Source: a virus. Taken from it: a DNA stretch of 38,921 nucleotides. Positions 1-38,921 of this stretch are shown here, piece after piece. The DNA lies in IMG/VR virus record IMGVR_UViG_3300042695_001486, positions 1 to 38,921 of that record; one strand, 5' to 3'. The notes beneath the pieces were generated by a model. That model worked only from the letters and a program-made list of their open reading frames with translations. It did no database searches and was not told the DNA's origin. The position numbers were made by a program, and so were the translations under genes. The first letter of the stretch is position 1; every line of letters begins with the position of its first letter.

Positions 1-2
1 AT

Positions 3-575
3 GTGGTTTTAAGTGGGTTAATACGGTTCGATGTAAGTCCTGACTTTCCTTTCACGAATAGAATAGTAAGTTTTGACAGCGAATGTACCCAAATAAAGTT
101 TCCAGGAGAGGGTGGATACACAAACAATTACAACCTTATCATTAACCCTGATAATCAATACTATATTCCTTTCAGAATAAACTTAGAGGATGATTGTGGT
201 GATTTCAATTGTGTTATTACTTATATTTTCGAATACGAAACACAGGAGGGTATATTTAGTTGCACAGGCAGTACAACGGTTTTTGCCTACAATGCTACCT
301 GCGACCAACAAAAATGCTTGTTGAGTGCGAGTGAGGTTTATTGCAATTTAGATGTTGCCTGTGTTGACGATATTTGCAAAGACCCATGCTATCAAAGGTT
401 CATGAGATTATTCCTTATTGACGAGATATTGCAGTTTAAGACCTTGAAAAAAGATTGGAAGGCTGTAAATGACCTTTACAAACAAGCGTTGGAGGATATT
501 TGTCCATGTGATTGCCAAGGAAATAGAAATACAATTGGAGTGGTTGAATCAACAATAGAAAACAGAAATGGCTAA
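3..575 (+). CDS. Cys-rich virion-associated protein, 5'-truncated by window edge
   Basis: The frame is open from the left edge and no convincing start is visible, so this is probably the C-terminal part of a longer protein. About 12 cysteines lie in the last 100 residues, arranged as CxxxxC, C, CxxxxC, C and a final CPCDC. The spacing matches the C-terminus of the next protein, with a helical stretch between the Cys pairs. Eight bases overlap the next start, so the two are co-expressed. The context (tail-like proteins, then lysis genes) suggests a tail or baseplate component. I do not recognise the family. Confidence 0.7.
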   Translation: MVLSGLIRFDVSPDFPFTNRIVSFDSECTQIKFPGEGGYTNNYNLIINPDNQYYIPFRINLEDDCGDFNCVITYIFEYETQEGIFSCTGSTTVFAYNATCDQQKCLLSASEVYCNLDVACVDDICKDPCYQRFMRLFLIDEILQFKTLKKDWKAVNDLYKQALEDICPCDCQGNRNTIGVVESTIENRNG

Positions 576-2676
576 TACAAGGTGTGAACAAGATTTAGTA
601 GGATTTAACCCTCAGAATACCGGTGCCGTACTAACGATAGGCATTGAAACCTTGGTTAATGATGCCTTGGTTATTGATACCACTGCGACACCTACTTACA
701 CAGGAACTGTTCAATTAAGCATTGCTGATGAACAGGGAATGACTGCTGTTTTTGCTGAATCAGGAACTACTGCACTTACCAAGACCGTTATTGCCGGACA
801 GGTTCTTTACATTCCCCTGAAGGTTACTGCTACTGACTGCGGATATGACAGGTGCGGTTATTGGGAGTTTACTGTTTACTACGAGGCAGACCCTAATTAC
901 GGAGATACTACCGGAGGTGAAGAGCCTACTCCATGTTCTAAACCCAACAGAAGCATTAAGGTTTGCAGGTTTGATGCTCGATGGCCAAACAAATGCTATG
1001 CTAAATTTGACGAGGGATTAATAAATGTAACCGGAACAGGTCAATTAACTACCCGATTTAGCCTTGGGCAAAGCCCACAATGTACAGGTCCGGTTAAAGT
1101 ATTGCTTACAACTGAATGTGAGGGTTTAGATTTTGATGAAACCCAACCAACAGCAGGAGTAACTTATACTTTGGTTAGTCCAACAGAGCTTGAAGTTAGT
1201 TTGCCTTATGACTATGCTGATGACTACTTTGATATAAATATCAATTACGATTCATCATTAATTACCTGTTTTTGTAACATAACTGCGACAACAGATTATG
1301 CTTCTTGTACTAATCCGAACCTGTTTACATTATTCAACAATGGAACAATGTCAGGGTATGTTACCCAAGGACAATTTAATGCAGCAGGAATATTTGCAAG
1401 AGATTTAACCGCATTTACTTTTACCATTAATCCTGTTGCAGGAACAGCACTTCGCACAACAATTACAAATCCTCCTGATTATACCAATAGACCTGTTCCA
1501 AATACGCCTGTTGCAACTTCGCCTACTACTGGAAGTATTATTTGGCAAGGAGATATTGCTAATCCTATTTCTGTTACAAATGGCGAAAGATATTGGCTAA
1601 AATGCAAAGCAAGGGTTCAAAATCCTTTGCACCTTATTAAAGCCAATGAGGAAGTTCACCTTGATAGATTTTTTGTTCCTGGAAGTGGAACTTTTAATCC
1701 TGCAATTCCTTACTTTACTCAATATACACCTCCGGGTCAATGGCATGATATAGGAATTAGATGGCAAAGTGGTGCTGGTTCTGCAATTACCCCTTTTGTT
1801 CGATATGTAAATACATTTGCTTCGGGACCAAACACATTACTTATTGGCGACCTGTACTTAAATGATGGTGCAAGTTCCGATTGGGCAAATGTAGAACTGA
1901 TTAAGTATTACCCTGCTGATTGTATTGAGTGCAATGATCAAACCCTTACCATTAAAAGACAGGAATGTGATTATGAAACAATACTCGACCTCAACTTTGC
2001 CGAAGGACGGGATTGCGTTGAAATTCAACTCAATGATAGTTCCCTATTTGGATATACGCCAGGGCATAGTCAATCAGACTTCAATCTGTACCGCAAAGTT
2101 ACCGTTACTCTTCCAGACGGTAATCAGCAGTTCTTGTCCTCCGTTGTTCCATACGACATTCTAATAAATCCTGCTTCGGTAAATCCATTAGCACCTTTTA
2201 CTACTTTTCCTGTTTCTCAGGGAGGATACTATGAGTTTACAATGTGCAATGTTCCTACATTTAGAACGGATATTGCCTATCAAGTTGATGACTGCGTTTG
2301 CCTAATTGATGGAACCGGTGCGATAAGATTCTTTCAGTGTATTCAGAGTAGGTCAGGAATTACGCCACTAACAACAGGAGGTTGGCAGAATTATTGGACT
2401 GAGGTATCTGAGAATAATTTGGATGAAAAGTATTGCGATACTCAGAGTTATTCTAATTTCTGTTTCCTTGATGATTGCATTAACGAATACAGAAACAGGC
2501 TTTATTGTAGTATTAAGGAGTTCTGTAATGTAAATATTTGCGATAACGAGTGCATTCAGAATTACTTGTATTTGATTTCAGTTAAGCAATACCTTGATAA
2601 CGAAAACACTTTTGAGAATCAAAGGGATGTACTGAATTACTTGAAAAAACTTTGTTCAACCTGTAACTGCCAATAA
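568..2676 (+). CDS. Large Cys-rich tail/receptor-binding-like structural protein (702 aa)
   Basis: The longest gene of the left structural block. The composition is Thr/Asn/Gly-rich and beta-type. Residues about 1-245 look like repeated beta-sandwich segments. Residues about 250-450 resemble a jelly-roll carbohydrate-binding module, beginning near an FNNGTMSG stretch and containing alternating aromatic strands. The last 80 residues carry a Cys-rich module (CxxxxC, CxxxxxC, CxxxxC, ending CSTCNCQ) parallel to the end of the upstream protein. A receptor-binding or tail-fibre role is inferred from size, composition and position before the lysis genes. The ATG lies in the 8-base overlap with the upstream gene. 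Confidence 0.75.
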   Translation: MANTRCEQDLVGFNPQNTGAVLTIGIETLVNDALVIDTTATPTYTGTVQLSIADEQGMTAVFAESGTTALTKTVIAGQVLYIPLKVTATDCGYDRCGYWEFTVYYEADPNYGDTTGGEEPTPCSKPNRSIKVCRFDARWPNKCYAKFDEGLINVTGTGQLTTRFSLGQSPQCTGPVKVLLTTECEGLDFDETQPTAGVTYTLVSPTELEVSLPYDYADDYFDININYDSSLITCFCNITATTDYASCTNPNLFTLFNNGTMSGYVTQGQFNAAGIFARDLTAFTFTINPVAGTALRTTITNPPDYTNRPVPNTPVATSPTTGSIIWQGDIANPISVTNGERYWLKCKARVQNPLHLIKANEEVHLDRFFVPGSGTFNPAIPYFTQYTPPGQWHDIGIRWQSGAGSAITPFVRYVNTFASGPNTLLIGDLYLNDGASSDWANVELIKYYPADCIECNDQTLTIKRQECDYETILDLNFAEGRDCVEIQLNDSSLFGYTPGHSQSDFNLYRKVTVTLPDGNQQFLSSVVPYDILINPASVNPLAPFTTFPVSQGGYYEFTMCNVPTFRTDIAYQVDDCVCLIDGTGAIRFFQCIQSRSGITPLTTGGWQNYWTEVSENNLDEKYCDTQSYSNFCFLDDCINEYRNRLYCSIKEFCNVNICDNECIQNYLYLISVKQYLDNENTFENQRDVLNYLKKLCSTCNCQ

Positions 2677-2679
2677 GAA

Positions 2680-2964
2680 ATGGGAAATGTAAGCGTAAAC
2701 TGCGAGGCGAGGATAAATTCAGTAGTAAATTCACAGGGGGTTGAATTACAGAATCAGGCTATACGAGGATTGTATGGCTACGAATCCTGCTGTAATCACT
2801 TGCAGGAAGTGTTCAAAGTAACGCTTTTGAAGGCTATTGTTGACAGATATAATGACCTTGATGCAGAGGGACAAGTCTTAGAAGTAATCAACGAGAAACA
2901 GGCTGAATGCTATTGCAATTGGATTCAAAGGCATACTCCAAACGAAAATCCTGTAAACCCTTGA
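2680..2964 (+). CDS. Small Cys-containing protein of the tail cluster
   Basis: 94 aa, starting 3 bases after the large tail-like gene. It has a CC pair near residue 37 and CYC near residue 78, separated by a helical stretch. This looks like a stand-alone version of the C-terminal module of the two upstream proteins. Its function is unknown, but it is probably part of the same virion substructure. Confidence 0.7.
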   Translation: MGNVSVNCEARINSVVNSQGVELQNQAIRGLYGYESCCNHLQEVFKVTLLKAIVDRYNDLDAEGQVLEVINEKQAECYCNWIQRHTPNENPVNP

Positions 2965-2991
2965 AAAAGTGTCTAATTTTCTATACATTTA
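2961..2991 (+). promoter_or_regulatory. Possible Bacteroidota-type promoter
   Basis: TTG at 2961-2963, a 20-base spacer, then TACATTTA at 2984-2991. This is one mismatch from TAnnTTTG. It precedes the 3009 gene after a rare 44-base gap and could drive the next structural and lysis genes. Weaker than the other promoters listed. Confidence 0.35.
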
Positions 2992-3008
2992 CATAAAATT
3001 TTTAAGCC

Positions 3009-3317
3009 ATGTATATTTCTAACGGTCCCACCCAAGGTTTTCCTACAACGGTAATCGTAACAAGCGGAGATGGAATTCAGTGGAGTTCTATTCGCAAAAC
3101 GAGAATTACTAAGGTTGCTCCTGTTTTTGTGGCTAACCTTGCTGCTTTAGGAACTCAAACATATCCATACCCGAATCAGTGCAGAATTTTCTTAGGGGAT
3201 GATATGGGTAGTTTCTTAGATTTTGACATTCAAGAAGTTGTGAATCAACCTACTTGGGTTGGTGGGACACAGGCTCAGTTGACTACTGCAATTACGGACA
3301 TTAACAATTGGTTATAA
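3009..3317 (+). CDS. Putative small structural protein (102 aa)
   Basis: Beta-rich, with a clean ATG after an A/T-rich leader (TTTTTAAGCC). It opens with a Gly/Pro/Thr-rich segment and ends with a helix. No recognised family. It lies within the structural block, and virion association is inferred from neighbours only. Confidence 0.65.
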   Translation: MYISNGPTQGFPTTVIVTSGDGIQWSSIRKTRITKVAPVFVANLAALGTQTYPYPNQCRIFLGDDMGSFLDFDIQEVVNQPTWVGGTQAQLTTAITDINNWL

Positions 3318-3324
3318 GATAGTT

Positions 3325-3579
3325 ATGGCAACAAAGTACAAGTATATCAGATTAGAACCGGCAGACAACGGACATAAACTTTGCTACACAAAATGCGAAG
3401 AACCCGATGACATTAAGCGAGGTATGTATTCCGAGGGTATGCCTCGTGAACTTGTTTTTGAAAGCAACGACAAGGCTGTAAAGGCTTACTTGAAAATATG
3501 CGAAGCAAATGGTCAAGGTGCTGATGTTGATAAGGAAATTATATCAATGTCAAAGGTAGAAATTGAGGAGGAGGACTAA
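3325..3579 (+). CDS. Small hypothetical protein (84 aa)
   Basis: Starts 7 bases after the previous stop. Lys/Glu-rich and charged, with CY and CE pairs around residues 19-25 and an acidic EEED tail. No membrane segment. Function unknown. Conserved spacing with neighbours supports a real gene. Confidence 0.65.
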   Translation: MATKYKYIRLEPADNGHKLCYTKCEEPDDIKRGMYSEGMPRELVFESNDKAVKAYLKICEANGQGADVDKEIISMSKVEIEEED

Positions 3580-3582
3580 GCT

Positions 3583-4320
3583 ATGATAACAGTAACAGTA
3601 ATAACCGGCACTCCTGATGTTCAGGTAACTTTTAATAGTAGTATTTTCTACTTTCCTTCATCTACCTCTAAGGCAGATTATAGTGTTAGTGGGGATACGC
3701 TTATTTTGCAATGTCCTCCAATTGGACTAACCCTACCTTTTAACTCAGGATTGTTTAATTTCATCATTGATGGAGTTGCTTGGGTAGGTACTTTTGCCAA
3801 TTTAGCGGAGGAGTTCAATAAAAATATCTTTACCTCAGCCTCAATTTCGCCAGCTCCAACTACGATTTCTACGATTCGTGCCAATGCTATTACAACAGGT
3901 GCTTATGTAAATACTCAAAGCATTGAAGTAACTGGAAGGGCACAGGTTCATTTTGATTTTCTTATTGGAAACGGAGGAACTTTGGCTAACAATGGAACAA
4001 TAATCGCACTTCTTGAGGTTAGTGATGATGGTTCTACTTGGAAAGACTTGTATAATTTAGCTCCTGCTTCCGTATTAGTAAGTGATGGTGCTACTGTTCC
4101 GCATTCTGCTGGTGCTATTTTTAGACAAATCACAGCAGAAATTGGGGCTGTTTCAATTCCTTATGAATTTGCATCATTACCTTCAAAGCAAATTCGTATT
4201 AGTTATAGTACGGGATACGGTAAGTTTTACAGACTTTCTATTCGTGCAAGTGCTTCTGGTATTTCAAGTGGTGCTCCGGCAACATTCCCAGATTTGCGTA
4301 TTAGGGCTTCTTTGCAATAA
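3583..4320 (+). CDS. Putative tail/virion structural protein (245 aa)
   Basis: Beta-rich and low in charge, with many Ser/Thr/Gly/Ala. The C-terminal half (about 100-245) alternates strands in a sandwich-like way, with a VSDDGSTW stretch typical of beta-sandwich virion proteins. It sits 3 bases after the previous gene. No family recognised; the structural role is inferred from composition and context. Confidence 0.7.
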   Translation: MITVTVITGTPDVQVTFNSSIFYFPSSTSKADYSVSGDTLILQCPPIGLTLPFNSGLFNFIIDGVAWVGTFANLAEEFNKNIFTSASISPAPTTISTIRANAITTGAYVNTQSIEVTGRAQVHFDFLIGNGGTLANNGTIIALLEVSDDGSTWKDLYNLAPASVLVSDGATVPHSAGAIFRQITAEIGAVSIPYEFASLPSKQIRISYSTGYGKFYRLSIRASASGISSGAPATFPDLRIRASLQ

Positions 4321-4325
4321 TATAT

Positions 4326-4928
4326 ATGGTAACTGATAATAATGTTTTAGGTCCGAGTTTAGTTGATGTACCTACAAGTTTGGCAGGTATTATGATTAAA
4401 ATTCGTGATATACGAATCGTTTCTGCTTTACCTGCTGTGCCAATTCCAGGAGTTACTTATTTAGTAGGGGCTCAAACCTCAATAAGTATTACAGGTTTAA
4501 ATGGCAATACTGAGCAGTATTATAAAATTATTGGCACAACAATTAATGCTGGAACTGCGGATACACATATTTTACGCGTTAATAGCATTGCTACAAATGT
4601 GTATGATTCAAGGTATTCTTATGTAGGTGCTGCGTCAAGTGTTGGTTCAAATGCACAAACAAGTATATTTCTTGCCCCTAACAACGGAAGTAATTCGATG
4701 ACTATGTTTGACATTAACATAGATGCTTCCACAGGAAAAAACAGAACAATTCAAGGGGTTGCAAATACATTTGGATCAAACCAAATTACAGTTCCATTAT
4801 ATCCAACTTTTGGTGGTTTGTGGCGTGATAACTCTACGAACTTAACAAGTATTCAATTTGGTTACGCATCCATATCAAATGGATACGCAGTAGGTACAAG
4901 GCTTATTCTTTTTGCATTGCAATCATGA
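4326..4928 (+). CDS. Putative virion structural protein (200 aa)
   Basis: Thr/Asn/Ser-rich, neutral, beta-type protein with few charged residues, like its upstream neighbour. It overlaps the next gene by 4 bases (ATGA type), indicating translational coupling. No known domain seen. Confidence 0.7.
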   Translation: MVTDNNVLGPSLVDVPTSLAGIMIKIRDIRIVSALPAVPIPGVTYLVGAQTSISITGLNGNTEQYYKIIGTTINAGTADTHILRVNSIATNVYDSRYSYVGAASSVGSNAQTSIFLAPNNGSNSMTMFDINIDASTGKNRTIQGVANTFGSNQITVPLYPTFGGLWRDNSTNLTSIQFGYASISNGYAVGTRLILFALQS

Positions 4929-5137
4929 TAAAGACAGGAAAATATTACAGAATTCAAACTGAGTTTGGAGAAAGAACAATAAAGGCTTTAGAACTCATTA
5001 TTGAGGGAATGTATGGTATTTACTCTCCGAGCGATTACTTAGTTGCCGGTGATAACCAAGGTTCATTAATTCCTGAAGGTTCAAAAGAAGCAACAGAAGA
5101 ACAAATTGAAGATTGGGATAATTGGTACAATAGTTGA
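4925..5137 (+). CDS. Small acidic hypothetical protein (70 aa)
   Basis: ATGA overlap with the upstream gene. Acidic C-terminus (EEQIEDWDNW). It lies between the virion proteins and the lysis cassette. Function unknown. Confidence 0.6.
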   Translation: MIKTGKYYRIQTEFGERTIKALELIIEGMYGIYSPSDYLVAGDNQGSLIPEGSKEATEEQIEDWDNWYNS

Positions 5138-5138
5138 T

Positions 5139-5417
5139 ATGTCAACAGAGAATCAAGACAAAAAAACTATCGGTATTATTTCAGATTGGGCTAAATCCTT
5201 GGGCGTTCCTGTAATAACTCTTGTTGTAAGTATTTATGGTAATCAGATTGTTGATGGGAATAAGGAAAACCAAATGGTTTTAGACCAAATCCAAAAGAAT
5301 CAGATTGAGTTAAATATAAAAATGGAAACTTCTCAGGAATTGCAGGACGCAAAAAATGATATGTTTGAGAAGGAGTTGCAGGGGATAAAAAAAGAAATTG
5401 AGTATTGGAGAAAGTAA
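5139..5417 (+). CDS. Membrane-anchored coiled-coil protein, holin/spanin-like candidate
   Basis: An earlier in-frame ATG at 5106 overlaps the previous gene. The ATG at 5139, one base after that gene's stop, is the better start and gives 92 aa. One hydrophobic segment lies at about residues 18-36, followed by a long charged helix likely to be a coiled coil (about 40-92). The position directly before a two-helix membrane protein and the lysis enzymes suggests an accessory lysis protein. No spanin lipobox is present, so the role is inferred. Confidence 0.65.
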   Translation: MSTENQDKKTIGIISDWAKSLGVPVITLVVSIYGNQIVDGNKENQMVLDQIQKNQIELNIKMETSQELQDAKNDMFEKELQGIKKEIEYWRK

Positions 5418-5430
5418 TTACTTAAATGCT

Positions 5431-5688
5431 ATGAAAAACAAAATTACACTTGATGGTTTTATGCACGGAACTCCTGTTCTTTGGAATTGGATTTCTATTT
5501 TCCTTATCGGTTATGCTACATATCAGCCAATGGTAATGGAGTGGGTTCATAGTGCTCCTTTTGGAACTGATGGTGGTAAGGAATTGGTTATGGATTGGTT
5601 GGACTGGATTTGTCCATTTGCTGGGCTAATAATTCAGTTTGCTCATAAAAACAATTCAAGCAATCCTGAAGATGGCCAAGATAAATGA
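5431..5688 (+). CDS. Small two-helix membrane protein, holin candidate
   Basis: 85 aa from the ATG at 5431. An upstream TTG at 5398 would overlap the previous gene and is less likely. Hydrophobic segments lie at about residues 15-35 and 53-71, and the tail is polar (NNSSNPEDGQDK). Size, two membrane segments and location next to a lysis enzyme fit a class II-like holin. It overlaps the DUF5675-like gene by 17 bases. Confidence 0.65.
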   Translation: MKNKITLDGFMHGTPVLWNWISIFLIGYATYQPMVMEWVHSAPFGTDGGKELVMDWLDWICPFAGLIIQFAHKNNSSNPEDGQDK

Positions 5689-6181
5689 TTTGCCATTAGG
5701 CAGTAATAATGCAAGACCGGTTGAGGTTCGTGCAGAAACTACTCCATTAGAACTACATTTACGCAAATTTAGGTTTACTGCAAATAGTAGTATTTCAGAA
5801 TTGTTTATTGGCGATTCTAAGGCTCGTCAGTGCTTTATTCTCGAAAGACCATATACAGGTAAGAATACCAGAGATAATACCGCTACGGCAGGTGTAAATG
5901 AAAGTGAGGCTATATTACCAGGCAGGTACGAATTGACCTTGACTTGGAGTCCTGCTTTCAGGCAAATTATGTTGTTGGTATTGGGTGTTCCTGGTCGTGA
6001 TGGAATCAGAATACACATAGCGAATAAGCCTTCTGAATTATTAGGTTGTCTTGCTCCTGGTAATGGAGTAGGTACTGATACAGTAACAGATAGCACAAAT
6101 GCTTTAATGGCATTAGTCGGTAGGATACTTCCTGAAATGCTTAAAGGCAGAAGGGTGTACTTGAGTATTGATAGGGGTTAA
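5672..6181 (+). CDS. DUF5675-like protein, predicted lysis-related enzyme
   Basis: The start is at ATG 5672 (169 aa); the upstream in-frame ATG at 5639 lies deeper in the holin gene. The core matches the DUF5675 pattern I know from phages: FxLERP near residue 59, LPGRYELTLTWSP near 85, a VPGRDGIRIHIAN stretch near 110 and a GCLAPG motif near 125. The His and Cys of the IHxxN and GC motifs recall L,D-transpeptidase-like active sites, so a role on the cell wall is plausible though unproven. It converges with the endolysin gene, the two stop codons overlapping by 2 bases. Confidence 0.75.
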   Translation: MAKINDLPLGSNNARPVEVRAETTPLELHLRKFRFTANSSISELFIGDSKARQCFILERPYTGKNTRDNTATAGVNESEAILPGRYELTLTWSPAFRQIMLLVLGVPGRDGIRIHIANKPSELLGCLAPGNGVGTDTVTDSTNALMALVGRILPEMLKGRRVYLSIDRG

Positions 6182-6624
6182 TCCATACAATAATCTACCA
6201 CTCCATTACTTCCAAACTTCCTCCTACGCATCATAGCACAATAGGATTCTCCTTGGCGAATGTCGCAGTAGAACTGATTCATAAACTTAGAAAAACTCTG
6301 TTTCCAATGGTCAAAGTAAACATACTCTATGCCATTGTGGAAGCCAAATAGGTTCTTGTTTTTCCTGAATTGAGGCGAATTGAAGTTCCCTGATTCACTA
6401 ACGATTGTCTTATAAATCATTTGAGAATCCGGATTGCCCGTAAGTAGTACCTGAACTTGGGAGTCTATTTCGTGGTAACTGAACCACAGGGAATCTCTGA
6501 ACTCCCTCATTTGCCGTTCTTGTTTGAGTTCTTTTGACACTCTAAGGTGCTGTGATATGCTAAATCCCCACCCAAATAGTATTGCTACAATTAGAAGGTA
6601 AAACGGAGTTTCTGATGTTCTCAT
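6178..6624 (-). CDS. Membrane-anchored glucosaminidase endolysin
   Basis: 148 aa. An N-terminal hydrophobic segment (about residues 7-21) acts as a signal anchor, followed by a short charged linker. Residues about 65-140 match the FlgJ/endo-beta-N-acetylglucosaminidase fold: a VSESGNFNS motif with the probable catalytic Glu, then NKNLFGFH, then YVYFDHWKQSFSKF, the typical NNLFG and tyrosine/tryptophan blocks. It would cut the glycan strands of peptidoglycan after export to the periplasm. It lies opposite to and converges with the holin/DUF5675 genes. Such a signal-anchored form could be held inactive in the membrane and released at holin triggering (inference). Confidence 0.8.
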   Translation of the reverse strand: MRTSETPFYLLIVAILFGWGFSISQHLRVSKELKQERQMREFRDSLWFSYHEIDSQVQVLLTGNPDSQMIYKTIVSESGNFNSPQFRKNKNLFGFHNGIEYVYFDHWKQSFSKFMNQFYCDIRQGESYCAMMRRRKFGSNGVVDYCMD

Positions 6625-6775
6625 AGGATTTTGTACGACATAACGAATCTGAAAGTTACAGAAAAAGGAAACTCAAGAAACTCAATTTGAGTAAATAGAG
6701 TAACCAATATTTTATTTCACTGGATGTAACATTTATTCAGGAACTCCGTATATTTGCTTGGTTTAATTGGTGAAA

Positions 6776-6825
6776 GGGGGAGGTTCCTTGATTAACTGGA
6801 ATTTTTTTAGGACTTCCCCCAATTT
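6776..6825 (+). terminator. Long hairpin with short T-run
   Basis: GGGGGAGGTTC at 6776-6786 pairs with GGACTTCCCCC at 6810-6820 (about 11 pairs including two G-U), with a 23-base loop, then AATTTTT. It could terminate plus-strand readthrough, or form the first hairpin of a short RNA started at the TATATTTG box at 6749. Confidence 0.5.
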
Positions 6826-6831
6826 TTAAGC

Positions 6832-6882
6832 ACCCTTGGAATAAATGACTTGCAGCGTTTGTTTCGAGGGTTTTTTATTTTT
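6832..6882 (+). terminator. Intrinsic terminator upstream of lipoprotein gene
   Basis: ACCCT (6832-6836) pairs with AGGGT (6867-6871). An inner stem GGAATAAATG/CGTTTGTTTC, including several G-U pairs, closes an 8-base loop, followed by TTTTTTATTTTT. Its 3' half (GTTTCGAGGGTTTTTT) resembles the terminator after the lipoprotein gene (GTTTCGGGGGTTTTT). Confidence 0.7.
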
Positions 6883-6943
6883 GATCAAAAATGCAACCTA
6901 AATAAATAGTTGTCGTTAGAACCTTCATAAACACAAAAACATT

Positions 6944-7333
6944 ATGAGAAAAGTTACATTAATTTTAGCATTGGCATTCTTTACAGGATGTGCTACAATC
7001 ACCACAGGTTCAAGGCAAGATATTACAATCTACACTAAGCCTGAGAACGCAAAAGTCTTCATTAACGGAAACAAGGTAGGCGAAGGAACCTGCACTGTTG
7101 AGGTACAAAAGAAGAAGAAAAACACTATTATAGTCAAGGCCGATGGCTACGAAACGGCTCAAATTAGGACTAATCGGCAGGTAAGGGCTGGGTATGCTGT
7201 TGCCAATATTGGTATGTGTTTCATTCCGATGGTAAACTTTTTCGGTATTCCTTCGTTAATAGTAGATGCTTGTACAGGAGCTTGGATGATTCAGGACGAG
7301 GACGAGTATCATTTTGATTTGGAAAAAAAATAG
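6944..7333 (+). CDS. PEGA-domain lipoprotein, probable phage moron
   Basis: 129 aa. Residues 1-16 form a lipoprotein signal peptide ending in the lipobox FTGC, with Cys16 as the lipidation site. Residues about 25-65 are a PEGA-type beta domain (KPENAKVFING, then a KADGYE stretch). A hydrophobic helix-like part (about 75-110) contains the DACTGA motif common in phage and bacterial PEGA lipoproteins. The gene stands alone, flanked by two related terminators (6832-6882 and 7409-7457). This is the arrangement of a moron, a gene expressed apart from the lytic operons. Surface roles such as superinfection exclusion are possible but not shown. Confidence 0.75.
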   Translation: MRKVTLILALAFFTGCATITTGSRQDITIYTKPENAKVFINGNKVGEGTCTVEVQKKKKNTIIVKADGYETAQIRTNRQVRAGYAVANIGMCFIPMVNFFGIPSLIVDACTGAWMIQDEDEYHFDLEKK

Positions 7334-7343
7334 TTTAAGTTTG
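7313..7343 (+). promoter_or_regulatory. Promoter for leader RNA/replication operon
   Basis: TTTG at 7313-7316, a 19-base spacer, then TAAGTTTG at 7336-7343: a full match to the Bacteroidota housekeeping-sigma consensus. The expected transcription start is about 7350. The -33 box lies inside the end of the lipoprotein gene. It drives the three-hairpin leader at 7350-7457 and, after readthrough, the operon beginning at 7470. Confidence 0.75.
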
Positions 7344-7349
7344 TAGTGT

Positions 7350-7457
7350 ATTAGATTACAATCTGTGTGGAAGCAGATACAAGAAATTTCCTTCTTCATG
7401 GGAAAACGAACCCCTTGAAACGAGTGCCTTCCACCACTTGTTTCGGGGGTTTTTAGT
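7350..7457 (+). ncRNA. Three-hairpin leader/sRNA with kissing loops (copy 1)
   Basis: From the predicted start (about 7350) to the terminator the RNA is about 106 nt. Hairpin 1: ATCTG 7361-7365 with CAGAT 7374-7378, loop TGTGGAAG. Hairpin 2: TTTCC 7387-7391 with GGAAA 7401-7405. Hairpin 3 is the terminator, whose loop CCTTCCAC (7427-7434) contains CTTCCAC, the exact complement of GTGGAAG in loop 1 (7 pairs). The same design, with different loop sequences, occurs at 33865-33973 on the other strand. It could be a free small RNA or an attenuator whose loop-loop contact affects termination before the 7470 operon. Confidence 0.6.
7409..7457 (+). terminator. Intrinsic terminator before replication operon
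   Basis: ACCCC, GAAAC and AGTG on the 5' arm pair with CACT, GTTTC and GGGGT on the 3' arm, closing an 8-base loop, followed by TTTTT. It lies between a strong promoter and the first gene of the replication operon, so that operon needs readthrough or another promoter. Confidence 0.75.
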
Positions 7458-7469
7458 TTAAGGAAAGTT

Positions 7470-7697
7470 ATGAAAACAGGTAAAACAGAATCTCACTACT
7501 ACTTTCAAGTTGTATTGGTAGATTTAAAAACAAATGCAATAGATAGAGTTATTTGCGTTTATCACAATTCTCTGAGGGATTTAGCCTACAAAGAGTGTGA
7601 TGAAATGAATCTGAATAAGCCGGAAGGGTTTATTTTTAGGGTGGTAACAGTAGAGGTTGTTTTACCAATTATGCCTTCGGTCACAGAAAATGTCTGA
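7470..7697 (+). CDS. Small hypothetical protein heading the replication operon
   Basis: 75 aa from the first ATG after the leader terminator (13 bases downstream). It has alternating strands and one predicted helix around residues 30-45. No recognised family. Its 3' end overlaps the start of the initiator-like gene by 8 bases, so the two are probably translationally coupled. Confidence 0.6.
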   Translation: MKTGKTESHYYFQVVLVDLKTNAIDRVICVYHNSLRDLAYKECDEMNLNKPEGFIFRVVTVEVVLPIMPSVTENV

Positions 7698-8751
7698 CAG
7701 TAAATTTGCAAGGGTTTACTTTGAGTGGATACAGGAATACGGACTATCTGTATTGGAATGTGCATTCTTAGACAGGGTAGATTACTACTCAAACCTATCA
7801 GATACGGAGGAAAAATGGTGCTATGTAGGCAAGGATAAGTTAGCCAAGGAATTTAATGTAACAAAGCAAACTATTTTAAATTGCGTCAAAGGTCTTGTTG
7901 AAGATAACTTGCTGATTAAGAATAACAAAGGATGGATTAAAGTAAACTTAGGGGGTCTAAAAATTAGACAGTCAAAAAATCATACCGGTCAAAAAAATAG
8001 ACCGGTCAAAAAAGTTTACTCTAAGGGGTCTAAAAATTTGATTTTAGGGGGTCTAAAAACTTTACCCAATAAGAATAATATAAAAGAAATATTAGAAGAA
8101 TCTAAATATCATTCCTCCGATTTTTCTGAAACGAAAATCGAAGGCACTCCCAATGAAGATTTTTCAATTGAAATCGAAGAAACTATTCAGCAACCTGAAA
8201 CATTGCAGGACGAACCTCGTAAAGAACCAAAACCTGCATCGCACCCATTCAAAATGACAAATGATGATATTGAATATTTAATGCCGTACCACAATGGGTT
8301 GATTGAAGAAATTAACAAACTTGCTAAGGTTAAGTATTCAAAAAAAATAAATTCGATTTGTAAGGCTTTCCATTGCTTAGATAAAAATAAAATAATGCTC
8401 AGGTGTATTTACACATATTTTCGAACTTATAGAAACACTAAAGACGAATACGCAGTGGTTGTTCATAGTCTTGAATCTTTTGCCAATAAGATTGAGAAAC
8501 TTATGAATGAAGCCGAAAAACAAACAAGAGAACTTGAAACAAAAAAACAATCAAGCATTTACCACATTGACCACGAAAGAAGAGTTGTTGTTTTTAACTC
8601 ATGGAATAATGTTCCACAAAAAGACATTGAAATACTTGAAAATTTAGTTCATGAAAAAAAGTATATGCCAATACCAATGAAACCACTTGTAGGGCAATAT
8701 AAACCATACAACAGACAACCTGAAATTCCTAAAAGAAATACCTTCGCCTAA
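7690..8751 (+). CDS. Replication initiator-like winged-helix protein
   Basis: Start at ATG 7690 (353 aa); the longer frame from 7657 lies inside the previous gene. Residues about 40-90 form a winged helix-turn-helix (LAKEFNVTKQTILNCVKGLV). A basic, repetitive linker (about 90-130, with repeated GGLK) follows, then a long helical C-terminal part. It ends in a TAATG overlap with the primase-helicase gene. The layout (DNA-binding N-terminus, iterons in the linker-coding region, helicase next door) matches lambda O/DnaD-type initiators that mark the origin and load the helicase. The family is unverified. Confidence 0.65.
   Translation: MSDSKFARVYFEWIQEYGLSVLECAFLDRVDYYSNLSDTEEKWCYVGKDKLAKEFNVTKQTILNCVKGLVEDNLLIKNNKGWIKVNLGGLKIRQSKNHTGQKNRPVKKVYSKGSKNLILGGLKTLPNKNNIKEILEESKYHSSDFSETKIEGTPNEDFSIEIEETIQQPETLQDEPRKEPKPASHPFKMTNDDIEYLMPYHNGLIEEINKLAKVKYSKKINSICKAFHCLDKNKIMLRCIYTYFRTYRNTKDEYAVVVHSLESFANKIEKLMNEAEKQTRELETKKQSSIYHIDHERRVVVFNSWNNVPQKDIEILENLVHEKKYMPIPMKPLVGQYKPYNRQPEIPKRNTFA
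7951..8063 (+). repeat. Six iterons inside the initiator gene, candidate origin
   Basis: Six direct copies of GGTC(T)AAAAA have their GTC at 7955, 7971, 7988, 8005, 8028 and 8051. Spacings are 16, 17, 17, 23 and 23 bases. Copies 1, 5 and 6 read GGGGTCTAAAAA; copies 3 and 4 read ACCGGTCAAAAAA; copy 2 is AGTCAAAAAA. An AT-rich stretch with many TAATA/AAATA runs follows directly (about 8064-8115) and could be the unwinding element. The layout parallels the lambda origin, where iterons lie inside the O gene. Confidence 0.6.
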
Positions 8752-10589
8752 TGGATACCTTCGAGGCACATGGAATAATCGGGGTAAACTACTCTAAACA
8801 GGACGAACAACTATTGCTTTGCCCTGTTTGTAGCCATACCCGTAAGAAGTCAAAAGACAAATGCCTCGGAGTAAATGTAGGTAAAAGTCTTTGGGGGTGC
8901 AATCATTGTGGGTGGTCAGGAAAACTAATCACAGAACCTACATACAAAGTTCAACCAAAAATCTACTCATTGCCAGAAGTAATTGTTTCTCCACTTTCAA
9001 ACAAGGCTATTCTTTGGCTCGAAAAAGATAGAGGAATAAACCGACAAACTATGTCGGAGTTCAAACTTTTTTCTACTACAAAATACTTTCACGCAAAAGC
9101 AGAACTAAAAGCCGGTGAAATTTCCTGCATAGGTTTTCCATACTTTCGAAATGAAATAATTGTCAACTGCAAGTACAGGGATGGTAAAAAGAGATTCACC
9201 TTTGAACCTGGGGCTGAATTAATCGCTTATAACGAAAACTCAATTTTAGGCTCATTAGAGATAGTTATTGTAGAAGGTGAACTCGATGTATTGTCTGTAT
9301 GGCAAAGTGGCTACAAAGGGGTTATTTCGCCACCTAACGGGGCTAATTTGAATAGAAACAACCTCGATTGGCTTGATAGGATATATGACAACTTTGAAAA
9401 AGTAACCAAAATAATCATTGCAGTTGATAATGACCAAGCAGGGGAAAGCCTTAAAACAGACCTGATTCGTAGGTTTGGAAGTGAAAGAGTTTGGTTAGCG
9501 GAATGGCCAGAAGGATGCAAGGATGCCAATGATGTATTAGTCAAGTATGGTGAATCTTTAGTTAAAAAGTGCTTATCCGAGGCTAAGCAAGTTCCATTAG
9601 AGGGTATTGTTGACTATGAAAAAATTGGTAGTTCTGTATTGAATTTCTATCAAAACGGATTACCGCAGGGGTTATCTACCCAATGGTCAAAGTTCTCTGA
9701 ATTGTTTAAGATTATCAGAGGGGAGTTTATGGTAGTAACCGGAATACCTTCTCATGGTAAGTCTGTATGGAGCGAAAACTACATGATGCAATTATCAAGG
9801 CTTCACGATTGGAAGTTTGGAGTATGTGTTTTTGAATCAGATCCAGATGTTATGACTTTGAATCTTATACAGGTTTTGATAAAAAAGAAGTTTTTTGGTT
9901 CTCAAAGGCTATCTGAGATTGAAATGCAGTATGCTTTATCGTTTATTAAAAATCATTTCTATTTCTTTGATGTAGGAGAATCCTCCAATACCTTAGACAA
10001 TATTTTGCAAAAAGGAGAGGAGCTTGTAAGGAGGTATGGAATAGATACACTTTATATTGACCCTTGGAGTTATGTAGAGAAGGACAAGGGTAGAATGAGT
10101 GATGCTGAATTTTTTGAGGCTCAGTTGCCAAAGATTAAGAGGTTCAGGATAAAGAATAATTGTGGGGTATTGCTTGTTGCACACCCAAGAAAAATGGATA
10201 GGGATAAGACAACTAATAAACTTAGAGTTCCTGAACCATATGACATTGGAGGTAGCAATCAATGGTTTGGTGCCCCTGATAAAATAATTAGTGTTTATGC
10301 AGACTATACGGATGATGGGAAAATTGCTAATCATTCTGTTTATATTCACAAGCAAAAGAAGTGGTGGCTTGGTAACAAGGGAGTAGTTGAATTTAAGATG
10401 TTGGAACATGGAGAGTTTATTGAATTGCACGAATATAACCAGCGAGATATGAACCCAGCACCTGATTTTAAACAAAGACAGGCTAATGATGACACAATGA
10501 AGTTTAAGACAATAGAAGAAGATGAACAAGAATCAGAATACAGTGCAGGAGTTAGAAACTCTATGGACGATCCTCCAGCCCCTTTTTGA
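8751..10589 (+). CDS. TOPRIM primase-helicase (T7 gp4/Twinkle-like)
   Basis: 612 aa. Zinc-finger cysteines C24/C27 and C50/C53; TOPRIM acidic residues E175 (VEGELD) and D226/D228 (VDNDQAG); DnaB-type RecA domain with Walker A GIPSHGKS (331-338), E362 in FESD, Walker B LYID (D437) and AHPRK near 477-481. It would unwind the fork and prime lagging-strand synthesis. The last residues, MDDPPAPF after an acidic segment (589-594), resemble the acidic tip of SSB proteins, which is unusual for a helicase. Start ATG overlaps the initiator stop by 1 base. The next gene may start inside its 3' end. Confidence 0.92.
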   Translation: MDTFEAHGIIGVNYSKQDEQLLLCPVCSHTRKKSKDKCLGVNVGKSLWGCNHCGWSGKLITEPTYKVQPKIYSLPEVIVSPLSNKAILWLEKDRGINRQTMSEFKLFSTTKYFHAKAELKAGEISCIGFPYFRNEIIVNCKYRDGKKRFTFEPGAELIAYNENSILGSLEIVIVEGELDVLSVWQSGYKGVISPPNGANLNRNNLDWLDRIYDNFEKVTKIIIAVDNDQAGESLKTDLIRRFGSERVWLAEWPEGCKDANDVLVKYGESLVKKCLSEAKQVPLEGIVDYEKIGSSVLNFYQNGLPQGLSTQWSKFSELFKIIRGEFMVVTGIPSHGKSVWSENYMMQLSRLHDWKFGVCVFESDPDVMTLNLIQVLIKKKFFGSQRLSEIEMQYALSFIKNHFYFFDVGESSNTLDNILQKGEELVRRYGIDTLYIDPWSYVEKDKGRMSDAEFFEAQLPKIKRFRIKNNCGVLLVAHPRKMDRDKTTNKLRVPEPYDIGGSNQWFGAPDKIISVYADYTDDGKIANHSVYIHKQKKWWLGNKGVVEFKMLEHGEFIELHEYNQRDMNPAPDFKQRQANDDTMKFKTIEEDEQESEYSAGVRNSMDDPPAPF

Positions 10590-10842
10590 TGAATACGGAG
10601 CAAATGTTATGGGAATGAATATCAAATATCACAGGAATCTGAATCCGATACTTGTAGAACTCAATGGAGTTAAGGTCGGAGAAATTCATAAGACTGAGGG
10701 AGGATATAAACTTGTAACCGAAACAGCGTTTGGCTCGTTACAGGTAGAATGTGGGGAGAGTAATGAAGAGAAATTGAAATTAAGCACGGAAATTAACCGT
10801 GTTTGTAGTATGTTTGTTTTGGGAATAATTAAATTGAAATGA
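10522..10842 (+). CDS. Small hypothetical protein after primase-helicase
   Basis: 106 aa if started at ATG 10522, which overlaps the helicase gene by 68 bases. ATG 10609, 19 bases after the helicase stop, gives a 77-aa alternative and may be the real start. The later part is mixed alpha/beta (VELNGVKVGEI, then a Glu-rich helix). No known family. It ends in an ATGA overlap with the next gene. Confidence 0.6.
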   Translation: MNKNQNTVQELETLWTILQPLFDEYGANVMGMNIKYHRNLNPILVELNGVKVGEIHKTEGGYKLVTETAFGSLQVECGESNEEKLKLSTEINRVCSMFVLGIIKLK

Positions 10843-11123
10843 CACCATCAGCAACAATATTATCCTACTTTCGGGATTCAGAAATGCCAATTGTGGTGGC
10901 AATAAATAACCATGACCAACATCAATTCTTCCTTGATTGCTTCGGGATTCAGGCTGAATTAAAAGCAGGAAAGCACTATGTAAGCGTAAGTCGTGGGTAT
11001 CGCATAAGTAGTCCTAATTACGGGCTAAACCACGAGCCAAACTTACTAACATTTGAGGAGTTCAGATTCCTCGTTGATAATGATAAATGTTTTGATGTAG
11101 AGAAAATAATTGGGAGTAAATAG
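10839..11123 (+). CDS. Small hypothetical protein (94 aa)
   Basis: Starts in an ATGA overlap. Contains two aromatic/histidine-rich stretches (NNHDQHQFFLDCFG) and a beta-rich centre. Directly precedes the DNA methyltransferase gene. No family recognised. Confidence 0.6.
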   Translation: MTPSATILSYFRDSEMPIVVAINNHDQHQFFLDCFGIQAELKAGKHYVSVSRGYRISSPNYGLNHEPNLLTFEEFRFLVDNDKCFDVEKIIGSK

Positions 11124-11125
11124 GT

Positions 11126-12139
11126 ATGCAGATAAATAAAATATACAACGAGAATTGCCTTGATTTTATCAAAAAAGTTCCTGACAATTTTATAGATTGC
11201 GTAATTACAAGTCCACCTTACTATGGGCTTAGGGATTATGGAACTGAAGGACAATTTGGTCTTGAAGAAACGCCTGAAATGTTTGTTGAGAACCTTGTAA
11301 ATCTTTTTAGAGAAGTTCGCAGGGCAATGAAGCCAGAAGGTACATTGTGGTTGAATTTAGGGGATAGTTATGCTAATCAAAAAAGCGGAGATACTTATTC
11401 TGGATTTAATGAGCGATATTCCGGTACGGGGATAAATGGAAAGCAGTCAAAAACCCTGTCAAATTTTGATAAAAATCGTAAATTTAATTTTTCAGGATAC
11501 AAGCCCAAAGACCTTATCGGTATTCCTTGGATGGTTGCGTTTGCCCTTCGTGCTGATGGGTGGTATCTTAGGCAGGATATTATTTGGCACAAACCTAACC
11601 CTATGCCTGAATCAGTAACAGACAGATGCACAAAGGCTCACGAATACATATTTCTGCTAAGTAAAAGCCAAAAGTATTTTTATGATGCCGATGCGATTAA
11701 AGAGGAAAGTATTCATTATGGCTCTGACAATAGAAGTGACAAAGGCAATATCCGATATGAAGGCAAACGAACTCAAAATACAGACGGTTCAAATGGACAA
11801 GATTCCTTTGTTACCATTAATGAAAAGAGAAACAAACGCTCTGTATGGTCAGTAACCACAAAACCATTTAAGGAGGCTCATTTTGCCACATTCCCAGAAG
11901 ACCTAATTGAACCCTGCGTACTTGCCGGATGCCCAAAAGGAGGTTTAATTTATGACCCATTTGGCGGTGCAGGTACTACGGCTAAAGTTGCTGTAAAGCA
12001 TGGTAGGAATTATATTTTAAGCGAAATAAACCCTGAATACATTGAGATTGCAGAGAAAAGAATTAGGGATTTTGTTATTGTTGAAGGCACAACAGACCTC
12101 GATAAAGCAATTATAGGTCAACAAATAAATATGTTTTAG
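11126..12139 (+). CDS. DNA (N6-adenine or N4-cytosine) methyltransferase, beta class
   Basis: 337 aa. Catalytic motif SPPY at residues 29-32 near the N-terminus and the AdoMet-binding DPFGGAGTT at 277-285 near the C-terminus give the beta-class order. A hydrophobic target-recognition region lies between. It transfers a methyl group to a DNA base. With no restriction enzyme seen nearby it is probably an orphan enzyme protecting or marking phage DNA. The last five residues, QINMF, fit the QxxLF-type sliding-clamp docking motif, and the window encodes a clamp at 23347-24369. Target sequence cannot be read from the gene. Confidence 0.88.
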   Translation: MQINKIYNENCLDFIKKVPDNFIDCVITSPPYYGLRDYGTEGQFGLEETPEMFVENLVNLFREVRRAMKPEGTLWLNLGDSYANQKSGDTYSGFNERYSGTGINGKQSKTLSNFDKNRKFNFSGYKPKDLIGIPWMVAFALRADGWYLRQDIIWHKPNPMPESVTDRCTKAHEYIFLLSKSQKYFYDADAIKEESIHYGSDNRSDKGNIRYEGKRTQNTDGSNGQDSFVTINEKRNKRSVWSVTTKPFKEAHFATFPEDLIEPCVLAGCPKGGLIYDPFGGAGTTAKVAVKHGRNYILSEINPEYIEIAEKRIRDFVIVEGTTDLDKAIIGQQINMF

Positions 12140-12145
12140 ATAATT

Positions 12146-12622
12146 ATGAGCAATATGGAAAGTGAATACATAAAACCAAAGGTCGTGGTAGGTATTGACC
12201 CTGGAGTTTCAACTGGCTTCGCAGTATGGGATTCAGAGAAACGGGAGTTTACGGTATTGAAAACCTTAGACTTCTGGAAGGTAATTGATAGATTGAAACT
12301 ACTGCATTTTAATCACGGCAAGGAACTCCTTGTAGTCATTGAAGACCCCAATGGGAATAAGCCTGTGTTTATGAAAAAAGGCGTTAAGTCAAATGCTATG
12401 GCTATCAGAGTAGGTCAGAATGTAGGCAGTAACAAACGGGAGGCTTCCTTGCTTATAGAATATTGCCGAAATAAGGGAATCAATGTAAAACCTGTTGTAC
12501 CTGGAAAGAAGGCTACGGGAAAGGGAAAAATAACCAAGGAGTATTTCAATAGAATCTCAGGATATACGGGAAGCACCTCACAGCACGCTCGTGATGCAGG
12601 ACTTTTAATCTTAGGGATGTAA
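12146..12622 (+). CDS. RuvC-like Holliday junction resolvase
   Basis: 158 aa with the RNase H-fold signature: D18 in VGIDPGVSTG, E66 in VVIEDPNG and D150 in QHARDAGLLI. These are three of the acidic metal ligands of RuvC-type nucleases. A basic loop (KKATGKGKITKE, about 121-132) could contact DNA. It probably resolves recombination or replication junctions before packaging. It lies in the recombination block ahead of the exonuclease and RecT genes. An internal ATG at 12155 is an alternative start. Confidence 0.8.
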   Translation: MSNMESEYIKPKVVVGIDPGVSTGFAVWDSEKREFTVLKTLDFWKVIDRLKLLHFNHGKELLVVIEDPNGNKPVFMKKGVKSNAMAIRVGQNVGSNKREASLLIEYCRNKGINVKPVVPGKKATGKGKITKEYFNRISGYTGSTSQHARDAGLLILGM

Positions 12623-12673
12623 CCCCAAGTATCTGTTTTGCGTACAAGGACAAGTAATTAAATCAATTAAAAT

Positions 12674-13552
12674 ATGATCCAAGAATACTACTCAGACAAA
12701 TCTCGTTTCAGCAGTTCAGGAATTAAGCATATCCTGAAATCACCTGCACACTACCAACACTACTTGCTTAATGGTATCGAAACCACAGAAGCAATGAATC
12801 ACGGGCAGTTCATCCATACAGCAACAATGGAGCAAACTGAAATCTTTAAGAGGTTCAGACTACTTGCAGACACAAGACTTGAACCCAACAAAGAAGGCAA
12901 GATTGAATTTCGTTCCGCACTTAACAAAGGTATCAGGGATGAATTTATTAATCAATGCGAACTCGATAAAGTAACTCCAATTATCAAACAAGAAGATTGG
13001 GATGAAATTATGACTACCGCAGGAAATGTTCGTAAATCCCCTATCTATCAGCAACTATTCAGTGATGCCGAAGTAGAGAAGGAATTTCATTGGATAGACC
13101 CTGAATATAATATTCCAATGAAAGGTAAAGTGGATTTGTTCAAAGTCCTTTCAGGATTTGGCGTAATAGGCGACTTGAAGAAACTACCCGACATTGATAT
13201 TGAAAGTATGAAAACCTACATTAAGCACAGAGATAGGCTTATTCATGCTCAATTAGCAGTTTATACCGAAGCTGTAGAAGTAACAATGGGTATCGAAACC
13301 AAGTATCATATCGTAATTGGATGTCATAAAGAAAGCCAACAAAACGGATTTTTTCTTGTGCCACAATCTCCAGGTGAATTTAACTCTGTTTGGCAGGACT
13401 ATTCTGTTAGTGCAGGAAAGACTATTTACACTCGTGCGAAGCAGATTTATCGTGATTGCCTTGATAAGTTTGGAGAACCTTGGGTAGAGGGTATTAAATG
13501 GCCAGGAGTAGAATACTTTGCCTCAAACGAATTTGGATTAGTAGAACTTTAA
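12674..13552 (+). CDS. PD-(D/E)XK exonuclease, RecE-like (DUF3799-type)
   Basis: 292 aa. The N-terminal RFSSSGIKHILKSPAHYQHY and HGQFIHTATME blocks are typical of RecE/exonuclease VIII-like DUF3799 proteins. The nuclease core shows MKGKVDLF then GVIGDLKK (the D-x-K pair), and HAQLAVY at about 193-199. It would resect double-stranded ends to give the substrate for RecT, encoded 15 bases downstream. No N-terminal extension like that of E. coli RecE is present. Confidence 0.85.
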   Translation: MIQEYYSDKSRFSSSGIKHILKSPAHYQHYLLNGIETTEAMNHGQFIHTATMEQTEIFKRFRLLADTRLEPNKEGKIEFRSALNKGIRDEFINQCELDKVTPIIKQEDWDEIMTTAGNVRKSPIYQQLFSDAEVEKEFHWIDPEYNIPMKGKVDLFKVLSGFGVIGDLKKLPDIDIESMKTYIKHRDRLIHAQLAVYTEAVEVTMGIETKYHIVIGCHKESQQNGFFLVPQSPGEFNSVWQDYSVSAGKTIYTRAKQIYRDCLDKFGEPWVEGIKWPGVEYFASNEFGLVEL

Positions 13553-13567
13553 TTTAAACCAATAATC

Positions 13568-14380
13568 ATGTCAGAAACAAACGCAATTCAGAAGCAGGAA
13601 AATAAACCTGCAAAAATTACAACGCCTTCAGAGGCTATCGCAGCAGCAAAAGCGAGGTTCCTATCCGTAATGCCACAGGAAACATTTGTCAAGGAGGCTA
13701 ACTTTGCCTTGCAAATTATTCAGAACAATCCTAAAGGTTGGCAGAATGTTGATTTAGTGAGCATTCGTAGTGCTGTTGAGAATATCGCATTTACAGGGCT
13801 TACATTGAATCCTGCAATGAAGTTGGCATATCTTATCCCACGCAAAGGGAAAGCCGTACTTGACCCTTCTTATATGGGTTTGACAAAGATTCTTACTGAT
13901 TCAGGAAGTGTAAAGAAGGTATCGGCAGTAGTTGTTTATGACGATGAACAATTTGAGTACAATGCAAGTACGAGAATGGTCGTAGTACATGAGCAAAGGT
14001 ATGCTGAAACCGAGAAAGAACATATGGCACGAAAAGTAATTGGGGCATATTCATGTGCTACATTGGCAGATGGAAGCCTTGACTATGAGTTTATGCCTGG
14101 ATGGGAGTTAGAAAAGATTAAAAGTAAAAGTGATGGTGCAAACTCTCAATATAGTCCTTGGCAGGAAAGTAATTGGGCTGATGAAATGCGGAAGAAAACC
14201 GTAATTAAGAGGCACTACAAGTATTTGCCGAAGTCTGAGCAGATTAGCAATGTAATTGACTTGGACAATCAGCAGTTCATTGTTGAGAAGCCTAATTTGA
14301 ATGAGTTGTTTGTTCAGCAACAGGAACAGCCTGAAACAAACAATGGCGAACTTCCGTTAGATATTACTCCAGACAATTAA
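13568..14380 (+). CDS. recT: RecT single-strand annealing protein
   Basis: 270 aa. RecT signatures: SIRSAVENIAFTGLTLNPAM near residue 60, LIPRKGKAVLDPSYMGL near 90, and DEMRKKTVIKRHYKYLPKS near 205. It anneals complementary single strands made by the neighbouring exonuclease and supports phage recombination and repair. The Gln/Glu-rich tail is variable in the family. The start ATG follows an AAACCAATAATC leader. Confidence 0.92.
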   Translation: MSETNAIQKQENKPAKITTPSEAIAAAKARFLSVMPQETFVKEANFALQIIQNNPKGWQNVDLVSIRSAVENIAFTGLTLNPAMKLAYLIPRKGKAVLDPSYMGLTKILTDSGSVKKVSAVVVYDDEQFEYNASTRMVVVHEQRYAETEKEHMARKVIGAYSCATLADGSLDYEFMPGWELEKIKSKSDGANSQYSPWQESNWADEMRKKTVIKRHYKYLPKSEQISNVIDLDNQQFIVEKPNLNELFVQQQEQPETNNGELPLDITPDN

Positions 14381-14384
14381 TACT

Positions 14385-14429
14385 CCAATAGGACCGTGCT
14401 TCGGGTGATTAGGTTCATCCGAGCATTGG
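14385..14429 (+). other. Nested hairpin between recT and HTH gene
   Basis: In the 97-base gap after recT, CCAA (14385-14388) pairs with TTGG (14426-14429), TGC (14397-14399) with GCA (14423-14425) and TCGGGT (14401-14406) with ATCCGA (14417-14422). There is no T-run, so it is not a standard terminator. It may be an mRNA processing or stability element. Confidence 0.35.
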
Positions 14430-14477
14430 TCGGAGGAGGAGAAAATAAGTTTAATCAATTAAAACCAATTAAATCAG

Positions 14478-14759
14478 ATGGAAACAGGATACACGCAAAT
14501 GCAAGCAGATGTAAACACCTACTCTAATGAGGATAATATAGGCGTTCAAAGACTTGCGAGTTACCTTCGGGTGCATAAGAAGATTAATCCTATGCAAGCT
14601 TTGAAGGAACTTGGAATTTACCGACTTGGTGCAAGGGTTTATGAGTTGAGGCATAAGTATGATTGGATCATTGAGTGCAAGAAGACTCAGGTTAAGCGTA
14701 AGATTCACTCGGAGTACATTGTCATCACAATAGGAAAGGAGATTAAGGATGGAAACTAA
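14478..14759 (+). CDS. Small helix-turn-helix protein (HTH_39-like)
   Basis: 93 aa. The block RLASYLRVHKKINPMQALKE followed by LGIYRLGARVYELRHKYDWI matches the small winged-helix family (Pfam HTH_39) common in phages, thought to regulate phage genes by DNA binding. It lies between recombination genes and small unknowns. Overlaps the next gene by 11 bases. Confidence 0.75.
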   Translation: METGYTQMQADVNTYSNEDNIGVQRLASYLRVHKKINPMQALKELGIYRLGARVYELRHKYDWIIECKKTQVKRKIHSEYIVITIGKEIKDGN

Positions 14760-14946
14760 AGAAGTAAAATGCTTAAATGGTGAATGCGATGGTAACTGCT
14801 GTAATGTAGTTGGATGCTGTGAGGAGCGTGGCAGATGTCCGCATCACGACGAACCGGAAGAAACCATGGACATCGAAACGATGGCGTGGTGGGATGCAAA
14901 CAGCCGAGGTGACGAGGAACGGAAAAGTAAATTGGAGGATAATTAA
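14749..14946 (+). CDS. Small Cys-rich acidic protein (65 aa)
   Basis: Seven cysteines in the first 30 residues (including two CC pairs) and one histidine pair suggest a small metal-binding knuckle, followed by a strongly acidic tail. ATG lies inside the end of the preceding HTH gene. Its function is unknown. Confidence 0.6.
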   Translation: METKEVKCLNGECDGNCCNVVGCCEERGRCPHHDEPEETMDIETMAWWDANSRGDEERKSKLEDN

Positions 14947-14947
14947 A

Positions 14948-15313
14948 ATGATACAAAAAAGCGAATTACAAATTGTTCCCGTTGAGCAAAGAGTTCCGGG
15001 GAAGGTTTATGGGGTGTCGGATATATTGGAAGGTGAATTGCACAGAATGGCTTTTCACAAAAGGGGGCACTACGATACTGCTGATGCCAGTTGGACTTAC
15101 TGGTTCGCCCTGCCCGAATCCATGCTACCAGTTCGGGAAGTAATTCCAGACCAGATTAAATTAGACTTGAATGATTGGAGTTATTCTTATTCGAATAGCG
15201 TTATTTTACTTCATCGCAAAAAAATACGCCCTGAATTAACCATCCCCTCCGGAACAAAATCGGAGCAGATTGAAATGCTGGAGAAAAAATTGGCTGAATT
15301 GAAACAATTGTAA
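14948..15313 (+). CDS. Hypothetical protein (121 aa)
   Basis: Start at ATG 14948, one base after the previous stop; the longer frame from 14810 is a shadow of the Cys-rich gene. A WTYWF aromatic patch lies at about residues 48-52, and a C-terminal coiled-coil-like helix is present (SEQIEMLEKKLAELKQ). No family recognised. Confidence 0.6.
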   Translation: MIQKSELQIVPVEQRVPGKVYGVSDILEGELHRMAFHKRGHYDTADASWTYWFALPESMLPVREVIPDQIKLDLNDWSYSYSNSVILLHRKKIRPELTIPSGTKSEQIEMLEKKLAELKQL

Positions 15314-15315
15314 TT

Positions 15316-15540
15316 ATGGCAAAGAATAAATTTGGCTCATTTAATATCGGAGATGCCGTATTGTTTGGAGGTCAGGAACTTAAAATAACAGATAAAATTA
15401 AGGGCAATAAAACCAATATTGCAGTTACGCAAGGAGGCATAACAACTGGGTTTAAATCTAAGCCCTGCCTTTATGAACTTTCAAATGGCTATCTTGTGCG
15501 AGGCGATAAAATTAAATTGGCTGAATTGAAACAAAGTTAG
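15316..15540 (+). CDS. Small basic protein (74 aa), SH3-like barrel possible
   Basis: Starts 2 bases after the previous gene. Beta-rich with repeated Gly turns (FNIGDAVLFGGQELKITDKI), which could be a small barrel. Its last residues (KLAELKQS) echo the end of the upstream protein (KLAELKQL), and the DNA there is also similar, suggesting a short 3' duplication. Confidence 0.55.
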   Translation: MAKNKFGSFNIGDAVLFGGQELKITDKIKGNKTNIAVTQGGITTGFKSKPCLYELSNGYLVRGDKIKLAELKQS

Positions 15541-15560
15541 CCGGGGTGCGTAGAAGGAAT

Positions 15561-15652
15561 AGTCAGGTGGCGAAACGGTAAACGCAGTGTAGTACAATGT
15601 GACCACTACGGGTGAGATACCCAGATTACAGGTTCGAATCCTGTCCTGACTA
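15561..15652 (+). tRNA. tRNA-like gene, class II shape, aberrant anticodon arm
   Basis: Acceptor AGTCAGG (15561-15567) pairs perfectly with CCTGACT (15645-15651), discriminator A, no encoded CCA. D-arm GCG/CGC with GG in the loop. Long variable arm GGGT/ACCC (15610-15622). T-arm ACAGG/CCTGT with loop TTCGAAT (15628-15644). The anticodon arm is wrong: the best stem is GTAGT/ACTAC with an 11-nt loop, and a normal 5+7 arrangement has three mismatches. It is either a degenerate or atypical tRNA or a tRNA mimic. I cannot assign an amino acid. Confidence 0.55.
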
Positions 15653-15668
15653 CACATCCACCCAGAGA

Positions 15669-15807
15669 GGGGGCTGATTGATTGAAATTGTTGACGGATA
15701 TAGTCAGTTGATATTCTGACAAATGTGGTTCTGAATTGTTTGTCCATTCGATTCAGAAAATCTCCAAAATGGAACGGCAAGAGTAGATTAGTAGAAGGTC
15801 AGCCCCC
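15669..15807 (+). ncRNA. Candidate structured RNA downstream of the tRNA-like gene
   Basis: GGGGGCTGA (15669-15677) pairs with TCAGCCCCC (15799-15807), 9 perfect pairs enclosing 121 bases. Inside are two hairpins: GTCAG/CTGAC (15703-15707 with 15716-15720) and CTGAAT/ATTCAG (15731-15736 with 15751-15756). A further hairpin CACCG/CGGTG follows at 15828-15845. No gene is credible here, so this is probably a non-coding RNA or a structured 5' leader of the 15867 gene. The strand is inferred from the operon. Confidence 0.4.
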
Positions 15808-15866
15808 GTAGTGGATTAACCGCCAAACACCGGGCGAAGTCGGTGGAAGAAACTAATTAAACCATT

Positions 15867-16223
15867 ATGATATTTGAGTTTGGTAAATACACCGAAATTA
15901 CCGATTTAGCATTTGAGGTAAATCCTGATTACAAAAATGAAGGATATGTAAGATTTTTTATTTGTCAAGATGTTTGGGATTTTTGGTTTGTCCGGATATT
16001 GGCAGGATACAATAAAGATTATGAGCAAGAAGAGGGTTCATTTTTACTTGAAAGAAACAAAATACAAATGGACAGAAAAGGGCAAAAACTAACCATATCA
16101 AAAGTTAGGCAAATAATTTCGGAAGATAACGGGTCAAATTGGGATTTAGAACAATCGGACGATATTGACGATTTGATTGATATGCTTGATGGTGGTTTTG
16201 GAATAAATAACCTTAAATACTAA
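15867..16223 (+). CDS. Hypothetical protein (118 aa)
   Basis: Aromatic-rich N-terminal half (FFICQDVWDFWFVRI) and acidic C-terminus (QSDDIDDLIDMLDGG). First gene after the non-coding RNA block, with the next gene starting immediately at its stop. No recognised family. Confidence 0.65.
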   Translation: MIFEFGKYTEITDLAFEVNPDYKNEGYVRFFICQDVWDFWFVRILAGYNKDYEQEEGSFLLERNKIQMDRKGQKLTISKVRQIISEDNGSNWDLEQSDDIDDLIDMLDGGFGINNLKY

Positions 16224-16418
16224 ATGACCTACCCCGAACTAATCAAATCAATCCGAGCCACCCGACTACTAATCGGATTAAGCCAATCGCAAATGGCTGA
16301 GAAACTCAACATGACCAAACAGCAGTACACCAGAATGGAACGACAAATTACTACCTTGTCAGTTCCGAGGCTGATGGAGATAGTTAAGATTTTGGAGATA
16401 CAAATTTTATTAAAATGA
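16224..16418 (+). CDS. XRE-family helix-turn-helix regulator (64 aa)
   Basis: A minimal Cro/CI-type HTH: SIRATRLLIGLSQSQMAEKL, NMTKQQYTRMERQ and a third helix ending VKILEI. It has no partner domain. It abuts the upstream gene without a gap and is likely a phage transcription regulator. Its operator is unknown. The palindrome in the promoter at 33980-34011 is one candidate, as is any site in the divergent regions. Confidence 0.75.
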   Translation: MTYPELIKSIRATRLLIGLSQSQMAEKLNMTKQQYTRMERQITTLSVPRLMEIVKILEIQILLK

Positions 16419-16419
16419 C

Positions 16420-16716
16420 ATGGAAATAGAACTAAAAACACGCAGTCTATCTGCTGAGTTAATTGTAACAAGTGGCAATGCAAAAATATCAGAAGATATT
16501 GCCGATATTAAAAAAGGTCGCGGGCACATCCCATTAGATTTAATTGAGCATTTTGTAACAATTGCCCGTGAAATGCATAACTATAATAAATCTGGTTCTG
16601 ATATTGAATTTGTTAAGATTGTGTATGACGCTTTTTTATTAGATGGTGAGAGGCAGTCCTTTTACAAATTAATTAAAGCCGAACTCGAAGCGGAACAGGA
16701 GGTGGGGAATGGGTGA
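16420..16716 (+). CDS. Hypothetical protein (98 aa)
   Basis: Mostly helical, with a Glu-rich C-terminus (IKAELEAEQEVGNG). Starts one base after the HTH gene. No family recognised. Its end overlaps the small membrane protein gene by 8 bases. Confidence 0.6.
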   Translation: MEIELKTRSLSAELIVTSGNAKISEDIADIKKGRGHIPLDLIEHFVTIAREMHNYNKSGSDIEFVKIVYDAFLLDGERQSFYKLIKAELEAEQEVGNG

Positions 16717-16873
16717 TTTTATTCTTGCTTCAATCGGATTAGTGATAATGTGCTATGCCTGTTACTTGAACCTAATAGGTGAACCTCCTAAATGGCTAAC
16801 ATTTGTTACATCTGCATACACCGGATTTACATTTGTGAATTGGTGCTGTTTTTTAACCGAACTATTTTATTAA
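16709..16873 (+). CDS. Small membrane protein (54 aa)
   Basis: A short gene with two hydrophobic segments, about residues 4-22 and 30-48 (rich in Cys, Phe, Trp), separated by a GEPPKW turn. It begins in the overlap with the upstream gene and stops 2 bases before the ATG of the DnaA-like gene, which supports it as real. Function unknown; membrane location inferred. Confidence 0.5.
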   Translation: MGDFILASIGLVIMCYACYLNLIGEPPKWLTFVTSAYTGFTFVNWCCFLTELFY

Positions 16874-16875
16874 CC

Positions 16876-17172
16876 ATGCACGGCTTCACAAATTACGAAA
16901 TGAACCAGAACCAATTAAAATACCGACTGCGAGATAAGCAGAACAGATTGACTGACACTTGGATGCCAGTTACGAAAGAATTAATCCTGAGCGGTATTCA
17001 ATATCGTGAAATAGTCGCAATCAGACGAGCGATTGCTTGGAATCTCAGGCGAAAAGGATTGACATGTCAAGAGATAGGTGCAATATACAACCAACATCCC
17101 AGCACTATTTGCCATGGGTTGGATAAGGTCGATTTGAGTTTGGTGGAGGCGGTTAAGGTGTTTGAGATATGA
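16876..17172 (+). CDS. DnaA domain IV-like DNA-binding protein (first of a pair)
   Basis: 98 aa from ATG 16876. The upstream in-frame start at 16792 lies within the small membrane gene. Residues about 48-88 (REIVAIRRAIAWNLRRKGLT, QEIGAIYNQHPSTICHGLDK) match the C-terminal DnaA box-binding domain of the bacterial initiator, with the variant HPSTICHG for the usual HTTVLHA. No ATPase domain is present. It could compete with or redirect host DnaA, or act at a phage origin. Confidence 0.75.
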   Translation: MHGFTNYEMNQNQLKYRLRDKQNRLTDTWMPVTKELILSGIQYREIVAIRRAIAWNLRRKGLTCQEIGAIYNQHPSTICHGLDKVDLSLVEAVKVFEI

Positions 17173-17597
17173 GCAACGCCTACCATCGTGCCGTAAAGTT
17201 ATGCGGACAACAAGCAGTCAGCCAGATGCTTTCTGATATGATATACGAGGAACAACGCAGACGATTGCAAGCACTTGCTCCGGATATATCGAAGCGGAAA
17301 GTTCAGAGCCTAAATGACCTAACCGAATGGTTGAAGTATTACGGATTCACGCCAGAATCAATCCGGTCAAAGTGCAGACTACGAAAGATTATAAACATCC
17401 GAAAAGCATTGTGTTATTACCTAACTGAGTTGAATAACTTGAGCCTGAAAGACACAGCCAATATGCTCGGGTACATTGACCACACAACCGTTATGCATCA
17501 TCGGGACGATTTCAGCGGATTGATTTCAATCGGAGATAAAGACGCTTTGAAAATGTTGGCAACCTTGGTGAAACAAAATGAACCTGAAACCGTATAA
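17169..17597 (+). CDS. DnaA domain IV-like DNA-binding protein (second of a pair)
   Basis: 142 aa, starting in an ATGA overlap with the first DnaA-like gene. The region RKALCYYLTELNNLSLKDTA plus NMLGYIDHTTVMHHRDDF (about residues 78-115) is closer to true DnaA (DHTTVMH) than its neighbour. A basic N-terminal part precedes it. The tandem arrangement suggests duplication with divergence, perhaps binding different boxes or forming a heteromer. Confidence 0.78.
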   Translation: MSNAYHRAVKLCGQQAVSQMLSDMIYEEQRRRLQALAPDISKRKVQSLNDLTEWLKYYGFTPESIRSKCRLRKIINIRKALCYYLTELNNLSLKDTANMLGYIDHTTVMHHRDDFSGLISIGDKDALKMLATLVKQNEPETV

Positions 17598-17603
17598 ACT
17601 ACC

Positions 17604-18080
17604 ATGACCAAATTAACAGAAACCCCCAATTACATTCCAGCACTTGCCGAGGCGATTCTTCCAAACGGACAGACACTATTTTGCCAGTTCGACAACTACG
17701 ATGACCTCAAGAACTTCCAAATCGAATCAGGCGGAAAGCCTTGCTTGGTTCAGTACGATAGGGATAATAATGTAAAGTTGATTCAGCATGATTATTTCAG
17801 GGAGTGCTTGGATTGGACTAAGGAATATGAAGATTACACAATGTACACGGAACGCCCGTGGCATTTTCTAAAAGACCTGTACGATAATAGCATGATGTAT
17901 AATATGGATATACTTTACAAGTCACTTCTAAGGTCGTTTGATTGGGACAGAGAAGAATCGAGAGTATTAATTAAAATGGACTTATCTGAGCGTGAGTTTG
18001 ATTTGATTGTAATTAATTATCCAGTCGTTAATCAGAATATCGGGAACGGCTTAAACGAAACTATGGGGGTGATTGTATGA
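17604..18080 (+). CDS. Hypothetical protein (158 aa)
   Basis: Acidic and aromatic-rich soluble protein with no recognised motif. It overlaps the following PP-loop gene by 4 bases (ATGA type), so the two are translationally coupled and may act together. Confidence 0.65.
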   Translation: MTKLTETPNYIPALAEAILPNGQTLFCQFDNYDDLKNFQIESGGKPCLVQYDRDNNVKLIQHDYFRECLDWTKEYEDYTMYTERPWHFLKDLYDNSMMYNMDILYKSLLRSFDWDREESRVLIKMDLSEREFDLIVINYPVVNQNIGNGLNETMGVIV

Positions 18081-18952
18081 AAGATAAATTATTGATTTCA
18101 TTTTCAGGAGGCAGAACATCTGCATTTATGACTTGGTGGCTTTTGAAAAACATGAAGCATAAATACGATATGATTGTTGTGTTTGCGAATACAGGGCGTG
18201 AAAGAGAAGAAACATTAGAATTTGTAAACAAATGTGATATTGAGTTTGGGTTCAATACCGTTTGGGTTGAGGCTTTTGTTCACAATCAATCTGGCAAAGG
18301 AACTACGCATATTGTTACTAACTTTAACAATGCTGAAAGAAACGGTCAGCCATTTGAAGATGTAATTTTCAAATATGGAATACCGAATCAGAATGCCCCT
18401 CATTGTTCCCGTGAGTTAAAAAAGCAACCTATTATGTCTTATGCCCGTAGTATTGGGTGGAATAAATATCAGACAGCACTTGGTATTAGAAGTGATGAAC
18501 CTAAGCGGTTAAATTGGGAAACAAAAAGAAAAAATAATCTGGTATATTTTGCAGAGTTTTTTAATGTTGCTAAAAGCGATGTAAATAAATTTTGGTCAGA
18601 ACAATCTTTTGACTTAAGCCTAAAAAGTTACGAGGGTAATTGTGATTTATGTTACAAAAAAGGACTAAGAAAATTAATGACTTTAATAAAGTATAACCCA
18701 GAAATGGCTGATTGGTGGAGAGAAATGGAATCAAAATATGAAAATCTTGATGTAAGAAATACAGGCAAAACACCTATTAGATTCTATCGTGATAATATGA
18801 CAATTGATGAAATAATTGAGGAAAGTAAATTGCCATTTGTTGAGGCAGTTGATGAAAGTAAGATTATTGCTACCGGAAAGCAAATGTCAATGTTTGACAA
18901 TTACTTGGACAGCAATTATGGTTGTGTTGAATCTTGTGAAGCATGGGGGTGA
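18077..18952 (+). CDS. PP-loop ATPase, PAPS reductase-like, with Cys cluster
   Basis: 291 aa. PP-loop SGGRTS at 10-15, VFANTGRE near 35-42, HCSRELK around C110, LGIRSDE near 135-141, then CDLC (C189, C192) and a C-terminal CVESC (C283, C287). This is the phage PAPS reductase/ATP-pyrophosphatase family. The cysteines could hold an iron-sulfur cluster, as in DndC-type enzymes. A QMSMF motif (269-273) resembles a sliding-clamp docking peptide. Sulfur or base modification of DNA or tRNA is plausible, but the substrate is unknown. A second family member lies at 32544-33434 on the other strand. Confidence 0.82.
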   Translation: MKDKLLISFSGGRTSAFMTWWLLKNMKHKYDMIVVFANTGREREETLEFVNKCDIEFGFNTVWVEAFVHNQSGKGTTHIVTNFNNAERNGQPFEDVIFKYGIPNQNAPHCSRELKKQPIMSYARSIGWNKYQTALGIRSDEPKRLNWETKRKNNLVYFAEFFNVAKSDVNKFWSEQSFDLSLKSYEGNCDLCYKKGLRKLMTLIKYNPEMADWWREMESKYENLDVRNTGKTPIRFYRDNMTIDEIIEESKLPFVEAVDESKIIATGKQMSMFDNYLDSNYGCVESCEAWG

Positions 18953-18956
18953 TAAT

Positions 18957-19217
18957 ATGAGTAACCTATCCACACAAGTTCAGGAATTAGAGAAACGGCT
19001 CGAATCGCTTCAATACGAGAACGAGAATCTCAAAGTAATGCTATACCGGATGATTGCGAGCAATGAATCTGGAATGGAATTAGTGCCGTATAGCGACCTC
19101 AAAGCCGTTCAAATTAAATTCTGCCAATTCTACATGAGGGACAATGTACCTCATATCGGAGTGAAGTATGCAGACAGGTATAATGTTGAACCGAATAACA
19201 CACAGGACGAATTATGA
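18957..19217 (+). CDS. Small coiled-coil protein (86 aa)
   Basis: Start at ATG 18957, 4 bases after the PP-loop gene; the 18816 frame is its shadow. Residues 5-35 form a leucine-zipper-like coiled coil (VQELEKRLESLQYENENLKV). The rest is soluble with no family recognised. ATGA overlap with the next gene. Confidence 0.6.
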   Translation: MSNLSTQVQELEKRLESLQYENENLKVMLYRMIASNESGMELVPYSDLKAVQIKFCQFYMRDNVPHIGVKYADRYNVEPNNTQDEL

Positions 19218-19525
19218 AAATGCCCAATTCTTACACCTACCGATTTTATTACAAGTTCGGATTTTACCTGATGACCTTTATTTGTGCAGGATTAATCGTA
19301 GCGTGGATAACAGCCTCAACACAGCGAGATATTTCCAAGACCAATGAAATGTATTGGCGGAAAGAAGCAGTCACGAACAAGGCGTTATATTTGGTTTCAA
19401 TTCATCAGACTGATTTGGTTATTGACCAGATAACTTCGCAAGAGATGGCGATGTGGGATTTGTATTGTAGTAATCGAGAATTGTTTAAAGTTAATATTGC
19501 AAGGAAGGCGATGGAAACAAATTGA
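19214..19525 (+). CDS. Single-pass membrane protein (103 aa)
   Basis: One hydrophobic segment (about residues 16-33) after a short basic N-terminus, followed by a helical soluble part. Likely inner-membrane. Its function is unknown. The start lies in the ATGA overlap with the coiled-coil gene. Confidence 0.6.
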   Translation: MKMPNSYTYRFYYKFGFYLMTFICAGLIVAWITASTQRDISKTNEMYWRKEAVTNKALYLVSIHQTDLVIDQITSQEMAMWDLYCSNRELFKVNIARKAMETN

Positions 19526-19547
19526 ACCAATTAGCGTATAAATCAAC

Positions 19548-20072
19548 ATGAACACAAAACAGCAATTAGACGAAATTCAGAAAGCGATTGACGCAATTCG
19601 GGAGAACTTGGGTTTGAACCGTTCGGAAAAACCGAATAGTTCTGAACCAGACTACACCCACCTACTACCCGAGGGATACGAGTTCTGTGCGGAACAAGAT
19701 GCTGAGAAGTGGGTGAAGGTGGAGATGAGTACAGATATACCTGAATTGAAAAAAGTTGGTTACATTTGGAATAGCCCAACTATACCAAACACTAAACGCT
19801 ACCGACCCATCCGCCCTATCAAATACCACATTAGCGTACACGAGGCAGTAACGGCTGAACCCGACCCGTATCAGGTTGATTGGAGTAATGCACCGAATTG
19901 GGCTGATGTGCATTGTTTTGATATGAATAGGAGAGGTTATTGGTACGGACATAGATACAATGTTTTATATTCAGATTGGGAAACTATGACTATTGGTTCT
20001 AATTTCAACTTGCCTGAAGGTGCAGGAATTGAACGAAAATTTAGTAAAACGATTAGACCGAAATTGAAATGA
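19548..20072 (+). CDS. Hypothetical protein (174 aa)
   Basis: A short N-terminal helix (QQLDEIQKAIDAIRENLG), then a Trp/Tyr/Pro-rich domain with beta-type sequence (RRGYWYGHRYNVLYSDWET). Looks like a small compact beta domain; no family assigned. ATGA overlap downstream. Confidence 0.62.
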   Translation: MNTKQQLDEIQKAIDAIRENLGLNRSEKPNSSEPDYTHLLPEGYEFCAEQDAEKWVKVEMSTDIPELKKVGYIWNSPTIPNTKRYRPIRPIKYHISVHEAVTAEPDPYQVDWSNAPNWADVHCFDMNRRGYWYGHRYNVLYSDWETMTIGSNFNLPEGAGIERKFSKTIRPKLK

Positions 20073-20281
20073 GCGACAAAAGAAAAACCGCAGTTGAATG
20101 GGCATTTGAGCAAATAAACAACATTGATTGGAAGCACTTATCCGATTCAGATAGGAACGATTTATTCGACCAAGCAAAGCAAATCGAGCGTGAGCAGATT
20201 GAGGAGGCTTACTATGAAGGAAAGCAAAATATTCCATCAAAAACACATGATGAATACTACTCAAAAACCTATGGCAACTAA
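20069..20281 (+). CDS. Small conserved-type phage protein (70 aa)
   Basis: Helical, with a pattern (QAKQIEREQIEEAYYEG, then DEYYSKTYG) that I recall from many Bacteroidota phage and prophage clusters without a known function. Starts in an ATGA overlap. Its own 3' end overlaps the next short gene by 11 bases. Confidence 0.65.
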   Translation: MSDKRKTAVEWAFEQINNIDWKHLSDSDRNDLFDQAKQIEREQIEEAYYEGKQNIPSKTHDEYYSKTYGN

Positions 20282-20402
20282 ACTCACTGAAACCCAATAC
20301 ATCCTTGCATTTTACGAGTGCGGAATGTCAATATACGACATTGCCAAAATGTACGGAAAAGCCGAATCGGTAATATTGAGGATAGTTAAGACTGGCAAGT
20401 AA
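20271..20402 (+). CDS. Very small HTH-like protein (43 aa)
   Basis: From ATG 20271. TETQYILAFYECGMSIYDIA followed by KMYGKAESVILRIVKTGK looks like a lone resolvase-type (Hin-like) helix-turn-helix. Upstream in-frame starts (20124, 20214) would extend it across the preceding gene and look like shadows. It is possibly a tiny DNA-binding regulator. Confidence 0.5.
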   Translation: MATKLTETQYILAFYECGMSIYDIAKMYGKAESVILRIVKTGK

Positions 20403-20431
20403 CAAATCGAAACGAATAGCGTATAAGGAGT

Positions 20432-20617
20432 ATGGAAAGTAAAGAAAATAGACCCGTATTTGTTAATCCAGATGTAGTTGCTTATGCTGAAAAGTTTGGC
20501 AAGAAAGAAGCGTATTTATTTAACAATAGATTGTTTTTTTCATACATAAATCCATCTTCTTTAATAAAAGAAGAGTACGACATAAATTGGAAATACATTA
20601 ATTCACTCAAGCGTTAA
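20432..20617 (+). CDS. Small hypothetical protein (61 aa)
   Basis: Soluble, Lys/Tyr/Asn-rich with no recognised motif. Followed by a 60-base gap holding the inverted repeat TTTGGCA...TGCCAAA, which could be an operator or mRNA hairpin for the next gene. Confidence 0.5.
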   Translation: MESKENRPVFVNPDVVAYAEKFGKKEAYLFNNRLFFSYINPSSLIKEEYDINWKYINSLKR

Positions 20618-20677
20618 TTTTTGGCAAAATATTAAAGAAAATGCCAAAGTATTGCAAAAAAAATACATACAACACCC

Positions 20678-21067
20678 ATGACATTCACACCATCACATCA
20701 CCCACTCTGGGCACTTGAATCCGATAAATACTATGCCGGATGGACGCTTACCAGAAACGAAATTCCAAAAGATACCGTACTAATTGACTTGAATCGTAAC
20801 GAGGTATTCGAAGGCTTCGATTGTATTCCTTTGTCCTGTCTTTATCCTGATTGGTTTATGAGCGATAAAGACACACTCGCTGAGGATTGTGCCGTTATAA
20901 TCAATCTATACGGCAAACACTCGCATTATTTCGTTCAGGTTTGGGATGTAACGGATTGGGAAAATGAAGCCTTGATTTATCGCATTTCACCGGGCAAACT
21001 CGAATTTAAACGAGTTGACAGATACCCGATTAGTGGGGATGGGTTTTGGATAGGGGTGAGGAGATAA
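20678..21067 (+). CDS. Hypothetical protein (129 aa)
   Basis: Acidic, aromatic-rich soluble protein. No domain recognised. Preceded by an A-rich leader (AAAAAAAATACATAC) and followed by a 118-base non-coding stretch with hairpins, so it is probably the last gene of a sub-block. Confidence 0.6.
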   Translation: MTFTPSHHPLWALESDKYYAGWTLTRNEIPKDTVLIDLNRNEVFEGFDCIPLSCLYPDWFMSDKDTLAEDCAVIINLYGKHSHYFVQVWDVTDWENEALIYRISPGKLEFKRVDRYPISGDGFWIGVRR

Positions 21068-21185
21068 CGGTGGCGATTTGCGAAGTAAAATCCTTGCACT
21101 ACCGTTGATGTTAGAACTACACTTAATGGCTTTTATTTTGCCAATTTCGTGTTATGCGTAGTTTTTCTTTAGTGAAATTTAAAAT
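21066..21185 (+). other. Non-coding stretch with imperfect hairpins
   Basis: AACGGT (21066-21071) pairs with ACCGTT (21101-21106), with an inner stem GATTT/AAATC. A second small stem TGGC/GCCA lies at 21127-21143, and the stretch includes GTTAGAAC (21110-21117) and GTTATGC. The layout recalls palindromic cassette borders, but I cannot show recombination function. No promoter with both boxes was found. Confidence 0.35.
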
Positions 21186-21380
21186 ATGAAAACAGAAATA
21201 GAAATTTACAATAAAATGAAACGCAAAGATTTTGGAGAATCAATGTGTGATGAAACTAAACTGAAAATTCTAAATTGGGTTTTAGAACAAGTTTATGAAA
21301 AGCGTTGCAAATGTTATAGATTAACAGGAAGCAACAAAGAATATCAAACTAATTTATGCCCAATACACAAAGACGAATAA
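21186..21380 (+). CDS. Small Cys-containing protein (64 aa)
   Basis: Basic and helical, with CKC near residue 42 and a lone Cys near the end (NLCPIHKDE), perhaps a small zinc site. It stands at the head of the last three small genes of the plus-strand operon. Confidence 0.5.
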   Translation: MKTEIEIYNKMKRKDFGESMCDETKLKILNWVLEQVYEKRCKCYRLTGSNKEYQTNLCPIHKDE

Positions 21381-21381
21381 G

Positions 21382-21537
21382 ATGTATAAAGTAGTATCAG
21401 AATGTAATAAGAATGAAGTTTGGGCAACTGGATTTTATTCAAAAGAAAAGGCTCAAAGACGAATTGATGAAGGATATTTTCGCCAGTATATGTATGAGCA
21501 GGATAAGAGTAAAAAGTTGATTGTCGTGTCGTATTAA
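21382..21537 (+). CDS. Small hypothetical protein (51 aa)
   Basis: ATG one base after the previous stop. Pattern MYKVVSE...GFYSKEKAQRRIDEGY, a short strand-helix protein often seen next to phage regulators. No function assigned. Close packing supports it. Confidence 0.5.
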   Translation: MYKVVSECNKNEVWATGFYSKEKAQRRIDEGYFRQYMYEQDKSKKLIVVSY

Positions 21538-21567
21538 AATTACGCACAACAATAAATATACACAACC

Positions 21568-21708
21568 ATGAAAGCACGCCCCTACGACATCCGCAACCGA
21601 ATCGAGGCAAGGAGAAAGAATAGTTATCAATGGGTAACATCAGCATATTTCCGGTACTTTGGCAGAATCTTTAAAGACCGTGATTTTTATTTAGACGATT
21701 GTAACTAA
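21568..21708 (+). CDS. Small basic protein (46 aa)
   Basis: Arg/Lys/Tyr-rich (RNRIEARRKNSYQW), ATG after ACACAACC. Last gene of the plus-strand operon, about 105 bases before the terminator. Could bind nucleic acid; that is a guess from charge only. Confidence 0.45.
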   Translation: MKARPYDIRNRIEARRKNSYQWVTSAYFRYFGRIFKDRDFYLDDCN

Positions 21709-21812
21709 CCACCACTACTTACAAAAATAATTTTACCCGGTGATTCGTGTATAATTTCACCCTGTTTTCTCAGGTTACTATCAGCCATGAACCTACCATA
21801 AAAAGCATAAAA

Positions 21813-21847
21813 AAACCGGACTAATTACAGCCCGGTTTCTTTTTTTT
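21813..21847. terminator. Bidirectional terminator between convergent operons
   Basis: AAACCGG (21813-21819) pairs with CCGGTTT (21832-21838), with T-runs on both strands (TTTTTTTT after it; seven As before it). It ends the plus operon and the minus-strand clamp operon. Two further small stems precede it: GGTGA/TCACC and CCTG/CAGG at about 21740-21776. Confidence 0.75.
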
Positions 21848-21865
21848 CTACCTAATCAATCAATC

Positions 21866-22066
21866 CTACCTGTGCTTGTCAGTAATTAACTCATACAGAT
21901 TGTGCCATGCTACGAACCATGTTACCATGAAGCAGGATAGGAAAGTGTTAATCAATATGTCTGAATAGCAATTGTATCCCCTGATCCGTTTCAAAAATAC
22001 TGCACAGATTAAGTAACAAATGAACGGTGCCCAATAGATTAACTGCCAAATAATAAGTGATTTCAT
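21866..22066 (-). CDS. Small membrane protein (66 aa)
   Basis: Two hydrophobic segments (about 5-25 and 36-57) rich in Trp, Ile and Phe, separated by a basic KRIRGYN loop. Last gene of the minus operon, overlapping the HTH gene by 4 bases. Function unknown. Confidence 0.6.
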   Translation of the reverse strand: MKSLIIWQLIYWAPFICYLICAVFLKRIRGYNCYSDILINTFLSCFMVTWFVAWHNLYELITDKHR

Positions 22067-22338
22067 ATATCTTCCCGTCTCCTTTCCTGGAACCCTTCTC
22101 TGTTACGAGCTTTAAGGTCCATATCTAAGCAATGCAGGACTGCAACAATAGATTGTACTGAACTTGCTTTTCCGGTGATGATATTTGAAACTGTTACTGG
22201 AGTAAGCCCGGTGATTTCGGCAATTTCGTTGTTGGTCATTCCTAATCTCCGTTTTGCTACTGACATTTTCAGGTAGCAGTCGTCAATGAATTTTTTATAC
22301 GCTTCATTTGCGTAGTTGTCTTTGAGAGTTGTTTTCAT
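22063..22338 (-). CDS. XRE-family HTH regulator (91 aa)
   Basis: Residues about 25-75 form a Cro/CI-type HTH (MTNNEIAEITGLTPVTVSNI, ITGKASSVQSIVAVLHCLDM). The downstream tail is basic (ARNREGFQERRRED). It lies at the end of the clamp operon, opposite in orientation to the other XRE protein at 16224. The two could be opposing regulators. Overlaps the next membrane gene by 4 bases. Confidence 0.75.
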   Translation of the reverse strand: MKTTLKDNYANEAYKKFIDDCYLKMSVAKRRLGMTNNEIAEITGLTPVTVSNIITGKASSVQSIVAVLHCLDMDLKARNREGFQERRREDI

Positions 22339-22341
22339 TAC

Positions 22342-22740
22342 TTACGGTACATAAATAAAGTGATTGTCAATTAAATAGTAGTTCCGGATAACTCGGTATT
22401 TGCCCGGTGATACATGGAATGCGTGTGTTGAATCGTGCATGAGAAAGAATCCCCCTGAGTGCTTTCCTGTTTTCAGGGTTTGTTTGGCAATACGGTACAT
22501 TCTGCTTGCTTTAATGCAATTGCTTGGCACTTGGGTTTGACAGCCCGTGAATATTGCAATAGCGAGCAGGATAACGAGGGTTTTTAGTGGATGTTTTTTT
22601 GCCTGTGGTTTCAGGTTATAATCTCCAGCAGGCAAACCGAGTTTCTCCCTGATGGCAATAAGCCTGGAAAGTTCTTTGGTTTCATTGTGCAAATCTGCTT
22701 GTCTTTCCCTGTATTCGAGGGATTTCTGAATGAATTTCAT
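22342..22740 (-). CDS. Membrane protein with internal lipobox-like segment (132 aa)
   Basis: Start chosen at 22740, because a further small gene ends 5 bases upstream (22746); a longer form from 22809 would overlap it. Residues 1-50 are a charged helix. Residues 52-66 are a hydrophobic segment ending in FTGC (Cys67), identical to a lipobox but far from the N-terminus. A small C-terminal domain follows (HAFHVSPGKYRVIRNYYLID). This is either a single-pass membrane protein or a protein with an internal signal sequence. Confidence 0.6.
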   Translation of the reverse strand: MKFIQKSLEYRERQADLHNETKELSRLIAIREKLGLPAGDYNLKPQAKKHPLKTLVILLAIAIFTGCQTQVPSNCIKASRMYRIAKQTLKTGKHSGGFFLMHDSTHAFHVSPGKYRVIRNYYLIDNHFIYVP

Positions 22741-22745
22741 AGGTT

Positions 22746-22862
22746 TCAAAGTGTTAAATTGTGAATGATAAGTGTTATTGCCATTACAAACAGAATTACA
22801 ATTAGCCATTCTGTGAATGACAAGGGGCGAAATTGTTTTGAACGATTGGGGAATTTTCTCAT
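22746..22862 (-). CDS. Tiny single-pass membrane protein (38 aa)
   Basis: A short gene: a basic N-terminus (MRKFPNRSKQFR), then one strong hydrophobic helix (about residues 18-35). The ATG is preceded by the ACCATTTAATCAGT-type leader seen before neighbouring genes, and it stops 5 bases before the next start. A real gene is plausible but unproven. Confidence 0.45.
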   Translation of the reverse strand: MRKFPNRSKQFRPLSFTEWLIVILFVMAITLIIHNLTL

Positions 22863-22888
22863 ACTGATTAAATGGTTAAATTGTTAGT

Positions 22889-22934
22889 TCCCTGCCTACC
22901 TTCCGAGGGCAGTTAAGCAATATCACAGCAGGGA
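22889..22934 (-). ncRNA. tRNA-like minihelix 1
   Basis: Read on the minus strand: TCCCTGC, 15 bases, CTGCC, loop CTCGGAA, GGTAG, then GCAGGGA. The outer 7 pairs and the 5-pair hairpin (one G-U) abut exactly as an acceptor stem and T-arm do, giving a 12-pair stack. The loop departs from the tRNA T-loop consensus. D and anticodon arms are absent. It lies between the 22942 and 22862 genes. Confidence 0.45.
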
Positions 22935-22941
22935 GGGGGGA

Positions 22942-23253
22942 TTACTTAACAGTTACTTCAACTGAGTAATTTGCCGATTGAAATTCATTCATATCAGGGG
23001 AGTAGTAAATGGCTTGAGTAATAAGTGCCTCAATCGCTTGTCTTATTCCTGATATTCCAAAGATTGTTTGAATATACTCCCAATCAAATTCAGATTCAGC
23101 CTCGAAATTAGGTTCTGAACCTTCCGCTATCCTACTCATTTCAGGCCATAGGCTTGAATGACCACAGCAGGATACATGGATGAATACTTTGCCTGTTTTG
23201 TACTTGCACTTTGCAATGTTGATAAGACGGATTTTTTGATTTTCTGAAAACAT
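22942..23253 (-). CDS. Hypothetical protein (103 aa)
   Basis: Contains a SCCGHS stretch near residues 28-33 and an acidic middle. No recognised family. It lies directly downstream of the sliding-clamp gene, with a tRNA-like minihelix between them. Confidence 0.6.
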   Translation of the reverse strand: MFSENQKIRLINIAKCKYKTGKVFIHVSCCGHSSLWPEMSRIAEGSEPNFEAESEFDWEYIQTIFGISGIRQAIEALITQAIYYSPDMNEFQSANYSVEVTVK

Positions 23254-23285
23254 ACTTACTTTGGTTAAATTGTGAAATTGTTAGT

Positions 23286-23333
23286 TCCGGATGTAGGAAT
23301 CGAACCTGCCTGAATACCCTTTGTAAATCCGGA
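23286..23333 (-). ncRNA. tRNA-like minihelix 2
   Basis: Minus strand: TCCGGAT, 17 bases, GCAGG, loop TTCGATT, CCTAC, then ATCCGGA. The acceptor-like stem is 7 perfect pairs. The T-arm has 4 of 5 pairs and a canonical T-loop (TTCRANY). There is no room for D or anticodon arms. It lies between the clamp stop (23347) and the next gene (23253). Confidence 0.5.
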
Positions 23334-23346
23334 TTAGCCTGATTAA

Positions 23347-24369
23347 TTACTCTGCATACGAACTAAGCATCACAGGCATTATTAGCATATTTGAATTAAT
23401 CCGTCCACATCTGTTTGGAGTAGTAAGATTAAGTTCAATTACATTCCCCTTGCAATCCTTCAGGCACTCAATAAGGAATTTCGCATTAAATCCAAATTCC
23501 ATTCCGGTTTCTCCATTCCATTCACAGGGGATATTCGTGCTGAATTCTTTAGCGTAGTCAATATCTTGAGTAGAAATAGTCATTTTCTCACTTGTAAGCG
23601 ACAAACGGACTTGGTGGGTAGTTTTGTCTGCATATTTATCACAAGCTTGTAATCCGCTTATAATTGCCTGTTTCCCTACCTTAACAATCGTTTCAGTTAG
23701 TTCCGGAATTACATGCCAATAATCCGGATATTTGTCATCTATTAGCCGGGTTTGCAGGTATCCATATTCTAATTGAATACGGGCAATTTCGTGCAATTCG
23801 TTGATTTCAATTGTACGGATTTCATTGCAGAATTTTTGTGCAACAATTAATGGCAAAACTATTCCCGGATTTCCTTCTTTATGGTACGGATTGGGTTCAA
23901 ATTTCATTCTGTGAGCATCTGTTGAACAAATATCTTTGCCTACGAATATCCCATTCATAGCAGGTTTGTGTTCTTCTTTTGATGCAAATGGAGTGAAATC
24001 GGTTAAAACAGGTAAGGTAGTTTTGATACCGGGCTTGAATTCAGCAATTTTTGGAAAGTCATCAGGATTTTGCCCTACGATTTTCATAGTCATATCCCCG
24101 GTACTGAATACGATTTCGCAATTTTCACCTACCTGCATTTCGACAATTCTATTCCCTAAAGTTTTAAGGGTATCCATAAACTCCCTAAAATCAATACAGA
24201 TTTCAGGTAGGTTTTTGTAGGGAATATGTACGGTTTGCTCAAGGTTTGTTCCTGTAAATCCGGTTGAATCTAATTTTACACATTCACAAATATGTAGTGT
24301 GTGGCGTTTTGGAATTACTACCTGCATTGGAGATAGCATTTTGATTAAGAAAGAAGGATTGATTTTCAT
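23347..24369 (-). CDS. dnaN: DNA polymerase III beta subunit-like sliding clamp
   Basis: 340 aa, slightly shorter than bacterial DnaN (about 366). Clamp signatures: FREFMDTLKTL near 43, STDAHRMKF near 150, DDKYPDYWHVIPE near 212, FNAKFLIECLKD near 293 and the C-terminal SNMLIMPVML. It would form the ring that tethers a polymerase and other factors to phage DNA. A phage-encoded bacterial-type clamp is notable. Two other products here carry possible docking motifs (QINMF and QMSMF). No polymerase was recognised in the window, so it may serve the host polymerase. Confidence 0.88.
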   Translation of the reverse strand: MKINPSFLIKMLSPMQVVIPKRHTLHICECVKLDSTGFTGTNLEQTVHIPYKNLPEICIDFREFMDTLKTLGNRIVEMQVGENCEIVFSTGDMTMKIVGQNPDDFPKIAEFKPGIKTTLPVLTDFTPFASKEEHKPAMNGIFVGKDICSTDAHRMKFEPNPYHKEGNPGIVLPLIVAQKFCNEIRTIEINELHEIARIQLEYGYLQTRLIDDKYPDYWHVIPELTETIVKVGKQAIISGLQACDKYADKTTHQVRLSLTSEKMTISTQDIDYAKEFSTNIPCEWNGETGMEFGFNAKFLIECLKDCKGNVIELNLTTPNRCGRINSNMLIMPVMLSSYAE

Positions 24370-24392
24370 TGGTTTTTGGTTTGAGGGTGAAA

Positions 24393-24878
24393 TTATAAAT
24401 TACATTCATCTGCAAAGGAGTAATACTCATTCCCTTCAGGGCTTAGAATGATATGGTCAAGCAATTTGATTTCTAACAGGATACACGCTTGTTTTAACTT
24501 AGTGGTAATATCTAAGTCTGCCTGTGAAGGTTTTAGGCTACCTGAAGGGTGATTATGGCAAATAATCAACTGACTTGCACCTGATAATATGGCTGCCCTT
24601 AGAATATATTGAACATCAACAACGGTTGCAACTGCTGAACCTTCTGAAACTTTCAGGAATCCCAATACTTTATTACCCTTATCAATGAGCAAAACAGAAA
24701 ATATTTCTTTTTGCTCAATCATTCCTAATTGTTCATAAAACATTCTTAGTATTTTATGGGAATCCTGCGAACTTCTCAAACATTCTCTATCTGAAGGTTT
24801 TACCTTTGTCCGGTAATTTACTGACACTTCAGCAACACCCGATAAGTCTGTGATTAACTGTTTAATTTGTGGTTTCAT
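24393..24878 (-). CDS. radC: RadC-like JAB/MPN domain protein
   Basis: 161 aa. The JAB metalloprotease core is complete: E52 (EIFSVLLID), the HNHPSGSLKPSQADLDIT motif near 106-123 with both His and the later Asp, and an internal DHIILS strand. The N-terminal HhH domain of full RadC is missing, as is usual in mobile-element copies. Its role in the element is unknown despite the historical repair name. It lies 23 bases downstream of the 71-aa gene and upstream of the clamp. Confidence 0.85.
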   Translation of the reverse strand: MKPQIKQLITDLSGVAEVSVNYRTKVKPSDRECLRSSQDSHKILRMFYEQLGMIEQKEIFSVLLIDKGNKVLGFLKVSEGSAVATVVDVQYILRAAILSGASQLIICHNHPSGSLKPSQADLDITTKLKQACILLEIKLLDHIILSPEGNEYYSFADECNL

Positions 24879-24883
24879 TGGTT

Positions 24884-25099
24884 TTATTGGTTTGAGGGTG
24901 AAAGTGAAAAAAACAAGTGAAGGGTATTGGTGTTTTTTACTAATATTCCATAATTATATCCGAATGGTTCCCATTCTTTAATAATCATTTTTTCTAAATT
25001 GTCCTTTGTTTCATTCCCTAAATTTGGGTGCCAAATTTGCATCCCTGCATTTTGGAAGGGAAATTCAGAGTAATTGTTAATAATTTCAATGGTTATCAT
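24884..25099 (-). CDS. Small hypothetical protein (71 aa)
   Basis: Asn/Glu-rich mixed alpha/beta protein with no recognised motif. Its ATG is preceded by the ACCAATAAAACC leader shared across this operon. It lies between the ParB-like and RadC-like genes. Confidence 0.55.
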   Translation of the reverse strand: MITIEIINNYSEFPFQNAGMQIWHPNLGNETKDNLEKMIIKEWEPFGYNYGILVKNTNTLHLFFSLSPSNQ

Positions 25100-25127
25100 T
25101 GGTTTTATTGGTGAATAGGTGAATTGA

Positions 25128-25928
25128 TTAATTACTGATTTCCTGTTTTACATTCAGGACAATAGAACTTACAGGAATATTACCCTGGATGGCCTCCCAA
25201 ATGAGCAAAATTGAGTCAATACCTGTTTTAGCATGGAGTTCTATCAATACCCGTTCTGCTTGTTCTAATCCCTTAGCAGGTGATTTTACAGGGGAACTTT
25301 GCCCGGTGATTCCTTTGCTTTCCTGTATGGTTTTTTTAACTTTTGCAGGACTGATTTTGCCTGTGGTTTGATCCTTTGCGGAATTGATAATTTCCAATAA
25401 TTCAGATTCAGAATCCGTTTGCTTCATAGCTTGAATAACTACTGAACTTGATACATTTCCCTCCGTTATCATTTCCTGAATGATTCCAGGGGCATAAGAT
25501 AGGGCCAAAATATCCCGGATATATTGTTCGCTGAATGTACATCTTTTGCAGATTTCAGGTATTGTCTGCCCTGATAACTCAAGGTCCTGCAAAACTTTGC
25601 CCAATTCCAGGGGAGTAAGTGATTTTCCCGAGTTTCCGTTAATCTGTAAATATAGGCTGTCTGCTTCGCTGAATTCTGATTCTGATTTTACTAAGCAAGG
25701 TACAGGAAATTCAAATCCCTGTAAATTTAGTTCCTGCAATGCCCGGAACCGTCGGAACCCGTCCCTTATATGGAATAATCCGTCCGGACCTTCAAATCCC
25801 TCCAGTGGTTTAATAATGCCATTTGTACGGATGTTCTCCGCAAGGTTCTGAATATCCCCGTAATCATTTCGGGAATTAATTTGCTCATTGGAAACGAGCT
25901 GCGAGAATTGAAATGTTTTTAATTGCAT
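25128..25928 (-). CDS. ParB/Srx-fold nuclease-like protein
   Basis: 266 aa from the ATG at 25928, which sits 4 bases after the previous stop; 25988 would overlap that gene. The N-terminal ParB-type domain shows LAENIRTNGIIKPLEG and RDGFRRFRALQEL (GxxR-like box). A helical domain (about 105-170) has the HTH-like TIPEICKRCTFSEQYIRDIL. A variable Ser/Lys-rich region and a C-terminal helical part follow. ParB-family proteins in phages and mobile elements act in partition, DNA binding or DNA nicking. No ParA was seen, so partition is not favoured. Confidence 0.82.
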   Translation of the reverse strand: MQLKTFQFSQLVSNEQINSRNDYGDIQNLAENIRTNGIIKPLEGFEGPDGLFHIRDGFRRFRALQELNLQGFEFPVPCLVKSESEFSEADSLYLQINGNSGKSLTPLELGKVLQDLELSGQTIPEICKRCTFSEQYIRDILALSYAPGIIQEMITEGNVSSSVVIQAMKQTDSESELLEIINSAKDQTTGKISPAKVKKTIQESKGITGQSSPVKSPAKGLEQAERVLIELHAKTGIDSILLIWEAIQGNIPVSSIVLNVKQEISN

Positions 25929-25932
25929 GGTT

Positions 25933-26262
25933 TTATTGGTTAAGTGGAAATTGTGAAAATACTGAACCTGTTTCCCTTGTTTCAACAAGTTCTAAGTTTA
26001 TTTCGGAAATTGAATAGTATTCAATTAACAAGGCGTTCTCAATCATTTCAATAGGTTCTGGTAACTTTATGCCTTCATACTTATAGATTCGTATGCAGGT
26101 AGATTTTTCGTTTATTCCTATCCATTTATTCGCCTCTTCTTTTGCATCAGGTATCCAATTTTCTAATTGTTCTAATGCCTGTGAATAATCAGGGAATGAT
26201 TCTATAAATGTATCCCCGTTCTGTGCTGAATACTCGCAAAAATAAATGATAATTTTTTTCAT
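25933..26262 (-). CDS. Hypothetical protein (109 aa)
   Basis: Soluble alpha/beta protein with a hydrophobic first strand and an ALEQLENWIPDAKEEANKWI helix. No family recognised. Sits 4 bases upstream of the ParB-like gene in an operon with short leaders. Confidence 0.6.
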   Translation of the reverse strand: MKKIIIYFCEYSAQNGDTFIESFPDYSQALEQLENWIPDAKEEANKWIGINEKSTCIRIYKYEGIKLPEPIEMIENALLIEYYSISEINLELVETRETGSVFSQFPLNQ

Positions 26263-26277
26263 GGTTTTATTATTGGT

Positions 26278-26457
26278 TTATAGGGTGAATGATGCGACAA
26301 AACGGTTTTTTACTTTTTTGACCTGAACTTTAGAAAATAATCCCTTTGAATTGTGGACTAATAATTCTGAGTCAATCCGGTAACTTTGGGAGTAAAAAAA
26401 CTCATTCAAAAGTTTTTCGAGTCCCTCAATAGTGGGTGATGATGCTATTTTTTGCAT
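26278..26457 (-). CDS. Small hypothetical protein (59 aa)
   Basis: The start at 26457, 4 bases after the upstream stop, is preferred to 26517 inside the previous gene. Helix then beta hairpin (LLVHNSKGLFSKVQVKKVKN). It resembles small DNA-binding or dimerising folds, but nothing specific is recognised. Confidence 0.55.
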   Translation of the reverse strand: MQKIASSPTIEGLEKLLNEFFYSQSYRIDSELLVHNSKGLFSKVQVKKVKNRFVASFTL

Positions 26458-26461
26458 GGTT

Positions 26462-26668
26462 TTATAATTGAATAACACTACAATTGTACGGAATATCCCG
26501 TAACTCGATACGGCCATAATTGGAACTGTAATATCCCTGTGATGAATATCTATTCCGGAAATTAATTAAGGCCCTTAGTACCTGGATATGTCCTTTGTAA
26601 ACGGTTTGTTCTCTGTTTAAATCAAATCCATCGGGTGATAAGATTCTGAATTTTGGTAATTTTTTCAT
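26462..26668 (-). CDS. Small basic protein (68 aa)
   Basis: Arg/Tyr-rich with a beta-type C-terminal half (YYSSNYGRIELRDIPYN). No family recognised. Directly downstream of tRNA-like minihelix 3. Confidence 0.55.
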   Translation of the reverse strand: MKKLPKFRILSPDGFDLNREQTVYKGHIQVLRALINFRNRYSSQGYYSSNYGRIELRDIPYNCSVIQL

Positions 26669-26700
26669 AGGTGATTATTGGTTTTAAGGTGAAATTTTAG

Positions 26701-26745
26701 GGGAATAGCAGGGAATCGAACCCTGCTAAATTTCCAAACATTCCC
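26701..26745 (-). ncRNA. tRNA-like minihelix 3
   Basis: Minus strand: GGGAAT, 12 bases, AGCAGGG, loop TTCGATT, CCCTGCT, then ATTCCC. Outer stem 6 perfect pairs, inner stem 7 perfect pairs, loop canonical for a tRNA T-loop. 13 pairs in total, stacked without a gap on the 3' side. No D or anticodon arm. It lies between the 26757 and 26668 genes. Confidence 0.55.
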
Positions 26746-26756
26746 GGAAATAGGTT

Positions 26757-27194
26757 TTAATTACCTATGTAATTTTTATAGGTTTTTTTGGAAAGGTTCC
26801 GCTTGAAATAGGCCCTTAGCGTATCCCCTGTATTATAAATGTGATTCCCGTCTTTGTCCGTTTCTTCTCTCAGGTTATCCCATATAATTGATTTTAGTGC
26901 CTGACAAGCTGCGGGCCTGTATTCTGTGGGGAAATATTGACCGGTACAGTATTTTAATTCCTGTGATTCATTCAAAGTCAACCGTCCGGAATTCTTACTC
27001 AAGTATTCAGTTAATTTTTGATCTAAATCTGAACCCAACCGGATAAAAGCAAGGCTCAACAATTCTCTAAAGTCGTGTAGGTCCTTTGTAATTTCACGCA
27101 TTTCAGCGAAATAAATTTTACGGTCCCCATAGTCGGCAAATGATAAGCCTGGTTTTTGATTTGCGAATTGGATTAATTTTTCTACTGTGTTCAT
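26757..27194 (-). CDS. Conserved-type hypothetical protein (145 aa)
   Basis: Helical protein with blocks I associate with Bacteroidota mobile elements (FANQKPGLSFADYGD near the start; ITKDLHDFRELL near 35). It may bind nucleic acid, but no catalytic motif is visible. The function is unknown. Confidence 0.65.
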   Translation of the reverse strand: MNTVEKLIQFANQKPGLSFADYGDRKIYFAEMREITKDLHDFRELLSLAFIRLGSDLDQKLTEYLSKNSGRLTLNESQELKYCTGQYFPTEYRPAACQALKSIIWDNLREETDKDGNHIYNTGDTLRAYFKRNLSKKTYKNYIGN

Positions 27195-27252
27195 TTTGGT
27201 TTTAATTAGGTGAATATCCCGGATGCCGTCCGGTACGGTTTTAAATGGTTAA

Positions 27253-27423
27253 TTAATGATTTTGGGCAAATTTCCAAACATTGTAATAAGTGGTCAAATA
27301 GCCTGAATTTTCGTACTTTGATTCTAAAAACCTGTTAAGGCTCATTATATCAAAATATCCCTCTGATGTGTACTCAAATAGCAATTGAGTGAATAGGTTT
27401 TTTTCTTTTGGAGTTAAAAACAT
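27253..27423 (-). CDS. Small hypothetical protein (56 aa)
   Basis: A short gene in an otherwise empty 252-base gap. ATG follows the shared leader (ATAATTTCACCCTTAAAACC upstream). Predicted helix-helix with a C-terminal WKFAQNH. A 15-base stretch near its 3' end recurs inside tRNA-like minihelix 3. Confidence 0.5.
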   Translation of the reverse strand: MFLTPKEKNLFTQLLFEYTSEGYFDIMSLNRFLESKYENSGYLTTYYNVWKFAQNH

Positions 27424-27446
27424 GGTGAACGGTTTTAAGGGTGAAA

Positions 27447-27791
27447 TTATGCCTGATTAGTTTGTATTAATCTTTCCTGAATGGTCATATTACTAACTAT
27501 TCGGATATAACTTTCGATGTCATCAGGTTCGCAGCAAAATAGGCCCCGGTAATCATCTAAAAAATAGTTGATAATTAGGGATTGAATTTTTGCCCATTGA
27601 TGCACCTTGAAATCTATCTCAAAGTAATAACGGGCAAGCTCAGTATCATTTTCAAATGTCCGGACCGAGTTAACATCGTCCCAAAATGTTGAATAATCTT
27701 CTGACTCTCTCATAGGATAATCAAAATACATTCTTGCAGGCATTGTGTGCGGTACCCTCAGTACGGCAAAATGGTTTTTTGTGGTTTGCAT
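27447..27791 (-). CDS. Hypothetical protein (114 aa)
   Basis: Acidic soluble protein with aromatic patches (RMYFDYPMRESEDYSTFWDD) and a CCEPDD motif. No family recognised. Second gene of the minus operon. Confidence 0.6.
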   Translation of the reverse strand: MQTTKNHFAVLRVPHTMPARMYFDYPMRESEDYSTFWDDVNSVRTFENDTELARYYFEIDFKVHQWAKIQSLIINYFLDDYRGLFCCEPDDIESYIRIVSNMTIQERLIQTNQA

Positions 27792-27823
27792 AAGTGAAAT
27801 TGATTAAGTGGTGAATGATTAAA

Positions 27824-28114
27824 TTAGGAATATTTGTAAGCAATTACGGCATCTTCGCCACATTTTGAAATTGCTATGAAATAGGCTGAAAAAAAGGTAT
27901 CGCAATAAAATCCGCAAAAAATACCCGGTTTATTAATTCTCATAAACATTGACAAAGGTAAAATTTCGGACCTTTCCGAGTTAATAACAAAGGATTCATT
28001 CTCTAATTCTGATGGACTCAAATAGTCCATTTCCTGACCTACTTTGATTTGGTCATCAAATGATAAGTCCCAAAAGGATAAAACAGGTGAACGAAAATAA
28101 AATGATGTTTTCAT
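27824..28114 (-). CDS. First gene of the minus operon, hypothetical (96 aa)
   Basis: Start at ATG 28114, about 32 bases after the predicted transcription start; the longer frame to 28189 runs through the promoter and is rejected. Small soluble protein with a Phe/Tyr/Cys-rich second half (FCGFYCDTFFSAYFIAIS). Function unknown. Confidence 0.6.
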   Translation of the reverse strand: MKTSFYFRSPVLSFWDLSFDDQIKVGQEMDYLSPSELENESFVINSERSEILPLSMFMRINKPGIFCGFYCDTFFSAYFIAISKCGEDAVIAYKYS

Positions 28115-28152
28115 AAGTGATAAATGATTAAGTGAATGATTAATAACGAGGG

Positions 28153-28183
28153 CAAATGTATAACGCCATTTTATTAAAAGCAA
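28153..28183 (-). promoter_or_regulatory. Promoter of the clamp/RadC/ParB operon
   Basis: On the minus strand: TTG (28183-28181), a 20-base spacer, then TACATTTG (28160-28153), a full -7 match. Expected start about 28146, giving a leader of about 30 bases to the ATG at 28114. No terminator lies in between, unlike the two kissing-loop leaders. Confidence 0.7.
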
Positions 28184-28470
28184 TAGCATTTATAAAATAA
28201 TCTAAAAATAATTTATAACAGCCTGATTATCAACCAAAAAAAATTTTAATGAATAATAAAATCTAATTTAATTAATCCTCTCTCAAACGAATAACCGTGC
28301 CAGCAAACGAAATTAAGGACCTGAATAAAAACCAGTATCAAATCAACCAGGCACAAAGGACGGAATAGGTTAATCTTTGATCTGGTTGAATGGAATGAGG
28401 GAAGGGAGGTAATTTCCGCATCCTTTGTACAAAGGGAAAGTAAGGAAATTTTTCAACCTTAAATTTATTC

Positions 28471-28490
28471 AACCGAACCGAACCGAACCG
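28471..28490 (+). repeat. Tandem AACCG repeat (4 copies)
   Basis: Four perfect head-to-tail AACCG units, followed by AACCCGGAAC. Located in the divergent region beside AT-rich DNA. It could be a protein-binding site or slippage-prone DNA. Confidence 0.6.
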
Positions 28491-29239
28491 AACCCGGAAC
28501 GAATAACCCAATACATAATACCATTTTACCAATAACCTGTACTTATAAGTTATATTATGTTAATTAAACTTTCCTTCATAGGTTAATAGGTTGATAAACA
28601 AGCAATTAAGGAACGATTGATACCGGATTCAATAAAGTATTATTAAGGGACTGACAAGGTGGCACAAGGCAAGCCCCTGCAAAGGATAGGAATGCACGAA
28701 ATTAGGGACCCCCCTTTGCCGTTTTGCGGATTTCGGATTTTCGCCACAGCCAGCGGAGGGGGTGCTTTTATATAATCATACCCCCACTTCACATACGAAG
28801 TTTGTTTCGATAATTCGGATTGCGTTTCATGGCTTTGGGGTTTCTCGCCCGAAATTGCTACTACCGGATTTTGCACTGCTAAAAAAATCACGCACACCCC
28901 CAAATGAGGATTTGTTCGTCATGGAAGGGCAGGGATTGCAGGGCATGAAAATGCGAACAAACCGCAATGCGTGGGGAATGAAATTTAAAGCGGCTGGAAG
29001 TTGGGATGATTGTTATTCAGGGTATCGGTAATTATTGTGTTTGCAAAACGACCACCCCGAAAAAATGAATGAGGGCAAATTGGGAGTTATGAACCGAAAT
29101 GAATTTTTGAGTGGGTGGGTGGGAGTAGTGTGTTTTTGAGTTTAAGTGCTGTGGTTAGTTTAGTTTGTGGGTTAAGCACTAAACGATAAAAATGATAGGC
29201 TGAAGGGAAGGGAAGCGGAGGTGGAGTTCGTATAACAGG

Positions 29240-29287
29240 GATGTGCTATTGATTAAAAACAGTAAGTAAAAAACTGCGAAGCACATC
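29240..29287. other. Long hairpin in divergent region
   Basis: GATGTGC (29240-29246) pairs with GCACATC (29281-29287), enclosing an inner CAGT/ACTG stem. There is no T-run, so it is not a typical terminator. It lies about 120 bases upstream of the 29405-29435 promoter. Confidence 0.4.
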
Positions 29288-29404
29288 TAAGATAAGGGGC
29301 TTTTGTAACTGCTTGATACTCAGTATTTGGGTTGCTAAAAAGTGCCTCAAAAACCACAGTTTCTTGTCGTTTTCGGAAAAATAATTACACAAATTGAACG
29401 CTTT

Positions 29405-29435
29405 TTTGTTTTTTGTTTCAATCTTGCTAACTTTG
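29405..29435 (+). promoter_or_regulatory. Promoter of the SSB operon
   Basis: TTTG (29405-29408), a 19-base spacer, TAACTTTG (29428-29435): full Bacteroidota consensus. The transcription start should be about 29441, leaving a leader of only about 10 bases before the ATG at 29450. This also argues against the longer upstream start of that gene. Confidence 0.75.
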
Positions 29436-29449
29436 TGATATTAATTATT

Positions 29450-29878
29450 ATGGATAGTGATAAAGTAGTTAATGAGGCTGAATTGAGTCCGTATTGCGGT
29501 AATAGGTATAGGTATGTCAGGTATTACAATGACAGTATCTTTAGCCTTAACTTCATGAGTGATAGTGAGTTCAGGTTATTTCGTTCATTGCTTTTCCATA
29601 GTGATGTTTTAAGTAACTGCGTTATGCTTTGTGATAGCAGGGTTAGGTTTGATGTAATAGGAATTGCTTATAGGGGTATTGATAGTTGGGATGGGAATGT
29701 CAGGAGGTATCAGAGGGATATGAAGGTATTGAAGGCTAAAAGGTTGGTATTGAGTAGTAATAGTGTAACAGGTCGTAGGAGTGTTATGGTAAATCCGAGA
29801 GTTGCCTTTGCAGGGGATTTTCATGACAGGAAAAGGGCTATTCAGATTTGGGATAGGTTGTTTGGTAGTAAGGTATAG
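29450..29878 (+). CDS. RepL-like winged-helix protein (142 aa)
   Basis: The start at 29450 is set by the promoter just upstream. The pattern fits small winged-helix replication/regulatory proteins of the RepL type: a helical FRLFRSLLFHS block, an RRYQRDMKVLKAKRLVLSSN recognition region, a beta wing with RRSVMVNPRVAFAGD and a final KRAIQIWDRLFG. As first gene of an early-type operon it may be a replication or transcription regulator. Family assignment is tentative. Confidence 0.6.
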   Translation: MDSDKVVNEAELSPYCGNRYRYVRYYNDSIFSLNFMSDSEFRLFRSLLFHSDVLSNCVMLCDSRVRFDVIGIAYRGIDSWDGNVRRYQRDMKVLKAKRLVLSSNSVTGRRSVMVNPRVAFAGDFHDRKRAIQIWDRLFGSKV

Positions 29879-29880
29879 TT

Positions 29881-30090
29881 ATGGAAGAAAATAAGGAACC
29901 AATTGAATTAAGCGAAGCAGACATGAAGTGGGTGAAGGATGTTGCGTTTAACGAGTTTAGCGGAAAGACAGACGAGGAGTTAGGTGATAGATGTGTGAAT
30001 TGCGTGAAGTTTGGGGGTGATGGTGTTTGTGTTGAGAGTAAATTGGTTGTATTAAAGACTGACTGCTGTTGGTTGTTTGAGGGTAAGTAA
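29881..30090 (+). CDS. Small acidic Cys protein (69 aa)
   Basis: Six cysteines in the second half (CVNCVKFG, then CV, then DCCW), suggesting a small metal site. Starts 2 bases after the previous gene. Its function is unknown. Confidence 0.6.
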   Translation: MEENKEPIELSEADMKWVKDVAFNEFSGKTDEELGDRCVNCVKFGGDGVCVESKLVVLKTDCCWLFEGK

Positions 30091-30105
30091 GTTTAAAGTA
30101 AGTAT

Positions 30106-30420
30106 ATGGTAGCACTTGGGTTTTTGATTTTCTCTGGTTTTGTTGCAGTTAATCTGTCTTGGTATCTCTACTTAGCAAGAAAAGAGGAGGAACATAAAAA
30201 GGTTTGCCGTGTATATGATAGGGTAATTGAATCAAGGGATAAGGACATAGAAAATCTGCAAAGTAAATCCATCTTATTCGATAAGACTATCATTCCGGTA
30301 GGTATGACCGAGGAGGAGTTTATTGAAAAAGTTAGGTTAGGAGAACCTGTTGGTGTAGCATTGGGTGGCAGGTCTATTGAAGATTGCATTGCCTACATCA
30401 ACAAATCTTTTATTAAGTAA
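30106..30420 (+). CDS. Single-pass membrane protein (104 aa)
   Basis: N-terminal hydrophobic segment (about residues 3-24), then a charged helix and a small alpha/beta part with GEPVGVALGGRS. The ATG is preceded by AAAGTAAGTAT, the same sequence as before the SSB-like gene. No family recognised. Confidence 0.6.
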   Translation: MVALGFLIFSGFVAVNLSWYLYLARKEEEHKKVCRVYDRVIESRDKDIENLQSKSILFDKTIIPVGMTEEEFIEKVRLGEPVGVALGGRSIEDCIAYINKSFIK

Positions 30421-30442
30421 AATTGTAAACAAAAGTAAGTAT

Positions 30443-30856
30443 ATGGCAAATTCAAATTCATTGTATTCAGAGTTCCATCAGGGCTTAAAGCCTGGGCAAG
30501 GAGTATGTAATGTAAACCACAAAACTGCTGGTGATAAAAAACCTGCTATTGATGCCGTTGTTCGTTTCCCTTTCAAAATTGTAACTGACGAAGGAGAAGT
30601 GTTAGAAGCAGGAACTCTAATGAAGTTCAGTTTTTGGGCAAGAGAAAGTAAGAGTGGTAAATTGTGGTACTCAGGAGGAGTATCTGCATTGGGGGAGAAG
30701 TTTTATCGTGGTGGTTCTTCAACAGGAAATGGGAATACGGGCGTTCCTACTACATCGACTCCCAATTCTGCTACCGCAACTGGAGCATCTGGCCCAACCC
30801 ATACTACGGCCCATGGACATTCTTCACAGACTACGGACGACGACCTTCCGTTCTAA
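30443..30856 (+). CDS. SSB-like single-stranded DNA-binding protein
   Basis: Start at ATG 30443 (137 aa); 30365 would lie in the previous gene. A beta-rich N-terminal domain (about 1-95) is compatible with an OB fold. A Gly/Thr/Ser/His-rich linker follows, and then the canonical acidic tip TTDDDLPF. This tip recruits repair and replication proteins in bacterial SSBs. Direct similarity of the core to SSB cannot be judged by eye, so the call rests on layout and tip. Fits the replication set encoded elsewhere in the window. Confidence 0.65.
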   Translation: MANSNSLYSEFHQGLKPGQGVCNVNHKTAGDKKPAIDAVVRFPFKIVTDEGEVLEAGTLMKFSFWARESKSGKLWYSGGVSALGEKFYRGGSSTGNGNTGVPTTSTPNSATATGASGPTHTTAHGHSSQTTDDDLPF

Positions 30857-30912
30857 AACGGCAGTTTAGGTTTGGTGGGTTTCACGAGTATGTAACCAAC
30901 TATAATCCAGGC

Positions 30913-31245
30913 ATGGGGTTCCTGAATAAGAACAACAGGAAGAAGAGTGTTTACGACATTGATTTCTATGGGCATATAAGATTGCCTTTGGAGCTTGGTG
31001 GTAAATTGTGCAGAGTTGGTATCTTTGTGAAGTTAATGCCTGATAAGAAAACCCAGTACCTGAGCTTGAAGTTTATTGATCGTGAAAGTGTTTTTGAGGA
31101 CAAAATAACTATTAAGACAGAGAAGATGCTTGCGGAAATGATAAACGATGGCAGTGTTTATGAGTTACCTGGTGTCAAGGAGAAGTTCGGGGAAATTGAT
31201 AATATCGTAATAGATGGATTTAACGAAGTCAATGATGAATACTGA
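30913..31245 (+). CDS. Hypothetical protein (110 aa)
   Basis: First ATG after the SSB-like gene is 30913; the frame is open further upstream through the SSB gene, but that part looks like a shadow. A non-ATG start between 30857 and 30912 is possible. Beta-rich centre (LPLELGGKLCRVGIFVKLMP) and acidic end. Adjacent to SSB, so a DNA-metabolism role is possible. Confidence 0.55.
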   Translation: MGFLNKNNRKKSVYDIDFYGHIRLPLELGGKLCRVGIFVKLMPDKKTQYLSLKFIDRESVFEDKITIKTEKMLAEMINDGSVYELPGVKEKFGEIDNIVIDGFNEVNDEY

Positions 31246-31618
31246 TAGCGAATTAAATAAGGATAAACCTGTGTGCCGTCCCTGCGAAGAGAAGAATAGG
31301 TTAATTGAGGGCAGTATTGTTGCTGGGCAGGTAGAAGGATATGGTATAATTGACAAGGCTAAGAACCTTGTTAAAGGCGTTGTTGATATGGTCAATGAGG
31401 ACTATGTAGATAATTTGGAGTACATGAGGCGTAAGGAGATATGCCGTAAATGTCCACATAGGATGAATGTACTTACAGGTAAGTTTGAGGAAAAGAAGGT
31501 AAGCAAGTTAGATAAATGTATGGCTTGCGACTGCTTTTTAATTAGCAGAGTAGGTAAGATTAGGGGTAAGGCATGGCTTAAAAACCAAGATTGTCCTTTG
31601 GGGAAGTGGAAGGGTTAA
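31232..31618 (+). CDS. Putative zinc-binding protein (128 aa)
   Basis: Starts at the ATGATG at 31232 (31214 is an alternative), overlapping the previous gene by 14 bases. Cysteine sets CRPC near the start, CRKCPH in the middle and CMACDCF plus a late Cys resemble one or two zinc knuckles. The last 41 bases overlap the end of the minus-strand gene 31578-31847. Function unknown. Confidence 0.6.
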   Translation: MMNTDSELNKDKPVCRPCEEKNRLIEGSIVAGQVEGYGIIDKAKNLVKGVVDMVNEDYVDNLEYMRRKEICRKCPHRMNVLTGKFEEKKVSKLDKCMACDCFLISRVGKIRGKAWLKNQDCPLGKWKG

Positions 31619-31847
31619 AGGTTCGTATGTGATACACTAATTCATATCCTAATTCGTGTATAGTTTTTACATATTTGTCTTCGCTTTTTTCAGCATTGTC
31701 AAGTTCTTCTTTAGTGAACAACTGAAACTCCTCTAAGCAACTTCTTGATTCTTGAATAAATAATCGGTTCCCAACCTTACCTAAGATTGTACCTTTTGTT
31801 TTTCTTACTTCAAGAAAGTCTGAGAATGATAGTAGTGTTGTTTTCAT
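31578..31847 (-). CDS. Hypothetical protein (89 aa)
   Basis: Start at ATG 31847; the extension to 31946 lies in the upstream gene. Small soluble alpha/beta protein. Its 3' end overlaps the convergent plus-strand gene by 41 bases. No terminator was seen between the two operons. Confidence 0.6.
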   Translation of the reverse strand: MKTTLLSFSDFLEVRKTKGTILGKVGNRLFIQESRSCLEEFQLFTKEELDNAEKSEDKYVKTIHELGYELVYHIRTFNPSTSPKDNLGF

Positions 31848-31854
31848 ATTGTGA

Positions 31855-32115
31855 TTACAAGTTCTTATCAAGTAACTCAAGGATGTCCAACCATGTCTGT
31901 TTTTTCTTGAAGTAAATGTCCATTTCCATAGGACCTGCCTTCTCACGATTGAGGTAAACGGTCAAACCAAAAATCTCCGAATCGTCTTTAAATCCATAAT
32001 ACCCAGCGAAGTCAATTTGATTGAACGAGAACATTACAAAGCCATCTACATAGACTTTTACCCTGCCATTGTAAATCTTAAAGTCGTAGGTGTGTTTTTT
32101 AGGTTGTGTTTTCAT
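31855..32115 (-). CDS. Hypothetical protein (86 aa)
   Basis: Beta-rich N-terminal two thirds (YDFKIYNGRVKVYVDGFVMF) and a C-terminal helix. No family recognised. 7 bases separate it from the downstream gene. Confidence 0.6.
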   Translation of the reverse strand: MKTQPKKHTYDFKIYNGRVKVYVDGFVMFSFNQIDFAGYYGFKDDSEIFGLTVYLNREKAGPMEMDIYFKKKQTWLDILELLDKNL

Positions 32116-32118
32116 AGG

Positions 32119-32496
32119 TTATTTCTTTTTATTTTGTTCGAACCAATATTTAGTTGTATCGCCTAAGTTTGGTGTTTTACCTTCACTCAATGCCAATCTA
32201 TATTTTTGGAGTAGTTCAATTACCTCGCTTTCGCTATATGTAACATAGGGGTCGCAACCTGAAATGTATTTTGAATATTCTTCACCAAACATATTTTCTT
32301 TAACCATTTGTGTTGCCCTTAATTCAGCAAACTGGATTTTTCTGTTAGTATTTGCCGGCTTAAAATTATCGTTTGGCAATCTGCTTACCAAACTATCAAC
32401 CAATGTTTTAAAATCCTCATTGGGCAACCTTAGTGCCAAAACCAATAATTGATTTATTTTCTCAGCATTATTTGGTTCTTCTTGTGGTTCTGCCAT
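32119..32496 (-). CDS. Hypothetical acidic helical protein (125 aa)
   Basis: Contains an internal repeat, LALRLPNEDFKTL and LVSRLPNDNFKPA, at about residues 20-48. The rest is helical with no recognised fold. Three bases separate it from the next gene downstream. It lies 47 bases downstream of the second PP-loop gene. Confidence 0.6.
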   Translation of the reverse strand: MAEPQEEPNNAEKINQLLVLALRLPNEDFKTLVDSLVSRLPNDNFKPANTNRKIQFAELRATQMVKENMFGEEYSKYISGCDPYVTYSESEVIELLQKYRLALSEGKTPNLGDTTKYWFEQNKKK

Positions 32497-32543
32497 AGTC
32501 TTTTCTTACGAGTTTCTGGGGTGAAAGTTACAGTGAATTGGGG

Positions 32544-33434
32544 TTATTTACCACATAAAAGACCGCAAGATGTTATTTGAAGCATATCCTGAAAGTCTGT
32601 ACCATCATTTGTGTTTATTGATTCAAAATTCATTTTTAACTGCCTTGTCTTTTCAATAAATTTTACAATTGAATCTGTCCTTTTATTAAATATTTCATCA
32701 GACCTATCCGATATGTTTTTAAGTGAATTGTCTTTGCCGTTAAAAAAATATTCAGAAACATTATGCTCCCATCCTTCATACTCCCAAAACATTTCTGGGT
32801 GATGTTCAAGCAATCCAATCCATTCGTAGAGGCGTTGATTAAAGCACATAGAACAATTTGTCCTTGACCTCCAAGCGAACAAAGCATCAATATCCCACTC
32901 CTTAAATGTATTTTTTATGTATTGTTCATCGCATTTTAAAACTACTGAATCCCATAGTCTTTGCCAAAAGAATACAGGAGGTTTTAATTTCGCTTTGTGA
33001 TTTATTTCATATACCATAGGCAGTGTTATACCTTCTTCGATTAGTGGATAAATAGGAGTTATATTCTTGTACCTAAAGTTATTGTATCCAATTCTATTTT
33101 CATCTGCTCTAATTCCATAATAAACAAGCGTTTCCCCCTTACCAATAAACTTCTCCATTGGCTCTATTTTTGCCATACGAGTACAATATCTGGCTTGTCT
33201 TGAAGGTAAAAACCAGTTCATTTCATATTCTATAATTTCCTTCAAATCTTCACCAACCCTAATAATAGGTTTGCCTAAGTATGATTCTACTTTGTCTATC
33301 CACTGTATAACTTCTGGCAATTCTTGACCAGTAGGATTAAACATAAACTCATAATCAATGTTTGGCTCTCTATTCAATTGAATCAAAGCCGTTGCTAAAC
33401 TATCCTTTCCGCTTATTGGAATTATATGCCTCAT
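32544..33434 (-). CDS. Second PP-loop ATPase, PAPS reductase-like, with Cys cluster
   Basis: 296 aa. PP-loop SGKDSLA (8-14), MFNPTGQELPE near 31-41, RYCTRMAK (C84), YYGIRADE near 105-112, CSMC (C194, C197) and a final CGLLC (C290, C294). The Cys pattern (one Cys, CxxC, C-terminal CxxxC) matches the paralog at 18077-18952, though overall identity is low. Such enzymes activate a substrate with ATP and often handle sulfur. It heads operon G, whose likely promoter (33980-34011) is followed by a kissing-loop RNA. The substrate is unknown. Confidence 0.8.
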   Translation of the reverse strand: MRHIIPISGKDSLATALIQLNREPNIDYEFMFNPTGQELPEVIQWIDKVESYLGKPIIRVGEDLKEIIEYEMNWFLPSRQARYCTRMAKIEPMEKFIGKGETLVYYGIRADENRIGYNNFRYKNITPIYPLIEEGITLPMVYEINHKAKLKPPVFFWQRLWDSVVLKCDEQYIKNTFKEWDIDALFAWRSRTNCSMCFNQRLYEWIGLLEHHPEMFWEYEGWEHNVSEYFFNGKDNSLKNISDRSDEIFNKRTDSIVKFIEKTRQLKMNFESINTNDGTDFQDMLQITSCGLLCGK

Positions 33435-33549
33435 TATTATTATTTGTAATACTTACTACGATGTTTTACTTTTTTTGTTGCAGTAAATTATAGTTATTTA
33501 CTATTATTACTATACTTTATACTACTTACTTAACTATACTTCCTCTTTG

Positions 33550-33837
33550 TTAGACCCTGAGATTACTGAAAGTAGTACCATCCCCAAATTTGCTTCCAAA
33601 TCCAGGTTGGTACCTTTCAGTTTCAATCAGTAACAGGTTTTCCTCCCCGTTGAGCCCTTTCGATAAACTGCCCAATAGTCAACACATATGTGCTATTAGG
33701 TTGGAGCCGACTTTCAGGTGATATGCCACCCATCCAAACACTGTTTCTCCTTTGTAGTCAGTTTGCGGTGTGTTAGGAATCCCCCCGGTACCGCTTTTAG
33801 TTAGTACCCCGGTGGTCTTTATTCCCTCCCGATACAT
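33550..33837 (-). pseudogene. Open frame split by one in-frame TGA
   Basis: From ATG 33837 the minus strand encodes 52 residues, then TGA (33681-33679), then another 42 codons in the same frame up to TAA at 33550. Both halves have ordinary protein-like composition (KGETVFGWVAYHLKVG; ENLLLIETERYQPGFGSKFG). This may be a broken gene, a readthrough gene, or chance frames over a structured RNA, since a strong hairpin covers the 3' half. It starts 28 bases beyond the sRNA terminator. Confidence 0.35.
33561..33628. other. Long imperfect hairpin with inner stem-loop
   Basis: ACTGAAAG (33565-33572) and GTACCA (33575-33580) pair with TGGTAC (33608-33613) and CTTTCAGT (33614-33621), 14 pairs with a 2-base bulge. 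GATT/AATC extends the base. The loop holds an inner ATTTG/CAAAT hairpin. Too regular for chance; an RNA element or protein-binding site. Confidence 0.55.
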
Positions 33838-33864
33838 AACCGAGTTGCTTTCCAGGTATCCCTA

Positions 33865-33973
33865 TAAAAAGAAAAAACCCTGAAGGGTAGTGCGACCTCA
33901 GGGTTTCTTGGTAAAATACTGGGTAAAAGCCAGTAAAATCTTCAGTTACTCATTGACACGCACTACCGTAACA
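33865..33973 (-). ncRNA. Three-hairpin leader/sRNA with kissing loops (copy 2)
   Basis: Minus strand, about 108 nt. Hairpin 1: GTTAC (33972-33968) with GTAAC (33949-33945), loop starting GGTAGTGCG (33967-33959). Hairpin 2: TACTGG/CCAGTA (33935-33917). Hairpin 3: AAACCCTGA (33906-33898) with TCAGGGTTT (33883-33875) then TTTCTTTTT; its loop holds CGCACTACC (33894-33886), the exact complement of the loop 1 segment (9 pairs). Same architecture and length as 7350-7457, with unrelated loop sequence. It precedes operon G. Confidence 0.65.
33875..33906 (-). terminator. Intrinsic terminator of the minus-strand sRNA
   Basis: A 9-pair stem AAACCCTGA/TCAGGGTTT with a 14-base loop (8 bases if the inner GG/CC pairs form), followed on the minus strand by a strong T-tract. 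On the plus strand the T-run is short, so the signal faces left. Confidence 0.75.
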
Positions 33974-33979
33974 ACGGAA

Positions 33980-34011
33980 CAAAGTTATATTGGGATTACG
34001 ACAATCCCAAA
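33980..34011 (-). promoter_or_regulatory. Promoter of the sRNA/operon G with palindromic operator
   Basis: Minus strand: TTTG (34011-34008), a 20-base spacer, TAACTTTG (33987-33980), a full consensus. The spacer contains GGGATT-GTCGT-AATCCC (34008-33992), a perfect 6-base inverted repeat placed where a repressor would block polymerase. Either XRE protein of the window could be its ligand (inference). Confidence 0.75.
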
Positions 34012-34023
34012 TAAAAGTTACAT

Positions 34024-34054
34024 TTTGCTGAAAATATTTTTTTCATTACCTTTG
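34024..34054 (+). promoter_or_regulatory. Promoter of the packaging operon
   Basis: TTTG (34024-34027), a 19-base spacer, TACCTTTG (34047-34054). Expected start about 34061, leaving about 13 bases to the ATG at 34074. It lies back to back with the minus-strand promoter at 33980-34011; the two -33 boxes are only 12 bases apart, so a repressor on the palindrome could affect both. Confidence 0.75.
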
Positions 34055-34073
34055 GGGAAACTAATTACCCGTC

Positions 34074-34355
34074 ATGGCAAAGAAAAAAGATTCACCCGAA
34101 ACTACTGCTGAAACCACTACTCCGGTTATCGAGGCAGTTCCTGAAACAGAAAATGTCGTTACGATTCATGTAATAATGAACGGAAAGACGATTGTTAAGA
34201 CTTTCACTGTTAAGTCTGAGGACGAAATAGAAGAAAAGATTAAGCGTATCCAGCGTTCTGTGAAGTTTTGGGGTTCTATTTTAGTCCGGATTCTTGTAAA
34301 CGGTAAAGCCAATCAGAAGTTGATTGATAGGATTAATAAAATCCTCGGTAAGTAA
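34074..34355 (+). CDS. Small basic protein at the head of the packaging operon (93 aa)
   Basis: A low-complexity Thr/Glu/Pro N-terminus (about 1-25), then an alpha/beta domain with basic helices (KIKRIQRSVKFWGS; LIDRINKILGK). The position two genes before the large terminase would fit a small terminase or head accessory protein, but no HTH is evident. Unassigned. Confidence 0.6.
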   Translation: MAKKKDSPETTAETTTPVIEAVPETENVVTIHVIMNGKTIVKTFTVKSEDEIEEKIKRIQRSVKFWGSILVRILVNGKANQKLIDRINKILGK

Positions 34356-34375
34356 GCATTTAACCAAACATATTT

Positions 34376-34660
34376 ATGACAGAAGTTAAGCCCAATGGTG
34401 TAAAAGTAAAGCACCGTACCTCAAATTTTGAGGTAAGCATAGACGAAAATACGGGAAGGAAACTTAAAGTCAGCGTTGATGTAGAAAAAAATGATTTCAT
34501 CATTCACGGAATACCTAATCTGCTAAAGGAGGCTGAAAATTTCAAATTCAACCAACAAAGCATTGATGTAGATATTCGTGCATTAGATGAACTTTTTAAG
34601 CACACAATGGCACTTTTGTATTCAGCCCGAAACTCAGGACGGCTCGAAACAGAAGTGTAG
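34376..34660 (+). CDS. Hypothetical protein before terminase (94 aa)
   Basis: Basic beta-type N-terminal half and a helical C-terminal half (IRALDELFKHTMALLYSARN). Sits 3 bases before the large terminase gene. A small-terminase role is possible by position only. Confidence 0.6.
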   Translation: MTEVKPNGVKVKHRTSNFEVSIDENTGRKLKVSVDVEKNDFIIHGIPNLLKEAENFKFNQQSIDVDIRALDELFKHTMALLYSARNSGRLETEV

Positions 34661-34663
34661 TAA

Positions 34664-37033
34664 ATGCCAGAACCAAGAGCAATAAATTACGAAAAGATAC
34701 TATTACAGAATCTTTCAGACTTGTATTCAATGCTATTTGAGTACGGTGCTGAAAGTGTTATGCCTCCCAAGTATGTCGTAGAACTTGAACGCAAAGGTCA
34801 TGCGATAAACAGCGACTATGCCCCTGGTGAATACATTGCCAAGGCTTTCCGAAAGAAACGAATAGCGAGGTCAAAACGGCTTACAGGTAAACTTGAACAG
34901 AAGTTCGGGCAAACACATACAAAGCAGTTATTCGAACAAGTTAGCGATAACTACATAGAGATTTTAGAGGGGAATTTCAAGGATGCACCTACGGTAATTG
35001 TTACCGAGGAACGCAAACTTCAGGAGCAAGAAAATGTCCTTACGCATTACAGGGGCGGTAAGATTGTCAAGGCAGATTGGATTCCATATAGGAATGGCGA
35101 TAAGTTTGATTTCGACACAACCTTCGTTAAATGGGTAGATTCATGGTTCCCAAGGGGGTTCAGTTATGCAACAGAATACTCTAAGTTCAATCTTTATTGC
35201 CAGCAAGCAGAGGATTGGTACCAAGCAGGGTATGATATAAACAATGCTTTTGGAATTGATGAACAGATTGATTTCTGCGTAGAGGAAAAGCGTAGGTATG
35301 AGCAAAACAGCCTGTACTATGTTTATAAAAACGGCAGGTTAAAAGATGGTAGTTATGATGGTGGCAGGAGGCGAATAGAACCTTACAAAGCACAGAAACT
35401 ACTTTTGTACCTTCTTGATTGCGAGTTATCTGCTGTAATCGGTAAAATGAGGCAGTTGGGTATTACGAGTATAATTGGAATGGGTGCTGCTTCTAAGACT
35501 ATGTACCGCAGAGAGTGGTTTACCAAGTACATTTGTGAGGATGACAGCAAGACCCGAAGCGTATTTGAGGATAAAATTAAGTACCCGATAAGCGAAACCC
35601 CACACTATTTAGTTCCAAGTAGTTTTAGCGACCAAGAAAGGCAGTTGAAGTTTGGATTAAAGGAGGTTAAGGGTAGAGTAGATGGGGCAAATTCTAAAGT
35701 TGAGGTAGTTCCTCCAAGTGCTACGGCTGTGAACTCAGGTAGTCCTCAATTAGTGCTTATAGATGAAATCGGGAATATCCCTATTCTGACTAAAATGGTC
35801 AACGAAGCTCGTCCGACTATGTTTATTTACAATCCAGAAACCAAACGGATTGAGTACAAACGGCAGTTGTTTATGTGGGGAACCGGTGGAGAAATGAAAA
35901 CCGATAGTTTCGAAACAGAGTTTAAGGCTGCATTAGAGAATTGGAAGAAAAGGAATTTTAAGTACGGAATTATACCCGTATTTCTTGATGCTTTTTGTAA
36001 ACCAGGTATCGAGGGAGAGTTTTACGAAAGTGAAAAAACGAATGCTTATTCGAAAATAGGTGCCGACAGAGATGCTACCATAAGTCAGTTTCATGCCGGT
36101 TATCCCGTTCATATTGACGATATGTTCATCCGGAGTGTAAACACATTGGTTCCTATTTCTACCTGCAATAGTCATTTAAAGCGAATATGGGATTTAGAAG
36201 ATGCTGCAAAACCTATTTACGGCAGATTTGAACCCGTTTTTGATACCAATAGTCCTACTACGGATATTAACGATTGGCCATATAGGGTTGTTGGAGTGAT
36301 ATTCGTGCCAATGGCTTACGAGGACGATCCACCAATAATTATGTTTCACGAACCCGATAAGAGGTGGAAGCATAGATATTTTCAGGGAACTGACCCGATA
36401 AATACAGAAAGTGGGCATAGTAAGTTTTCGAGTACGATTTGGGATGCTGAGTGGAATACCATTAGTTGTCAGTTATTTTGGCGTGTCCGGAATTTCATGG
36501 AGTGCTACCAACAGAGTTTATTGATGGGTTTATACTATGACCAAAAGGAGTGGAAGGGTACACCTGAGTTGATTGAGTACAATATCGGAGGGGATTACAT
36601 TGGGTTTAGAGAACGCAAAGGATTTGACAAAAACCTGATTTATAACAAGGAGTTAAATCCTATGATGCACATTGACGGCTCAAGGATAGGTATAAGCAAT
36701 AAGGCTGCTACTAAGGGTAAGATTATCAACAAATTGAAGGAATTATCTGAAATGTATGGGGATAATATTTACATTCAGGAGTTCTGGGAACAGCACAAAA
36801 CATTTATTCAGAAGGATACTGCTAACGGAGGCATTAAGTGGCAAGCCGAGAACCTAAAGAAGCATTACGATGATATTCTTTTTAGTTCAACTTTTGCGTA
36901 TATGGCTTCACAGGTTTATCAGAGTAGCCACAGGTATCCGGAGTTCATAGATGAAAACAGACCTAAAAAAGTAAAGAATACTTTTGTCAGGGATGCCAAT
37001 GGGAACCTAAGGAGAATCACAAGTTTAGTTTAA
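34664..37033 (+). CDS. terL: Terminase large subunit
   Basis: 789 aa. ATPase: Walker A-like KMRQLGITS (261-269; the form with Lys before RQxGxT), Walker B LVLIDE (363-368) and a coupling-type GTGG (407-410). Nuclease domain: FQGTDP (D577) with a final DDILFSSTFAYM near the C-terminus. It cuts concatemeric phage DNA and drives it into the prohead. Longer than common TerL (450-650 aa): about 240 residues precede the ATPase core and no fused known domain was recognised there. Ends with a positively charged tail. Confidence 0.85.
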   Translation: MPEPRAINYEKILLQNLSDLYSMLFEYGAESVMPPKYVVELERKGHAINSDYAPGEYIAKAFRKKRIARSKRLTGKLEQKFGQTHTKQLFEQVSDNYIEILEGNFKDAPTVIVTEERKLQEQENVLTHYRGGKIVKADWIPYRNGDKFDFDTTFVKWVDSWFPRGFSYATEYSKFNLYCQQAEDWYQAGYDINNAFGIDEQIDFCVEEKRRYEQNSLYYVYKNGRLKDGSYDGGRRRIEPYKAQKLLLYLLDCELSAVIGKMRQLGITSIIGMGAASKTMYRREWFTKYICEDDSKTRSVFEDKIKYPISETPHYLVPSSFSDQERQLKFGLKEVKGRVDGANSKVEVVPPSATAVNSGSPQLVLIDEIGNIPILTKMVNEARPTMFIYNPETKRIEYKRQLFMWGTGGEMKTDSFETEFKAALENWKKRNFKYGIIPVFLDAFCKPGIEGEFYESEKTNAYSKIGADRDATISQFHAGYPVHIDDMFIRSVNTLVPISTCNSHLKRIWDLEDAAKPIYGRFEPVFDTNSPTTDINDWPYRVVGVIFVPMAYEDDPPIIMFHEPDKRWKHRYFQGTDPINTESGHSKFSSTIWDAEWNTISCQLFWRVRNFMECYQQSLLMGLYYDQKEWKGTPELIEYNIGGDYIGFRERKGFDKNLIYNKELNPMMHIDGSRIGISNKAATKGKIINKLKELSEMYGDNIYIQEFWEQHKTFIQKDTANGGIKWQAENLKKHYDDILFSSTFAYMASQVYQSSHRYPEFIDENRPKKVKNTFVRDANGNLRRITSLV

Positions 37034-37044
37034 TTTTAATTTAT

Positions 37045-37314
37045 ATGTCAGACGAGAGGTTCATTTTACCACAATTTCAAGCCCCAAGTGAGGCACAACA
37101 GGCAATTCCACAGATTGAGTTGCCAGAGGGCGTAGCCAGAGTAGATTTCTTTGTATTCGAGAGAACGATGAAGAAAGATGGAAGTATGGATATGCAGTTA
37201 AGAATTGATAGTTCAGACCCTGAGTATCCGAATACCTTGTCTGCCTTTGAGGTAGTAGGGGTATTAGAAACTGCGAAGTTCAATGTAATGCAACACAGGT
37301 TTGCTAAAGGATGA
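37045..37314 (+). CDS. Hypothetical protein after terminase (89 aa)
   Basis: Soluble, with a Pro/Gln-rich start and a beta-alpha core (VARVDFFVFERTMKKDGSMD). Its end overlaps the next frame by 14 bases. Unknown, likely head assembly by location. Confidence 0.6.
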   Translation: MSDERFILPQFQAPSEAQQAIPQIELPEGVARVDFFVFERTMKKDGSMDMQLRIDSSDPEYPNTLSAFEVVGVLETAKFNVMQHRFAKG

Positions 37315-37900
37315 AAACATTGACCCCGACAGGGTTGATATAATCCTGCACAACACACAATTGAAGAAGTTGATAATCAAACGCATAAAGGATTTCAATG
37401 TAAGTCCTTTGCGTTTGACGGCTTCGACAGGGGTGAAGTACGATGATTTGAGATTGTGGCTAATTACAGACAGCGTAAATACTAAGTATATTAGTCATTA
37501 TGAGGTACTTAGAGTTTGTGCATTGTTAAAAGTTAAGTTAAGAGTTCAGTTAATAATTGAAGATAAAGAGGTAAGTCCTGCGATAACAACAAAGCAAAGG
37601 TATGACAGAGAAAAATCAGATAGAGTTTCAGAACAAAATCAAACGGAAATTACCGGATACATCAGCGAAGTTACGGGAGTTAATGCCAACTCATTTAGAG
37701 TTAATAGAGTATTTGGTGAAAATGACGGCAGAAATAACCTCGGTGGAGGCGAAGCGGAGTTGCCCCAAGGAAATCAAGCACATTCTCAGGGAGTTGAGAA
37801 AAGTAGAGATACTGACAAAGATGTACCGAAAAGAGATTCAGGAAATATGGATACAAGATATGAAATATGGAGGCAAAGAGAGAGGGGCGGTTCTGAGTAG
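37301..37900 (+). CDS. HTH-like protein overlapping the next gene
   Basis: No ATG near the start: the only plausible initiation codon is TTG 37301 (a TAA lies at 37286-37288 in frame). Residues about 22-85 look like a small HTH domain (IIKRIKDFNVSPLRLTASTG, then VLRVCALLKVKLRVQLII). The last 100 residues are rich in Asn, Gly, Arg and Gln and overlap the 37602 gene in another frame; they look like shadow sequence. A +1 shift near 37590 would fuse the HTH part to the next gene. Confidence 0.5.
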   Translation: MLKDENIDPDRVDIILHNTQLKKLIIKRIKDFNVSPLRLTASTGVKYDDLRLWLITDSVNTKYISHYEVLRVCALLKVKLRVQLIIEDKEVSPAITTKQRYDREKSDRVSEQNQTEITGYISEVTGVNANSFRVNRVFGENDGRNNLGGGEAELPQGNQAHSQGVEKSRDTDKDVPKRDSGNMDTRYEIWRQRERGGSE

Positions 37901-37949
37901 TTCCAAGGCGGTTCGGGACAGGACAGATGAAGATTTTATTGAGGAATAA
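37602..37949 (+). CDS. Helical basic protein (115 aa), nested start
   Basis: Starts inside the previous gene, overlapping it by 299 bases. Composition is much more protein-like than the overlapping frame: long helices (LRELMPTHLELIEYLVKMTA; LRELRKVEILTKMYRKEIQE) and a polar tail. Possible head-assembly or small packaging protein. The promoter for the head gene lies just after its stop. Confidence 0.65.
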   Translation: MTEKNQIEFQNKIKRKLPDTSAKLRELMPTHLELIEYLVKMTAEITSVEAKRSCPKEIKHILRELRKVEILTKMYRKEIQEIWIQDMKYGGKERGAVLSSSKAVRDRTDEDFIEE

Positions 37950-37957
37950 TTTATTTT

Positions 37958-37989
37958 TTTGTATAGTTTCTTAGACAATTGTATATTTG
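37958..37989 (+). promoter_or_regulatory. Promoter of the putative capsid gene
   Basis: TTTG (37958-37961), a 20-base spacer, TATATTTG (37982-37989): full consensus. Expected start about 37996, with an AT-rich leader ending in AACAAAAA before the ATG at 38020. A dedicated promoter fits a highly expressed structural gene. Confidence 0.75.
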
Positions 37990-38019
37990 TATCAAGTTCA
38001 ACTATTTATTTAACAAAAA

Positions 38020-38787
38020 ATGGCTTTAAGGAATTATTCACTCATTGGGGTTTTGAACACAAACCCTTCCGTTGCTGCCGATGTGGCGATTGCAAACGGA
38101 GAATTAAGTGTTCAAGATACTACCGTAACCGTTGGCAGTTTGTCATGGGGTGGTGTTATCAATTGGGTAGATGTTACAGATAACACTGTAACTGCTTCAA
38201 GTGCCGGTGTATTTCCTGTAAAGGAATTTAACACTGCTGCGGTTGTGCCTACTGCAAATACTCAGTACACGGTTCGGATTTTTCCTGACCCTGCAAGTGG
38301 GATCAATCCAAGTACCTACATTTACATTACTGGTACTGTTGCTCCTGCGATTGCCGCTTTGGTTACTGCTATTGCAGCACAAATCACAGCAGATTCACAA
38401 GGAACTTACACTGCTACGAATGTCGCAAACGACTTGCGTATTCAAGGTAACTTAGGTACTTTGAATCAGGAAGTTTATGACTTCAACATGAGCATTAACC
38501 TTTCTGTTACTCAGACCGTAGTTACTGCTTTGGTTCAGCCAAATGGTACTCCTGCCGTAATCAATGCCAACACAGGTATTCCTTTGGCAAATCTTACTGC
38601 TGCGACTTACAACACCTACGAGGTTGCCTACACAGAGAAAGTTCAGAATGCCGCAGGTACTTTTGAGGTATTCAATCGTGAGGCTGTTGTCTATGTAGAC
38701 GACACCGCAGATGTTCTTTTCGCTGGAAGTTGGTCTACTATCTTTGGTGGTACAGGTGTTGCTGCCGATTACTTGGCTCGTCCGTAA
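38020..38787 (+). CDS. Putative major virion protein (255 aa)
   Basis: Ala/Thr/Val/Asn-rich, low in charge, with long beta stretches (NTQYTVRIFPDPASG; TYNTYEVAYTEKVQNAAG). It has its own strong promoter and an A-rich start region, consistent with an abundant virion protein (tail tube/sheath or head decoration). Family not recognised; 255 aa is short for an HK97-type major capsid. Confidence 0.65.
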   Translation: MALRNYSLIGVLNTNPSVAADVAIANGELSVQDTTVTVGSLSWGGVINWVDVTDNTVTASSAGVFPVKEFNTAAVVPTANTQYTVRIFPDPASGINPSTYIYITGTVAPAIAALVTAIAAQITADSQGTYTATNVANDLRIQGNLGTLNQEVYDFNMSINLSVTQTVVTALVQPNGTPAVINANTGIPLANLTAATYNTYEVAYTEKVQNAAGTFEVFNREAVVYVDDTADVLFAGSWSTIFGGTGVAADYLARP

Positions 38788-38809
38788 TTCTAAATCGGGT
38801 ATATAAAAA

Positions 38810-38921
38810 ATGGTTGAACTGCCTCCACAGGAAGAAATGGGAAAGCATCCCGAATCTCAAAAAGTGGAGAAACTCTCTAACGAAAGAGGTTTGGGGGCTG
38901 AAACCAAAAAACCTGATGTAA
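38810..38921 (+). CDS. Start of a further gene, cut by the window edge
   Basis: ATG 38810 after ATATAAAAA, open to the window end (37 codons seen). Charged, Glu/Lys/Pro-rich N-terminus (PPQEEMGKHPESQKVEKLSN), probably disordered. A scaffold or assembly protein is conceivable, but too little is present. Confidence 0.55.
   Translation, partial: MVELPPQEEMGKHPESQKVEKLSNERGLGAETKKPDV

Follow-up and report, generated by a model that had tools for sequence, protein, structure and literature searches.

In the window, the stretch of 38,921 nt that we analysed (positions 1 to 38,921 of IMG/VR virus record IMGVR_UViG_3300042695_001486), a predicted three-hairpin RNA stands in front of a replication operon, and the loop of its first hairpin (H1) is complementary to the loop of its terminator. 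Together with its relatives, this R1-type kissing leader is a new family of predicted phage RNAs. Based on the covariation across relatives, the contact between the two loops is almost certainly real, and it is probably what decides whether the operon is turned on. We thus describe a covariation-supported family placed at the putative switch point of replication operons, with complementary loop sequences (here called words) that appear interchangeable. Two questions can be tested on it cheaply and directly: what a kiss to the loop of a terminator does to termination, and whether RNA loops sort phages as they do plasmids. The naturally occurring words, most of them orthogonal, also form a ready collection of RNA parts. 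All data are sequence, from metagenomic contigs of which some are fragments.

The R1 element occupies positions 7361 to 7454 on the plus strand (99.5 bits with covariance model R3). Its promoter, at 7313 to 7343, has boxes of the Bacteroidota type, TTTG at -33 and TAAGTTTG at -7. H1 (7361 to 7378) consists of the stem ATCTG/CAGAT and the loop TGTGGAAG with the word GTGGAAG, the second hairpin (H2, 7387 to 7404) is formed by TTTCC and GGGAA, and the intrinsic terminator (7409 to 7454) carries the word CTTCCAC in its loop CCTTCCAC and closes with a T-run ending at 7454. GTGGAAG and CTTCCAC are exact complements. The fold had a minimum free energy of -36.5 kcal/mol (z = -4.25), and none of 200 shuffled sequences folded equally well. 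A long GC-rich stem, with GGGGG and then TTTTT, was found in every R1-type member, as expected of an intrinsic terminator. Promoter, order of the hairpins (by folding) and complementarity all agreed with the preliminary description of this DNA.

An R1-type paralogue was located at 6784 to 6875 (plus strand, 37.6 bits), upstream of a gene for a PEGA lipoprotein. Its terminator loop holds the word CTTGCAG, as in contig L203, without a matching H1 loop, and because the two loops are not complementary it was counted as decayed. That the terminator was kept here without the contact counts against attenuation by kissing. PEGA-type lipoprotein genes adjoin R1-type elements in opposite orientations in the window (6944 to 7333, plus strand) and in contig L276 (7007 to 7396, minus strand).

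Searching viral contigs with DNA patterns based on the terminator yielded R1-type elements on 16 new contigs, and genomes G001 and G006 contributed three further ones. Including the window, the R1-type elements now number 20, on 19 contigs, with 13 distinct sequences and six words (GTGGAAG, GTGAGAG, GTGGCAG, CTGCAAG, CGGCAAG and CTGGCAG). All 13 distinct elements keep all seven loop-loop pairs, the terminator loop being the exact complement of the element's own word. The kissing helix was 100% paired on alignment A6, where four of the seven pairs vary on both sides, three are invariant and none varies on one side only. This covariation collapsed when the partner was slid by 1 to 3 columns or shuffled. 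When the terminator loops were permuted among the elements, none of 200,000 permutations reached the observed 91 of 91 Watson-Crick pairs, a proportion that is not a true probability as the sequences are related. Covariation also extends to the stems of H1 and of the terminator, and the H2 stem of contig L252 has a compensatory change (TTTGAC/GTCAAA).

A loose scanner for kissing loops found about 40 matches in real and 39 in shuffled DNA, so a lone 7-nt match within 110 nt is not significant, and the scanner was rejected as proof of the contact. A strict rule, requiring an H1 of 5 bp, a 7-nt complement enclosed in a terminator stem of 7 bp, and a T-run, recovered only family members and zero other sites from 5.98 Mb of collected sequence, both strands included. 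Other terminator sites with the same 16-mer did not show the loop-loop contact. It is because of the covariation across relatives, the decisive evidence, that the contact is judged real, and this supports the earlier proposal that it is functional. Homologues were also checked for loops that vary without complementarity, and the pairing was kept in all but the decayed paralogue. Since retrieval by pattern favours elements that share the terminator 16-mer, it underestimates the real diversity and could have missed any members that combine a different terminator with the absence of the contact.

A second RNA had been described at 33865 to 33973 on the plus strand, with the same length and order as R1. 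This R2 element does exist, although it is the minus strand that carries it, at about 33976 down to 33865. The R2-type element counted from the -7 box region to the T-run spans 33983 to 33868 (108.4 bits with model R1, built from alignment A4). The plus-strand reading was rejected, as the plus-strand fold is different and weaker and the promoter lies on the minus strand. The order of the parts is indeed that of R1; the length is the same only roughly, the H1 loop being larger in R2. All on the minus strand, the -7 box TAACTTTG is followed by H1, with the stem GTTAC...GTAAC and an 18-nt loop holding the word GGTAGTGCG at 33959 to 33967, then by H2 (TACTGG...CCAGTA) and by the terminator stem and loop (33876 to 33905) with the word CGCACTACC at 33886 to 33894. 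As claimed before, the loops differ from those of R1 and are yet complementary to each other, over 9 bp.

R2-type relatives were retrieved via the large terminase-like gene, giving seven distinct elements and three further words (GGTAGTGC, GGTGGTGC and GGCTTGAC). Their kissing pairs are Watson-Crick in 55 of 56 cases, and the remaining pair is G-U. In G011 the word GGCTTGAC is common with G006 and the H2 hairpin with G015, which indicates that the kissing arms and H2 assort separately. Cross-scores between the R1-type and R2-type models reached only E values of about 0.5 to 3. The large gene near R2 had one weak match to a phage terminase and no Pfam or PHROG match, and we take it for the large terminase subunit. 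The position of R2 near this putative terminase gene prompted us to consider a pRNA-like packaging role, which was dropped because it is replication operons that R1-type elements lead.

The region next to R2 in the window, G006 and G011 has no conserved ORF and no gene follows directly, which counts against an explanation of the elements as operon-leader attenuators. In most of the 82% relatives (L114-L120, L124 and L125) a GIY-YIG endonuclease gene lies a few bases 3' of the R2 terminator, where the window has a structured region instead. That region, of about 370 nt at 33470 to 33860 (minus strand), lacks a conserved reading frame (1-nt indel relative to G006) and is conserved in G011, where both partners have changed in 10 pairs. 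It gave no Rfam match above threshold and is a probable second structured RNA.

R1-type RNA is very probably the leader of the operon downstream of it. The first ORF of the R1-led operon (7470 to 7697, plus strand) has its ATG 15 nt after the T-run, and a Toprim primase/helicase gene follows at 8751 to 10589 (plus strand). A start codon was found 11, 13 or 15 nt after the T-run in 16 of 16 R1-type elements; that of copy A in G001 opens only a 30-codon frame running into copy B. At least seven different genes follow the R1-type elements, mostly unrelated to each other and often replication genes. The first genes include a DEAD/ResIII-type helicase, replication-initiator-like proteins and small ORFs, and in G414 the element is followed by a small ORF, an initiator-like gene and a DnaB-like helicase, in that order. 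Between the window and G006, leader and upstream DNA are 99-100% identical up to the ATG, whereas the downstream gene is different. An exact TAnnTTTG box precedes 13 of 15 R1-type and 7 of 7 R2-type elements, compared with 3.3% of random 70-nt windows. The fixed spacing of 11-15 nt before unrelated genes leaves no room for a separate promoter of the next gene, and it therefore points to R1-type RNA as a 5' leader. It also fits the attenuator in front of the replication operon that the preliminary description had considered.

The loop words were found to change faster than their surroundings. In four of five close pairs the word positions differ by 29-43%, and the flanks of those four by 3-10%. 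Contigs L233 and L264 are 100% identical downstream and 94% upstream of elements with the words CTGGCAG and GTGGAAG, respectively. At R2, the flanks of the window and G006 are about 98-100% identical, whereas the RNA of ~95 nt between them is about 50% identical and still self-complementary. The tandem copies in G001 have different words, and so do the elements of every genome that holds several. Matched words were calculated to pair at -8.6 to -11.1 kcal/mol, and most mismatched words pair far more weakly. Orthogonality is not complete, as cross-pairing of the CTGGCAG and GTGGCAG loops reaches about -9 kcal/mol. That words are exchanged rapidly among close relatives and differ between tandem copies argues for recognition beyond one molecule, although the swaps could come from recombination without selection.

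These differences between words within one genome, the apparent swapping of alleles, which suggests specificity in trans, and the complete unit from promoter to terminator would also suit a stable trans-acting small RNA or a homodimer. Its loops would target other RNAs or one another, the terminator would end the sRNA gene, and the next gene would be transcribed otherwise. We consider this unlikely, since the start-codon spacing before unrelated genes leaves no room for such a promoter and the loop words of the window and G006 had no clear excess of matches elsewhere in these genomes. Extra matches to the R2 word in G001 sit in apparent coding sequence. Less probable still is a purely structural role, in which the kiss would anchor the 5' end at the terminator, producing a constitutive terminator or a nuclease-resistant leader, and compensatory mutations would let the words drift with no trans recognition involved. 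The distance between H1 and the terminator, constant at 40-45 nt within the R1 type, suits an intramolecular contact, and covariation by itself needs no partner in trans. However, the words of the close pairs diverge faster than neutral compensation suggests, and the R2 RNA was replaced between phages with nearly identical flanks.

That the R1-type element is an attenuator we regard as likely on the sequence features above, and we lean towards an explanation in which R1 and its relatives would be 5' leaders of early phage operons working as transcription attenuators. Most transcripts would stop at the terminator and give an RNA of ~100 nt, and some would read through into the operon, the 7-bp kiss between H1 and the terminator coupling the fold of the leader to the frequency of termination. 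More weakly, the terminated RNA of one genome copy might recognise the nascent leader of a copy with the same word, through two complementary loop pairs per dimer, and shift termination there. The output of the operon would then fall with rising copy number, and phages with different words would not interfere with each other. Action between molecules is proposed because near-identical phages carry different words; that the contact also serves in trans as self-recognition is a tentative suggestion. Slightly more speculative is a self-recognition code, by which terminated RNA would silence same-word leaders in co-infecting genomes and words would diversify like plasmid incompatibility groups. 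If true, this would be RNA-only copy control or superinfection exclusion without an antisense gene. An alternative antiterminator helix was sought in the element and none was identified, which counts against the attenuator. No tyrosine integrase (PF00589) was detected in 12 family contigs, several of them fragments (control genomes were positive in 14 of 14 cases), so that a role in lysogenic immunity has no support.

Attenuation could in principle give way to put-like or protein-dependent antitermination, in which RNA polymerase would be modified for the operon by the leader fold or by a phage protein that binds it. One phage does have elements at the head of both of its two major operons, as HK022 has putL and putR (PMC9378689). 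A put RNA, however, consists of two stem-loops related in sequence that bind RNA polymerase, whereas the element here ends in its own terminator and has diversifying loop sequences, which makes this very improbable. Chance complementarity in ordinary terminators, although the loose scanner did equally well on shuffled DNA, is hardly credible, being refuted already by the covariation across 13 elements and further opposed by the strict rule and by the contact-free terminators that share the 16-mer.

At gathering score, Rfam 15 gave only a tRNA in the window and nothing in five relatives, and permissive Rfam scans of R1 and R2 returned sub-threshold matches only. A tRNA-like gene, to which ARAGORN assigned no anticodon, lies at 15561 to 15653 (plus strand). 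No member was found in named phage and plasmid collections, nor a convincing one in about 400 sampled Bacteroidota genomes, where the searches drew largely the same genomes under strict filters. Tandem matches in the Bacteroidota genomes (G103) have promoter and terminator without a kiss and were rejected; sites of the pattern TTTGTTNCGTTGTTACGG outside the phage group were likewise unrelated and kiss-free, and serve as negatives. The scanner found no element in distant helicase relatives or in Flavobacterium, Cellulophaga and PJN03 phages, and a terminase-profile search of genome contigs gave nothing. No description of such an RNA was found in the literature covered, which excludes most subscription journals. 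The earlier statement that this layout belongs to no described family thus held across Rfam, the collections and this literature. The nearest relatives of the primase/helicase among named phages include Cellulophaga and Flavobacterium phages, which together with the promoter type suggests a Bacteroidota host.

Among known systems, the likeness drawn in the preliminary description to T-box leaders, which are defined by Stem I, a specifier loop and the antiterminator T-box sequence, was not borne out, as no Rfam T-box match appeared at gathering score or in permissive scans. Type III toxin-antitoxin loci also place a terminator between an RNA unit and the gene behind it. ToxI, however, is a pseudoknot repeat before a toxin nuclease, whereas the genes here are mutually unrelated and include replication proteins. 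The put RNA of HK022 is a hairpin RNA heading early phage operons (PMC9378689) and acts by binding RNA polymerase, without a terminator of its own or described loop-loop complementarity, both of which the element here has. The two stems of put bind the beta' zinc-binding domain of the polymerase and suppress termination. In phage P4, the CI RNA from the leader of the replication operon pairs with leader segments (seqA/CI/seqC) and causes premature termination (PMC4825925), but CI arises by processing of the leader and its role is in lysogenic immunity, whereas here the element's own terminator is in direct predicted contact and the 12 contigs lack a detected integrase. Changes in RNA loops define compatibility in plasmid copy control, and the compatible subgroups IncK1 and IncK2 are only five RNAI nucleotides apart (PMC10724649). 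ColE1 and I-complex RNAI likewise differ by few loop nucleotides between close relatives; the element here, by contrast, is a self-complementary phage operon leader. The attenuators of pIP501 (RNAIII/repR) and pT181 similarly sit in leaders before replication genes. A precedent is pIP501, where attenuation in the rep leader is brought about by an antisense RNA (PMC4981023), and inhibition is reported there to need two complementary loop pairs at once (Heidrich and Brantl 2007, cited in PMC4981023). Our search for a convergent antisense promoter, limited to the TAnnTTTG box, found none on the opposite strand in or up to 150 nt downstream of 18 of 22 elements. By analogy, the element would have loop-loop recognition and premature termination in common with these plasmids. 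Their leader, however, pairs with an antisense RNA made from the opposite strand, whereas in this family the two loops belong to one and the same sense transcript.
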